Of a DNA stretch of 50,450 nt, positions 1 through 50,450 are shown one piece after another. This DNA is from Lactiplantibacillus nangangensis (GTDB taxonomy: Bacteria > Bacillota > Bacilli > Lactobacillales > Lactobacillaceae): the NCBI RefSeq assembly GCF_005405065.1, contig NZ_BJDI01000019.1:1-50450 (forward strand). Direction: 5' to 3'. The notes below the pieces were generated by a model. It was not told the origin of the DNA, ran no database searches, and worked only from the letters and a program-made list of their open reading frames with translations. The stretch's first letter is position 1; each line of letters starts with the position of its first letter. Position numbers and translations under genes: made by a program.

Positions 1-17
1 CTTTTCAAAATTAAAAA

Positions 18-50
18 ACGTCCTCGGAATTTTAAGTTTTCCAAGGACGT
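18..50 (-). terminator. Terminator of the small exported protein gene
   Basis: Arms at 18-27 and 41-50 pair except for one mismatch. On the minus strand a run of six T follows the stem (A-run at 13-18), so it fits the gene ending at 106. The other flank is also AT-rich, so it may work in both directions. Confidence 0.65.
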
Positions 51-105
51 ATTTTATAGGCTCTTTGTCAAACGGCTATTGATGAATGATCCTATGAAAA
101 TGGTA

Positions 106-321
106 TTAAACCGCTAATCGGACGAGTTGATTAACTGGCAACCTATCCGTTGGCTGATTTGCTATTTTTTCAAACTCATCCGATTGACGTTGCTGAGACT
201 GCGGTCGCGGTACTGCTTGGGCGTGCTGAACTTGCTCGGTTGGAACTTGTTGCTGTTGATAAATCAAGACAGCGCTCAAGATGCCAATTCCAGTGCTTAC
301 AGCTAGTAACATTTTTTTCAT
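106..321 (-). CDS. Small exported or membrane-anchored protein, 71 aa, unknown function
   Basis: I do not recognise the family. An N-terminal MKK is followed by a hydrophobic stretch at residues 4-20, which looks like a signal anchor. A Gln-rich segment (YQQQQ at 21-25) and a polar Gln/Arg/Pro tail follow. The start is well supported because a GGGGGATG ribosome site lies just upstream of the ATG at 319-321. A longer frame at 176-376 overlaps it and has no such site. A terminator follows at 18-50, so it appears to be a single-gene transcript. The likely topology is one membrane helix with the tail outside, but this is inference. Confidence 0.7.
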   Translation of the reverse strand: MKKMLLAVSTGIGILSAVLIYQQQQVPTEQVQHAQAVPRPQSQQRQSDEFEKIANQPTDRLPVNQLVRLAV

Positions 322-529
322 TCTTCATCCCCCGTTCAAACTCAATCGTCCACAAGTTAATCAAGGATACCATCAAAAAATTGAGTTATATGCCGGTGAC
401 GCCCACTAGTTTAATTATTAATAATGTTGTCGGCAACCAAGCAGCGTCTGTTAACCACCAGTTTTCAAATTATCATTTGAATCTAACTTGACAGTGACCC
501 GCATTTATTACAATTATTATGAAAATAAT

Positions 530-558
530 AAAAAAGAACTGTTTCGCAAACAGTCCTC
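530..558 (-). terminator. Terminator of trxA
   Basis: A hairpin with arms around 536-544 and 548-557 has one mismatch and a 3-nt loop. On the minus strand it is followed by TTTTTT (A-run at 530-535). It lies directly after the trxA stop. Confidence 0.75.
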
Positions 559-564
559 TTAACG

Positions 565-897
565 CTAGTCGGCCGCTACTTCTGCCAACTTTTGATCTAG
601 ATACTTTTTCAAGGCACTTTGTGGATGAAAACCGACTACTTTTTCCGCGGGTTTACCATTTTTAAAAACGACTAATGCGGGAATGCTCATGATCTCAAAT
701 TGTTCCGCAATCACTTTATTCGCATCAACGTCCAACGACGCAAATTTAATTTTGCCGTCGTAGTCAACATCCAAGGCTTCTAGCACCGGCGTCTGCATTT
801 TGCACGGTCCACACCAATCCGCCCAAAAATCGACCACAGTTAGTGCTGTGCCCTCGGCAACTGATTCAAAGTCAGCGCCATTGACTGGTTCAATCAT
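565..897 (-). CDS. trxA: Thioredoxin
   Basis: Cytoplasmic dithiol/disulfide carrier that reduces protein disulfides and is itself recharged by thioredoxin reductase. The redox motif WCGPC is at residues 28-32, and the cis-proline motif SIPALVVFKNG follows in the C-terminal half. I start at the ATG at 895-897, giving 110 aa, because AGGA sits about 9 nt upstream and thioredoxins are normally 104-110 aa. A longer frame reaching 948 has no supporting signal. The gene is transcribed alone and divergently from the MerR-like gene at 1082. A terminator follows at 530-558. The active site is complete. Confidence 0.95.
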   Translation of the reverse strand: MIEPVNGADFESVAEGTALTVVDFWADWCGPCKMQTPVLEALDVDYDGKIKFASLDVDANKVIAEQFEIMSIPALVVFKNGKPAEKVVGFHPQSALKKYLDQKLAEVAAD

Positions 898-1034
898 TTC
901 AATTCCTCGTTTCAACTCAAGTTTGTTTTTATGATAGCACGTTTGCACCCCAATTTTCGCCTTTAAAGTTCGTCAACTACCGCTAATCGTAACCTGACGC
1001 AATCAATTCCCTACACAAATAGTTTCAGATTCGA

Positions 1035-1040
1035 TATAAT
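1035..1040 (+). promoter_or_regulatory. -10 element for the MerR-like gene
   Basis: A perfect TATAAT lies 42 bp before the TTG start. The -35 region 17 bp upstream (1012-1017, TACACA) is weak. The intergenic region is shared with trxA. Confidence 0.5.
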
Positions 1041-1081
1041 AGCGTTATAGAAACGATATAGCTTAAGGAGGGGGATAAATT

Positions 1082-1600
1082 TTGCCAACTAAACCAGCAC
1101 AATCAGATCAGACCACTAAATTAGTCGCATCCGTCGCCGCTGACCAACTCGGCATCAAAGCAGTGACCTTACGAAAATACAGTACTATGATTGAAAAACA
1201 ACTCAACAACGAAGATCTCTTTCGCAGTAGCGGGACGAGTCACCGCCTGTATACCGCAGCTGATTTGGCCGCCTTCAAGGACGCCATCACGCTAACGGAA
1301 CAGGGAACGACTTTAGCCGAAGCGCTGCAACAGAGCTTTCACCAGCCACAGCCCAAGACGACCTTAGTGGTTGAAAAGACCGTGACAAACAAACCAATCA
1401 CGTCAGTGGCAACACCTAAGCCTGCGCCACGACAGCCAGAACCAACTGGTCCGACTAATCAGGAGTTATACAAGCAACAAGAACAGATGATTCGCCGTCT
1501 TGACTCGCTTAACAGCCGATTAAATCAAGTTTTAGTCAAGCTTGACCAACAAGCAGCGCCACACCCACAGCGTCCATGGTGGCACTTCTGGAAAGACTAA
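1082..1600 (+). CDS. MerR-like DNA-binding protein with C-terminal coiled coil
   Basis: The start is TTG at 1082-1084, preceded by AAGGAGGGGG at 1065-1074. Residues about 12-70 resemble a MerR/RacA-type helix-turn-helix: an AADQLGI..VTLRKY core, then a HRLYTAADLAAF wing. A Pro/Thr-rich linker covers about 85-130. A short helix with coiled-coil character (EQMIRRLDSLNSRLNQVLVK) follows, and the protein ends in the aromatic tail WWHFWKD. There is no ligand-binding domain like those of classical MerR regulators. The shape fits a chromosome- or plasmid-associated DNA binder at least as well as a transcription factor. The tail could touch the membrane, which is inference. It is a single gene with a strong terminator at 1654-1700. 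Confidence 0.75.
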   Translation: MPTKPAQSDQTTKLVASVAADQLGIKAVTLRKYSTMIEKQLNNEDLFRSSGTSHRLYTAADLAAFKDAITLTEQGTTLAEALQQSFHQPQPKTTLVVEKTVTNKPITSVATPKPAPRQPEPTGPTNQELYKQQEQMIRRLDSLNSRLNQVLVKLDQQAAPHPQRPWWHFWKD

Positions 1601-1653
1601 TCACAACTGTTTAGCCTTTCGTTGCACACTTTGACCACCGTAATAGCACTAAT

Positions 1654-1700
1654 AAAATCGCGATTCAGAAATCAGTTGAAGCTTTCTGAATCGCGATTTT
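1654..1700 (+). terminator. Strong bidirectional terminator
   Basis: Perfect 18-bp arms at 1654-1671 and 1683-1700, with A- and T-rich ends, follow the MerR-like gene. Confidence 0.8.
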
Positions 1701-1768
1701 ATGATTAACGCCATCACTCATCTGAAATTCGTTTCTCGGCAGGCGACAACGATCCACTCGTAGCCAAC

Positions 1769-1797
1769 AAAAAAAGGTGCTAATCAGCACCTTTTTT
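1769..1797 (-). terminator. Terminator of the mtl operon
   Basis: The GGTGCT stem with AGCACC has a 4-nt loop and is flanked by A7 and T6 runs. It lies 8 bp past the mtlD stop. Confidence 0.8.
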
Positions 1798-1804
1798 AGG
1801 TTGT

Positions 1805-2965
1805 TTAGTCTTCCGTTTCAGCGACATGGTTTTCGTATGCAGCCTTAATTTCGTTAATCAAGTCTTCATCCTTCAACCCAGTTGTTTCGCGAATCACTTG
1901 TTCGATTGGTTCGTCCTTCAGCATTTGTTGTAACTTCACGCTTTCGCTATCATTTGGATAGTTGAAGAAGAACATCATACCAGCAGTGTCAACTAAGGCA
2001 CTGTAGTCACGGCCGCGTTCCTTCAATTCGCGAATTGGGCGAATGAAGCGTTCGTCAAAGCCAAGCTTCCGAATTGGCGTCCGACCAACCCGTTCAATAT
2101 CATCTGAGATATATGGGTTTTCGAAACGGCTCAAGATCTTCTTTTGGTAAGCATGGTGAACTTCAGGATCAAAGCCCCACTTTTGAATGAGCAAATCACC
2201 AGTTTCAGCTAAAACGTGCTTAGCTTGTTCAACGACACTGTCATCTTTGACCGCTTCGCCGATAGTCTTGTAGCCCTTCATATTGCCAGTATAGGCAACC
2301 GTGGCATGACCAGTGTTAACAGAGAACAACTTGCGTTCAATGTATGGTTCCAAGTCTTCCGCATAGTCGACACCCTTAAGTTCAATCTTAGGGTTAGCCA
2401 TTTGTGACTTGTCGATAACCCATTCCTTGAATGGTTCCACGGAAACGAACAATGGATCGTCGTGCTTTTGTAATGGCACAATGCGGTCAACCGCAGCGTT
2501 AGGGAAACCAATATATTGGTCAGCCCAAGCTTTTTCATCGTCGTTCAATGCTTCATAAACTGATTTCTTTAATGATTGACTCCCGCCAATCATGTTTTCG
2601 CACGCAATCACATCGATTGGTTGGGTGTTGTTATTCGTTTGACGTAACTTAATCCCGTCAGCAATTAAGGGTGCAATGAACTTCAAAATCTTAGGACCAA
2701 TGGCCGTTGTCACCATGTCAGCGTTTGCAATCTCTTCTGCGACCGCTTTAGGATCCTTGCCATTGTTGATTCCTTTGACATCATGAACTTCGATATGTTT
2801 TTGACCTTCTGCCGCAAGTTCAATGGTATAGCCATTGCGCTTATTCAATTCATCGATCAAAGTTTCGTTAACGTCAACGAAAGTAATTTTAAAGCCATTG
2901 TCAGCCAAAGTTTCGCCAATGAAGCCCCGACCAATATTACCTGCACCAAAATGTACGTCTAACAT
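1805..2965 (-). CDS. mtlD: Mannitol-1-phosphate 5-dehydrogenase
   Basis: Oxidises mannitol-1-phosphate to fructose-6-phosphate with NAD, the second step of mannitol use after PTS uptake. The N-terminal Rossmann motif [10 protein letters not shown] is at residues 6-15. The polyol dehydrogenase signature region ACENMIGGS and the Lys-rich catalytic region are present. I start at the ATG at 2963-2965 (386 aa), one base after the mtlF stop, with AAGGAAG about 9 nt upstream. An in-frame TTG three codons earlier would overlap mtlF and lies too close to that site. It is the last gene of the mtlA-mtlR-mtlF-mtlD operon. Confidence 0.96.
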
Positions 2966-2966
2966 G

Positions 2967-3416
2967 CTAATCAACTTCCTTTAATAGATTAATAATTTCA
3001 TCTTCAGATTGAGCGTCCGCTAGTTTGGCAACGTTTGCCACGTCGCTGCAGTATATCGCAATCTGAGACAAGAGGTTCAAGTGTTCACCATTCAAGCCAG
3101 CAATCCCGAAAATCACCGTGACGGTCTTATCGTCATCATCATTTTCTGGATCACCCCAGCTCACACCCATTGGTACTTGGACGACTGAGATACCAGTCTT
3201 CTTAATGTACTTCATGCCATCTTCAGTACCATGGGGGATGGCAATGAAATTACCCATATAAACGGAAACATCTTTGTTTCGTGCCTGCATCGCATCAATG
3301 TATTCCGGTTCGACACAACCGCCATCGACCAATAATTGACCGGCTAAGCGGATGCCTTCTGCTTGCGTTGCCACTTGTTGGTTTAGCGCAATCATTTTTT
3401 TATCTAAAGCTTCCAT
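2967..3416 (-). CDS. mtlF: Mannitol PTS EIIA component
   Basis: Cytoplasmic phosphocarrier that passes phosphate from HPr to the EIIB domain of MtlA. The phospho-histidine motif IPHGT is present in the middle third. The ATG at 3414-3416 is chosen (149 aa) because AGGTG lies 6 nt upstream; a GTG three codons further up overlaps that site. As in other Firmicutes, EIIA is a separate protein rather than fused to MtlA. It lies between mtlR (14 bp apart) and mtlD (1 bp apart), so it is co-transcribed. Confidence 0.95.
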
Positions 3417-3430
3417 TTTATTCACCTACA

Positions 3431-5506
3431 CTATTTCGTTAGTTCGTTCAAAAACGCACTGCTAATTAACTGATAGAGCTGTTGGCGACTGCCGGTCATA
3501 AAAGTCTCAGTATTTTCCTGACTTTCGATGACTAACGCACTCAACTTGCCCATGAGCCGATTCTCAAAATCGCTAATGTCGGCCGGACCGAGCATCAACA
3601 CGATCCGTTGTAGTCGTATCGTTTGGGCGTCCATGCTTTTAAAATCGATTGGCGTTGCCAGTTCAAAGATTGCGCAATACGGGGCGGTCACCTGTTGGCT
3701 CAGCGTATGAACTAACGCCAAGTTAGTATTAGGAATCCCAACCGGGGCTAGACCCATCCGATGTAACAACTTACCCGCGACTTCTAGGGGATCACGGATC
3801 AACTTTGAATCGATGTGACGTGTGATTTTGACTAGCGTTTCCGCCATTGTTTCAGCATCATTGTTGATTGGAGAAATCATAAATCGATCCAAAATCTGTT
3901 TGGCAATTGTCATCCGTTGATACACCGTTTCGAAATCGAGTGTCGTTACTGGCTGGGGGGCCGGCTGTGGTTCATCCGGTCGCGTATTAGGAAAATACTG
4001 ATGAATGTACTCACGCAACGCACTGACTTCATTTTCAAGCAACAACGGGCTGACCACCCGATAGTTCAATTTGAATCCTGGCAACTGAGTCGTCGATAGA
4101 ATCATGTCAAATTGTTGTAAGTCGATCTGACCAAGATTCCCAATTCTAGCGACCTCAATCGTGGTAATTTCCGGTAGCAACCGCGCCAGCCGCATTTTCA
4201 AGATGCGAGCGGTTGTCATACCGTTGGGACATAAGACCAATACTTTCAAACTCTGGTGACTCAACTGTTGCTCATAGGTACTGGCAAAATGAATCAACAA
4301 ATACGTTAACTCATCGATTTGAAAGCTCTGATCAGGAAACGTGGCGGCAAAACCGCGTACAACTGCCGCATACAACTTCGGATATTGGGTCCGCACAGCT
4401 TGTAACTCCGGACTTGGCGAGACTGGTCCAGGCAGCCCATTGCGTTTCAACGCGACTTGCATGTGGGCAGTCAAGTTGTTCAATAATTGATCATCCGTTC
4501 CAAACGACCAATCAAAGTTAGTCGCCACCGCGTCAATCAACTTTTTCACGCGGTATGTCAGTTGCAAGTCATAATTGGCTAGCGAGGACTCCCGGTCAAT
4601 CCGAAACGTTAAGCCTTTGATCTGCTGCGCGAGAAAATCAATTTCGGCGCCGGTGATCTGCGACTTAATTTCAGCTGGCAACTGGGTCAAAATCGCCAAG
4701 GCCAACTGTTGATACTTCAGAAAGTCATCCCGGTTAATTCCACGCAAGTACGTGACCTGCTGACCATGTTGTAAACGCATGACCGCCGTGGTTAAAGTGA
4801 TAATTAACTGTTGTAACTGACCATCTGGCACGGACGCAAAGTATTTTTTCTTCAAACTCCGCACCGCGAGATAACAATGTAACAACACGGTCGGATCTAG
4901 CTGTTGTAAGAAGTAAGATTGTTCATCCGTGGCGGCAATCGCCAGTCCTCGCTGTAACTTCCCAATCGTTTTGAAAAATTCATAATCATTGATCGCATTG
5001 TTCAAAATTGTGGCGAAGAGACTGCGAATATTGCTTTCCGTCCCAGCGACTTGAATGCCACGTGACTTCAAGCGTTCAATCGACAATTCATAGTCGGCAA
5101 ATGGGGCTTCTAAGGTACTCAAGTCGTTAGAAATCGTGGCAATACTGACATCGAAATCTAACGCCAATTCTTTGAGCTTCATGGATCGATTCGCCATCAA
5201 GACCCGACAAGCCAGTGCATTCTGTCGCGTTTGCGAATCAAACGCTGGCGCAATGCCATGACTGTCCGACAATCGTGACTGGAAATCAGCTAAAGCAGCT
5301 GACGTCCCACTCAATTGAAAATGATGATCTTGATTGACAATCTGTAACTCGGCATTGGCTAACACCAATTCCAAATTACTAAATTCGCGATAAATCGTCC
5401 GACGACTACTATTGATGGCGGTTTCAATCTGACTCATGCTCAAGCCAGTGGGACTCGCTAACAATAGTTGTAATAATTCGTCTTGACGTTTTGTGAACTT
5501 AACCAT
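3431..5506 (-). CDS. mtlR: Mannitol operon transcriptional activator, PRD family
   Basis: PTS-controlled activator of the mannitol genes. Domain order: winged helix-turn-helix in about the first 120 residues, two PTS regulation domains in the middle, an EIIB-Gat-like domain with Cys in LCPNGMTTA (about residue 425), and an EIIA-like domain at the C-terminus with the conserved IPNTN..LVHT histidine. The length of 691 aa is typical. The start is ATG at 5504-5506 with AGGTGG close upstream. In this family phosphorylation by HPr and by the mannitol EII sets activity. Half-sites matching the Bacillus MtlR operator lie upstream of mtlA at 7449-7510. It sits second in the operon, 24 bp after mtlA. 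Confidence 0.95.
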   Translation of the reverse strand: MVKFTKRQDELLQLLLASPTGLSMSQIETAINSSRRTIYREFSNLELVLANAELQIVNQDHHFQLSGTSAALADFQSRLSDSHGIAPAFDSQTRQNALACRVLMANRSMKLKELALDFDVSIATISNDLSTLEAPFADYELSIERLKSRGIQVAGTESNIRSLFATILNNAINDYEFFKTIGKLQRGLAIAATDEQSYFLQQLDPTVLLHCYLAVRSLKKKYFASVPDGQLQQLIITLTTAVMRLQHGQQVTYLRGINRDDFLKYQQLALAILTQLPAEIKSQITGAEIDFLAQQIKGLTFRIDRESSLANYDLQLTYRVKKLIDAVATNFDWSFGTDDQLLNNLTAHMQVALKRNGLPGPVSPSPELQAVRTQYPKLYAAVVRGFAATFPDQSFQIDELTYLLIHFASTYEQQLSHQSLKVLVLCPNGMTTARILKMRLARLLPEITTIEVARIGNLGQIDLQQFDMILSTTQLPGFKLNYRVVSPLLLENEVSALREYIHQYFPNTRPDEPQPAPQPVTTLDFETVYQRMTIAKQILDRFMISPINNDAETMAETLVKITRHIDSKLIRDPLEVAGKLLHRMGLAPVGIPNTNLALVHTLSQQVTAPYCAIFELATPIDFKSMDAQTIRLQRIVLMLGPADISDFENRLMGKLSALVIESQENTETFMTGSRQQLYQLISSAFLNELTK

Positions 5507-5530
5507 GGGGCCACCTCGTATGATAACGGT

Positions 5531-7366
5531 TTATTTTAGCGCTAATACCATCTTATCATATTTAGGTGAGTTCAGAAGATCGTCGGTGACAAGCACTTGG
5601 ACCTTGGTGTAACGGGTACGAAGGTTCTTGGCAGCCTCTGGACTAGAAACAACTAACAAACTGTTTTCATCTTGAAGTTCGTCGATACCAACATTCTTAA
5701 CTGTGATTTGCTTATTGGCTTTCTTCACCCGATCCTTCATTAAGGACGTTGCCATGGTGGCTGTGCCTAGATGACCATCGTGATGCACAAAGACAATTTC
5801 ATTAACAACTGACAAGTCCAAACCGGCTGGCAAATCAGTGGCATCGGTTGAGGCTGCTTGTGGTGCGGCAGAGACTGGTGCTGGTTCATCACTGACTTGG
5901 TCGCGAGCTTTCAAATTAACAACAACTTGATCGTACTTAGGGCTACTCAAGAAGTTATCAACGGACAACCGTAAGGCGTGCGGTGCTTTTTGCGCTGCCC
6001 GATCAGCGAGTTCATTTTGCGTAATGACTAACAACCCTGGTTCATCTTTCAAGTTGCTAATTGCGGTGTTCGTGACTGACATATCAATGCCGGCCTTCTT
6101 GACTTTGTCACGGAGTAAGGAAGCACCCATTGCGGATGACCCCATCCCAGCGTCACAAGCAAAGATAATGTGGTCAACATCTTTATAAGAAGCAATCACG
6201 TCGGCTGGTTCAGCGGCACTCGTTTCAACCTCAGCGCCACCATTCTTCATGTTGCTCATTTGACCTTGTGCAGCGGCTAAGGAATCATCAACCATCGTCT
6301 TATCGCGTTTCAAGATGACTGCGGCAACCAAGAAGGAAACCACCGTAGCTAACGTGACCCCTAGTAGCAAGCCCAAGTAGTTAGAAACGCTACGTGGTGA
6401 CATCACGAATAACATGATGATCGAACCAGGTGATGGGGTTGATTTCAATCCAACATCTAACAAACTAAAGGTTGCGGTACCAGTAATCCCACCGGCGATA
6501 ACCGCTAAGAATAATGCTGGCTTCATCAGAACGTATGGGAAGTAAATTTCATGAATCCCACCGAAGAAATGAATGATCATCGCACTTGGCGCTGAAGCCT
6601 TGGCAGTTCCTTTACCAAATAAGGCGAAGGCTAAGAGTAACCCAAGGCCGGGACCTGGATCTGGTTCAAGTAAGAACAGAATTGACTTACCGGCACTGGC
6701 AGCGGCTTGAATCCCAAGCGGTGTCAAAATACCTTGGTTAATCGCATTGTTCAAGAACAAAATCTTGGCTGGTTCAATGAAGACGTTAGCTAATGGTAAT
6801 AAGTTAACCTTAATGATCCAGTTAACCCCAACTGCCATCGCAGCGCTAGCGCCGGCAACTAATGGGCCGATTCCAAAGTAACCAATAATTGCTAATAACA
6901 TTCCCATAATCCCAGCGGAGAAGTTGTTGACCAACATTTCAAACCCGCTGTGGACTTTGTCGGCAATGGCGTCGTCCCATTTCTTGATAGCCCAGCCGCC
7001 TAAAGGTCCCATAATCATGGCCCCGATAAACATTGGAATCGAAGACCCTACAATGACACCCATCGTGGCGATGGCCCCAACGACCCCACCACGATGACCG
7101 GCAATCATATTCCCACCGGTAAACGCGATTAATAATGGGAGTAAGTAGTGGACCATTGGTTGAATCATTTTGGCAAGATCAGCGTTCGGGAACCAACCAC
7201 CGGCCATGAAGATGGCGGTAATTAGGCCCCAAGCAATGAAGGCGCCGATATTTGGCATAACCATGTTACTTAAAGCGCTACCAAATTTTTGAACGCGGGC
7301 TTTCAGTCCCACTTTCTTCTTTGGTGCGGGTGATGTCGACTTTTTATTTACATTTGCTTCACTCAT
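5531..7366 (-). CDS. mtlA: Mannitol PTS EIICB with a second, degenerate IIB-like domain
   Basis: Membrane permease that imports and phosphorylates D-mannitol. The IIC part (about residues 20-340) has many membrane helices and the conserved GIHEIYFPYV motif. A canonical IIB domain follows, with the phospho-cysteine near residue 404 in CDAGMGSSAMG. After a Pro/Ala-rich linker (about 485-515), residues 516-611 form a second IIB-like domain. It shares the pattern ending in SPKYD with the first, but reads FVHHDGHLG where the first reads FACDAGMG, so the cysteine is absent. The protein is 611 aa. First gene of the operon, with a cre site over its promoter. Confidence 0.95.
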   Translation of the reverse strand: MSEANVNKKSTSPAPKKKVGLKARVQKFGSALSNMVMPNIGAFIAWGLITAIFMAGGWFPNADLAKMIQPMVHYLLPLLIAFTGGNMIAGHRGGVVGAIATMGVIVGSSIPMFIGAMIMGPLGGWAIKKWDDAIADKVHSGFEMLVNNFSAGIMGMLLAIIGYFGIGPLVAGASAAMAVGVNWIIKVNLLPLANVFIEPAKILFLNNAINQGILTPLGIQAAASAGKSILFLLEPDPGPGLGLLLAFALFGKGTAKASAPSAMIIHFFGGIHEIYFPYVLMKPALFLAVIAGGITGTATFSLLDVGLKSTPSPGSIIMLFVMSPRSVSNYLGLLLGVTLATVVSFLVAAVILKRDKTMVDDSLAAAQGQMSNMKNGGAEVETSAAEPADVIASYKDVDHIIFACDAGMGSSAMGASLLRDKVKKAGIDMSVTNTAISNLKDEPGLLVITQNELADRAAQKAPHALRLSVDNFLSSPKYDQVVVNLKARDQVSDEPAPVSAAPQAASTDATDLPAGLDLSVVNEIVFVHHDGHLGTATMATSLMKDRVKKANKQITVKNVGIDELQDENSLLVVSSPEAAKNLRTRYTKVQVLVTDDLLNSPKYDKMVLALK

Positions 7367-7401
7367 TCGATTAAAGCTCCTTCCGTTTTCTTAACGTCTC
7401 T

Positions 7402-7430
7402 ATCATATCGGCTACCGAAAACGGTTTCAA
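7402..7430 (-). promoter_or_regulatory. mtlA promoter
   Basis: On the minus strand, -35 TTGAAA (7425-7430), a 17-bp spacer and -10 TATGAT (7402-7407). The start codon of mtlA is 36 bp downstream. Confidence 0.75.
7416..7429 (-). promoter_or_regulatory. cre site (CcpA) over the mtlA promoter
   Basis: The 14-mer matches the catabolite-responsive element consensus TGWAANCGNTNWCA at 13 of 14 positions (first base differs). It covers part of the -35 and the spacer, so CcpA binding there would repress the operon on glucose. Confidence 0.7.
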
Positions 7431-7448
7431 GAAGTTCTAGGCAGACCC

Positions 7449-7510
7449 GTGGCACAGGAAGTTGTGCCAAAATTAAACTCACTGATTCACAAGATTAGCT
7501 TTTGGCACAA
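7449..7510 (-). promoter_or_regulatory. Probable MtlR operators
   Basis: GGCACA at 7451-7456 and TGTGCC at 7463-7468 form a perfect inverted repeat with a 6-bp gap, just upstream of the -35. A further half-site TTGGCACAA lies at 7502-7510. These match the half-sites I recall for Bacillus MtlR (TTGNCACA / TGTGNCAA), but the gap there is 4 bp. Confidence 0.6.
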
Positions 7511-7619
7511 TCGATATAAATATTGTTATATCAGCATTTACAACCTTTTCACAAATATTTTTATCATCCACCTGTCACCCATTTCACAAGTGGTTTAGAC
7601 CGATTTTTGTGATTTAGCG

Positions 7620-7647
7620 TTGTATTCCCAACTTGGACTCCTATACT
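7620..7647 (+). promoter_or_regulatory. Dipeptidase promoter
   Basis: TTGTAT (7620-7625), 16 bp, TATACT (7642-7647), 25 bp before the ATG. Confidence 0.6.
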
Positions 7648-7671
7648 GGAAGTACAAAGGGGGCAGAACTA

Positions 7672-9093
7672 ATGTTGAAAAAAAGTTCTGATTGTACCGA
7701 AATACTCGTCGGTAAAGCCGCTACTATTGATGGCTCGACGATCGTGGCTCGTAACGAAGATGGTTATGGCCCAATTAATCCAATTAAATTCGTGGTTCAT
7801 TCAGCCAAGGATCAAACTGCAGCTGAATTTAAATCCGTAACCACCGGTGTAACCGTACCATTGCCTGATCACGCTTATCGCTACACGGCAACGCCACAGG
7901 CTGACCAAAGTGATGGTCAATATGAGGAAGCTGGCATTAACGAACTAAACGTCGGGATGAGTGCAACCGAAACGACTGCGACCAATGCCCGCGTCTTAGG
8001 CTACGATCCCCTCGTCAACGACGGGGTCAACGAAGAAGCCATGTTAACTTTAGTCTTACCCTATATTAAGAGCGCCAAAGAAGGCGTCCAACGGTTGGGG
8101 GCTTTAATTGAAAAGTACGGCACTGGCGAATGTAACAGTATTGCCTTCAATGATCATGATGATATCTGGATCTTAGAGACGGCCGGTGGACATCATTGGG
8201 GCGCCATGCGCTTACCCGATGACACCTATGCGATTGTCCCTAACCAAACAGTCGTGGAAAAGCTCGACCTGAGCGACGCCGATAACTACTTGGGCGCAAC
8301 GGATTTAGCCGAATTCGTTGAAAAGAATCATTTGAACCCAACACCCGGCCAATTCAATTTCCGTGAAATTTTTGGCACCCATGGCGAAGACGACGCTTAT
8401 TACAACACGCCGCGGACATGGTATGGTCAAAAATTGTTCAATCCCGAAATTGCGGACCAACAACCGACCGACCAAACGATGCCGATGTACCGGAAACCCA
8501 GCAAATTATTGGCGATTGAAGACGTCCAATTTTTCTTAGCGTCCCACTATAATGGGACCCCATATGATCCATTTGACACCTATGCTTCCGGTACTGCCGA
8601 CGACCAAAAGAAATACCGGTCAATCGCGATGGATCGGAACCAATGTCAATCGATCTTGCAGATTCGTAACGATGTGCCTGCTGAACAAGCAGCTATCCAA
8701 TGGGTCGCCATGGGCTTCTTCGCCTACGCGCCGTCCGTGCCATTCTTTACGAATATCAACGACACCCCACTCGATTACCGCAATACAACGGCAACCGTCG
8801 ATGTGCATAATGTTTACTGGCTCAACAAAACGTTATCAACATTGATCGAGCCACATTGGCATGAATTTGCCGAAGCCGTCAACGCTTATCGCAACGGCTG
8901 TCAATCTTATGCCCGTGGTCGCGTCGCCGCCACCGATGCCAACGTGACCGGTGATGTGACCGACTATTTGACGAAAGCCAATGCTGAAACTGCCGGTGAA
9001 ATTTCCAAACGGACCTACGCCTTATTTGATGAACTCGTTAAACACGGGTTACTTTTATCAAAGACCAGCTGGGAAAAAGGTCAAAATCTCTAA
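7672..9093 (+). CDS. pepD: C69-family dipeptidase (PepD-like)
   Basis: Ntn-hydrolase dipeptidase that cleaves dipeptides in the cytoplasm, part of lactobacillus peptide use. The ATG at 7672 is chosen (473 aa) since AAAGGGGG lies about 9 nt upstream and a promoter sits before it; a TTG 13 codons earlier lies inside the promoter. The N-terminus MLKKSSDC followed by a GSTIVARNEDGYG block is typical of the family, where a short propeptide is removed to expose the catalytic cysteine (Cys8 here). It is a single-gene unit with a strong terminator at 9110-9146. It is divergent from the mtl operon, and the regulatory gap is shared. Lactobacilli carry several pepD paralogues and I cannot say which this is. 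Confidence 0.92.
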   Translation: MLKKSSDCTEILVGKAATIDGSTIVARNEDGYGPINPIKFVVHSAKDQTAAEFKSVTTGVTVPLPDHAYRYTATPQADQSDGQYEEAGINELNVGMSATETTATNARVLGYDPLVNDGVNEEAMLTLVLPYIKSAKEGVQRLGALIEKYGTGECNSIAFNDHDDIWILETAGGHHWGAMRLPDDTYAIVPNQTVVEKLDLSDADNYLGATDLAEFVEKNHLNPTPGQFNFREIFGTHGEDDAYYNTPRTWYGQKLFNPEIADQQPTDQTMPMYRKPSKLLAIEDVQFFLASHYNGTPYDPFDTYASGTADDQKKYRSIAMDRNQCQSILQIRNDVPAEQAAIQWVAMGFFAYAPSVPFFTNINDTPLDYRNTTATVDVHNVYWLNKTLSTLIEPHWHEFAEAVNAYRNGCQSYARGRVAATDANVTGDVTDYLTKANAETAGEISKRTYALFDELVKHGLLLSKTSWEKGQNL

Positions 9094-9109
9094 AATCAGT
9101 CTAAAACAA

Positions 9110-9146
9110 AATGGGTCCGAAACAGATCAGCTGTTTCGGACCCATT
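9110..9146 (+). terminator. Terminator between dipeptidase and MFS gene
   Basis: Perfect 16-bp arms at 9110-9125 and 9131-9146 with a 5-nt loop. It serves the convergent genes on both sides. Confidence 0.8.
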
Positions 9147-9184
9147 AATTGTCTAATCAACTCATTAAAAGCTGAAAGTTAAGC

Positions 9185-10393
9185 TTATTTCGCCAGTACC
9201 ATTCTAAAAAGACGTTTATTCAACGTTAAAAATAGCCCCGCAGCAATATAAGCGACACCCAGAATTAACAAAAAACTGAATATATTTAGCTTACTGCCAA
9301 TATAGCCAAAGAATAGTGACCCAATGGGCATAAATAGTAACGTAATACTGTAAAAAGTGCTCATGACCTTTCCCATATGCTGTTTGTCAGTCACCAGCTG
9401 AATCATTGGCACTTGCAAAACCTGAGTCACACCCAAAAAGAGGAACGTCAATAACCAAACGATTAACAAAGCAACATTGTTTTTGGCGCATAAGACTAGT
9501 GCTGACATCAAAAGGCCACCGATGAGATGTGCCAAGATAAATCGCTTGCCGAGAGGAATCTTCTTTAAAACCACATTCGACATTAACGTTGAACCAATTA
9601 ATAGACCAATCGCAGACACTGCCGTGATAATGCCATAAAATTGGCTACCACCCATGCTTCTCCCCAACAAGACTTCGTAAATATTTAACCCGCCAAATAG
9701 AAAGTTAATGAGCGCCGCAACAACCGTAATAAACAGGATCACTGAATTATGTAAAATAAGCTTAAATCCTAGCCCAATATCTCTAAAAAACTGCTTATCC
9801 AGCGAAAAAGCGAATCGTTTGGTCTGCTTATCATTAAAATCGATTCGACTGAACATCACGATTGAAAAAACAAAGGTCAAAATATCAGTGATCAATAACG
9901 GTAAATATGAAAAGGCTTTTAACAGAAAGCCAGTAACGCCATTAAACAAATAATCCGTTCCCCGGTAAGCAACTGACAAAAAGGATTCTGCTTTTGGTAA
10001 ATCTCGATTGGCAACAAAAGATGGTATAAAAGCATCCTGAATTGGATAAGTGTTCATTCCAAAGAAAGACGCGATAAACACCATTAGACAAAGCAGTAGC
10101 ATATTAACATTGCCGATGGTCATCATCACGATGATGACCATAATAGCTAACATCTGACCTAACTCACAAATAATTAACAATAACTTCTTATTGTTATTAT
10201 CGATAATTGGCCCAATCACAAACGAGAGCATTTCTGGGATTAAAATAAAGAAATTCAAAACGCCAACCCACCAGCTTGAGTTAGTATATTGCAAAACAAA
10301 CCAAGTAATCACAATATTATAGATACTATCGCCAGCATTGCTAACCAATCTGCCCGACCAAATTCTTCTAAAATCAGGATATTTTGTAAACAT
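9185..10393 (-). CDS. MFS exporter, macrolide-efflux (MefA/EntS-like) type
   Basis: Integral membrane major facilitator with about 12 hydrophobic segments over 402 aa. The N-terminus (FRRIWSGRLVSNAGDSIY) matches the MefA/EntS-like group, whose members usually pump out drugs, macrolides or siderophores. The substrate here cannot be told from sequence. The start is ATG with GGAGGG 6 nt upstream. Its promoter (10420-10447) carries a perfect 5-3-5 palindrome in the spacer, suggesting control by a dimeric repressor, but no regulator gene is adjacent. It is transcribed alone. Confidence 0.88.
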   Translation of the reverse strand: MFTKYPDFRRIWSGRLVSNAGDSIYNIVITWFVLQYTNSSWWVGVLNFFILIPEMLSFVIGPIIDNNNKKLLLIICELGQMLAIMVIIVMMTIGNVNMLLLCLMVFIASFFGMNTYPIQDAFIPSFVANRDLPKAESFLSVAYRGTDYLFNGVTGFLLKAFSYLPLLITDILTFVFSIVMFSRIDFNDKQTKRFAFSLDKQFFRDIGLGFKLILHNSVILFITVVAALINFLFGGLNIYEVLLGRSMGGSQFYGIITAVSAIGLLIGSTLMSNVVLKKIPLGKRFILAHLIGGLLMSALVLCAKNNVALLIVWLLTFLFLGVTQVLQVPMIQLVTDKQHMGKVMSTFYSITLLFMPIGSLFFGYIGSKLNIFSFLLILGVAYIAAGLFLTLNKRLFRMVLAK

Positions 10394-10419
10394 TCAATCC
10401 CTCCTCGCAGCAACTTAAT

Positions 10420-10447
10420 ATAGTAATAGTATCGCTGATACAATCAA
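10420..10447 (-). promoter_or_regulatory. MFS promoter with embedded palindromic operator
   Basis: -35 TTGATT (10442-10447), 16-bp spacer, -10 TACTAT (10420-10425). The spacer holds GTATC-N3-GATAC (10429-10441), a dyad placed as a repressor site would be. Confidence 0.55.
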
Positions 10448-10832
10448 AATCACACCGTTTTCTAATTTAAGGTTAATAAAATGTTACTTTTACCATTCAA
10501 CCTACGAAAACAGTCCTCCAATGACTAGTCTGCTATTTTCCAATTTACCGATAAATAACCGCCAATAATAAGATTCTAACAGTGGTGATAATCGCCCAAA
10601 TGGTGAAAGAGGCACCACATTTCTACTTGCACATCAAAAATGTCCCACTGACGATACTCTAAGGGACACTCACATTTTTCATATTCTCGGTTTACTGATT
10701 ATTTACTTCGGCACTGAAATATTTATTTAGCAAATAAGCCACTGTCATTGCGCGACAGTGGCCTATTTTTTTGTCTCAGCGACTTTCTACTTCAAAACAC
10801 TGTTAAGCCATCAATTTCATCACAATGTCATT
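10448..10832. other. Gene-free stretch with hairpins
   Basis: I find no credible gene. A hairpin with TGTCCC/GGGACA arms near 10640-10682 is followed by T5 on the minus strand and looks like a minus-strand terminator. A second hairpin at 10738-10762 is terminator-like on the plus strand. Only tiny frames without ribosome sites lie between. Confidence 0.5.
10738..10770 (+). terminator. Orphan plus-strand terminator
   Basis: Perfect 9-bp arms (10738-10746 and 10754-10762) are followed by a T7 run at 10765-10771. The T-run is on the plus strand, but no plus-strand gene lies upstream. The next minus gene ends at 10833, so it could still act weakly on that transcript. Confidence 0.6.
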
Positions 10833-11999
10833 TTAATTGTACTGTACCGCGGCGTTGAGTTTACGACGATTAACTAAATAGATAGTTGCCGTTAAAGGAA
10901 CAACGAGTAACATCACTGGGTAAAAGAACTTTAGTGGCAAAATAGTTGGTAGGATACCGCCAATGATCGGCCCAATCGACATACCAATATCGCTTCCCAA
11001 ATAATAAGTGGCATTAGCAAGTCCCTGTTCTGCCATAGGCGCTAACAAGAGCGCTGTTGATTGAGAAACAGAAACCATCACCCCAAAACCAACCGCCATT
11101 AGCCCGGCTGCCAAGATCATCTCGAAGTTATTTTGCATGATTGTTAATAGGATAATATAGCCAATGGTTGCCATTATGCAGATCGCAAACCAAAGCCCAA
11201 ATGAAATCGTATCAAAATAATTTTTTAATAATAGCCGAATAACGATCAAAACAAGTGAGTAACATAGGAAGAATAGGCTGACGGTAATGTTCAAATGGCG
11301 TTCTTGAACATACATGACGATATCAGCTTGCGTCACGAAATAGGGAATAGACAATAATGAAAAAATCATGGCTACTGGCAAGGCATCACGTTGAATAATC
11401 TTAAAATGTTGGTCTTTTAAGTTGACTGCAGGTTTGGCATGATTATCGATTAATTGGATGACAACTACCATGGCCACAGCGCTCAAGGCCGCCAAGCTGA
11501 TAATGAATTTATAGCCTAAAAGTTGATAAATACTAATTGCTAGCGCTGGCGCAATCGCCATTGCAAGCGCATTTAATAAGCCATAATATCCCATCGCGGC
11601 GCCAAGATGTTGTCGTGGCACTAAATAGGCCATCCAAGTTGCTAAACAAACAGTACATAGGACGAAGCCTAACCCATTGATGAGCCTAAAAAATAATAAC
11701 CATGATGCATCGAATGAAAAAAAGTAACCAAAATCACTAATCGCACATAGACTACCCCCGATTAGCGCTAATCGATATTTAGAAATGCGATCCGTTAAAT
11801 TGCCGGCAAAAGGTCTTAATACCATTGAGGTCAGACTCATAATGCCCACAATAATGCCGGCAAAAGGTCTATTAATCCCTAAATTACGGGCATAGCCATT
11901 CATTAGTGGATTCACCGCTTGAATGCTAAATTGGTAAAAAAAGGTGGCTAACATGACGCAAACAATATCCTTTGAAAAAAATGAAAATTTCTTTGTCAA
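10833..11999 (-). CDS. MFS transporter, sugar/drug-efflux-like
   Basis: A 12-helix major facilitator of 388 aa with the usual loop motif after helix 2 (LRPFAGNLTDRISKYR). It resembles YfcJ/arabinose-efflux-type permeases; the substrate is unknown. The start is uncertain. TTG at 11997-11999 has AGAGGA 7 nt upstream and is preferred. A TTG eight codons earlier (12023) contains that site inside the frame. It lies 63 bp after the esterase gene on the same strand and is probably co-transcribed, so it may export a product or substrate of that enzyme (inference). A short CGGTT-AT-AACCG palindrome sits in the gap. Confidence 0.82.
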   Translation of the reverse strand: MTKKFSFFSKDIVCVMLATFFYQFSIQAVNPLMNGYARNLGINRPFAGIIVGIMSLTSMVLRPFAGNLTDRISKYRLALIGGSLCAISDFGYFFSFDASWLLFFRLINGLGFVLCTVCLATWMAYLVPRQHLGAAMGYYGLLNALAMAIAPALAISIYQLLGYKFIISLAALSAVAMVVVIQLIDNHAKPAVNLKDQHFKIIQRDALPVAMIFSLLSIPYFVTQADIVMYVQERHLNITVSLFFLCYSLVLIVIRLLLKNYFDTISFGLWFAICIMATIGYIILLTIMQNNFEMILAAGLMAVGFGVMVSVSQSTALLLAPMAEQGLANATYYLGSDIGMSIGPIIGGILPTILPLKFFYPVMLLVVPLTATIYLVNRRKLNAAVQYN

Positions 12000-12062
12000 A
12001 ACTTGTTCCTCTCTTTTGGTCAAACAAAAAGACGGTTATAACCGCCCTTTCGTAAGGATTAA

Positions 12063-13490
12063 TTATGGACGAGAAATGCCTTTAAATAGCTGCAGAACCA
12101 ATTTGGCATGCTCAATTCCGTTATATGGTCTCTGACCAATATCTTTGATCATTATTTGATTTGCCTTCACCGGTGACCATAATTTCTCATGTTGATCAGT
12201 CGCAAAGTTCAGTAATGTTTGACTAATAAACTGATCCCGATCGCGTTGTTCTTGACTCGCATCAGGTGCCGTTTGACCGACAATCCCATACATATCAGTC
12301 CCATGATAAGCGGGCGACCCCTCAGTTGGGCCAACACTTAGTTGGTAAACACGCCCGCCAGCCTGAGCATGATCATGGGCTTCCCGAATCGCTGGTAAGG
12401 TAAAATTGTAATCGGTAAAGAAGCGGGTTCTGACTTCAAGCGGTGACGCTTTGCCAGCACCACAATGCAACGTGATGGCCTTAGCCTGTTTGCGTGGAAT
12501 ATGGCAATCGTAAACCATTTCATCAATCACAGCTTCGATGGTTTTAGGATCAACATTATCTGGAATATTAGCTGCATACCAGCTGGCTTCGGCCGTTGTT
12601 GAAGTCATGATTAAATCAACATCTTTATGTTCGCCGCTTTTAATCACCTCAGCAGGGTTAGCTTTCAAGACGCCATTTGGTAAAAATTCATCTTCAACAA
12701 TACCGATTGAAATGGTATTGAGATTGCCACGTTTCAAAACATCAGTTGGTAAAACTTGATTAACCGCAGCCATCAGTGATTTAGCATCAACCGTCAATAA
12801 CTGTTCTGGTGACGTCAGTTTTAGTGTTTTTAAAACTTGATCCGCTAATTCTTCAGCCCACCAAGCTGGGATATAACGGGCGGCATAACCAGAGAAGGCA
12901 GCTAATCTGCGATACAACCCGTCAGCTTCAGGGACCGCTAAGAGCGTTAAAAGTGAAAATGACCCGGCACTATGACCCGTAAGCGTCACTTGGTCGGCGT
13001 CACCACCAAATGATCCAATGTATTGGTGGATCCACTTTAAGGCTAGGACCATATCTTGTAATCCTAAGTTACTGGCATCCTTAAACTTGCCACCATATTG
13101 AGATAATTCAAGCCAGCCAAGTGGTCCTAGACGGTAATTAATTGAAACCCCAATCACTTTGCCACTTGCGACTAAGCCTGACAAATCCGATGTGTCTTGA
13201 GAATTAGCGCCATAAGTCCAACCGCCACCGTGGATATAAACAACCACGGGTAGTTTTCCTTGAACATGCTCGGGCGCCCAGATATTAAGGTTTAAGCAAT
13301 CTTCACTTTTACCTTTGTCAGAATTTAGAAAAGCTGGATCTGTTAATTGCAATGACGCTGGCCCGCTTTGACTATCGTCATTCTTGGGGTCAAATGGGAC
13401 AATTTGAGCCTTTTGGAACCGGCTAGCCGTACCATAAGGAATCCCGAGCCATTCTTGAACATTGTTAAATTTTTTATTAGGATGTGACAT
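12063..13490 (-). CDS. Type-B carboxylesterase
   Basis: Serine hydrolase of the alpha/beta fold that cleaves carboxylic esters. The oxyanion-hole motif HGGGWTYG is at residues 87-94. The nucleophile is Ser174 in TGHSAGS, and the SEDCLNLNIWAP block at 62-73 is the family's second signature. The length of 475 aa is normal for bacterial members. The ATG at 13488-13490 is chosen because AAGGA lies about 8 nt upstream; an ATG seven codons earlier has no site. No signal peptide is seen, so it should be cytoplasmic. It precedes the MFS gene at 10833-11999. Plantarum strains are known to have several esterases, some acting on phenolic esters, but the substrate is not determined here. Confidence 0.9.
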   Translation of the reverse strand: MSHPNKKFNNVQEWLGIPYGTASRFQKAQIVPFDPKNDDSQSGPASLQLTDPAFLNSDKGKSEDCLNLNIWAPEHVQGKLPVVVYIHGGGWTYGANSQDTSDLSGLVASGKVIGVSINYRLGPLGWLELSQYGGKFKDASNLGLQDMVLALKWIHQYIGSFGGDADQVTLTGHSAGSFSLLTLLAVPEADGLYRRLAAFSGYAARYIPAWWAEELADQVLKTLKLTSPEQLLTVDAKSLMAAVNQVLPTDVLKRGNLNTISIGIVEDEFLPNGVLKANPAEVIKSGEHKDVDLIMTSTTAEASWYAANIPDNVDPKTIEAVIDEMVYDCHIPRKQAKAITLHCGAGKASPLEVRTRFFTDYNFTLPAIREAHDHAQAGGRVYQLSVGPTEGSPAYHGTDMYGIVGQTAPDASQEQRDRDQFISQTLLNFATDQHEKLWSPVKANQIMIKDIGQRPYNGIEHAKLVLQLFKGISRP

Positions 13491-13639
13491 TTCAAATTCC
13501 TTCTTCCACATTTTTATATCGCTTTAGTTTAGTATTCCTTCATTTTAAACTGTGCCCCAACGTTACAGTCAACTGGAAGTTTAAGGTCGTCCCAACTCGT
13601 CCCCTAATTAACTAACATGGCAATTGTCTTCGGAAAACA

Positions 13640-13680
13640 AAAAGACTATTCAAAATCGTTGGATTTCGAATAGTCTTTTA
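13640..13680 (-). terminator. Terminator of nagB
   Basis: Arms at about 13640-13656 and 13664-13680 have one mismatch and are followed on the minus strand by T5. It lies 44 bp past the nagB stop. Confidence 0.75.
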
Positions 13681-13723
13681 AAGTGCACACGCATTAATTT
13701 TTAAATTTAGTTAAGTTTAAATT

Positions 13724-14437
13724 CTAGTATTTTTTGCTTAACTTGCTAGCTGCGGCTTCGTCAATGATAACCGTAACATCAGGATGGTTTTGCAAAATTG
13801 AAGCTGGGCAATCAACGGTGTCAGGGCCTTCGATCATACCCTTAACTGCATCCGCCTTGTTGTCGCCAAAGGCTTCGAGAATCAAGTGCTTACTCTTCAT
13901 GATTGAAGCTAAGCCCATTGAGAAGGCTTGCTTAGGAACATCATTTTCGCTAGCAAAGAAACGGGCGTTGGCTTCAATGGTTGATTCCGTTAAGTCAACA
14001 ACATGCGTTGTCACGTCGCGGGCAGTCCCTGGTTCGTTGAAACCGATGTGACCATTGCGGCCAATCCCTAAAATTTGTAAATCGATTGGATGTTCATCGA
14101 TCACTTTGTCATAACGTTTTACTTCTTCGGCTGGGTTAGCAGCTAAACCGTTTGGCAAGAATGATTCTTTAAATGGTTTTTGGTTAAATAAATGTGATTG
14201 CATGAAATATTTGTAACTTTGGTCGTTATCTGGTGCAATACCAACATATTCATCCAAGTTAACGGATGTGCAGTTACTGAAATCTAAGTCACTCTTTACG
14301 ATTTCTTGATAAGTTGTAACGGGTGTCGAACCAGTTGCCAACCCAAATACTTTAGCCCCATTGTCCAAGGCATTCTTAAATACTTTGTATCCTTCTACAC
14401 CGCCGGCAGCTTGATCCTTTACTACGATAACTTTCAT
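13724..14437 (-). CDS. nagB: Glucosamine-6-phosphate deaminase
   Basis: Converts glucosamine-6-phosphate to fructose-6-phosphate and ammonia, feeding amino sugars into glycolysis. Motifs: ATGSTP at residues 34-39 (phosphate binding), NLDEYVG at 60-66 with the catalytic Asp, and [13 protein letters not shown] at 124-136 with the ring-opening His. The length of 237 aa matches the short Gram-positive form, which lacks the allosteric tail of E. coli NagB. It is a single gene. Two GntR/NagR-type operators (14460-14494) lie just upstream, so induction by amino sugars is likely. The start is ATG with AGGGAG about 11 nt upstream. Confidence 0.96.
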
Positions 14438-14459
14438 AATTAACTGACTCCCTCTTTAT

Positions 14460-14494
14460 TTGGTATAGTCCAATTGTATATTGGTCTAGACTAA
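14460..14494 (-). promoter_or_regulatory. Two NagR-type operators upstream of nagB
   Basis: TTGGTATAGTCCAA (14460-14473) and TTGGTCTAGACTAA (14481-14494) are near-palindromes of the NagR/YvoA dre type, 21 bp apart centre to centre (two helical turns). They overlap the likely promoter; a TTGAAT at 14496-14501 on the minus strand may be its -35. Confidence 0.65.
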
Positions 14495-14583
14495 AATTCA
14501 AGGGTTTTGTTCGAAATAGTTTATTTTTTCTTTGGAATCGCTACCAATACCGTCGTTTTTAGTAAACTCGGGCAACATAACAA

Positions 14584-14612
14584 TTGTATTATTTAATTAA
14601 TTTGCCTATACT
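14584..14612 (+). promoter_or_regulatory. Promoter of a putative small RNA
   Basis: TTGTAT (14584-14589), exactly 17 bp, TATACT (14607-14612). A terminator follows about 65 nt downstream, with no reading frame between. Confidence 0.6.
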
Positions 14613-14618
14613 TAAAGA

Positions 14619-14687
14619 GTTCGTAACTCCGTAGAGCGTGAGAAACTCTACGACTAGCCAAGGCTGTAAAGTCATTGGCTATTTTTT
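14619..14687 (+). ncRNA. Putative orphan small RNA, about 70 nt
   Basis: The transcript expected from the promoter at 14584-14612 contains the stem CGTAGAG/CTCTACG (14630-14636 with 14646-14652). It ends in the hairpin AGCCAA/TTGGCT (14656-14661 with 14675-14680) followed by T6. A GAGTT/AACTC stem-loop overlaps the expected start. It holds no open frame with a ribosome site. I do not recognise it as a known riboswitch or housekeeping RNA. The next gene downstream (greA-like) is more than 300 bp away, so it is unlikely to be that gene's leader. Confidence 0.5.
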
Positions 14688-14691
14688 ATGA

Positions 14692-14803
14692 GTGTAATTC
14701 AGGGCGACCAGCCACCGAGCATTGCCTAGCCAACCAATTACTCGGCGATTTTTCCGAGTTGTTGGTTAGCGTAGCAAGCACAGGTTGCTGCCCTGAATTA
14801 CAC
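14692..14803. repeat. Palindromic structured element, copy 1 (112 bp)
   Basis: Perfect 14-bp outer arms at 14692-14705 and 14790-14803. Inside, an imperfect second stem (near 14710-14716 and 14783-14789) encloses a third hairpin with ACTCGG/CCGAGT (14740-14745, 14754-14759). It shares ACCGAGCATT and the overall layout with the element at 20519-20631, though the stem sequences differ. Frames on either strand here are by-products of the palindrome. Confidence 0.75.
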
Positions 14804-15025
14804 GTTACGGCTATCTCAGTAGCCCTCGCTCCCCAATATAATAGTAAGTCCAACCCAAATAGTATTAATATCGCACGGTCACTCATGCACTAGTTTTCCG
14901 TTCAAAAAACACGCTCTCACATACGCAAACATTACAAAATTTTTTTCTAAAACAAAAATACAAATTTTCGGCAAAGTGCGTTAAACTATTCCCAGTAAAA
15001 TCCAACAAATGCGAGGTTTTATCCT

Positions 15026-15496
15026 ATGGAACCAACCTTTAATAAAATGACCCCAGCCGGTTATCATGCCATCGAACAAGAAATTGCTGATTTAATTGCG
15101 CAGCGACCACACCGCATCAAAGTTTTAGCCGCCGCTGCCGCGCTTGGTGATCGGTCCGAAAACGCTGAATACACCAATGCTAAACGAGACTTAGGTCGTT
15201 TGGAAAGTCGCGTCCGTTTTTTGAATAAACAGTTACAGTACGCCAAAGTTGTTGAACCAGCCGATAATGACCAGCTCGACATCGGTAAGTCAGTAACGCT
15301 AGAATTTATGGATGACCACGATCAAGTCACCTATCAACTGGTTGGCAAACAAGAAGCGAATTTAGAACAAAATAAAATTTCCTTCACTTCCCCAATTGGC
15401 GCCGCGCTCGATCATCACACCGTTAACGATGTCGTCACCGTCGCCGCCCCGAATGGCAGCTACCAAGTTAAGATTATCGAAATTCACCGTAGTTAA
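15026..15496 (+). CDS. greA: GreA-family transcript cleavage factor
   Basis: Binds the RNA polymerase secondary channel and triggers cleavage of backtracked RNA. The N-terminal coiled coil spans about residues 8-75. The tip motif GDRSENAEYTNAKRDL (41-56) keeps the acidic residues needed for cleavage. A C-terminal FKBP-like GreA domain follows (about 85-156). The length of 156 aa is normal. It is probably a second GreA copy, since this neighbourhood is not the usual one (inference). The start is ATG at 15026 with a modest GAGG upstream. Single gene, with a strong terminator at 15546-15587. Confidence 0.9.
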   Translation: MEPTFNKMTPAGYHAIEQEIADLIAQRPHRIKVLAAAAALGDRSENAEYTNAKRDLGRLESRVRFLNKQLQYAKVVEPADNDQLDIGKSVTLEFMDDHDQVTYQLVGKQEANLEQNKISFTSPIGAALDHHTVNDVVTVAAPNGSYQVKIIEIHRS

Positions 15497-15545
15497 ATTG
15501 AAAATAACGGCACTGCTCAGAAATTAATCGTCCAGTGTCACTTTT

Positions 15546-15587
15546 AAAATGGGATGAGGCCAAATCTTTTCAGCCTCATCCCATTTT
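15546..15587 (+). terminator. Terminator of greA-like gene
   Basis: Perfect 15-bp arms (15546-15560 and 15573-15587) with A4 and T4 ends. Confidence 0.8.
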
Positions 15588-15745
15588 AGTGTTTTTGATG
15601 ACAATTATCGTTATAAACGGCTTTACATTATAAAGCCCAAAACCACTGAATCGTTAGTGATCAGCACTTGAAACTTAATAATCTAACGTTTTTGACGTAA
15701 AATACTAAAAAAAGAAAACCCTAATCTTTCTTTAATGGTTCTCAA

Positions 15746-15773
15746 ATGACAGGACTGATGTAAGCGCTACAAT
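15746..15773 (+). promoter_or_regulatory. Promoter of the 52-aa membrane peptide gene
   Basis: ATGACA (15746-15751), 16 bp, TACAAT (15768-15773), 30 bp before the first ATG. A near-palindrome TGTAAGCGCTACA (15759-15771) overlaps the -10. It resembles a cre site but is one base short of the consensus length. Confidence 0.55.
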
Positions 15774-15802
15774 AGACCCGTAAAGTAATCAGAAAAGGGT
15801 GA

Positions 15803-15961
15803 ATGATGATGGTATTGAGTATTATTACTATTTTAGGTATGGGGTTAATTGCAGCAACGGGTGTCCATTTTGTGAATGCCTCACGGGCAATGCAAGTAAA
15901 GACGGTAGACCATCACACTGGTAAAATGCCCGCAAACCTCCACCAAATCGACTTTCTTTAG
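15803..15961 (+). CDS. Small membrane peptide, 52 aa
   Basis: Three ATG codons in a row (15803, 15806, 15809) follow AAAAGGGTGA; the second or third has the better spacing. The peptide begins with one hydrophobic helix (about residues 3-23, VLSIITILGMGLIAATGV) and ends in a polar tail with His-His. I know no function. It has its own promoter (15746-15773) and a terminator with 19-bp arms (15999-16043), which together support a real gene despite its size. Confidence 0.7.
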   Translation: MMMVLSIITILGMGLIAATGVHFVNASRAMQVKTVDHHTGKMPANLHQIDFL

Positions 15962-15998
15962 ATCATTTAGTTGAGCTTTAAAGTTTGAACATTGTTTA

Positions 15999-16052
15999 CT
16001 GACTAGTCTGTTTCCAGGACACAACTGGAAACCTGCTAGCCAGTTTTATTTT
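15999..16052 (+). terminator. Terminator of the 52-aa peptide gene
   Basis: 19-bp arms (15999-16017 and 16025-16043) with three mismatches, then a TTTTATTTT tract. Confidence 0.75.
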
Positions 16053-16111
16053 GCCCTGATTCCGTGGCAAACCGGCTCGACATTATTTAACTTCAGATGG
16101 GTTCAGCGCTA

Positions 16112-16146
16112 ACAAAAAGATTGACCAGTAACGGCCAATCTTTTTG
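16112..16146 (-). terminator. Terminator of the aldo/keto reductase gene
   Basis: 15-bp arms (16112-16126 and 16132-16146) with one mismatch. On the minus strand a T5 run lies within the closing arm. Confidence 0.75.
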
Positions 16147-16147
16147 T

Positions 16148-16978
16148 CTAAAATTCTTGATAAACAGCTGGGTCTTGATTCTTCAAACGACCATCTGCCG
16201 AACTAAGCCCATTAATAGTCGCCATATCCGCAGCTGAAATTTCAAAGTCAAACAGATCCAGATTACCGGCTTGGCGCTTAGGCGTTGAAGACTTCGGAAT
16301 TGGTAACGTCCCCAATTGTAACTCCCAACGTAAAATCAATTGACCAACATTTTTACCATATTCGGCAGCCAGTTGCTTTAGCGTTGGATTTTGTAACATC
16401 TCACTTGCACGACCAAGCGGGCTCCAATCTTGCGTCAAAATGCCATTAGCAGCGTCATAGTCACGTTGCGCTTGTTGATTGAAATAAGGATGTAATTCAA
16501 TTTGATTAATGACTGGCAATACGCCAGTGGCCTTTTTTAGCCGGTCCAAATGAGCTGGCAAGAAGTTTGACACCCCGATAGACCGCACTAAGCCAAATTT
16601 TTGAGCATCGATCAAAGCCTGCCAAGCTTCAACATAGTGGTCTTCTTTCGGATTCGGCCAGTGGATCAAATAAAGATCATAATAATCCAAGCCAGCCCGA
16701 TATAGGGACTCTTGAATCGTGTCGATGGCCTCATGATAATCATGATGACGCCCAGGTAACTTCGATGAAATGAGCAACTCTGACCGCGGCACGGATGAGC
16801 GTCGAACGGCCTCACCGACTGCGCCTTCATTTTCATAATTGAACGCCGTATCTAAGAGTCGATAGCCGCGATCAATCGCAGAATCGATCACATCGACACC
16901 GTGCGCGCCATTTAGTTTATAAGTTCCAAAACCAACTTTAGGCAGCGTTAGCCCGTCACGTAACGTATAAGTTTCCAA
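16148..16978 (-). CDS. Aldo/keto reductase
   Basis: NAD(P)H-dependent reductase of aldehydes and ketones with a TIM-barrel fold. The catalytic tetrad is complete: Asp43 and Tyr48 in LLDTAFNYENE, Lys73 in SSKLPG, His106 in LIHWPNP. The C-terminal IPKSSTPKR motif binds the cofactor phosphate. I start at the TTG at 16976-16978 (276 aa), which has AGGGGG about 9 nt upstream; a TTG six codons earlier has that site inside the frame. The family includes 2,5-diketo-gluconate reductases and methylglyoxal reductases; the substrate is unknown. It lies next to a glutathione peroxidase on the same strand, 47 bp apart, suggesting a shared detoxification or stress role. Confidence 0.92.
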   Translation of the reverse strand: METYTLRDGLTLPKVGFGTYKLNGAHGVDVIDSAIDRGYRLLDTAFNYENEGAVGEAVRRSSVPRSELLISSKLPGRHHDYHEAIDTIQESLYRAGLDYYDLYLIHWPNPKEDHYVEAWQALIDAQKFGLVRSIGVSNFLPAHLDRLKKATGVLPVINQIELHPYFNQQAQRDYDAANGILTQDWSPLGRASEMLQNPTLKQLAAEYGKNVGQLILRWELQLGTLPIPKSSTPKRQAGNLDLFDFEISAADMATINGLSSADGRLKNQDPAVYQEF

Positions 16979-17025
16979 ACCAAAATACCCCCTCAAATAA
17001 TTATTATATTAATATCGTAGCATAA

Positions 17026-17499
17026 TTACCGGTCAGCAAGGGCATCACGAATCGCCGTTTCAAATGTTTGTGGGCGGGTCGTTGGCGCGAATCGTTCTAA
17101 AACTTGACCATCCCGACCAATCAAGAATTTCGTAAAATTCCATTTGATCCGGCCATGCCCAGCCGCTTGCTTCAAATAACTAAATAATGGATCCGCGTCC
17201 TCGCCATTCACCATCACCCGTTTAGTCATCGGGAACGTCACCCCATAATGGCGTTGGCAATAATCATGGGTCGCTTCATCATCCGCTTTTTCTTGATGAA
17301 ATTGATTTGACGGTAGCCCCAAAACCACGAGCCCCTCTGCCTGGTATTTTTGATAGAGAGCTTCTAAACCTTTAAATTGTGGCGCCAACCCACAGTTACT
17401 AGCCGTATTTACGACCAATAAAACTTGACCACGATAGGTTTCAAGCGACAGGTCTTCGCCGCTCATTTCAGTTTCTTTAAAATCATAAATTGTTGTCAT
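17026..17499 (-). CDS. Glutathione peroxidase-family thiol peroxidase
   Basis: Reduces hydrogen and organic peroxides. The active cysteine is Cys36 in NTASNCGL, in place of selenocysteine. The partner Gln is in GLPSNQF and the Trp/Asn in KWNFTKF, giving the complete tetrad. In bacteria without much glutathione these enzymes usually draw electrons from thioredoxin, as may be the case here. The ATG at 17497-17499 is chosen (157 aa) because GGAGGT lies about 7 nt upstream; a frame nine codons longer has no site. It is probably co-transcribed with the aldo/keto reductase. Confidence 0.93.
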   Translation of the reverse strand: MTTIYDFKETEMSGEDLSLETYRGQVLLVVNTASNCGLAPQFKGLEALYQKYQAEGLVVLGLPSNQFHQEKADDEATHDYCQRHYGVTFPMTKRVMVNGEDADPLFSYLKQAAGHGRIKWNFTKFLIGRDGQVLERFAPTTRPQTFETAIRDALADR

Positions 17500-17609
17500 C
17501 TTATCAACCTCCAACTCGTCGTGCAATTAATCTGCGAGCCTTACTTACTTAAGTAAAGCACAAAATCATGATTTTCCAATGAACTTTGCTCAATTATCGA
17601 AATTGCTAA

Positions 17610-17638
17610 TTGCGTTGCCCTATGAATTCGGTTACACT
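17610..17638 (+). promoter_or_regulatory. Promoter of the TPP riboswitch transcript
   Basis: TTGCGT (17610-17615), 17 bp, TACACT (17633-17638), just before the THI element. Confidence 0.65.
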
Positions 17639-17649
17639 AAAGGCAATCA

Positions 17650-17735
17650 TTCATAGCAACTGGGGTGCCATTCGGCTGAGATAATACCCATTGAACCTGA
17701 TCTGGATAATGCCAGCGTAAGGGAGCAATGCTTAT
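17650..17735 (+). promoter_or_regulatory. TPP riboswitch (THI element)
   Basis: The conserved cores GGGGTGCC (17662-17669), CTGAGAT (17676-17682), GAACCTGATCTGGATAATGC (17693-17712) and the AGCGTAAGGGA block (17714-17724) appear in the right order. It binds thiamine pyrophosphate. With the terminator at 17764-17804 it should shut off ykoEDC when thiamine is plentiful. Confidence 0.95.
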
Positions 17736-17763
17736 TTGGGGAACCATCAATACGGACTTTAGC

Positions 17764-17804
17764 CGGTCATCATTAGTTGTCAAAACTAGTGATGACCGTT
17801 TTTT
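17764..17804 (+). terminator. Riboswitch-controlled terminator
   Basis: 14-bp arms (17764-17777 and 17785-17798) with one mismatch, then T6. It lies between the TPP aptamer and ykoE. Confidence 0.85.
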
Positions 17805-17849
17805 GTTCCACGGTGGCATGAATGATAACAACTTTGGGAGGTTTTTATA

Positions 17850-18425
17850 ATGAAATGGGCAAAAGCATGGCAATTAAGTGACATTATTTTAATTGCGTTA
17901 ATTGGGATTTTTTTTGGTGCGATTTTTATGGGGACTAACTACGTTTATGATGTGTTAACGGCAGCGTTGGCGCCGGTCGGACTATCTGGTTTAGCCAACG
18001 AACTGTTACTCGGATTATGGTGTATGCCGGGGATGCTAGCCGGTTACATGTTGCGCTTGAAAGGGTCGGCTACATTAGGCGAACTCTTGGCAGCTACGGT
18101 TGAAATGTTTTTCGGCGGTCAATGGGGAATTTCAACCTTGATCTCCGGTGTGACTCAAGGTTTCGGGGCTGAATTAGGCTATATCGTTACGCGTTACAAG
18201 CATTATGACTGGCTTGGTTTAACGGCTTCAGCGCTAACAACGACGATCGTCACCTTTGGCTGGGACTTAGCTCGGAATGGGTACTTCAAATTGCAATTAT
18301 GGCTACTGATCCTATACTTCGTGGTGCGCTTCTGTTCAATGTTCTTATTTGGCGGCGTTCTGACCCGTTTAATCACCGATATGCTTGATCGGAGTCACGT
18401 TTTAAAATCGACCCACACTAACTAG
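17850..18425 (+). CDS. ykoE: ECF transporter substrate-binding (S) component, YkoE family
   Basis: Membrane-embedded S component of an energy-coupling-factor transporter for hydroxymethylpyrimidine or thiamine. It has 191 aa with about six hydrophobic helices and the YkoE-type N-terminus (LSDIILIALIGIFFGAIFMG). The TPP riboswitch directly upstream supports the thiamine-precursor role. GGGAGG lies 7 nt before the ATG. It is followed at 15 bp by ykoD and then ykoC, giving a complete dedicated ECF module. The Bacillus operon has a fourth gene, ykoF, which is absent here. Confidence 0.93.
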   Translation: MKWAKAWQLSDIILIALIGIFFGAIFMGTNYVYDVLTAALAPVGLSGLANELLLGLWCMPGMLAGYMLRLKGSATLGELLAATVEMFFGGQWGISTLISGVTQGFGAELGYIVTRYKHYDWLGLTASALTTTIVTFGWDLARNGYFKLQLWLLILYFVVRFCSMFLFGGVLTRLITDMLDRSHVLKSTHTN

Positions 18426-18440
18426 AAACGAGGGAGTCCC

Positions 18441-19856
18441 ATGGCGAACATTGCGCTGGAAAACTTAACTTACACATACCCTGAGGCGCAAGCGCCAACC
18501 CTGAATCAGATTCAATTCACGTTTAAAGCTCACCAATTTACGTTGCTGACGGGCCCATCTGGTACCGGTAAATCTACGCTATTGAAGTTAATGACGGGGC
18601 TACTAAAGCTACCCGCCAACCAAGGGTGCATTCGCTATAACGACCAACCATTAACAACCATCGCAGCGACTGAGCGGGCTGGCAAAGTGGCTTTAATGTT
18701 CCAAAATCCAAACCAACAATTCGCCATGGATACTGTCGAAAACGAGTTAATTTTCGCCTTAGAAAACCGGCAAGTACCCGCCAACGAAATTCAAGCGAAG
18801 CTCACGGCTGCCCTAGCCTTTGTTGGCATCAGTGAGTTACGCGAACGCAACTTAAGTCACTTATCCGGCGGTGAAAAACAAAAAGTCGCCCTGGCGGTGA
18901 TCGTTGCCATGGATAGCGACGTCATCTTATTGGATGAACCCTTCGCCAGCGTTGATCCAGCGGCTCGAGCTAGCTTGCTCAAACGGCTCATTCAATTACG
19001 CGACCAAGCCGGTAAAACCATTATCTTAGCGGACCACGACCTCACTGATTATGAGACCCTCGTTGATCAAGTCGTGCGTATCACCCCCGATCGCCATTTG
19101 ACTGCCGTTCCTCATGCAGATTGGTCGACCCTATTTGCCGACTTTGCGCGCACTGGACAGACCGACCAGCGTTGGAGGCTTCCAAATCAGCCAGCTAAAC
19201 CACTCTTTCAGTTGCAAAAAGTTGCCCTAACCCAAGGTCGCCATCGACTCTTACAACCAACTGACTTAACGTTACTGCGACACCACAACACCTTGATTAC
19301 TGGCCCAAATGGTAGTGGCAAATCAACTTTATTTGAAAGTTTGGTGCGTTTAACCGACTATGACGGGCAAATCAGCTATCTAACGGATGATATTCAAACG
19401 CTACGTCGAAAACGCTACGCTCGGCAAGTCGCCTTACTATTCCAAGACGCCGAGACCCAATTTTTAAACATTACGGTCGCAGAAGAACTGGCCCAAAGTC
19501 AGAAATATGCCTATGGCGACTATTTCACGCCAGCCCGAATCACGGCGGCCATGCAACAATTAAATTTAACTGGTCACGAAGACCAAGTCATTTATACCTT
19601 AAGTGAAGGTCAAAAAAAGAAGTTACAAATCTTATTAATGTTGATCATGCAGTCCCCAGTATTACTCATGGATGAGCCACTCAAGGGATTGGATCTAAAG
19701 TCAGTGCAAGCACTGGTAACGCTCTTGAAATCAACAATTGCGGAGACCCACCAGTCGCTAATTATTATCAGTCACCAATTGACAGGATTGGCCCCGCTGA
19801 TCGATTACCACTTGCGCTTTGAACAACAACATTTACAATACCGGGAGGCGCTATAG
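18441..19856 (+). CDS. ykoD: ECF transporter double ATPase, YkoD
   Basis: One chain carries two ABC ATPase domains that power the YkoE/YkoC transporter. First domain: Walker A GPSGTGKST at 38-46, signature LSGGEKQ at 141-147, Walker B with DEP at 165-167. Second domain: Walker A GPNGSGKST at 288-296 and signature LSEGQKK at 387-393, which is slightly off consensus. The length of 471 aa fits YkoD. GAGGGAG precedes the ATG. The stop codon abuts the ykoC start, so translation is probably coupled. Confidence 0.93.
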   Translation: MANIALENLTYTYPEAQAPTLNQIQFTFKAHQFTLLTGPSGTGKSTLLKLMTGLLKLPANQGCIRYNDQPLTTIAATERAGKVALMFQNPNQQFAMDTVENELIFALENRQVPANEIQAKLTAALAFVGISELRERNLSHLSGGEKQKVALAVIVAMDSDVILLDEPFASVDPAARASLLKRLIQLRDQAGKTIILADHDLTDYETLVDQVVRITPDRHLTAVPHADWSTLFADFARTGQTDQRWRLPNQPAKPLFQLQKVALTQGRHRLLQPTDLTLLRHHNTLITGPNGSGKSTLFESLVRLTDYDGQISYLTDDIQTLRRKRYARQVALLFQDAETQFLNITVAEELAQSQKYAYGDYFTPARITAAMQQLNLTGHEDQVIYTLSEGQKKKLQILLMLIMQSPVLLMDEPLKGLDLKSVQALVTLLKSTIAETHQSLIIISHQLTGLAPLIDYHLRFEQQHLQYREAL

Positions 19857-20516
19857 ATGAATCCCAGTATCAAGCTCTTATTATTGTTTATCATCGCACT
19901 AGAAATTTCATTCAGTCTAATTATCAGTCTAAATATCGCACTCGTTATTTTGGCAATCGGTTATTTGCTTTTACACCACACCAAATGTCGCACAATTGGC
20001 TGGCTGTTAATTGTGCCACTTCTGCCAGCCATTGGCTTGTGGAGTACACAATATATCAACGGTACTGGCAATAAGACCCTGATGGCTTGGGTGCTATTCA
20101 CTCGAATCTATGCTTTCGTCTTTACCGGTGCGACCTTCACACTGACGACCAATATCTTGCAACTAGCCGATTCACTAGAACAAAACTGGCACCTACCATC
20201 TAAGTTTGCTTATGGCGTGTTGGCCGCTTATAATTTAGTCCCTAAAATTCAACATGAGGTCAAAATTATTCGCGCCGCGGGGTTAATGCGTGGCCAGCAA
20301 CTTTCTTTCTGGTCGCCAAAGCTCTATTTCAAGGCGATTCTGGTCTCAATCAATTGGTCCCAAAATCTCGCCCAAGCGATGACCTCGCACGGTTTCGTTG
20401 AAGATGCACCACGCACCCATTACCGCCACTGCCCATTACGTTGGCAAGACTGGGCCATTTTCATCGTTGGTTTGGGGTTAATACAACTGGGACTTTTCGT
20501 AATACCTTGGTCATAA
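19857..20516 (+). CDS. ykoC: ECF transporter transmembrane (T) component, YkoC
   Basis: Integral membrane coupling protein that joins the ATPase to the S component. It has 219 aa with four to six hydrophobic segments. The EcfT coupling region is seen at AAGLMRGQQ, near the usual A-R-G motif. The ATG follows the ykoD stop with no gap, and GGGAGG lies inside the end of ykoD. Last gene of the TPP-controlled operon. A palindromic element begins 3 bp after its stop and may serve as its transcript end. Confidence 0.9.
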   Translation: MNPSIKLLLLFIIALEISFSLIISLNIALVILAIGYLLLHHTKCRTIGWLLIVPLLPAIGLWSTQYINGTGNKTLMAWVLFTRIYAFVFTGATFTLTTNILQLADSLEQNWHLPSKFAYGVLAAYNLVPKIQHEVKIIRAAGLMRGQQLSFWSPKLYFKAILVSINWSQNLAQAMTSHGFVEDAPRTHYRHCPLRWQDWAIFIVGLGLIQLGLFVIPWS

Positions 20517-20518
20517 TA

Positions 20519-20631
20519 GTGCGATTAAAGGCGGGTTGCGACCGAGCATTAACGTGGTATTGAGGATTATTCCCGGTTTTGGAGTAGTCCTCAATACCGG
20601 GTTAAGCGGAGGTCGTAGCCTTTAATCGCAC
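20519..20631. repeat. Palindromic structured element, copy 2 (113 bp)
   Basis: Perfect 14-bp outer arms at 20519-20532 and 20618-20631. A second short stem pairs CGACC with GGTCG (20539-20543, 20611-20615). The inner hairpin has perfect 11-bp arms (20555-20565, 20588-20598). It shares ACCGAGCATT and the three-tier layout with the 14692-14803 element. Four outer-stem pairs differ between copies and all remain paired. Confidence 0.75.
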
Positions 20632-20658
20632 GTTTCAGCAATATAACTAGCACCATAA

Positions 20659-20701
20659 AAATAAGCCTTCAGAAATCAACAAAATTTCTGAAGACTTATT
20701 T
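20659..20701 (-). terminator. Terminator of the ABC-F gene
   Basis: 18-bp arms (20659-20676 and 20684-20701) with one mismatch, 15 bp past the stop. The T-tract is short. Confidence 0.6.
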
Positions 20702-20716
20702 AGTGTGATCTCAAAT

Positions 20717-22231
20717 TCACTGCTTAGCAGCTTCGATCTGGGCCCGCAACTGTTGAATCTCATCAGTTGAAGCCATTGGATCGGCCATCATTTGGTCATA
20801 TTTAAACTGTAATAATGGTAGCTCTGACGGCGCACTAGCTTTAATCGCCACTTGATCAGGATCAACCAACCGTTGTTGCTTAAATTCAAGTGTCCGGGTC
20901 GTCACTTGTTGCCGGAAAACCACATCATGAGAAACAAAGATTACGGTACCAGGATAATTTTGCAAATAATCCGCCAGCGCATCGAGCGCGTCCACGTCCA
21001 AGTAGTTGGTCGGCTCATCCAACATTAAGACATTGTAGGCGCCGACCAAAATACTGACTAATTGCAACTTAACTAATTCGCCGCCACTCAGACCGGCCAC
21101 GGCTTGGTCGTAAAATCGGGCTGGCAAGCCTAACGCGCCCATGATATTACGAATCGTTTGATCCGGTAACTGGCTGGCCGCCCGAACCGTTTGCCATACG
21201 GTCAAGTGACCATCCAAGGCAGTCATATCCTGCTGGAAAACGCCAATTTTAGCCGCTGGTGACACCGATAACCCACGACGGCCGCTTAAAATCGCCTTTA
21301 GCAATGTTGTTTTTCCACAACCATTAGGACCAACTAGCGCGACCCGTTCGCCGGGTTTGAGTCGAAAACTCGTTTGCCTCAACAACGTTTCATCATAGTT
21401 ACGCAAGTTTAAGTCACTGGCTGAAACGACAGTCTTACCCGTAAACGCCGGAAAGTCAGTCGCCACTAATTTAAAACCGACCTGCGTAAACGGCTTAGTA
21501 ACTGTCGATTCTCGGGCGGCCCGGGTCATTAAGTTCTTGGCACTTCGATCCATCTTCGCGGCAGTGTCTTCACGTAATGATCTAGACGCCGCACGTTCAT
21601 TCGGTGTCATCCGCCGATTTCCTTTACGAATCCGTTGTGCCTTTTCCTTACGCGCCTGCATCGCTAACTTTAAGTCATGCTCATGGCGATTTTGGCGCGT
21701 ATAGGCTGCTTGTTGAGTCGCAATCGTTTGGTTTCTTTGGGCTAAATAAGCCGCATAATTACCCGAATAAGCTTTAAAGACTTGCTGGTTGACTGCCCAC
21801 GTTTGCGTCGTGACCGCGTTTAACAATTGGCGGTCATGCGAGATCAACAGCAACAGGCCATGATACTGGCGTAATTTTTTGACGAGCCAAGCCTGATGCG
21901 GTTCATCCAAATTTGAAGACGGTTCGTCTAAAATCAAGATTTCTGGCCGTTGACTTAACGCAGCTCGGACTCGGGCCATCATCGCCTGACCACCACTTCG
22001 ATCTTGAGTTGGCGCAATCTGAGCCACATAAGTAATTGGTGTGTCGACTAACAGCTGTCCGGTATAGTCTTGATCAGTCCCAGTTAATAGATGGGCTAGC
22101 GTTGACTTGCCCGCGCCGTTACGGCCAACGATGCCAATATGGTCACCCCCATTGGCAATGAGTTGCTCAATGGTAAATAACGGCCGGCCATTGATCATTT
22201 TTTCAATCTTAGTTAATTTTATTTCAGTCAT
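20717..22231 (-). CDS. ABC-F ribosome-associated ATPase, antibiotic-resistance type
   Basis: Soluble protein with two ABC domains and no membrane part. ABC-F proteins act on the ribosome, either relieving stalled translation or displacing antibiotics. First Walker A VGRNGAGKST (about 35-44) with a shortened signature SGGQ; second Walker A VGPNGCGKTT with signature LSGGELVKLQ and Walker B MLDEPTNYLD. The basic inter-domain linker (about 190-245) is rich in Lys and Arg. The 504-aa length and the short signature fit the Msr/Lsa/Vml-like resistance branch better than EttA. AAGGGGG lies 9 nt before the ATG. The leader holds a tiny ORF and a terminator/antiterminator pair, typical of drug-inducible ABC-F genes. 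Confidence 0.88.
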   Translation of the reverse strand: MTEIKLTKIEKMINGRPLFTIEQLIANGGDHIGIVGRNGAGKSTLAHLLTGTDQDYTGQLLVDTPITYVAQIAPTQDRSGGQAMMARVRAALSQRPEILILDEPSSNLDEPHQAWLVKKLRQYHGLLLLISHDRQLLNAVTTQTWAVNQQVFKAYSGNYAAYLAQRNQTIATQQAAYTRQNRHEHDLKLAMQARKEKAQRIRKGNRRMTPNERAASRSLREDTAAKMDRSAKNLMTRAARESTVTKPFTQVGFKLVATDFPAFTGKTVVSASDLNLRNYDETLLRQTSFRLKPGERVALVGPNGCGKTTLLKAILSGRRGLSVSPAAKIGVFQQDMTALDGHLTVWQTVRAASQLPDQTIRNIMGALGLPARFYDQAVAGLSGGELVKLQLVSILVGAYNVLMLDEPTNYLDVDALDALADYLQNYPGTVIFVSHDVVFRQQVTTRTLEFKQQRLVDPDQVAIKASAPSELPLLQFKYDQMMADPMASTDEIQQLRAQIEAAKQ

Positions 22232-22254
22232 TCAAAATGCCCCCTTAAGATTCA

Positions 22255-22341
22255 GGGATTAATCGAGCACACAAAAAAAGCGCCCGCATTTAAGTTGTGG
22301 TCGCTGGTCATTTGGTCTCACCAGCGCAACTAATTAATCCC
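22255..22341 (-). promoter_or_regulatory. Transcription attenuator in the ABC-F leader
   Basis: Minus-strand order: CGCTGGT/ACCAGCG hairpin (22302-22308 with 22320-22326), then an alternative stem pairing AGCG (22302-22305 on the minus strand) with CGCT (22279-22282), followed by T7 (22273-22279). The two stems share the same bases, so only one can form. The block is enclosed by GGGATTAAT/ATTAATCCC arms (22255-22263, 22333-22341). Confidence 0.55.
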
Positions 22342-22398
22342 GAAAAAGACAGTCTACCCCTGTAATTTGAGTTCTGACTGTTCAGTTACTAGAATTAA

Positions 22399-22434
22399 TT
22401 AGTTACGCACTGGCTGAAACCTCCGTGTTTTCAT
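22399..22434 (-). CDS. Candidate 11-aa leader peptide of the ABC-F gene
   Basis: The frame reads MKTRRFQPVRN and then stops. It lies about 60 nt before the attenuator, where regulatory upstream ORFs of ABC-F genes are usually found. It is basic (three Arg, one Lys). The ribosome site is weak, and a candidate promoter (TTGCAA-17-TAACCT) would put the RNA start only a few bases ahead, so it may be nearly leaderless. Translation is unproven. Confidence 0.35.
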   Translation of the reverse strand: MKTRRFQPVRN

Positions 22435-22543
22435 AAGATGGTTCATAGGTTAGCATGTTTTAATTTATTTTGCAACTCTCGCTGAGTTGTCACTAACTTG
22501 CACTTTCTGTAAACTAAAGGAATTGATTGAAAGGATGACTGGA

Positions 22544-22927
22544 TTGAAAAAAGTTTTAGCAATTATTATTTTTGCAATGATCGGCGGTGGCTTACGTGAA
22601 TGGCTCAATTTGCTAGTCAGTTGGCCACAACATTTCTGGATAACCGTAATTATCAATATTACCGGTGCTTTCTTACTCAGCTTCGTCACGACCCTACTCC
22701 CGGGGCGCTTACCTATCTCTGAACCAATCGTCACTGGCATGAGTGTTGGCCTGATTGGGAGTTTTACTACCTTCTCCACATTTACTTTTGAAACGCTACA
22801 GCTGATGCAACAAGGCCATAGCGTTTTGGTGTTGGCCTACGTTGGCACTAGCTTGGGATTAGGCTTACTCGCCGGTTTAGCGGGCAATGCTCTCAGTATC
22901 CACTGGCACCCAGAGGACAACAACTAA
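22544..22927 (+). CDS. crcB: Fluoride channel (Fluc/CrcB), first subunit
   Basis: Exports fluoride as a dimer of four-helix subunits inserted in opposite directions. It has 127 aa with four hydrophobic helices, the GGGLREWLN start, a conserved Asn in helix 2 (INITGAFLL) and the TTFSTF motif. I choose TTG at 22544 because AAGGATG lies 6 nt upstream. An ATG at 22535 sits directly against the same site, and a frame reaching 22487 has no signal. Its stop overlaps the ATG of a second crcB, so the pair probably forms a heterodimer. No fluoride riboswitch is visible upstream. Confidence 0.92.
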   Translation: MKKVLAIIIFAMIGGGLREWLNLLVSWPQHFWITVIINITGAFLLSFVTTLLPGRLPISEPIVTGMSVGLIGSFTTFSTFTFETLQLMQQGHSVLVLAYVGTSLGLGLLAGLAGNALSIHWHPEDNN

Positions 22928-23280
22928 TGCTAATAATGATTATTACGGTTAGTTTAGGATCGGCCTTAGGTGCTTTATGCCGCTACACCATCATGCAAGT
23001 CGCGAAACCAATTAATCAACGCTACGCCTTACCATGGGCGACACTTAGCATCAACTTACTTGGCGCGTTACTCCTTGGTTGGCTGATGACCAGTTCACTA
23101 CCAGCTTGGTGGCAATTATTTCTAGGGACTGGCATCATGGGTGGGTTAACGACATTCTCAACCATGATCAATGAAATCGTCCTGTTAGCACAAAATGGCC
23201 GTTTGAAGCTAGCGAGTTGGTATTTGGGTTTAAGTTTGCTGGGCGGTTTAACCACGGTTTGGTTAGGCACTTTACTGTAA
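22927..23280 (+). CDS. crcB: Fluoride channel (Fluc/CrcB), second subunit
   Basis: 117 aa and four helices. It shows the classical GSALGALCRY start, INLLGALLLG in helix 2 and TTFSTM, the Phe-box region. The ATG overlaps the previous stop by one base (TAATG). GAGGA lies about 6 nt before it, inside crcB1. Tandem crcB genes usually encode two subunits of opposite fixed topology. The operon ends at the hairpin 23285-23316. Confidence 0.93.
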   Translation: MLIMIITVSLGSALGALCRYTIMQVAKPINQRYALPWATLSINLLGALLLGWLMTSSLPAWWQLFLGTGIMGGLTTFSTMINEIVLLAQNGRLKLASWYLGLSLLGGLTTVWLGTLL

Positions 23281-23284
23281 CGAA

Positions 23285-23316
23285 AAAGGATTGAGCAAAA
23301 TTCAGCTCAATCCTTT
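23285..23316. terminator. Bidirectional terminator
   Basis: Perfect 12-bp arms (23285-23296 and 23305-23316), flanked by A- and T-rich ends. It serves crcB and the convergent small membrane protein gene. Confidence 0.8.
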
Positions 23317-23325
23317 ATTTTTAAT

Positions 23326-23520
23326 TTAGCTATGAAATGGTATCGCTAAAAGTGCCAAGCCGCCGATTGCCGCTATCGCTAATCCGAGCCATAACACCAC
23401 TCGTATCAAGAATAGGCCAATCAGGACCATCGCTACTAACCCTAGTAGCCAAAAGCCAACTTTAAAGACAACTTTTAGCAACCAGAATCCAATCACCAAA
23501 GCAATCAATAAACCGAGCAT
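23326..23520 (-). CDS. Small, very hydrophobic membrane protein, 64 aa
   Basis: Almost the whole chain is hydrophobic, with two or three possible helices and repeated FWLL and VVLW blocks; it ends in PFHS. Function unknown. The ATG at 23518-23520 is preceded in frame by a stop codon, so no longer start exists. Its nearest site (GGATAG) is poor, while a strong AAGGAGGG lies about 20 nt upstream and fits a different, out-of-frame ATG at 23531-23533. Two hairpins lie further upstream. The gene lies between ackA and crcB and ends at a good terminator. Confidence 0.6.
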   Translation of the reverse strand: MLGLLIALVIGFWLLKVVFKVGFWLLGLVAMVLIGLFLIRVVLWLGLAIAAIGGLALLAIPFHS

Positions 23521-23553
23521 CTATCCGCGCCATGTTCGGCGCTTCCCTCCTTA

Positions 23554-23601
23554 CGGTCGTCGCGACCGCTGGTTGAACATTAACTGTTCTTGTTCAACCA
23601 G
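23554..23601 (-). other. Two adjacent hairpins upstream of the 64-aa membrane protein
   Basis: CGGTCG-TCG-CGACCG (23554-23568) sits directly next to a perfect 10-bp stem (23569-23578 with 23592-23601). No T-run follows on either strand. They lie between the ackA stop and the next ribosome site, so they may form a structured leader or an mRNA processing or stabilising element. Confidence 0.5.
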
Positions 23602-23658
23602 TTTAGCATGTCAATCAGTCCGACACTAGCAACTTGACTGGACTTTAAAAAAGCTTAA

Positions 23659-24846
23659 TCACTCTTGAATTGCCGCCACTTGGCGAACCATGGCTAACTC
23701 TTCATTTGTTGGCACTAACAAGACTTTGATAGCGGAATCAGCACTACTGATAACCCCTTCGTTACCAGCAGCATTCAAGTCAGCATCTAACTTAATTCCG
23801 AAAATTTGAAGTTCATTGATAATTTGTTGACGCAATTCGGCATTATGTTCACCGATCCCACCAGCAAAAATCACCGCATCCGCACCGTGTAATTCGGTCA
23901 AATAACTGCCGGCATACTTCGCAATCCGGTTAACGAAGATATCAATGGCTAATTTAGCACGTGGATTCGTGTGTTCCTGGGCTTTGATTTCACGCATGTC
24001 TGGTGAAATGCCAGAAACGCCTAACAGTCCAGCTTCATTATTCAACATCATCATAATTTCATTAGGATCAGTAATCTTAAGTTCCTTCATCAAGAATGGT
24101 AAGATTGACGGATCTAGATCGCCAGACCGCGTCCCCATCGTGACCCCAGTTAATGGTGTGAAGCCCATTGACGTATCAAAGGCTTTCCCATTTTTAACGG
24201 CGGCCAATGAAGCCCCGCTACCTAAGTGTAACGTGACTAAATCAACGTCATTCTTAGGCTTATTCAGCAATTCTGCCGCCCGACCAGTCAAATACCCATG
24301 GGAAATCCCATGTTCTCCATAGCGGCGAATATGGTACTTCTGAGTCAACTCGTATGGCAAACTATAGATCGCATTCATTTCTGGTAAGTCGGTAAAGAAT
24401 TGACTATCAAAAACGGCGTATTGTTTTACGTCTGGCAACGTCTGCGCCATGGTTTCAATCCCCTTGGCTTCCATTGGATTGTGTAACGGTGCAAAGTTAC
24501 TCAACCCTTTAATTTGGGCCAATACGGTTGGGGTCACTTCGACCGCCTGTTTGAAGGTTTCACCACCAGCGACGACCCGGTGGGCAACCGCAGTAATCTC
24601 ACTGAGTGATTGAATAATTTCTAAGCGTTGTAATTCAGTCAACATCATTTGCGCTGCTTGACCTTGATCCAAATTATCAACAGTTGTTTCAAATTTTTGA
24701 TGGTCACCATACTTGATTGTAAAGATTGAGCCTGGCATACTGATTCGTTCGACCAGTCCACTGGCTAAGACTGTTTCGGCTGGCATTTCAAATAACTGCC
24801 ATTTCAAAGATGAACTACCGGCATTAATAATTAACGTTTTTTGCAT
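23659..24846 (-). CDS. ackA: Acetate kinase
   Basis: Makes ATP and acetate from acetyl-phosphate, the ATP-yielding end of heterofermentative and pyruvate metabolism. The N-terminal NAGSSSLKW (8-16), the HLGSGAS glycine-rich loop, TGVTMGTRSGDLDP and the adenosine motif FAGGIGEH are all present. The length of 395 aa is standard. The start is ATG with GGGAGCG about 10 nt upstream. Monocistronic. The conserved FDTAFH-type motif reads FDSQFF here, a mild variation. Plantarum strains carry more than one ackA copy. Confidence 0.95.
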   Translation of the reverse strand: MQKTLIINAGSSSLKWQLFEMPAETVLASGLVERISMPGSIFTIKYGDHQKFETTVDNLDQGQAAQMMLTELQRLEIIQSLSEITAVAHRVVAGGETFKQAVEVTPTVLAQIKGLSNFAPLHNPMEAKGIETMAQTLPDVKQYAVFDSQFFTDLPEMNAIYSLPYELTQKYHIRRYGEHGISHGYLTGRAAELLNKPKNDVDLVTLHLGSGASLAAVKNGKAFDTSMGFTPLTGVTMGTRSGDLDPSILPFLMKELKITDPNEIMMMLNNEAGLLGVSGISPDMREIKAQEHTNPRAKLAIDIFVNRIAKYAGSYLTELHGADAVIFAGGIGEHNAELRQQIINELQIFGIKLDADLNAAGNEGVISSADSAIKVLLVPTNEELAMVRQVAAIQE

Positions 24847-24956
24847 CGTTTATCACGCTCCCTCTACTAGGATACCGAATTTTCATGAAATCTGCTCAAT
24901 TATTTTGACTGCGGTATACTAAAAATAAGATTAATTTTAAAAAAGGACGGCCAAAT

Positions 24957-25820
24957 ATGTCAACTCAAGCCGAAACAACCGATGTCACCTTAGTTCAACA
25001 AGCGATGACGCGGCAAATTTTTCGCACTAATAAACAAATTGAAGCTTTAACCCGAGCTATCGATCGCGTCGATGATGCCACCGAACTCCAAGTTAAAGGG
25101 ACCCTCTTAAAAACGTACGCGAGTCAGATCGACGGTCGTCATCATTTTGTCGAACTCCCTGACTATCGCCAACCAGATCATAAGCTAACCATTCAACTCG
25201 ATATTACGAAATCAATTATGGCGAATGCCGAAGCTTATTTCCACCAATATCGTAAGGACAAACGTGGCTTACAAACGGTCATCAGTAATCGTGACCAAGC
25301 CCAAGCTGACTTAAAGCAACAATTAGCACGGCAGGCCAGCTTTGACCCTGAAAACGCCGTTCAAATCGCCGAAATCAAACAACAGCTAATTACCGAGGGG
25401 GCGCTCAAGACCAAAGTTTTGCATTCTTCGAAGGCCCCTGAGCCCGCCCATCCGCGGCGTTTTTACACTACTGATCACGTGTTGGTTGAAGTCGGTAAAA
25501 ATAGTGACCAAAATGATCACTTAACTTTGACAGCGCGCAAAGATTATTACTGGATGCACGTTAGCGAACTCGCGGGGTCCCACGTTGTCATTCACAGTAA
25601 CCATCCGAGCCAACAGACCCTGGAAGAAGCGGCGGTGTTAACTGCCTACTATAGCAAAGGTCGCAAATATCCGCGGGTTCCGGTCGATGTGCTCAAAGTT
25701 AGCCAATTGCGCAAGCCTAAAGGTGCGAAGTCTGGTTTAGTCACCTTTTCAGGGAAAGCCGCAACGATTACCGTCCGGCCAGACGCTGAATTAGTTAAAC
25801 AATTGAGAGTCGAGGAATAA
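24957..25820 (+). CDS. Short NFACT-R (RqcH/FbpA-like) protein lacking the N-terminal domain
   Basis: The C-terminal 120 residues match the NFACT-R domain of the ribosome-rescue factor RqcH: VEVGKNSDQNDHLTL, YYWMHVSELAGSHVVI, EEAAVLTAYYSKG and LRKPKGAKSG appear in order. Residues about 80-145 look helical, with coiled-coil character, as in the RqcH middle domain. The NFACT-N and HhH domains that bind tRNA and drive C-terminal tailing are missing, so at 287 aa it is about half the length of RqcH. It is probably an RNA- or ribosome-binding protein, with its role unknown. AAAGGA precedes the ATG. The next gene starts 4 bp after its stop, so they form an operon. Confidence 0.85.
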   Translation: MSTQAETTDVTLVQQAMTRQIFRTNKQIEALTRAIDRVDDATELQVKGTLLKTYASQIDGRHHFVELPDYRQPDHKLTIQLDITKSIMANAEAYFHQYRKDKRGLQTVISNRDQAQADLKQQLARQASFDPENAVQIAEIKQQLITEGALKTKVLHSSKAPEPAHPRRFYTTDHVLVEVGKNSDQNDHLTLTARKDYYWMHVSELAGSHVVIHSNHPSQQTLEEAAVLTAYYSKGRKYPRVPVDVLKVSQLRKPKGAKSGLVTFSGKAATITVRPDAELVKQLRVEE

Positions 25821-25824
25821 GACC

Positions 25825-26175
25825 ATGAACCCAATCGAAGCCTATATTAACGCCGCACCAACTGACTACCAGCCAGCCTTAAAAGCCCTGCGAACGACGA
25901 TTTTAACCGTCCTACCAGATGCTGAAGAACAGCTAAAGTACCAAATGCCAACCTTTTATTGGCACGAAAACGTGATCCACTTTGCGTTGTACAAACACCA
26001 TATTGGCTTATATCCAACGCCAAGTGGTGTGACTGCTTTTGCAACCGAACTCACCACCTATAAAACCAGTAAGGGCGCCATTCAGTTCCCACTTGACGCC
26101 CCACTGCCGTTAGACCTAGTCCGCCGCATTACGGCTTTTCGCAAACAGGAAATCATTGAAAAATATCAGCTGTAA
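25825..26175 (+). CDS. DUF1801 / YdhG-like protein
   Basis: 116-aa cytoplasmic protein with the DUF1801 pattern: an initial IEAYINAAPTDYQPALKALR helix, then PDAEEQLKYQMPTFYW and HFALYKHHIGLYP strands. The fold resembles the frataxin-like YdhG, but the biochemical role is not established. GAGGA, inside the end of the preceding gene, lies 10 nt before the ATG, and only 4 bp separate the two genes, so they are co-expressed. A strong terminator follows. Confidence 0.85.
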   Translation: MNPIEAYINAAPTDYQPALKALRTTILTVLPDAEEQLKYQMPTFYWHENVIHFALYKHHIGLYPTPSGVTAFATELTTYKTSKGAIQFPLDAPLPLDLVRRITAFRKQEIIEKYQL

Positions 26176-26191
26176 TTAGTCAATTTCTGCT

Positions 26192-26228
26192 AAAAATGAG
26201 TTTAGTTTTTTGAACTAAACTCATTTTT
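26192..26228 (+). terminator. Terminator of the NFACT-R / DUF1801 operon
   Basis: Perfect 16-bp arms (26192-26207 and 26213-26228) with A5 and T5 ends. Confidence 0.85.
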
Positions 26229-26237
26229 CAATTGGAC

Positions 26238-26421
26238 AAAAAAAGAGGTCACCATTGGCAACCTCTCTGCTACTGGGTCAAGCGACGACATGAACCTAAT
26301 CATGTGAGCTCAATTGAATTAAGCTCAACGCTCGAAAAAAACAATCCGTTTACAACGTATGTTAGGCATAATGCCATTAGAACTTAATCTACAGAGGAAC
26401 TAATCCTCTACATACTCGATA
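26238..26421 (-). ncRNA. Orphan structured RNA, about 180 nt, with own promoter and terminator
   Basis: The minus-strand transcript predicted from the promoter at 26427-26455 ends at the GAGGT/ACCTC hairpin (26245-26265) plus T7. Inside, GTATGT and ACATAC (near 26411 and 26357) close a loop holding AGAGGA/TCCTCT and GGCA/TGCC hairpins. Further along, CGAGCG pairs with CGCTTG around TGAGCT/GAGCTCA and CATGA/TCATG hairpins. No reading frame with a ribosome site is present, and no same-strand gene lies directly downstream. It lacks the tmRNA, SRP or RNase P signatures I know; a 6S RNA fold is not obvious. The family is unidentified. Confidence 0.65.
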
Positions 26422-26426
26422 CTGTG

Positions 26427-26455
26427 AGCATAAGCTAGTAGTGTAGCAATGTCAA
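26427..26455 (-). promoter_or_regulatory. Promoter of the orphan RNA
   Basis: Perfect -35 TTGACA (26450-26455), 17-bp spacer, -10 TATGCT (26427-26432) on the minus strand. It lies 68 bp past the stop of the Sm-like gene. Confidence 0.75.
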
Positions 26456-26522
26456 AAACAACTACTCAGAGACACAGATATACGATTTTGATTCATAAAA
26501 TCCACTTTTTTTCCAAGCGTTT

Positions 26523-26744
26523 TTACCGCTGCCACCAAGGTTCTTTCAAAAAGGCAATCTCAGTCACATCGCTGATTTTCAGTTGATTGACCACGCCAGC
26601 TTGCTGATTCAAAAAAATATGATCCGTATCCACTGCCGCAATCAGCCCGCTTGGTCGCCGTCCATCCATCAAGGTCAACCGCACCACGCAATTCAATTCA
26701 TAAGCTTGCAATAATGACGCTTCTAACGTCTTCAGCTGTTCCAT
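26523..26744 (-). CDS. Small Sm-like protein, 73 aa
   Basis: After a short N-terminal helix (about 1-18), residues 20-67 show an Sm/LSm-like strand pattern: VVRLTLMDGRRPSGLIAAVD, then DHIFL, then ISDVTEIAFL. This includes the DG turn and the G.I..VD strand typical of RNA-binding Sm folds. It ends in EPWWQR. It is not canonical Hfq, since the YKHA motif is absent, and I know no established function. AGGTG lies 6 nt before the ATG. An orphan RNA gene lies downstream on the same strand. The fold assignment rests on pattern only; other small beta-barrels are possible. Confidence 0.65.
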   Translation of the reverse strand: MEQLKTLEASLLQAYELNCVVRLTLMDGRRPSGLIAAVDTDHIFLNQQAGVVNQLKISDVTEIAFLKEPWWQR

Positions 26745-26892
26745 TCAGATCACCTCATCGAAAATAATAGCTTAATCATAGCACATATTTAGAACGTGTG
26801 TTCGATATTTTAAATTACATTTTGATTACTTGTCCCCGTGTCAGTTAGCGCGGTGAAAACTGCTAAGAATTTTCTCAAAAATCCCCAGCGAA

Positions 26893-26921
26893 AAAGACGC
26901 CGGTGTGCAGCCAGCGTCTTT
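26893..26921 (-). terminator. Terminator of the second aldo/keto reductase gene
   Basis: AAAGACGC (26893-26900) pairs with GCGTCTTT (26914-26921), right after the stop; minus-strand T5 follows. Confidence 0.7.
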
Positions 26922-26924
26922 GAA

Positions 26925-27914
26925 TTACCCTAAAATCTGTTTGATTTGCTTGACTTCATCATCACTAAAGGTCAACTGTTGTGTTGCCGCTAAGTTCGCG
27001 TGCAGATGGTCCACACTGGTCGTCCCAATAATGACACTCGTCACAGTCTCTGAACGTAACAACCAAGCCAATGCCATCTGTGCCAAGGTTTGACCACGTT
27101 CAATGGCGATTTTGTTCAAAGCATTCAATTGTTCGACCACCACATCGGCGCCCTTAGCCAATAAATACTTATTCGTCCGATGAATTGGAAAATCAGCCGG
27201 AATCCCATCCAAGTAACGTTGGGTTAAGAGTCCCTCTGCCAAGGGACCATAAGCGACTAACCCCGCGTTATTTTGGCCTAAGTAGTCCAGTAAGCCGGTA
27301 GTTTCCGCTTGGCGATTCAACATATTATACGAGACTTGGTTGACCGTAAACGGCGTATGCATATCGTTAAAATAGCCCACCATTTCCGCCGTCTGCGCTT
27401 GCGTATAGTTAGAAATACCGACATATAACGCTTTGCCTTGCCGTACTAACAAATCCAACGCTTGTGCGGTTTCTTGCAAGTCGATATTTGGATCTGGCCG
27501 GTGCGAGTAAAAGATATCGACGTAGTCTAGGTTCATCCGCCGTAAGCTCCGATCCAGTGAGCCCACCAGCGTCTTGCGTGAACCAAAAGCGCCGTATGGT
27601 CCTGGCCAAGCGGGATAGCCGGCTTTAGTCGTAATCACGAGTTCTTCGCGATACAGCTTCAAATCGCGCGCCAAAATTTTAGCAAACGTTTCTTCGGCGG
27701 AACCTTTTGATGGCCCATAATTATTAGCCAGATCAAAACTAAAGATGCCGTGATCAAAGGCGTCTAAAACGACTTGCCGTGAATTAGCAAACGGCGCTTC
27801 ATCCCCAAAATTGCGCCATAGCCCTAATGAAATCGCGGGTAATTGTAAGCCCGTCTTACCGACCCGGCGAATTGGTAAGTCATTGTAACGTGTGGTTGCT
27901 GCAGAAAATGCCAT
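26925..27914 (-). CDS. Aldo/keto reductase, YghZ / potassium-channel-beta-like group
   Basis: NADPH-dependent reductase of the AKR14-like group; relatives reduce methylglyoxal or L-glyceraldehyde-3-phosphate. Catalytic residues are visible: Asp and Tyr in FSFDLANNYGP, Lys in TTKAGYP, His in FYSHRPD. The group-typical GKTGLQLPAISLGLWRNFG start is present. The ATG at 27912-27914 is chosen (329 aa) because GGAGGG lies about 9 nt upstream; the frame reaching 28004 adds 30 residues with no homology or signal. Monocistronic. Confidence 0.93.
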   Translation of the reverse strand: MAFSAATTRYNDLPIRRVGKTGLQLPAISLGLWRNFGDEAPFANSRQVVLDAFDHGIFSFDLANNYGPSKGSAEETFAKILARDLKLYREELVITTKAGYPAWPGPYGAFGSRKTLVGSLDRSLRRMNLDYVDIFYSHRPDPNIDLQETAQALDLLVRQGKALYVGISNYTQAQTAEMVGYFNDMHTPFTVNQVSYNMLNRQAETTGLLDYLGQNNAGLVAYGPLAEGLLTQRYLDGIPADFPIHRTNKYLLAKGADVVVEQLNALNKIAIERGQTLAQMALAWLLRSETVTSVIIGTTSVDHLHANLAATQQLTFSDDEVKQIKQILG

Positions 27915-27969
27915 GTTTGAAACCCTCCAGTGAGTTAGTTGATTAATTTTATTATAATCCAAAATAAAA

Positions 27970-28001
27970 AGGCAGTCCTCGCATTTCGTCAGGATTGCCT
28001 T
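27970..28001 (-). terminator. Terminator-like hairpin upstream of the aldo/keto reductase gene
   Basis: AAGGCAGTCCT / AGGATTGCCTT arms (one mismatch), with minus-strand TTTTTATTTT after the stem. No minus-strand gene now lies directly upstream, so its original transcript may have been lost. Confidence 0.55.
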
Positions 28002-28029
28002 CACTTAGGAGGAGGGAATCATCATCTAA

Positions 28030-28182
28030 AATATAGAAAAAGCGTTGGAATATGTAGAAGCGAATACCATGCACCTACAGAGAATATATATAGAGGTGGT
28101 GAGCTTGGTTATGATTAAGACTAGTGAATTGGCGTTACAATTCGAACACTGTACAAATTTACAATACGTCTCTCCCAAATAA
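28030..28182 (+). pseudogene. Possible gene remnant, about 50 codons, next to the TnpB element
   Basis: An open frame runs 28030-28182 and ends in ...TNLQYVSPK. A near-perfect ribosome site AGGAGGAGGG lies at 28007-28017, but no start codon is suitably placed and a stop (28027-28029) cuts the frame. An internal ATG (28111) after GAGGTGGTGAGC would give only 23 aa. I cannot assign a family. It looks like a leftover of a gene damaged near the mobile element, but could be meaningless. Confidence 0.3.
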
Positions 28183-28281
28183 AGTCGTGTATTTACACCA
28201 AAACAACCATCTTTGATGATCAAATCACTGACATTGTCCGTGATATAAATTATAATTAAAAGTGTACTTACAAACTAAAGA

Positions 28282-29460
28282 ATGGCACTAATTTTGGCGG
28301 TGATGATGATGACGATTCGAACACAAAAGGTAAGGCTTTACCCCAACCATCATTTGGCAAAGGTGCTTGATAACCTCTGTGATTATCGGAGGTATTGCTG
28401 GAATGAGGGATTAGCAACCTGGAACGACATGTATGATTTATACACACTTGATTCAAATAATCCCCGTCCTAATACCTATTCAATTCGGAATGAATTAGTC
28501 GCGAATAAAGCTGATTGGCAGTATACATTATCAGCACGTACCTTACAATTAGCTGTGGCTGATTTAGGAAAAGCTTGGCAGAACTTCTTCGATAAATCAC
28601 AACCTGATTGGGGTAAACCAACATTCAAGTCAAAAAACGCCGCGCGGCAAGGATTTAAAACCGACCGGGCTAAAATCATTGCTGGAAAACTTCGGTTGGA
28701 TAAACCACGTGGGACTAAAGGTTGTTATAACATTATGCTAAGCAAACATGCGGATTTATCAGGTGTTCTGAAAGTGGTTAGTATTTATCGTGAAAATGGC
28801 AAATACTGGGCTAGTTTTTCTCTAGAAGTTGAACTTGATGCCAAACCGCGAACAGGTAACAATTCAGCTGTTGACGTGAATGTTGGTCATCTAACCTATA
28901 CTGCCGGTATTGTTAATACCTTACCAAAACGATTACGTCAGTTATATCAACGGATCAAGTTTTACCAAAAGCAGTTAGCTCATAAATGCGTCATGAATGG
29001 TAATAAAGCAACCAAGAGTGGTCGTTACGTTGCAATGAGAGCCAAATTACAACGTGATTATCGCAAAGTTGCTAATGTCCAACATGACATCATGCAAAAG
29101 TTTACAACAAAGCTAGTCAACGATTATGATACAATCGTGATTGAAAATTTGGCTGTCAAAGCGATGCAGATGAGCCACGTTGCTTCTAAAGGCTTACAAC
29201 GGTCAATGTTTGGTTATTTTCGACAGATATTAACTTATAAATGTGACTGGTATGGCAAAAAGCTGATACTGGCGGATCGACAATATCCTTCGACTCAGCG
29301 CTGTTCAAAGTGTGGATATACTAAATCAGGGAACGATAAAATCACGCTCCAAGGAAATTCGACACATCAAACTAAGCATAGTGAATATGTTTGTTATAGT
29401 TGTGGTGCAATACTTGATCGTGATGAAAATGCGGTTGCTAATTTACTGGCCTTAATCTAA
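28282..29460 (+). CDS. tnpB: TnpB RNA-guided endonuclease, IS605 family
   Basis: RNA-guided DNA nuclease, ancestor-like relative of Cas12. RuvC residues are all present: Asp198 in AVDVNVG, Glu288 in VIENLAV, Asp379/381 in LDRDENA. A zinc ribbon uses Cys341, Cys344, Cys371 and Cys374. The N-terminal OrfB domain (RTQKVRLYPN, YCWNEGL) is intact. The first RuvC motif reads DVNVG where DLG is usual, so activity should be tested rather than assumed. The start is uncertain: ATG 28282 gives 392 aa, while an ATG run at 28303-28311 after GGCGGTG gives about 383 aa. The frame is uninterrupted. Confidence 0.92.
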   Translation: MALILAVMMMTIRTQKVRLYPNHHLAKVLDNLCDYRRYCWNEGLATWNDMYDLYTLDSNNPRPNTYSIRNELVANKADWQYTLSARTLQLAVADLGKAWQNFFDKSQPDWGKPTFKSKNAARQGFKTDRAKIIAGKLRLDKPRGTKGCYNIMLSKHADLSGVLKVVSIYRENGKYWASFSLEVELDAKPRTGNNSAVDVNVGHLTYTAGIVNTLPKRLRQLYQRIKFYQKQLAHKCVMNGNKATKSGRYVAMRAKLQRDYRKVANVQHDIMQKFTTKLVNDYDTIVIENLAVKAMQMSHVASKGLQRSMFGYFRQILTYKCDWYGKKLILADRQYPSTQRCSKCGYTKSGNDKITLQGNSTHQTKHSEYVCYSCGAILDRDENAVANLLALI

Positions 29461-29560
29461 AAAATAATAACTTAACGGGGCTGGCTAAGTCCTTAAACTG
29501 TCATAGTTGGTCAATGTGATTACTCCCCAGTGGAATATCGGAATACCGGCGTAATAACGG
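29380..29560 (+). ncRNA. Possible TnpB guide (omega) RNA
   Basis: In IS605 elements the guide RNA spans the 3' end of tnpB and the right end. Here the 3' coding end is followed by GGGG (29477-29480) able to pair with CCCC (29524-29527), and by GGAATA direct repeats near 29532-29546. The placement is by analogy with the family; the limits and the guide segment are not determined. Confidence 0.3.
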
Positions 29561-29774
29561 CAGTAAGCAAAATTTAGAAAGGAAATATGTAACCTTTCTG
29601 AATGTAGAAATCAGTCATGTTTTTCTACATTTCTCCATATTTTGCATAGCAGTTTACAGATATGTGATGTCTGCTGTTGCTGCTACTTGGTGACTCAAAC
29701 TTGGGTCCGAGAGCAACAGGCTAGGGTGACCCAAGTCAACTTCATGTCCATTGTAGGACCAAATTGCGGATTCG
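29461..29774. other. Gene-free stretch after tnpB with several hairpins
   Basis: Beyond the probable right end there are three hairpins: AGAAAGG/CCTTTCT (29576-29599), perfect 10-bp arms at 29601-29610 and 29622-29631, and perfect 9-bp arms ACTTGGGTC/GACCCAAGT at 29699-29707 and 29728-29736. No reading frame is credible. The last hairpin precedes the GyrI-like stop and may end that transcript, though it lacks a T-run. Confidence 0.5.
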
Positions 29775-30410
29775 TTAAGCTTTTGGTGTTGTCATTAACC
29801 AACGGAGGACCGTTTTGCGTTTGGCGGCCACTGTTCGTCGTGGATCTGACAAATAGATTTCTTTATGTGCCAACGTCCGCCGAGTCCAGTCATGTTCGGC
29901 AGCATAAGTCGCTAACCGCTGGAAGGTCGCGGGTTCATCATCAAAATCGCCAACGTGCAAAATCTGTAAACAATCGCCATCCGTTAACGTTTCAAAGGTC
30001 ACTGCTGTTAACAACGGATTAGCCTTTTTAGCTGCGACCCGGGCCAAATTTTCGGCGGCTAAGGTTGGCGTCACAAAGTCCGGCTGGCGCAACATGAGCT
30101 TGTAGCTTAAATCTGCCTTATCAAAGCTGCCATCTGGCCGCACATCTGCCGGGTCCAGTGTCCATAAGCCTTCTAGTGGAAAAACTGTATACTCATAATA
30201 ACCAGCTGGGGTGATCCCGTTTTTCGGCATCATGCGAATCCCATACGCCGCTTGATACAACGCCCCAGTTCGCGCGCCAAACTCTGGTTCGTTCGGGTCG
30301 CCATGACCGCTGATCGTGTAATAGTTAAATGCGGGAACGTTTAGCGGCGTCGGCACAGCCTTGGGTAAATACAACGCCTGATCCTGTTTGCGCCATTCAT
30401 ATTTTGTCAT
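29775..30410 (-). CDS. GyrI-like small-molecule-binding domain protein
   Basis: 211-aa cytoplasmic protein of the GyrI-like/SOUL superfamily, without a DNA-binding domain. The pattern NVPAFNYYTISGHGDPNEPEF near residue 24 and the GYYEYTVFPLEGLW strand are typical. The later LQILHVGDFDDEPATFQRL strand-helix (about residue 150) matches the second half of the duplicated fold. Relatives bind or hydrolyse small hydrophobic molecules; the ligand is unknown. GGAGGGGG lies 9 nt before the ATG. It begins 16 bp after the phosphatase gene, so they share a transcript. Confidence 0.87.
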   Translation of the reverse strand: MTKYEWRKQDQALYLPKAVPTPLNVPAFNYYTISGHGDPNEPEFGARTGALYQAAYGIRMMPKNGITPAGYYEYTVFPLEGLWTLDPADVRPDGSFDKADLSYKLMLRQPDFVTPTLAAENLARVAAKKANPLLTAVTFETLTDGDCLQILHVGDFDDEPATFQRLATYAAEHDWTRRTLAHKEIYLSDPRRTVAAKRKTVLRWLMTTPKA

Positions 30411-30426
30411 GCGATTCTGCCCCCTC

Positions 30427-31050
30427 CTAATAGCCCACTTGGCGATTATAGTACGTTAAAAAAGCACGGTTCAGTGTCGGTGCGACGGTAATTTTGGTCA
30501 CGCTCGTATTCTCTGGTTCCGGAATGCTCATTGGGTCGGTTGGCTGTAGGATTGCCAACGCCATGGCCTTGACTGTAAAACCGTGGGTCACCACAATAAT
30601 TTTTTCATTTGGAAACCGTTGCGCCGTCGTCATTAAAAAGTCCCGTGCGCGGGCGACGACTTGTTCAAACCGTTCCCCCTTAGTCGCCACCTCAACGTAA
30701 CTTGGCAACACATCTTGTAACGCTTGATCAAAATATTGTGGGTAGGCCGCTTGTAACTTCGCGTTCTGTTGCCCATCCCATTGACCATACGAAATTTCTA
30801 ATAACCGGTCATCCGTTTTAATCGGCAACCCGCGACCATGATTCAAAATTGCGGCAGTTTCTTGGGTCCGCGCTAAGGGACTACAAATCAATTGATCCGC
30901 AAAACTGATATCAAATGCCGCTTGTAGTGCTTGGGCTTGTTGCTCACCAACCGCGTTCAAATGTGTGATGGCGGTATTAATAGTCCCTTGCTTCAAATCT
31001 TGCGCATTAGCGGTGGTTTGCCCATGACGCACAATATAAAAAATTGTCAT
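30427..31050 (-). CDS. Histidine phosphatase, phosphoglycerate-mutase-like
   Basis: Branch-1 histidine phosphatase of 207 aa. The catalytic RHG is at residues 8-10 in YIVRHGQTTAN, the second Arg is in SPLARTQETA, the acid in LLEISYGQWDG, and the second His in VVTHGFTVKAM. The form is closer to broad-specificity phosphatases (PhoE/GpmB-like) than to glycolytic mutase. GAGGT lies 9 nt upstream of the ATG. First gene of a two-gene unit with the GyrI-like gene. Divergent from the serine operon. Confidence 0.92.
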   Translation of the reverse strand: MTIFYIVRHGQTTANAQDLKQGTINTAITHLNAVGEQQAQALQAAFDISFADQLICSPLARTQETAAILNHGRGLPIKTDDRLLEISYGQWDGQQNAKLQAAYPQYFDQALQDVLPSYVEVATKGERFEQVVARARDFLMTTAQRFPNEKIIVVTHGFTVKAMALAILQPTDPMSIPEPENTSVTKITVAPTLNRAFLTYYNRQVGY

Positions 31051-31138
31051 TTCGTTACGACCTCACTTTAAAATTAATATTTCGTTAAAAACGATTGTCT
31101 ATTTCTAATCCTTATCGTAATTATTCTAATTTTTCGTC

Positions 31139-31167
31139 TTGACAAAAGTTTACCAACTTGGTAAATT
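31139..31167 (+). promoter_or_regulatory. Serine operon promoter with palindromic operator
   Basis: Perfect -35 TTGACA (31139-31144), 17-bp spacer, -10 TAAATT (31162-31167). A perfect 17-bp palindrome TTTACCAA-C-TTGGTAAA (31149-31165) fills the spacer and enters the -10, so a repressor bound there would block transcription. The regulator is not in the window as far as I can tell. Confidence 0.75.
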
Positions 31168-31197
31168 TAAGGCAATGAAATTTTGGGAGTGGTCAGT

Positions 31198-31266
31198 ATG
31201 TTTATCAATCGTAATGCTAACTTAATCGTCTCCTCCTGGTCAACACAAACAGCTGTGTCGGCCTAA
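31198..31266 (+). CDS. Serine-rich leader peptide of the serCA operon, 22 aa
   Basis: The start is ATG with GGGAG about 8 nt upstream. The 22-codon frame has Ser at positions 12, 13, 15 and 21 (SSWS run, codons TCC TCC TGG TCA, later TCG). This is a strong enrichment just where a regulatory ribosome would stall. The end of the frame overlaps the first arm of a hairpin (31255-31261). The downstream terminator and alternative stems match a classical amino-acid attenuation leader. It is the first gene of the transcript. Translation is inferred, not proven. Confidence 0.75.
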   Translation: MFINRNANLIVSSWSTQTAVSA

Positions 31267-31383
31267 TTTCGTTTGACTTAAAACGGCCCGACACGGATGT
31301 TACCTAACATTCGATGACGAGGGCCGCACCATTACTGAAATCAACAGTCCTCGTGGTCAATGATGACCATTGGGACTTTTTTT
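31255..31383 (+). promoter_or_regulatory. Serine attenuator: competing stems and terminator
   Basis: Segment 1 GTGTCGG (31255-31261) pairs with segment 2 CCGACAC (31288-31294). Segment 2's CGGCCC (31284-31289) can instead pair with segment 3 GGGCCG (31321-31326). Segment 3's ACGAGG (31317-31322) can pair with segment 4 CCTCGT (31349-31354). Segment 4 overlaps the terminator AGTCC..GGTCA / TGACC..GGACT (31346-31377), followed by T7. Ribosome stalling at Ser codons 12-15 leaves 1:2 free to form, allowing 3:4 and read-through. A ribosome at the stop codon hides segment 1, giving 2:3 and termination. Confidence 0.7.
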
Positions 31384-31428
31384 GTGGTTAATCATCATCG
31401 TCTAAATTTTGAAAGTGAGGATTTTTTT

Positions 31429-32532
31429 ATGTCAACGTATAACTTTTCCGCTGGCCCAGCAGTCATGCCAAAACCAGTTATTGCCCAAATTCAGGCTGAA
31501 TTACCGTCATTTCAAGGCTCCGAAATGAGTATCATGGAGATCTCCCATCGCTCTCAGCTATTTGACCAGGTGATTAACGAGGCCGAAGCTGACCTGCGTG
31601 ACCTGATGCAGATTCCCGACAACTATCGCGTGCTCTTTTTCCAAGGCGGCGGCACCTTACAATTCACTGCCGCACCTTTGAATCTCGCCACCAAGCACCA
31701 TCACATTGGCTTACTAGATAGTGGTCACTGGGCTAGCCGGGCCGCCGAAGAAGCCCGACGCGTCAACACTCAAGTTGATATTCTGGGCACCGCGGCACCG
31801 ACACATTTTACGACGCTCCCACGCTTGAACAAACCGGTCGATCAAACGCTGGATTACGTCCACATCACAACGAATAACACGATTGAAGGAACTGCGTATA
31901 CGGCCTTACCTGAAACTGGTCAAGTTCCGCTAGTCGCTGACATGTCCTCCAACTTTTTAGGCCAAGTCTACAACGTCAATGATTTTGGCATGATCTTTGC
32001 GGGTGCGCAAAAGAACTTAGGTCCGGCCGGATTAACGATCGTCATTGTCCGCGACGACTTGATCGGACACGCTAAGCAGTTACCAAGCATGCTCGATTAT
32101 CAACTATTTGCCGACAAACGGTCAATGTTCAATACGCCACCCGTCTTCGCGATTTACGCGGCCGGACTGGTCCTGAAATGGCTCAAAGCGCAAGGTGGGC
32201 TCAACGTCATCGAACAGCGTAACCGCGTGAAAGCAAACTTACTCTATGACTTTTTGGACCAATCGACCTTATTCAATTGCCAAGTCAAGCCAGCCGACCG
32301 GTCACTGATGAACGTCCCGTTTGTCACTGGTAACCCTGACCTAGACGCACAAGTGATTGCCGGTGCAACCAAACACGGACTATTGAACTTAAAAGGTCAC
32401 CGTTTAGTCGGCGGTATGCGGGCAAGCCTATATAACGCCATGCCACTCGCTGGTGTTCAGGCCCTCGTCGATTATCTCGCTGCTTTCGAAGCTGACCATG
32501 CTAAAGGAGAATTCGAAAATGTATCAAATTAA
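31429..32532 (+). CDS. serC: Phosphoserine aminotransferase
   Basis: PLP enzyme that converts 3-phosphohydroxypyruvate and glutamate to phosphoserine, step two of serine synthesis. The N-terminus MSTYNFSAGPAVMP is the family start, and the PLP lysine is Lys195 in GAQKNLGPAG. I use the ATG at 31429 (367 aa), with GTGAGG about 8 nt upstream; the frame reaching 31360 would begin inside the terminator. serA overlaps its last 14 bp. Expression is probably controlled by the serine attenuator and the operator upstream. No serB is in the window. Confidence 0.96.
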   Translation: MSTYNFSAGPAVMPKPVIAQIQAELPSFQGSEMSIMEISHRSQLFDQVINEAEADLRDLMQIPDNYRVLFFQGGGTLQFTAAPLNLATKHHHIGLLDSGHWASRAAEEARRVNTQVDILGTAAPTHFTTLPRLNKPVDQTLDYVHITTNNTIEGTAYTALPETGQVPLVADMSSNFLGQVYNVNDFGMIFAGAQKNLGPAGLTIVIVRDDLIGHAKQLPSMLDYQLFADKRSMFNTPPVFAIYAAGLVLKWLKAQGGLNVIEQRNRVKANLLYDFLDQSTLFNCQVKPADRSLMNVPFVTGNPDLDAQVIAGATKHGLLNLKGHRLVGGMRASLYNAMPLAGVQALVDYLAAFEADHAKGEFENVSN

Positions 32533-33688
32533 AACTTATAACGCAATTGCCCAAGCTGGGCTTGCAACTTTCACTAACAACTATGCTTTAAATCAATCGG
32601 ACCAACCAGACGCTTACTTGATTCGGTCGGTCGACTTACATCATCAGACTTTTCCAAAGTCCCTCAAAGTGATTGCCCGTGCCGGTGCCGGCGTCAATAA
32701 TATTCCCCTAGACGTCGCCACCGCGAACGGGACGGCTGTTTTCAATACGCCTGGGAGTAATGCCAACGCCGTCAAAGAACTCGTGATCGCCTTACTCGTC
32801 ATCGCGTCCCGCAATTTAATGGCGGCTGCTGACTACTCCGCTGAACATACCGAAGCCGACGTTTCACAACGGACAGAACACGATAAGACTAAGTTTAATG
32901 GGTCCGAACTGCTCGGCAAAACTTTGGCCGTCGTCGGTTTAGGCCACGTAGGTTCACTCGTGGCCAATGCTGCACTCAGTCTGGGCATGCACGTTATCGG
33001 CTACGATCCTTACTTGTCAGCAGATGCCGCCTGGAATATTTCTAAACAAGTTCAACGCGCCGCAACTATGGAAATAGCTGTTAAAAATGCCGATTATGTC
33101 ACCGTCCACGTCCCTAAAAATGACGATACGCTAAACCTGATCAGTGCCACAGACCTCGCGGCAATGCCAACTGGCGTCCAATTATTTAATTACTCGCGCG
33201 GCGGCATCGTCGATAACGGCGCTGTCTTGGACGCACTCGCGACTGGGCGCGTGGCCCATTACTATACCGACTTTGGTGAACCGCGGCTAGCCAACCAAGC
33301 AGCCGTCACAGTAACCCCACATATTGGTGGCTCAACGATCGAAGCCGAAGTGAACGGTGCGACCCAAGCAGCACGGACAATCATGACTTATTTGGAGACT
33401 GGTAACGTGCAATACGCCATCAATTTACCCGCTTTGAACGTTCCCTTTAACGCCGCTTACCGTTTCACCGTTATTCACCAAAACGTGCCTAATATGGTCA
33501 GCCAAATCACGTCAAAATTAGCGGATGCGGGTTTGAACATTGCCACCATGGCAAACGCCGCGAAACAACAGACCGCGTACACGATTATCGACGTGGACGA
33601 CTTGGACCACGAAAGTAGCCAACAACTCATTGACGCGCTAAATAAAATTCCAGCAGTCTATCGCGTTCGACTGTTAATCCATCAATAA
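32519..33688 (+). CDS. serA: D-3-phosphoglycerate dehydrogenase with ACT domain
   Basis: NAD-dependent first enzyme of serine synthesis, making 3-phosphohydroxypyruvate. Residues about 45-80 form the catalytic domain start; the NAD motif VVGLGHVG spans 138-145. The catalytic Arg is seen in FNYSRGG and the His in TPHIGGST. A C-terminal ACT domain (about 318-389, beginning FTVIHQNVPNMV) probably senses serine for feedback inhibition. The ATG at 32519 has GGAG about 9 nt upstream, and overlaps serC by 14 bp, pointing to translational coupling. The length of 389 aa fits the short ACT-bearing form. Confidence 0.95.
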   Translation: MYQIKTYNAIAQAGLATFTNNYALNQSDQPDAYLIRSVDLHHQTFPKSLKVIARAGAGVNNIPLDVATANGTAVFNTPGSNANAVKELVIALLVIASRNLMAAADYSAEHTEADVSQRTEHDKTKFNGSELLGKTLAVVGLGHVGSLVANAALSLGMHVIGYDPYLSADAAWNISKQVQRAATMEIAVKNADYVTVHVPKNDDTLNLISATDLAAMPTGVQLFNYSRGGIVDNGAVLDALATGRVAHYYTDFGEPRLANQAAVTVTPHIGGSTIEAEVNGATQAARTIMTYLETGNVQYAINLPALNVPFNAAYRFTVIHQNVPNMVSQITSKLADAGLNIATMANAAKQQTAYTIIDVDDLDHESSQQLIDALNKIPAVYRVRLLIHQ

Positions 33689-33697
33689 GGAAATCGT

Positions 33698-34132
33698 ATG
33701 CAAATCGAAACGCTAAAACAGCCGACTGAAACCCAGCTTGACCAATTGATGACCATTTGGCTAGCTGGCAATTTGACCGCCCATGCCTTTGTCAAAGCAG
33801 ACTATTGGCGCAAACAACTACCAGCCGTTCGTGCGGCCCTACCGACAGCTCGTTTGACGATTGCCACTGAGGCCAACCAAATCATCGGGTTTATCGGCCT
33901 CCAAGGCAACTATATTGCTGGCATCTTTGTCGCCGCCACCGCCCAAAAAAACGGTGTTGGAACGGCATTATTAGCCACAGCTAAGACGCAACAGCCTAAA
34001 TTACAATTAGACGTCTACGTTGCTAATCGCGTCGCCGTCGCTTTTTATCATCACAGTGATTTTCAAGTCCACCGCCAAACAATCGATAAGGCGACACACC
34101 AACCTGAATATCAGATGCGCTGGCATCGTTAA
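33698..34132 (+). CDS. GNAT-family N-acetyltransferase
   Basis: 144-aa acetyl-CoA-dependent acetyltransferase. The acetyl-CoA-binding region is recognisable as IAGIFVAATAQKNGVGTALLATA (motif A, Q/R-x-x-G-x-G/A form). The C-terminal LDVYVANRVAVAFYHHSDFQVHRQ has the usual beta5-alpha4 pattern with the Tyr. The substrate is unknown. It starts 9 bp after serA with AAGGAA upstream, so it belongs to the serine transcript. A role in serine or related metabolism is possible but not shown. The operon terminator follows at 34148-34200. Confidence 0.88.
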   Translation: MQIETLKQPTETQLDQLMTIWLAGNLTAHAFVKADYWRKQLPAVRAALPTARLTIATEANQIIGFIGLQGNYIAGIFVAATAQKNGVGTALLATAKTQQPKLQLDVYVANRVAVAFYHHSDFQVHRQTIDKATHQPEYQMRWHR

Positions 34133-34147
34133 TCAGGATTGCTAATC

Positions 34148-34200
34148 AAGCCCCAACCCCTACTCATGCTTAGTGTGACAAGGTGTTGGGGCTTTCGATT
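34148..34200 (+). terminator. Serine operon terminator
   Basis: Perfect 10-bp arms AAGCCCCAAC (34148-34157) and GTTGGGGCTT (34185-34194), then a T-rich tract. Confidence 0.75.
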
Positions 34201-34231
34201 TTAACCGACAAAAAAATTATTAATTTTGAAA

Positions 34232-34260
34232 TTGATTTTAATCATTCTCTAATGTATTCT
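34232..34260 (+). promoter_or_regulatory. Promoter of the first OppA-like gene
   Basis: TTGATT (34232-34237), 17 bp, TATTCT (34255-34260). The 29-bp unit is repeated almost exactly before the second OppA-like gene. A near-palindrome CTTGTATCCTA/CTAGGATTCAAG follows at about 34265-34288 and is absent from the second copy. Confidence 0.65.
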
Positions 34261-34299
34261 CATCCTTGTATCCTAACTAGGATTCAAGGGGGAATCATT

Positions 34300-35970
34300 A
34301 TGACCTGGAAAATGATTGAAACGGCAGCAACAGTCACCGCTTCGGTGGGGCTATTACTGGCTGGTTGTGGTAGCAAACAAGCAAGTTCTAGTAGTGGTGA
34401 AAATGGTGGCAATTTAACGGGAAATATGGCTAAATCACAAGTTTTGAATTGGTCTGAAAATGGCCAAGATATTACAACTTTGGATTCGTCACTCGCCACC
34501 GACGTCATTAGTAGTACGATGATCAGTAACTCTGAAGAAGGTTTGTATCGTTTAGGGAATGATAGCAAGGTCACCCCGGGGATCGCAACGGCGACTACTG
34601 TCTCAAAAAATAAATTAGTTTATACGTTTACACTGCGTAAAGACGCTAAATGGAGCAATGGCGATCCGGTTACGGCGGACAATTTCGTTTATGCCTGGCG
34701 GCGGACAGTCAATCCTAAGACCGCGTCACAATACGCCTACCTCTACTCTGGCATTAAAAACGCCGATAAAATTACCGCTGGTAAAGCGAATGTCGACACT
34801 TTAGGCATCAAAGCGGACGGCAAGTATAAGTTAACGGTCACGCTCGAAAAGCCATTGGAATACTTCAAGTTATTAATGGGCTTTGACGTCTTCTTCCCGA
34901 AAGATCAAAAAGTGGTTCAAGAATACGGCAAAGATTATGGGACCAGTTCAGCTAAGATGGTCTACGATGGGCCATTTAAGATGACGGGCTGGAAAGGGAC
35001 TAACTCAACTTGGACCCTAGTTCGCAACAACAGTTATTGGGATAAGAAGCATGTGTACTTAGACAAGATCAACGACCAAGTGGTTAAATCAACCACGACC
35101 GCGTTTAACTTGTTCCAGAGCGGTAAGTTGGATATGGCGACCTTGTCTGGGCAACAAGTCAAAGGTGAAAAGAATAACAGTAAACTCTTGATCCGCAAGA
35201 CATCGCGCCTGAATTATTTGGAATTCAACGAAAAGAAAGTGCCAGCGCTAGCTAACACCAAGTTACGGCAAGCCATGTCCTTAACTTTGGACCGCAAGCA
35301 ATTAGTCACCGATGTTTTGGGTGATGGCTCCGTGGTTCCAAAAGGCTTCGTCACCAACGGCTTAGCCAAAGACCCTTCAACTGGCAAAGACTTTGCATCC
35401 GAAAACGCGATTGCCGGCTCAACCGATTACAATCCAACTAAAGCCAAAAAGCTTTGGGAGGAAGGTTTAAAGGAAACTGGTAAGAAGACGCTGACCTTAG
35501 CCTTAACGCATGACGATACCGACCAAATGAAGGCCCTCTCCGAATACGTTCAAGGCCAATTGGAAAAAGATTTGCCAGGCTTGAAGATCACCAGCATTAC
35601 ATTGCCTTACAAGACCCGTTTAGCACGTGAGACTGCTGGCAACTTCCAGTTAGTCATCTCGGCATGGCAAGCGGACTTCTCTGACCCAATCTCAGACCTT
35701 GGCATCATGACTACCAACAACAGCTACAACTTCGGTCACTGGGCCAACGCCAACTATGACGCGGCTGTAAAAGCTGCGAATGCGACGACCAGCACGCCGG
35801 AACGTTGGGAAGAAATGTCTAAGGCTGAACGGATCATTGGGACAGACGAAGGCGTCGCACCATTATCACAAAACGTCATCGCTCAAATGCTCAATCCTAA
35901 ATTGAAAGGGCTCGTCTACAATACTGCGGGCTTGGATTACAACTTCAAGAGTGCTTACATGGCTAAATAA
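34300..35970 (+). CDS. Oligopeptide-binding lipoprotein, OppA family, copy 1
   Basis: Extracellular substrate-binding protein of a peptide ABC transporter, lipid-anchored after cleavage at LLLAGC (lipobox about residue 20). SBP family 5 features include NGDPVTADNFVYAWRRTVNPKTAS and DGPFKMTGW. I use the ATG at 34300 (556 aa) with AAGGGGG 7 nt upstream; the frame reaching 34183 would begin in the previous terminator. No permease or ATPase genes are nearby, so it must use an Opp system encoded elsewhere. It is a close paralogue of the gene at 36151. Confidence 0.92.
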   Translation: MTWKMIETAATVTASVGLLLAGCGSKQASSSSGENGGNLTGNMAKSQVLNWSENGQDITTLDSSLATDVISSTMISNSEEGLYRLGNDSKVTPGIATATTVSKNKLVYTFTLRKDAKWSNGDPVTADNFVYAWRRTVNPKTASQYAYLYSGIKNADKITAGKANVDTLGIKADGKYKLTVTLEKPLEYFKLLMGFDVFFPKDQKVVQEYGKDYGTSSAKMVYDGPFKMTGWKGTNSTWTLVRNNSYWDKKHVYLDKINDQVVKSTTTAFNLFQSGKLDMATLSGQQVKGEKNNSKLLIRKTSRLNYLEFNEKKVPALANTKLRQAMSLTLDRKQLVTDVLGDGSVVPKGFVTNGLAKDPSTGKDFASENAIAGSTDYNPTKAKKLWEEGLKETGKKTLTLALTHDDTDQMKALSEYVQGQLEKDLPGLKITSITLPYKTRLARETAGNFQLVISAWQADFSDPISDLGIMTTNNSYNFGHWANANYDAAVKAANATTSTPERWEEMSKAERIIGTDEGVAPLSQNVIAQMLNPKLKGLVYNTAGLDYNFKSAYMAK

Positions 35971-35990
35971 AATTTTTTATATTCAATCAA

Positions 35991-36022
35991 CGCCCGGAAA
36001 CCAGCCTTTCCGAGCGCTTTTT
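35991..36022 (+). terminator. Terminator between the two OppA-like genes
   Basis: 10-bp arms (35991-36000 and 36007-36016) with one mismatch, then T5. Confidence 0.7.
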
Positions 36023-36045
36023 GATCAAAATGTGAAAAAGAAATG

Positions 36046-36074
36046 TTGATTTTAATCTATTTTTAATGTATTCT
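36046..36074 (+). promoter_or_regulatory. Promoter of the second OppA-like gene
   Basis: TTGATT (36046-36051), 17 bp, TATTCT (36069-36074), nearly identical to 34232-34260. Confidence 0.65.
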
Positions 36075-36150
36075 CATTGTCATATCATAAACAACTGCTA
36101 TCGCCATTAAGTCACTCACAACGACAGCACACATAAAAAGGGGCATACAT

Positions 36151-37815
36151 ATGATGAAATGGAAAACAGTTTCTACTGCCGTAGTGGTTACCGCCGCGGC
36201 TGGCTTTTTGCTCACCGGTTGCGGGAGCCAATCAAAATCAACGACTAGTTCTAGCACCACTAGCGGGAAGTTAGCAAAAATACAAGTCTTAAATTGGTCT
36301 GAAAATGGCCAAGACCTCTCAACCTTGGACCCATCGTTGGCTGTTGATGTCATTAGTGGGACGATGATCAACAACTCGCAAGAAGGCCTTTATCGCTTAG
36401 GCAAAAATAGCCAAGCCACTCCCGGCATTGCGACCGGCACTAAAGTTTCTAAGGATAAGCTAACCTACACCTTCACGTTACGCAAGAACGCCAAGTGGAG
36501 TAACGGCGATAAAGTGACCGCAAAAGACTTTGTCTATGGCTGGCGGCGGACCGTTGATCCTAAGACGGCTTCACAATACGCCTACCTCTATTCCGGTATC
36601 AAAAACGCGGACAAAATCACGAACGGTAAGGCTAAAGCCTCAACCTTGGGGATCAAAGCCGATGGCGATTACAAGTTGACCGTGACGCTGGAAAAACCCA
36701 TCCAATACTTCAAACTTTTGATGGGGTTCGTGGTCTTCTTCCCGCAAAATCAACACGCGGTTGAAAAGTATGGTAAGCAATACGGTACGAGCTCAAGTAA
36801 GATGGTCTATAATGGGCCGTTTAAGATGACGGGCTGGCAAGGAACGAACTCTACCTGGACCTTGGTTAAAAACAACAACTACTGGGACAAGCAGAACGTT
36901 CATTTGACGAAGATCAAGGATCAAGTCGTTAAATCTACGACGACCGCCTTCAACCTCTTCCAGAGTGGCAAGCTCGACATGGCCACCCTCTCCGGCCAAC
37001 AAGTTAAGAATGAAAAGAACAACAGCAAGCTCGTCATCCGCAAATCGTCACGCTTGAACTATTTGGAATTCAACCAAAAGAAAGTTAAAGCGCTCAGCAA
37101 CACGAAGCTTCGCCAAGCAATGTCTCTAACCTTGAACCGGAAACAATTAGTCAATAACGTCTTAGGTGATGGATCCGTGACGCCTAAAGGATTCGTCACG
37201 GCGGGACTAGCCAAAGACCCAACCACCGGCAAAGACTTTGCTAGCGAAAATGAGGTAACCGATTCTGTCAGCTATGACACTACCAAAGCCAAGAAGCTCT
37301 GGAAAGCCGGTTTGGCTGAAGTTGGCAAGAAGAAGCTGACTTTAACTTTGACGCATGATGATACTGACCAGATGAAGGCTCTTTCCGAATATCTTCAAGG
37401 TCAATTAGAAAAGGAACTGCCTGGCTTAACCGTCAAGAGTGTCACCGTTCCTTACAAGACACGGATTGCGCGTGAAGTCGCTGGTAACTTTGAATTGGTC
37501 ATCTCCGCCTGGCAAGCCGACTTCGCCGATCCAATCTCTGATTTAGGGATCATGACCTCGACGAACGACTACAACTTCGGAAAATGGACTAACAAGTCCT
37601 TCGATGAAGCCATCAAGACGGCTAACAGTACGACTAGCACCAAAGCACGTTGGGCAGCCTTAGTCAAAGCCGAAAAAGAAATCGGTACGGACCAAGGTGT
37701 CGCACCACTCTCACAAAACGTGGTCGCACAAATGGTCAATCCTAAGTTGAAAGGCTTGGTTTACAACACTGCCAGTATCAACTACAACTTTAAAGAAGCC
37801 TACATGGCTAAATAG
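36151..37815 (+). CDS. Oligopeptide-binding lipoprotein, OppA family, copy 2
   Basis: 554-aa SBP family 5 lipoprotein with lipobox LLTGC near residue 24. It matches the copy at 34300 over most of its length, including the ending YMAK, and differs mainly in surface Lys/Asn positions and in the signal peptide. AAAAGGGG precedes an ATG-ATG start. It has its own promoter and terminator, so the two copies can be expressed separately. Two paralogues with separate promoters suggest different peptide preference or dosage, which is inference. Confidence 0.92.
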   Translation: MMKWKTVSTAVVVTAAAGFLLTGCGSQSKSTTSSSTTSGKLAKIQVLNWSENGQDLSTLDPSLAVDVISGTMINNSQEGLYRLGKNSQATPGIATGTKVSKDKLTYTFTLRKNAKWSNGDKVTAKDFVYGWRRTVDPKTASQYAYLYSGIKNADKITNGKAKASTLGIKADGDYKLTVTLEKPIQYFKLLMGFVVFFPQNQHAVEKYGKQYGTSSSKMVYNGPFKMTGWQGTNSTWTLVKNNNYWDKQNVHLTKIKDQVVKSTTTAFNLFQSGKLDMATLSGQQVKNEKNNSKLVIRKSSRLNYLEFNQKKVKALSNTKLRQAMSLTLNRKQLVNNVLGDGSVTPKGFVTAGLAKDPTTGKDFASENEVTDSVSYDTTKAKKLWKAGLAEVGKKKLTLTLTHDDTDQMKALSEYLQGQLEKELPGLTVKSVTVPYKTRIAREVAGNFELVISAWQADFADPISDLGIMTSTNDYNFGKWTNKSFDEAIKTANSTTSTKARWAALVKAEKEIGTDQGVAPLSQNVVAQMVNPKLKGLVYNTASINYNFKEAYMAK

Positions 37816-37830
37816 TTAATTTGTAAAAAG

Positions 37831-37860
37831 ACGTCTGGAAATGATTCCAGGCGTTTTTTG
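37831..37860 (+). terminator. Terminator of the second OppA-like gene
   Basis: 10-bp arms (37831-37840 and 37845-37854) with one mismatch, then T6. Confidence 0.8.
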
Positions 37861-38101
37861 GTAGCGCTAAGCGTTGGTCAACTAATTAACTAGCCGAATA
37901 AAATAAACACATTTTAGTAATGTCCTGTTATATAATTAAATCATTACTGACTTTAGTCGTCAGCAGGTCGTTCGCCTGACAAACAGTTTTTGAATGCGAT
38001 TTCAATGCCGTCAAATAAGCATTAGTCCGTTTAATTTAACTTGTCGTGCAGCACCAAGTCTGCTAAAGTTAATTCGATAACCTTTAAGGGGGGTCATTCA
38101 C

Positions 38102-38944
38102 TTGAACATTGAACTATTCATCGCCCGCCGGAAGGCTCTAGGCTTGTCACAAAAAGCATTGTCAGCGGGAATTTGTACTCAAGCAACGTTAAGTAAATTT
38201 GAAAACAACGGTAAAGCGCCTGCGATTCGGATTGTGGCGCAACTCTGTCAACGACTACATTTACAACTAGAAGACGTCTTTCCAACCGAACGCGTGGCCG
38301 ACGCCGCCGTTTTAACCGAAATGGAAAAGATCGAGTTCGACCTCATCACTAGTGAATATGCGGATGCCGAAAAGCGGTTAGACAAAATTGCGGATGAACC
38401 ACGGCACGATTTAGAAACCAAGCTACAATACTGTTTTCTCAAGGGTTACGTCGCTGCTTTAAATCAACATCCAATTAGCGACGTGCTTTTTAACTTTGAT
38501 CAAATTATTACTGATTTAGATGAGCCGCACGCGACAATTTACACCCAACTGGCCTATTGTGGCACTGGGATTGCTTATCAAAATAACCATGAAGCAGATA
38601 AGGCTCAGTATTACTTTGAAAAAGTTCGCCATGCACTGCCCAATTTATCACTCGAGACCACAGCAAGTGTTTGGCGTGTCATTAACTTGGCCTACTATAC
38701 GGGGAACTTTTACGCTAGCATCGGTGAAACCGCCCAAAGTGAAAAGCTACTCGCCTACGCAATCAAGATTTGTGCGCGTTTCCATGTCACTTTCTACGTG
38801 GCTAAGGTTAAGTTCCTACAAGCACAATTAAGCATTGAACCAGCCAGAACTACGGAATTGCTTAATGATGCGACGGCCTTTGCACGGATCAACAATAATC
38901 GTCAATTAATTAAGAAAATTTCAAGTTTCTCAAAATCACGTTAA
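38102..38944 (+). CDS. Rgg/GadR/MutR-type transcriptional regulator
   Basis: 280-aa regulator with an XRE helix-turn-helix at about residues 5-60 (RRKALGLSQKALSAGICTQATLSKFENN) and a long helical, TPR-like C-terminal part (about 70-275). This is the layout of Rgg regulators, several of which bind short hydrophobic signal peptides. The start is TTG at 38102 with AAGGGGGG about 8 nt upstream. A TATAAT at 37931-37936 may mark a promoter, giving a long leader of about 160 nt. A 43-aa peptide gene follows 90 bp downstream on the same strand. Confidence 0.85.
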   Translation: MNIELFIARRKALGLSQKALSAGICTQATLSKFENNGKAPAIRIVAQLCQRLHLQLEDVFPTERVADAAVLTEMEKIEFDLITSEYADAEKRLDKIADEPRHDLETKLQYCFLKGYVAALNQHPISDVLFNFDQIITDLDEPHATIYTQLAYCGTGIAYQNNHEADKAQYYFEKVRHALPNLSLETTASVWRVINLAYYTGNFYASIGETAQSEKLLAYAIKICARFHVTFYVAKVKFLQAQLSIEPARTTELLNDATAFARINNNRQLIKKISSFSKSR

Positions 38945-39034
38945 GCCCTGACTTATTAATTGCAACTGGCGCAAATATCGCCTAAGCTGTAGGTAACAAG
39001 CGGAAATGGTTTAGACGGTAAGGAGGTCCTGCAC

Positions 39035-39166
39035 ATGTTATTAGCAGGTTTATTAGCGGCCGCTGGGCTCGCCGCAGTTGCAGGTGTTGTCGCCGGCAAT
39101 CGCGTCCCAGCAGCACAACCAGTAAGAGTACGACACGATGAACGCTCAGGCCAAAATCGTCGATAA
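39035..39166 (+). CDS. Small Gly/Ala-rich peptide, 43 aa
   Basis: A strong AAGGAGG (39019-39025) stands 9 nt before the ATG, so translation is likely. Residues 1-21 form a Leu/Ala/Gly/Val helix (MLLAGLLAAAGLAAVAGVVAG), followed by a basic tail with several Arg and His. It could be a small membrane peptide or an exported precursor. It sits after an Rgg-type regulator, but does not look like a typical short hydrophobic pheromone, whose hydrophobic part is at the C-terminus. A possible promoter is TTGCAA-17-TAAGCT near 38957-38985. A terminator follows at 39187-39230. Confidence 0.65.
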   Translation: MLLAGLLAAAGLAAVAGVVAGNRVPAAQPVRVRHDERSGQNRR

Positions 39167-39186
39167 TTTAATCGTCAGATAATCAA

Positions 39187-39230
39187 AAAACAGCTCGTTA
39201 GGATTGAGCATAATCCCGACGAGCTGTTTT
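39187..39230. terminator. Bidirectional terminator
   Basis: 19-bp arms (39187-39205 and 39212-39230) with two mismatches and A4/T4 ends, between the 43-aa peptide gene and the convergent adhesin gene. Confidence 0.75.
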
Positions 39231-39252
39231 AGTGTCCTGTTATTCTTTAAAA

Positions 39253-42200
39253 CTAAGCACGCACGCGCCGAGCCACTTCATAGCCAGTCAATAAGCACAT
39301 TAACCAACCAATCAAGACTAACCAAACTGAATTTGACTCATCAGTTTGTGGTAGCGTCTGGGTTTTTTGCGATGTTTCACGTGTAACATTTTTTGCAGCG
39401 TCCTCAGTTTTAGTCGGTTTCACCACAACTGTTGGTGTCACCTGATCAGCAACAACTACCGGTTTCGTCGACATCACCGGACGAACTGGCGCCGGTGTTA
39501 CTGGCGTTGGTTTGTTTGGCGTTGTTGGTATCGGTGTTACAGGTACTGTTGACTTATTAGGTTCCGCTGATTTGCCAGGTTCAACCGGTTTGCTGGGTTC
39601 AACCGGCTTGCCGGGTTCAACTGGCTTGTCAGGTTCAACCGGTTTGTCAGGTTCAACTGGTTTCACCGGTGGAATCACCGTATTGGCTACTGTCAACTCA
39701 ACTAACGTCTGGCTTTCAGTCAAAACAACTCGTTGCGATTGTGCGTTTAGCTGATAACCAGCTGGCGCCTTAGTCTCAATCAACGTGTAAGTGCCAACCG
39801 TCAAATCTTTAAACGTTAATTGTCCAGCAACATCTGTAATGCCAGAAACAACCACCTTGCCATTGGCATCAATTAAGTCAAATTCTGCACCAGCTAATCT
39901 AGCCTTAGTTGCACCGTCAACCTTGGTAATCGTTACACTACCCGTTGGCACAACTACTGGTGCTGCATCATCTTTTACTGTGACAACAGCTTGGTAATTA
40001 TTCGCTGACTGAATCAAAACTGTTTGAGAGTCATGATTTAGATCATAACCCGCTGGTGCTTTGGTTTCACGTAACGTGTAAGTGCCAATTGCTAAATCTT
40101 TAAACATTAATTGACCACTTACATCAGTGATTCCAGAAACAATCACCTTACCATTGACATCAATTAAGTCGAATTCTGCACCAGCTAATCTAGCCTTAGT
40201 TGCACTGTCAACTTTGGTAACCGTTAAGCTACCTGTTGGCACAACTACTGGTGTCGCATTATCTTTAACTGTGACAACGGCTTGATAATCATTGCCTGAA
40301 TTGATCAAAATTGTTTGAGAGTCAGCATTTAGATCATAACCTGTTGGCGCTTTGGTTTCACGCAACGTGTACGTTCCAATTGCCAAATCTTTAAACGTTA
40401 ATTGACCGCTAGCATCTGTCGTTCCAGAAGCAACAACTTTACCAGTGTTATCAGTTAACTCGAAGGTCGCATCAGCTAATTTAGTATTAGTGACACTATC
40501 GATTTTGGTAATCGTTAAACTACCTTTGATTGCGTCATCTTTAACTGTCACAATGGCTTGATAATTATTGGCACTGTCAATCGCCACCGTTTGAGTTTCA
40601 GTAGCCAACTTATACCCGGTTGGCGCTGAAACTTCGCGCAGTGTATATGTGCCAATTGCCAAGTTTTCAAACGTTAATTGACCACTAACATCTGTCGTTC
40701 CTGAAGCAACAACTTTATCATTCGCATCAATTAATTCAAAGGTCGCACCAGCTAATTTTACATTAGTTGTGCCGTCAACTTTAGTAATCGTTAAACTACC
40801 TTTGATCGCATCATCTTTAACGGCAACCGTTGTTTGATAATGATCAGCTGCATTGATTGTCACTTTTTGTGGCTTGAATGTCAGTTGATAATCCATTGGT
40901 GCCTTAGTTTCACTTAAGAGATAGGTTCCAACAGTCAAATTGTCAAAAATTAATTGACCATCTAATCCAGTGGTTCCAGTTGCAACCACGTTGCCCTTAT
41001 CATCCGTCAAAGTAAATTCGGCACCGCTTAAAACAGCTCCCGTAGCCGTATCGGTTTTCGTAATCGTGACATGACCTGTGGGTTCTAGTTCATCGGCAAC
41101 TGTCACAGTAGATTGATAGTTAGTTTTACGATCTAGCTCAACCGTCTTAGTCTCAGGATTTAATAAGTACCCCGCTGGCGCTTGTACTTCTTGCAAAGTG
41201 TAAACACCTTGAGCTAGTCCCGTGAATTTCGCTTGACCAGTGATGTCGGTGGTTTGCGTTTGAACGACCTGACCACTAGCATTGGTCAACGTGAAAATTG
41301 CACCAGCCAAAGCCTGATCACCAGCAACATTAGTCTTCGTAACCGTTAACGTCCCCGTTTGATACGTGTTCGTTAACTCGATTGTGCCATCGCTAGCAGT
41401 AGCTTGTGCGCCGACATAGCCCGTCAAGTCGTCTTCGACCACTCGATAAGTTATCTTTTTACCGTTAGCATCCGTGGTTGCCAAGCCGTTAAATGATCCT
41501 TGATAACCGCCGGCTGAAGTTAACGTCACTGTTTGCACCGGCGTCGTTTCTTCACCACGATACAATTTCACGGTAACATCTGGTGTCGTGACACCGGCTG
41601 GAACAGCTTTCCAAGTCTTAATTACTTTGAGATTGGTCGTTAGGATTTTAGTGTCCTTAACGGTCTGTGAAACAATACCACTAATGGCAGAATCCTCACT
41701 GATCACGATTGACTGTGGCGTCTTGTTCAAGAGATAACCAGTTGGTGCCGTCGTTTCAACAAGCACATATGTCCCTGCTGCCAAATTGGTAAATACAATT
41801 TGACCAGTAGCGTTTGTCACTGCACCGGCTTGTAAGACTGTCCCGTCAGTTGTTTGCAACTGGTAGGTGGCACCTGGGACTGCTACGCCAGTCACGGAGT
41901 CTATTTTGCTGACCATTAAACTGTATGTCTTCCAATCAGCAGAACCACTCCCGCCGAAACCATAAGAAGGGTTGGCATTCACAGTCTGTGAGTTATCTGG
42001 CGTATTACCGCCATCACCATCACCGCCACCGGGATTGGTTGTTCCTCCGGTATCAGGATCAGTGGCATCCGCTGGCGTGTAAGTTGCACTCGCACTGTTC
42101 GTGTAAGTGTGACCAGGAATCATGACGACCGTGTACCAAATATTAATCGCAGTCGTTATGTTTCCCAGATTCATCTTCATTTGGTTCCCAATGACACTAA

Positions 42201-43461
42201 CCGTCACGTTTGCATCTTCAGCACCATCCGCAGGTACAAACTTATCCGTATCAAAATCATAAGTTCCCAATTCTGCAGATTTTACAAATTGCCCATTCAC
42301 ATAAGCGCCTTTTTCAAAAGTAATCACACTATTATGTGTCTGGTACTGGCCCAAACGATCAACAATTTCCACATTATCCCATTTTTCACTACCAAGATTT
42401 GCAACAACTTGCCAAACCATGTCCGAGTTATTATTCGGATCAACCCAGCCAACTTTGTTAATCTTGGCAGAATCATCACCGACCTTCATATCTGTACCAG
42501 TAACATAAAAATCAAATTTACCACTACGACTGGAAGCCGGATACTCTTCAAAATAACTATTGAACGTTAAGGTTCCTGTTTGGGACCCTGCCGCAGCACT
42601 AAATTTTCCAATCATTTTGCCTGCCGGATTTGTAATATCTAAATCCGTCGTTCCAGTAGTAAACAACACATTCTTCGGTAATGTCAGTGTCGCAGTATCT
42701 CCAGTTCTAATTGTCACATCGTCATCAATCGACCAATTATAATGAGCCTTATAGCCTTCATAAAAGCCCAAAACATCACTGGCGCTATAAATTTTACCAT
42801 CACTGTCGGTGACAGTTGCATCCGCAGCAGTCATGCCATGAACCGGAATTTCAGCCTTGGCAACCAACGTCGCCAACCGAGTAAAGCTGAGTTTAGACAC
42901 GCTAGCTTTCGATTGAATCGCCATGGACTTCAACTGCGATCTTGAGCCTTTTTGACTCGTCGTCACCGCCGAATATTGGGTCGTTGTCGACTGTTGGTTC
43001 TGGCGCTCAGCACTACTAGATTTTGCCTTAGCTTGAACTTGCGCCGAACTACTTTGGCGCTGACTAGCGCTAGCCGTCGAAACACTGCTGACGAATTTGG
43101 CTGGGTCCGTCGTATCGGACTTGGTCGAACTCGTGCTAGCAGCGCTCGTCGTGGCGGTCACTGAGGCGGTCGAACTAGTTGACGCAGAACTGGCGCTTTG
43201 GCTAGTCGATGCCGCCACTGTACTAGAACTGGTTGAACGATACTGACTTTCAGCACTGCTCCCGCGTAGTGCCACCGTTTTTGCCGGTGTCACCGCACTT
43301 TTACTAGTCATCGTGGCATCACTCGTCGTTTTGGCGGTTGTTGTCACCGTGGTATCAGCTTTCGCAGCAGTGGTACCCGTTGCTAACAAAGTTAACAAGG
43401 TCGCAGTTCCTGCTAAGAAAACGGTCAAACGTTGATGAACTCGATTGTTATTTAATCGCAT
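39253..43461 (-). CDS. LPxTG-anchored surface adhesin with Cna_B repeats
   Basis: 1402-aa cell-wall protein. Order: signal peptide (1-35), Ser/Ala/Thr-rich spacer (36-200), an SdrG/collagen-binding-like adhesive head (about 205-480), then Cna_B/SpaA-type domains (about 510-1265). Seven are similar, each with a K.D/KT start and an ETKAPxGY-type end, plus one divergent Cna_B copy (about 600-695) reading KTWKAVPAGVTTPDVTVKLYRG. A Pro/Lys/Glu wall-spanning tract follows (VEPDKPVEPGKP type). The sorting signal LPQTDE is at 1370, followed by a membrane helix and RRVRA. Lys and Glu in these domains suggest isopeptide bonds. GGGAGGGA precedes the ATG. Likely role: adhesion to host or plant matrix. 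Confidence 0.93.
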   Translation of the reverse strand: MRLNNNRVHQRLTVFLAGTATLLTLLATGTTAAKADTTVTTTAKTTSDATMTSKSAVTPAKTVALRGSSAESQYRSTSSSTVAASTSQSASSASTSSTASVTATTSAASTSSTKSDTTDPAKFVSSVSTASASQRQSSSAQVQAKAKSSSAERQNQQSTTTQYSAVTTSQKGSRSQLKSMAIQSKASVSKLSFTRLATLVAKAEIPVHGMTAADATVTDSDGKIYSASDVLGFYEGYKAHYNWSIDDDVTIRTGDTATLTLPKNVLFTTGTTDLDITNPAGKMIGKFSAAAGSQTGTLTFNSYFEEYPASSRSGKFDFYVTGTDMKVGDDSAKINKVGWVDPNNNSDMVWQVVANLGSEKWDNVEIVDRLGQYQTHNSVITFEKGAYVNGQFVKSAELGTYDFDTDKFVPADGAEDANVTVSVIGNQMKMNLGNITTAINIWYTVVMIPGHTYTNSASATYTPADATDPDTGGTTNPGGGDGDGGNTPDNSQTVNANPSYGFGGSGSADWKTYSLMVSKIDSVTGVAVPGATYQLQTTDGTVLQAGAVTNATGQIVFTNLAAGTYVLVETTAPTGYLLNKTPQSIVISEDSAISGIVSQTVKDTKILTTNLKVIKTWKAVPAGVTTPDVTVKLYRGEETTPVQTVTLTSAGGYQGSFNGLATTDANGKKITYRVVEDDLTGYVGAQATASDGTIELTNTYQTGTLTVTKTNVAGDQALAGAIFTLTNASGQVVQTQTTDITGQAKFTGLAQGVYTLQEVQAPAGYLLNPETKTVELDRKTNYQSTVTVADELEPTGHVTITKTDTATGAVLSGAEFTLTDDKGNVVATGTTGLDGQLIFDNLTVGTYLLSETKAPMDYQLTFKPQKVTINAADHYQTTVAVKDDAIKGSLTITKVDGTTNVKLAGATFELIDANDKVVASGTTDVSGQLTFENLAIGTYTLREVSAPTGYKLATETQTVAIDSANNYQAIVTVKDDAIKGSLTITKIDSVTNTKLADATFELTDNTGKVVASGTTDASGQLTFKDLAIGTYTLRETKAPTGYDLNADSQTILINSGNDYQAVVTVKDNATPVVVPTGSLTVTKVDSATKARLAGAEFDLIDVNGKVIVSGITDVSGQLMFKDLAIGTYTLRETKAPAGYDLNHDSQTVLIQSANNYQAVVTVKDDAAPVVVPTGSVTITKVDGATKARLAGAEFDLIDANGKVVVSGITDVAGQLTFKDLTVGTYTLIETKAPAGYQLNAQSQRVVLTESQTLVELTVANTVIPPVKPVEPDKPVEPDKPVEPGKPVEPSKPVEPGKSAEPNKSTVPVTPIPTTPNKPTPVTPAPVRPVMSTKPVVVADQVTPTVVVKPTKTEDAAKNVTRETSQKTQTLPQTDESNSVWLVLIGWLMCLLTGYEVARRVRA
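39760..41060 (-). repeat. Tandem Cna_B coding repeats
   Basis: Five consecutive domains of about 210-280 bp in the adhesin gene are alike at DNA level. The last two (about 39770-40250) are the most similar, sharing long identical blocks such as KARLAGAEFDLID. Such arrays change length by recombination, so copy number may vary between strains. Confidence 0.7.
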
Positions 43462-43734
43462 CTCTTTCCCTCCCTTCTGATTTAGATTTATGATGGTTAA
43501 GCTAATTCAACATTAACCCAGCCACCTAATTATAAGCCAACTTAGATGAGCATAACAATGATTACAGTTAAATATCGTCAATCTAATTAACCATTATGCT
43601 GATTCAAGCTACTATTTTTCGTAATAATCGCGTTCTAGCCATGTTTTTAGCCTAATTTTCGCCATCATCCCTAGTAAACAACTGACTATAGTACAATTAG
43701 ATTATGACGATATTAATAGAGAGGTCAGATTTTA

Positions 43735-44919
43735 ATGAATAAATACCGCTGGCAAGCCAGCGTCTTAGTTTTAGTCTCATTTATGTTAGGCTGTAACGAA
43801 TTTATGGTCGTTGGCGTGATTTCTGATATTGCCAAATCCTTACAAGTAACTGTTGCCGCCGCGGGATACTTGGTCACAATTTTTGCCGTTGTCTACGCAA
43901 TCAGTACACCGATCGTGACGCTATTTGCCAATCGCTTTGATCGGTACCGGACATTAATGGTGCTGATGGTGCTTTTCTTCATTGGCAACACTGCCAGTGG
44001 CTTCGCAACCAGCTATAACTGGTTTTTAGTGTCACGACTCCTAACAGCGGCCGTTGCTGGGACGATTGAATCTTTGATCACGCTCTTTGCCAATGATTTA
44101 GCACCACGTCATAAACGCGCGATTTTGATTTCTTGGATTGCAGCGGGTTTCAGTATTGCTTCCGTCATTGGCTTACCCATCGGTACTGCCATCAGCACTG
44201 CCACGAGTTGGCATATGGCATTTCACCTCATTTCAGTGCTGAGCTTACTGACTTGCATTGCGCTCGCAATAATTTTGCCACGACAGCTACCCAAAGCACC
44301 AGCTAGCCATTTAAAAGGTCAACTCGTTCTCCTAACCGACCGCCGCATTACGCTAGGTGCGGTATTGATTCTCTTTTCAGCAGCGGCCTTTTACGCTTAC
44401 TACACTTATATCCGGCCGCTACTCACCACTGCTTTGGGTTTTAATACGACCGAACTAAACTGGCTACTCTTTGTATTAGGACTCATGAGTATTTTGGGCA
44501 ACCGACTTTCTGGCACCGTTGCTGAACGCCACGGGTTAACGACTTTACCACGATTCTACATCGTCGATATCGTCCTCTTGTTATTATTACCGCAAGCAAT
44601 GAAAAATCAAATTACCGGCATGGCCGTTTTTCTAATTTTGGCACTGATCATCTGTGTCCAAAGCTCGCCAGTCCAGATTCATTTCTTGGATGTGGCAGAA
44701 GCCGACTATCCACAAGCCACTCTACTGGCCGCCTCCCTGAATGCCATTTTCTTCAACATTGGCATCTCCGTTGGGTCCGCGACGGCAGCTGGTGTCTTAG
44801 CACATGGTGGTTTAACACGTTTAGGTTACGGCGGCGCGTTTTTTGCTGGACTAGCGCTAATCACTATTCTGACCTTAAATCACTTGCTTAAACATCAATC
44901 AACCGAATCAAATCGATAA
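43735..44919 (+). CDS. MFS transporter, arabinose/drug-efflux-like
   Basis: 394-aa 12-helix major facilitator of the DHA1 type. The N-terminus SFMLGCNEFMVVGVISDIAKSLQV is the pattern of AraJ/YdhP-like efflux proteins, followed by TIFAVVYAISTPIVTLFANRFDRYR with the loop 2-3 motif. The substrate cannot be read from sequence. GAGGT lies about 9 nt before the ATG, and TACAAT (43692-43697) may be its -10. Divergent from the adhesin gene. A structured repeat (44989-45095) lies after its stop. Confidence 0.88.
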   Translation: MNKYRWQASVLVLVSFMLGCNEFMVVGVISDIAKSLQVTVAAAGYLVTIFAVVYAISTPIVTLFANRFDRYRTLMVLMVLFFIGNTASGFATSYNWFLVSRLLTAAVAGTIESLITLFANDLAPRHKRAILISWIAAGFSIASVIGLPIGTAISTATSWHMAFHLISVLSLLTCIALAIILPRQLPKAPASHLKGQLVLLTDRRITLGAVLILFSAAAFYAYYTYIRPLLTTALGFNTTELNWLLFVLGLMSILGNRLSGTVAERHGLTTLPRFYIVDIVLLLLLPQAMKNQITGMAVFLILALIICVQSSPVQIHFLDVAEADYPQATLLAASLNAIFFNIGISVGSATAAGVLAHGGLTRLGYGGAFFAGLALITILTLNHLLKHQSTESNR

Positions 44920-44988
44920 ATGACTTACTAAAGAAGTTGAAAGTGACAAATTACGCGTAAACCCAGTTATGCCAGAATTGGTGTCCTA

Positions 44989-45095
44989 CGAGGGACGGTG
45001 CCAGCTAGAATGCAGTCTTGTGGTTTTAAGCAAGGCTTCCAGGCTTGACCCGGTCCCTCGGCCGCATGTTATCGGCAACAACCGGAAGCGGCAAT
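44989..45095. repeat. Structured intergenic repeat, family 2, copy A
   Basis: Outer arms CGAGGGAC/GTCCCTCG (44989-44996, 45053-45060) are followed by a second hairpin GCCGC/GCGGC (45061-45065, 45088-45092). The last 33 bp match 49211-49243, with a shared 20-mer CAACAACCGGAAGCGGCAAT. Both copies follow a plus-strand transporter gene. Confidence 0.65.
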
Positions 45096-45223
45096 CTTTC
45101 GTTATCTGATGATTAACTGAAAATTAAATTTCAGTCAAACAAATTGACTTGCAAACGCTCTCGCATTTATAATTTTGCAAATTGGTAAGTAAGTTCATTC
45201 GGATAACTGAGAGGAAAATTGAT

Positions 45224-45451
45224 TTGGATCGAAAATTCATTATGGTCAACGGTCGCTTGATCTTCGCGTTGATCAGTGTCATCGGTGCCGCCATGATTAC
45301 CCTGCGTGACAATCCCGCTACCCTTTATGCCACCTTACGACTGTATTTAGCCGGGATGGTCGTCTTAGGTATCGGCCTCGATATTTTTGGCCGCATTAAA
45401 TTACAAGCATTAGCAACGGACGAAAATGATGACGAAAATCATCAGAATTGA
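45224..45451 (+). CDS. Small membrane protein, 75 aa
   Basis: Two hydrophobic helices: about residues 11-26 (LIFALISVIGAAMITL) and 34-52 (LYLAGMVVLGIGLDIFG), with an acidic tail (DENDDENHQN). Function unknown. I use TTG at 45224 with GAGAGGA 8 nt upstream. A frame from 45182 adds 14 residues without a ribosome site, so the TTG is preferred. Single gene, terminator at 45475-45519. Confidence 0.65.
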   Translation: MDRKFIMVNGRLIFALISVIGAAMITLRDNPATLYATLRLYLAGMVVLGIGLDIFGRIKLQALATDENDDENHQN

Positions 45452-45474
45452 TTTTAAGTATGGAACAAAATTCA

Positions 45475-45519
45475 AAAAGCCAATCAGAAACATCAAGAGA
45501 TGATTTCCGATTGGCTTTT
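45475..45519 (+). terminator. Terminator of the 75-aa membrane protein gene
   Basis: 16-bp arms (45475-45490 and 45504-45519) with one mismatch and A/T-rich ends. Confidence 0.75.
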
Positions 45520-46502
45520 GCTATCCTGATGGTCGAAATGATTATTACAAACATTTATGTTCACTTAACGAACATTAACACAAAGTGCATTTTGTAGGCA
45601 TTTATAATTTTTAGGTATTATAATAATTTATGTTCGGTTGAATTATCATTATAAATGGTTTATTGTCAAATTGTGGTCTAATTCTGCTAAGACTTACTAA
45701 CGACCTAGCAGCGTCACTTTAAGTCACCCCCTTTAACTAATAAGCTAGCCTTATGACAGCTCAAATGGACCTTAGCTTTTTCAAGCGTGCTTTGATCCGT
45801 CATTTTAAATGACCATTAGGCACTTTTATCGTTTCAAGGGGTTAACTTTAGTTCGAGCTATTTCGGTGAAGGAACGCTAAAATGAAGATAAGCCTTACTG
45901 CCGACTAAGGCCACACTAGGCGCTTTCAATTATCAGTCGATATATGACAGCCCTTTAACTGATAAAAATAATTTATAACACATTTTATCAATCATGGATT
46001 TTATCACTAATCACTAGTTAAAGCGCTATCATGCGATAACTTTTTCTTATCACTTAAACCCATTAATCTTTCTACTGGTGGTTAATAATGGTCACACTTA
46101 ATTAGGTCTTTTTAGACTAAATTTTGATAAATTAATTAATATTGGGACTGTTGTTGCCATAATATATGACAACCCCTTAACCGATAAGTTAACCTAATAG
46201 TCATTTTCACCAACACCTAGCACATCCGGGATCAGCTCAAGTTAAGTCAAAAGAATATTAGTAAGCGTTATCAAAAACGGCTAACTCCAGTTTCCTCGTT
46301 TTTTCGTCAGACTAACGACCAGACTTATTTAGTTTATCAGTGGTATGATTAATCAGTAACTTATATTATTAAGGCGGTAAAGTAACCTGCCGTCTTAATT
46401 AATAAAAGGATTGATAAACGCCACTTAACAGCAAGTTTGCTTAATAAAGTTACCGCTAAGTATCACTTAACATCAATAATTTTTATGGAGGCTGCATTTT
46501 TC
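45520..46502. other. About 1 kb without genes, AT-rich
   Basis: No frame with a start and ribosome site is present on either strand, and no tRNA or known riboswitch is seen. It is rich in TTATCA/TGATAA words and small dyads (for example ATGTTC-N7-GAACAT near 45567). A conserved motif appears three times at exact 222-bp steps (45729, 45951, 46173). The LysR gene begins at its right end. Confidence 0.6.
45729..46198 (+). repeat. Three direct repeats spaced exactly 222 bp
   Basis: The core CCCTTTAACTAATAA (45729), CCCTTTAACTGATAA (45951) and CCCCTTAACCGATAA (46173). Copies 2 and 3 share 23 of 26 bases including ATATATGACA before the core. Copies 1 and 3 also share the following AAGYTARCCTWAT. 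The sequence between them is largely unrelated. Copy 3 forms the dyad TTAAC-N6-GTTAA. Confidence 0.6.
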
Positions 46503-47408
46503 ATGAACATTAAGGATCTGTATTACTTCCAGCGTCTAATCAGTACTCAAAGTTACACTCAAACGGCTGCTGATTTCCATGTCAGTCAGCCCACCATCTC
46601 GCAAGCCATCAAGCGCTTAGAGCGTCATTTCCAAACGACGCTCTTCTTCCGTCAGGCCAAGACCAAAGCTTTAGTCCTGACGCCAAGCGGGCAGCAACTT
46701 TTATTAGCTTCTAACGATATTATCTCCAATTGGCAACACGTCAACGAATCCATCGGTCACTTGCGTCAACACACGTTACGCCTAGGCGTTGAACCAGCCG
46801 TTGGCGAACACTATTTGCCAGCTTTAACCAAGCCAATCATTGCACAGGACCTTTTAAGCAGCGTTCATACGGTTGAAATGGGCGCCAATCAGTTAGTTAA
46901 ACAAGTGCTCGGTGGTCAGCTTGATTTGGCGATCAGTGGTAACTTGGACCAAACGTTGGATGAACGCTTGGCAGTTACGCCCCTTCGCCCATTCAAATTT
47001 AAGATTTTAGCGAGTCCGCGACATCCGCTCGCGCAAGTAGAACATCCAACTTTCAAAGAGGCGTTAAAGTCCCCATTTGTCATCTTGAACGCCACTTACT
47101 TGAACAAACTGGTCTTCCATCAATTGGCGGAACAACTTTCAATTGAACCACAAGTGTTATTTGAATCCGACAACAGCACTTTAATCAGTGGCTTAGTCCG
47201 AGAGAACTTAGCGTTGGGCTTCATTTCCGATATCGCCACGCCACCAGATGATGACTTAATTGAGATTCCAATTGAAGACGTCCAAGTTCCTAGCGTCCAT
47301 ATTAATTTGATCCGGCGCGCCCACCAATTTCCGATTGGACTATTCAAACAAATCATGGATATTGTGGAACAAACCTTTAACGATGATGCCGCGCAAGTTA
47401 AAGACTAG
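46503..47408 (+). CDS. LysR-family transcriptional regulator
   Basis: 301 aa. The N-terminal winged helix-turn-helix is at residues 1-60 (MNIKDLYYFQRLISTQSYTQ, then FHVSQPTISQAIKRLE). The effector-binding domain runs from about 90 to the end (LRLGVEPAVGEHYLPALTK). The ATG at 46503 is chosen with GGAGG about 11 nt upstream; an ATG six codons earlier lies too close to that site. It resembles MleR/CitR-type LysR regulators of lactobacilli, but the target is unknown. The likely targets are itself, the transporter at 47729, or the gene-free region upstream. Confidence 0.88.
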   Translation: MNIKDLYYFQRLISTQSYTQTAADFHVSQPTISQAIKRLERHFQTTLFFRQAKTKALVLTPSGQQLLLASNDIISNWQHVNESIGHLRQHTLRLGVEPAVGEHYLPALTKPIIAQDLLSSVHTVEMGANQLVKQVLGGQLDLAISGNLDQTLDERLAVTPLRPFKFKILASPRHPLAQVEHPTFKEALKSPFVILNATYLNKLVFHQLAEQLSIEPQVLFESDNSTLISGLVRENLALGFISDIATPPDDDLIEIPIEDVQVPSVHINLIRRAHQFPIGLFKQIMDIVEQTFNDDAAQVKD

Positions 47409-47411
47409 TCC

Positions 47412-47440
47412 TTGACGGTGGCAATTGTTCATGCTATCAT
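47412..47440 (+). promoter_or_regulatory. Promoter of the T-box transcript
   Basis: TTGACG (47412-47417), 17 bp, TATCAT (47435-47440), just 4 bp after the LysR stop. Confidence 0.75.
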
Positions 47441-47446
47441 CGCAAT

Positions 47447-47697
47447 TAACTTCATAGCGAACGATAAAACTACTTTCAAGTAGGATAAACACTGTGCGTC
47501 AGGAAGTCGGTGGTTGCTGCGAACCGATCAGGTGTTTCATCATGAAATACGGTAGTTCACGTCCGGGGTCACCCGGCGGATCATCTAGCGGCCGTTACCA
47601 GCTAGCGAGTGGAGAGGCGTCTGGCCTTTCAAGCTGGGTGGTACCACGGTCTAATCAATCGTCCCTGTTGCATTTATTGTAACAGGGACGATTTTTT
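47447..47697 (+). promoter_or_regulatory. T-box riboswitch, tyrosine (UAC) specifier
   Basis: The T-box sequence AGCTGGGTGGTACCACGG (47632-47649) is present, with UGGU to pair with a tRNA ACCA end. Stem I: AACTAC/GTAGTT (47468, 47552) and AAACAC/GTGTTT (47487, 47532). AGTA (47479-47482) faces GAAA-TAC-G (47544-47551), the loop-E arrangement that places UAC (Tyr) as the specifier. Distal loop GCTGCGA (47516-47522). Terminator arms at 47660-47670 and 47681-47690, then T7. Uncharged tRNA-Tyr would allow read-through into the transporter gene. Confidence 0.9.
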
Positions 47698-47728
47698 TGT
47701 AAAAAAATTTAGAGGAGTGGTTAAAAAA

Positions 47729-49126
47729 ATGAAAAATACAGCTAATTGGCGGCCGGTTCATTTGCCGGAAGCCTTAACGGTTTTACTGATTATGTTGGCA
47801 ATTATGGGATTGGGTGTCATTAAATTTGGACTGTCGCCGCAGACCCCAGTAATTCTAGTCATTGCACTGGTTATTTTGTGGGGACGGGTCCGCGGTGCCA
47901 ACTGGGATGACATTCATGGTGGGATTATTGATGGCATCAAAACTGGGATTATTCCAATTTTTATTTTCTTATTAATTGGGGCCCTGATCAGTGTTTGGAT
48001 TGCGGCCGGGATTATTCCATCTATGATGGTCTTCGGGTTCCATTTGATCTCAGCGCAATGGTTCGTCCCATCAGTCTTCTTAGTTTGTGCAATTATCGGG
48101 ACTTCCATTGGGAGTGCCTTCACGATTATTTCCACCATTGGGATTGCCTTATTTGGGATTGGAACCACTATGGGTATCAATCCGGCCTTGATTGCCGGAG
48201 CAATTATTTCTGGGGCTATTTTTGGCGACAAAACGTCCCCACTCTCCGATTCGACCAATTTAGCGGCCGCAATTGCTGAAAGTGACCTGTTTGACCACAT
48301 TCGTAACTTAATGTGGTCAACGATCCCCGCTTTTATCGTCTCACTGATCGGCTACACGATTCTCGGCGCTGGCGCCGCCACTGAGACCCATCTTGGCAAA
48401 ATCAACACGACCTTAGCCGTACTCAATCAGAATTTCACGATTAGCTGGTGGGCCGCTTTGCCGCTGATTTTAATGCTCATTTGTGCCTTACGGAAAATCC
48501 CGGCGATCGCCACCTTATTAATGAACATTACCTTAGCAATCGTGATGATCTTTGTTCAGAATCCCCACACCCCGCTCACCAAAATTGCGACGATGATCGA
48601 AACCGGCTTTGTTTCTAAAACCGGCAACGCCAGCGTTGACCAGTTGCTCTCACGGGGTGGCATCAGCGCGATGATGGGCACCGTCTCCTTAATCCTTTTA
48701 ACCTTATCTTTAGGGGGACTATTGATGCGTTTCAATTTGATTCAAACTGCGATGGTGCCACTCGCAAAACGACTACAAAACGCTGGCATGACTGTTACCG
48801 CGACCATCTTAGCCGGTATCGGCGTCAACATCTTCGTTGGGGAACAATACTTATCAGTCATTTTACCCGGCAAAGCGTTTAAAAAGACGTTTAATGAGCA
48901 AGGCTTGGCAAATCTAGCCTTAAGTCGGGTGCTTGAAGACGGTGGAACCGTGATCAACTACTTGATTCCATGGGGAGTTGCTGGAGCTTTCGCAGCCAAT
49001 ACGTTAGGTGTTTCCACCCTCGCCTACCTGCCATTCTGTTTCTTTAGTTTATTATCACCCGTTTTCTCAATCATTAGCGGCTTCACCGGTTGGGGATTGA
49101 AACGACAAAAGCCAGCTAAAGCTTAA
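47729..49126 (+). CDS. NhaC-type transporter, probably tyrosine uptake
   Basis: 465-aa polytopic membrane protein of the NhaC Na+/H+ antiporter family (about 11-12 helices). Motifs include GTSIGSAFTIISTIGIA and GDKTSPLSDSTNLA, the family's core. NhaC members under T-box control are generally thought to carry amino acids; the UAC specifier here points to tyrosine. Tyrosine could feed tyramine or protein synthesis. I use the ATG at 47729 (AGAGGAGTGG upstream); the frame reaching 47609 would begin inside the T-box. A structured repeat follows the stop. Confidence 0.88.
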   Translation: MKNTANWRPVHLPEALTVLLIMLAIMGLGVIKFGLSPQTPVILVIALVILWGRVRGANWDDIHGGIIDGIKTGIIPIFIFLLIGALISVWIAAGIIPSMMVFGFHLISAQWFVPSVFLVCAIIGTSIGSAFTIISTIGIALFGIGTTMGINPALIAGAIISGAIFGDKTSPLSDSTNLAAAIAESDLFDHIRNLMWSTIPAFIVSLIGYTILGAGAATETHLGKINTTLAVLNQNFTISWWAALPLILMLICALRKIPAIATLLMNITLAIVMIFVQNPHTPLTKIATMIETGFVSKTGNASVDQLLSRGGISAMMGTVSLILLTLSLGGLLMRFNLIQTAMVPLAKRLQNAGMTVTATILAGIGVNIFVGEQYLSVILPGKAFKKTFNEQGLANLALSRVLEDGGTVINYLIPWGVAGAFAANTLGVSTLAYLPFCFFSLLSPVFSIISGFTGWGLKRQKPAKA

Positions 49127-49171
49127 GCTAGTCGTTTCCGCCTCTGGGTGCCGCTGATAACAGGCGGTCGT

Positions 49172-49243
49172 GGGACCGGGGCCAGCCTGAGAAACGTCGG
49201 CCCCCTCGCCCGCATGCACTCAACAACAACCGGAAGCGGCAAT
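49172..49243. repeat. Structured intergenic repeat, family 2, copy B
   Basis: GGGGCC (49178-49183) pairs with GGCCCC (49199-49204). The tail CGCATG-N7 plus a 20-mer (49211-49243) matches copy A. The left part GGGACCGGGGCCAGCCTGAGAA also resembles GGGACGGTGCCAGCTAGAA in copy A. Copy B lacks most of A's inner loop. Confidence 0.65.
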
Positions 49244-49358
49244 TATTGACTATCTCTCATAACCCCAATCAATCCAGCATAAAGCCATAACCCAAATGCA
49301 AGCAAAGGAACTTACTAAGTTAGTCAGTAAACACAAGCTCGAATCCGATGGTCGTGAC

Positions 49359-49388
49359 TTGTGATTATCACCGTCCCCCCGCTACAAT
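49359..49388 (+). promoter_or_regulatory. Promoter of the quinone-oxidoreductase-like gene
   Basis: TTGTGA (49359-49364), 18 bp, TACAAT (49383-49388), 40 bp before the ATG. Confidence 0.55.
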
Positions 49389-49427
49389 TAAGTTGCAGGA
49401 ATTTCTTTATCAAGGAGGGGGAACAGG

Positions 49428-50342
49428 ATGCTTGCATATGGTTATCGAAAATTTGGGGGACCCGCCGTTTTTGAAACAATTGATCAACCGGCTTTAAAGC
49501 CGACTGCCAATCAGGTGGTGATTGCGACTTTAGCAGTCAACTTAAACGATGAGGATCGAATTGAACGCTTAGGCGCCAATGTATCGACGCCATTACCAAT
49601 GATCCCCGGCCACGATGTTGTTGGCCGCGTGGTTCAAGTTGGCGCCGCAGTCACGGACTTACCAGTTGGCACACTGGTGGCAGCTCATACAGAACACGCT
49701 TACGCCGAACAAGTTTGTTTGGACGCTGACAGTACCGTTACCGTGCCGGATAATTTATCCCCGACACAAGCTGTCAGTTTGATTACACCCGGCATTACGG
49801 CTTATAAAGCGGTGCGTTATTTTGCTGATGTACAACCAGATCAAACGGTCATCGTCAAAGGCGCCGCTGGCGGGGTTGGTTCACTGGTCGTCCAACTTTC
49901 AAAACGCGTGGGCGCAAAAGTTATTGCCATCGCCAGCCAAAAACATGCGGATCGATTGACCGCATTAGGCGTCGACCAATTCGTCGCCTATGATCATCAG
50001 GACCCCGCACACGTCTTAGCAGACTGTGGGGATGTCATCATTAATGTGGCCTTGAATGGCGTCGATGGCAAGGCTGACTTAGCCATGGCTAAGTTTGACG
50101 CGACGATTGCGTCAGTGGCTGGCAGCTTACCAGCGACGAGTAAATCTATTCGCTTCCGGTCGATTCACGCCACGAATGCGATCTCTGATCAGGCAGCCTT
50201 ACAAATGTTATTTAAATTACTCAGTATTGGTCAGTTACAGACTAATATCGGCTATCATTTACCCTTTAGCTTGGCAGGTTTTATCGAAGGCCACGAGTTA
50301 TTGGATCAGCCTCATAACGGTCGTATCGTCATTGAAAAGTAA
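49428..50342 (+). CDS. Zinc-free MDR-family NADPH:quinone reductase-like protein
   Basis: 304-aa medium-chain dehydrogenase/reductase. The GroES-like N-terminal domain (about 1-120) contains IPGHDVVGRVVQVG. The Rossmann domain has the nucleotide loop VKGAAGGVGSLVVQLSKRVG (about 145-164). No catalytic or structural zinc cysteines are present, so it belongs to the QOR/zeta-crystallin-like branch that reduces quinones or enones with NADPH. The substrate is not known. The start is ATG at 49428 with AAGGAGGGGG about 6 nt upstream. The remaining 100 bp of the window hold no recognisable gene. Confidence 0.93.
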   Translation: MLAYGYRKFGGPAVFETIDQPALKPTANQVVIATLAVNLNDEDRIERLGANVSTPLPMIPGHDVVGRVVQVGAAVTDLPVGTLVAAHTEHAYAEQVCLDADSTVTVPDNLSPTQAVSLITPGITAYKAVRYFADVQPDQTVIVKGAAGGVGSLVVQLSKRVGAKVIAIASQKHADRLTALGVDQFVAYDHQDPAHVLADCGDVIINVALNGVDGKADLAMAKFDATIASVAGSLPATSKSIRFRSIHATNAISDQAALQMLFKLLSIGQLQTNIGYHLPFSLAGFIEGHELLDQPHNGRIVIEK

Positions 50343-50450
50343 CTGAAAAGGTCCCTACCAAACCAACCATTAGTTTGTACTAGTCCCTGTCAAGTTGACA
50401 GATGAAATAATATAATTTTGCGAGTGTTGCTTAAGCGGCTTCACTGCGGT

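Follow-up and report, generated by a model that had tools for sequence, protein, structure and literature searches.

In enterobacteria, the leader-peptide attenuators of trp, his, leu and thr form the classic class of switches in which a translated leader controls amino acid genes. The usual solution for such genes in Firmicutes is the T-box. Leaders lacking any ORF can switch by alternative RNA structures, and the serC RNA motif RF00517 has its home in alphaproteobacteria. Serine has two unrelated sets of codons. A catalogue of RNA regulons published in 2013 names Rfam attenuators of four amino acids (His, Leu, Thr and Trp) and, from outside Rfam, those of Ile/Val and Phe; serine is absent from the amino acid attenuators in the available text of this catalogue, where the ligand of RF00517 is listed as unknown (PMC3766115). 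Open-access literature on serine leaders and attenuation, a scope outside which most subscription papers fall, gave no serine leader peptide among the matches listed, and the exact phrase "serine leader peptide" was unmatched. The words serC and serA are absent from the available main text of a T-box survey covering L. plantarum (PMC2494555).

The window considered here is the whole stretch of 50,450 nucleotides that was analysed, from Lactiplantibacillus nangangensis. Its serC-serA genes are very probably controlled by ribosome-mediated transcription attenuation that reads the serine supply via a leader peptide. The following elements were found.

31139-31167, plus strand: predicted promoter-like -35/-10 element, TTGACA, 17 nt, TAAATT, with TG ahead of the second hexamer (consensus scan, sequence match 10/12)
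31185-31189, plus strand: ribosome-binding site GGGAG of the leader peptide (by sequence; a GGAG-like element is present in relatives too)
31198-31266, plus strand: candidate leader peptide MFINRNANLIVSSWSTQTAVSA, 22 codons and a stop (reading frame; SSWST core in relatives)
31231-31242, plus strand: candidate control codons Ser12 UCC, Ser13 UCC, (Trp14), Ser15 UCA
31238-31247, plus strand: segment 0, pairs with segment 1 in hairpin 0:1 (minimum free energy fold; the pair changes across the family)
31253-31263, plus strand: segment 1, partner of 0 (OFF) or 2 (ON)
31285-31300, plus strand: segment 2, partner of 1 (ON) or 3 (OFF)
31307-31324, plus strand: segment 3, partner of 2 (OFF) or 4 (ON, antiterminator)
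31347-31359, plus strand: segment 4, the 5' arm of the terminator, partner of 3 (ON) or 5 (OFF)
31365-31383, plus strand: segment 5 (31365-31376) and the T7 run (31377-31383), the terminator's 3' arm and tail
31429-32532, plus strand: serC, phosphoserine transaminase (TIGR01364, 470 bits, cut-off 443.6)
32519-33688, plus strand: serA-like 2-hydroxyacid dehydrogenase (best NCBIfam model PGDH, 249 bits, below the cut-off of 454; Pfam 2-Hacid_dh domains above theirs)
33698-34132: GNAT gene, downstream of the serA-like gene

The preliminary description, made from the sequence alone, had placed a 22-codon frame with a good ribosome site and serines at positions 12, 13, 15 and 21 in front of serC-serA. 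The frame and its translation agree with this, and GGGAG ends 8 nt before the ATG. The naming of the downstream genes holds for SerC, which scores above the curated cut-off, and less firmly for the SerA-like dehydrogenase, for which the PGDH model stays below its own; the two genes overlap by 14 nt. The promoter spacer contains a perfect palindrome, TTTACCAACTTGGTAAA (31149-31165), that extends into the -10 hexamer. Considered as an operator, it is kept only in the closest relatives and lost in others, so it may be a lineage-specific one. Elsewhere the window contains a TPP riboswitch (17651-17743) and a Transposase-1 RNA (29498-29555), the latter just past a transposase-like ORF (28282-29460, named from reading).

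The leader may fold into two incompatible sets of helices, OFF (0:1, 2:3 and 4:5, the terminator) and ON (1:2 and 3:4, the antiterminator). Three competing stems had been described before and were found close to the positions given then: 1:2 (31253-31263 with 31285-31296), 2:3 (31286-31300 with 31307-31324) and 3:4 (about 31317-31324 with 31347-31354). The terminator was likewise recovered near its earlier position, with 31347-31358 pairing with 31365-31376 ahead of the T7 run. What the earlier description had missed is an additional hairpin, 0:1, formed in the minimum free energy fold by GGTCAACACA (31238-31247) and TGTGTCGGCC (31254-31263) with one mismatch and spanning codons 14-17 and 20-22 of the leader frame. 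The facing bases of this mismatch, 31242 and 31259, are A-C (8), T-T (10) or T-C (2) in the 20 leaders of the genus, never a pair, and form a T-A pair in most other genera; the retained mismatch may weaken hairpin 0:1. The region 31175-31383 is more stable than all 200 of 200 dinucleotide shuffles (folding, z -3.47). A simple terminator scan reported 0 terminators.

serC was found in 20 of the 21 genomes of the genus that were searched. All 20 have a frame with the SSWST core upstream of serC, and TCCTCCTGGTC is invariant in all these leaders; the genome lacking serC (G007) has no leader match either. Codons 12, 13 and 15 encode Ser in 20/20. Codon 21 is TCG (Ser) in ten and TTG (Leu) in ten, and Ser21 was thus rejected as a control codon, so that of the four serines pointed out initially only the first three stand.

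Outside the genus the leader was followed by two methods. A covariance model built from the genus leaders in the OFF structure, R1, matches in 134 of 397 Lactobacillaceae genomes (E<=0.1), the weak end of this list being unreliable, with T-boxes among the matches. serC is present in 173 of the 397 genomes. The 450 nt 5' of serC were taken from 120 genomes outside the genus, which together with the genus makes 140 of 173 examined. A small ORF with a serine cluster and a ribosome site was found in 83 of these 120 regions, compared with 3/120 on the reverse strand and 15/1200 dinucleotide shuffles; the peptide patterns of this test were composed after inspection of the leader peptides and applied unchanged to the controls. 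Two passes in genus g7 and two in genus g17 are weak because R1 gives no match there. Two loci that failed the test do have the leader: in L134 one Ser is replaced by Phe (R1 E 7.4e-13), and L083 has its leader 502 nt ahead of serC, as read in an apparent copy, L220. With these and the genus, the leader was found at 105 of the 140 serC loci. Compared to their relatives, L220 has about 330 extra bases between the attenuator and serC, and L003 more than 500 between the leader and serC; in both, an insertion thus separates the switch from the gene.

The 35 serC loci without the leader belong to the genera g31 (8/8), g23 (7/8), g3 (6/6), g34 (5/5), g2 (3/3) and g17 (3/5), with one each in g6, g37 and g39. 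Rfam models gave no cis-regulatory match in 20 serC upstream regions, 18 of them failing the small-ORF test; six of the 20 contain a tRNA gene, identified as tRNA-Leu by ARAGORN. A tRNA-Leu(CAG) gene lies at most 450 nt upstream of serC in 10/10 tested loci (L140, L141, L142, L187-L193; g2, g7, g17, g39), mostly ones without a clear serine leader. Immediately ahead of serC in L170 (g34), a stretch of about 90 nt is repeated in tandem some three times, each copy with an end resembling a ribosome site (by eye).

A degenerate pattern of the Ser codons and hairpin 0:1, which does not fit the window's own genus, was run on genomes of 84,980 species and gave 34 matches. Of these, 31 are in Lactobacillaceae (Companilactobacillus, Lentilactobacillus, Secundilactobacillus, Lactobacillus sp. 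Sy-1 and one MAG), and serC starts 151-502 nt downstream in 31/31. The other three come from MAGs of Proteobacteria, Rhodobiaceae and Prevotella; none has serC within the stretch, and they probably arose by chance. Among 395 genomes of the order, R1 matched 20 at E<=0.001, 18 of them from the same family; the two matches in another family (L259, L263) have no serC in the locus and were rejected. No plasmid record resembled the serC region.

Fifteen R1 matches away from known serC loci were inspected. L206 turned out to be a serC locus after all, L211-L215 contain T-box-like sequence (by eye), and in five others nothing was recognised. Matches L203-L205 are aromatic leaders ahead of an aminotransferase, and these three also have a terminator hairpin. 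In 15 of 30 loci, a class I/II aminotransferase is preceded by a small ORF with at least five aromatic residues in eight; these loci include one in the window's own genome (L276, G000:C11, upstream of 63916; MSLPLNQPKRSTSFYFWYFR) and L267, L268, L270-L275, L277, L279, L282, L284, L288 and L293 (...YFYFWFF...). By their sequence they look like candidate aromatic leader-peptide attenuators; the open-access literature gave no aromatic leader in lactobacilli among the matches listed. In the remaining match, L208 (377-604), a terminator hairpin and a small ORF whose peptide has a single Trp (MQKLSAMTNNIRWQSLH, by eye) lie ahead of trpX, which encodes the substrate-binding protein of a tryptophan ABC transporter. 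Together with the serine leader, the aromatic and trpX leaders suggest that lactobacilli possess an entire set of such attenuators in addition to T-boxes.

For the comparison of codons and helices, R1 was applied to 100 loci, all 20 from the genus plus 80 from the 120 outside it; those 88 that match at E<=1.2e-5 form an alignment, A4, covering ten genera. Each of the three control positions is Ser in 87 of the 88 leaders, a count to be read with the choice of rows in mind, since R1 includes the Ser-codon columns and selection thus favours rows retaining Ser codons. The two central serines are encoded by UCC (77 and 79), UCU (8 and 6) and UCA (2 and 2), never by AGC or AGU. Of the 12 loci excluded from A4, ten were inspected by eye and have UCN at the central positions too. 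The position preceding the central codons has AGY in 14 rows of A4. In the 27 ORFs of the window, UCC accounts for 9.5% of Ser codons and AGY for 45%. A sensor of UCN-reading seryl-tRNA is the best reading of these codons. In serine-starved B. subtilis, according to the available part of the report, ribosome density increases at UCN and not at AGY codons (PMC3862929).

The residues ahead of the Ser codons have no shared sequence between genera and vary in length. Position 14 is Trp in 65 of the 88 leaders, Leu in 9, Lys in 8, Arg in 5 and Gly in 1; sensing of Trp was therefore ruled out, this residue being replaced in 23/88. Sensing of Thr was ruled out as well, as position 16 is Ser or Ala in 4/88 and gapped in 3. 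As Trp14 can be replaced and conservation does not extend to Ser21, the signal seems to be carried by the serine codons rather than by a peptide motif. This bears on the possibility that the nascent SSWST peptide, when it binds a metabolite, is what brings the ribosome to a halt, so that the serine codons matter only via the peptide. The invariance of SSWST in the genus, and the predominance of Trp between the serines in the 88 aligned leaders, would agree with such an arrest. However, the substitutions of Trp listed above and the wide differences between genera in the residues preceding the serines do not, and a synonymous constraint, UCN only at two central positions, would be superfluous for a mechanism acting through the peptide alone. 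We consider an arrest of this kind improbable.

Conservation of the helices was assessed on A4, which was fitted to the OFF structure, so that the following figures lean towards it: 90.4% of cells are paired, compared with 37-44% when the structure is displaced by 1 to 3 columns; changes on both sides occur in 25 of 30 pairs, where shuffled alignments average 20.5 and 1 of 500 attains the native number; and the covariation is 0.434 versus 0.175 in shuffled alignments. An energy-based swap test was applied to 81 of the 88 rows, seven with a short segment 2 being removed. In each of the five helices, native partners bind better than those from other rows (0 of 5000 permutations in every case), and this holds also for 1:2 and 3:4, to neither of which A4 was fitted. 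Thus the antiterminator 3:4 and the intrinsic terminator 4:5, which are mutually exclusive, both co-vary between species. With swaps restricted to rows of the same genus in the family set, the native value was never reached for 1:2, 2:3, 3:4 and 4:5 (0/5000 each); it was reached in 4684 of 5000 for 0:1, which hardly varies inside genera. In the 20 rows of the window's genus, 2:3, 3:4 and 4:5 pass (0, 1 and 9 of 5000), 1:2 is not significant (850/5000) and 0:1 is worse than swapped (5000/5000); this genus-only test is too shallow for the latter two helices. Between genera hairpin 0:1 changes on both sides, for instance from GGUCUAC/GUAGGCC to GGUCUUC/GAAGGCC in L151 and L162, and is GGUCCAC/GUGGGCC in L118 (by eye). 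Pairing of the Ser codons with segment 3 was considered as an extra arm of the switch and dropped, as segment 3 is altered in L012 and the codons are not.

Among the checks proposed in the preliminary description were conservation of the Ser codons in relatives and compensatory changes in the stems. The codons at positions 12, 13 and 15 are retained throughout the genus and in nearly all aligned leaders of the family, the stems are kept, and all five helices co-vary between species; both results support its reading of this region as a serine leader-peptide attenuator.

The strongly supported RNA structure would also be expected of a riboswitch or a protein-bound RNA switch in which the small ORF is incidental. 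This we regard as equally improbable to the peptide arrest, since the frame, the ribosome site and the in-frame UCN codons are kept while the upstream sequence and its length vary, no sequence 5' of the Ser codons is common to the leaders of different genera, and the leader has no Rfam match. A still smaller probability goes to a role in trans, in which the leader peptide, or else the short RNA left by termination, would act as a microprotein or small RNA and attenuation would be secondary: in the available text such roles are reported for trp leader peptides (PMC7298713), yet outside the serine core the present peptide shows poor conservation from genus to genus, and the codons at its C-terminus track the pairing of the hairpin. 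A serine T-box, such as the one reported, in the part of the paper available, to control serA of Paenibacillus polymyxa (PMC8002221), has a negligible probability here, as Rfam covariance models, including those of the T-box and RF00517, gave no match to the serine leader, with the window searched at gathering thresholds and the leader at E up to 10.

Ribosome-mediated attenuation therefore remains the preferred explanation. The conserved frame, the UCN serine codons, the five helices in two incompatible sets, the terminator and the genes are seen in the sequence itself. From these elements we infer the stalling of the ribosome, the direction of the response and its serine specificity. When charged tRNA-Ser is ample, the ribosome would pass Ser12, Ser13 and Ser15, reach the stop codon and cover segment 1; segment 2 would then pair with 3, leaving 4 free for 5, and transcription would end at the T7 run. 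When charged tRNA-Ser is scarce, the ribosome would wait on the adjacent UCC codons, covering segment 0, and thus hairpin 0:1 could not form. Segment 1 would pair with 2 and 3 with 4, the terminator would be pre-empted, and serC-serA would be transcribed. Without translation of the leader, hairpin 0:1 may be the first to form, which would favour termination; of all the steps this is the least certain.

This logic was compared with equilibrium folding of the RNA from codon 11 to just past segment 4 in 81 rows with the ribosome footprint masked. The mean number of 3:4 pairs is 10.1 when the Ser codons are masked, 5.1 when the stop-codon region is masked and 8.0 without a ribosome. The stalled state exceeds the stop state by more than one 3:4 pair in 56 of the 81 rows, the two are within one pair in 25, and the reverse occurs in none; helix 3:4 is retained in the stop state in L012, L014 and L020 of the genus. 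The stalled state exceeds the state without a ribosome in 32/81. The window's own RNA without a ribosome folds into the ON structure, with 12.1 pairs in 3:4 and 0.5 in 0:1. Since the untranslated RNA is often ON at equilibrium, a default-off state would depend on 0:1 forming first during transcription.

In its predicted composition, that is, a leader ORF, a conserved run of Ser codons and a mutually exclusive antiterminator and terminator, the serC leader belongs to the class of trp-type attenuators. It shares with the enterobacterial trp, his, leu and thr attenuators a short leader, here predicted to be translated, a series of codons specifying the amino acid that is made, overlapping alternative hairpins, an intrinsic terminator and biosynthetic genes downstream. 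It differs from them in the amino acid, serine, and in having six segments and five alternating helices against the four segments of trp, and no sequence relation was seen. We lean towards the view that serine is a new amino acid specificity for leader-peptide attenuation, implemented as a five-helix relay that is widespread in Lactobacillaceae and codon-tuned to the UCN-reading class of tRNA-Ser. Such a switch would be testable with reporters in a food-grade organism and provides an annotation rule for many lactobacillus genomes.

With RF00517 this leader shares only the name of serC, and the window does not match that motif. The closest counterparts within Firmicutes, so far as the available texts describe them, are the Leu attenuator in the ilv-leu operon of S. 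aureus (PMC5794164) and the predicted His leader of bacilli (PMC2965389), where leader-peptide attenuation takes the place of a T-box, as proposed for serC; both differ from the serC leader in the amino acid and the genes, and the former has genetic and reporter support, the serC leader support from sequence comparison. The sinR sensor of B. subtilis (PMC3862929) is similar in that slow UCN codons sense the depletion of serine, but, in the portion of that paper available, it acts inside a coding gene and involves neither a leader peptide nor a terminator. A leader with only UCN at its key positions fits both the theory of selective tRNA charging in attenuators, in the part available (PMC1183508), and the profiling of serine-starved B. 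subtilis, and, as serine has two codon sets, may be regarded as a natural experiment on such charging. Finally, the serA T-box of P. polymyxa serves the same pathway with the same expected logic, serine starvation leading to more read-through of the terminator. However, it binds uncharged tRNA directly and does not need translation, whereas no T-box is detectable in the serC leader. Thus, as far as the available text on this relative goes, lactobacilli would use a switch read by the ribosome where another Firmicute uses a T-box for the same pathway.
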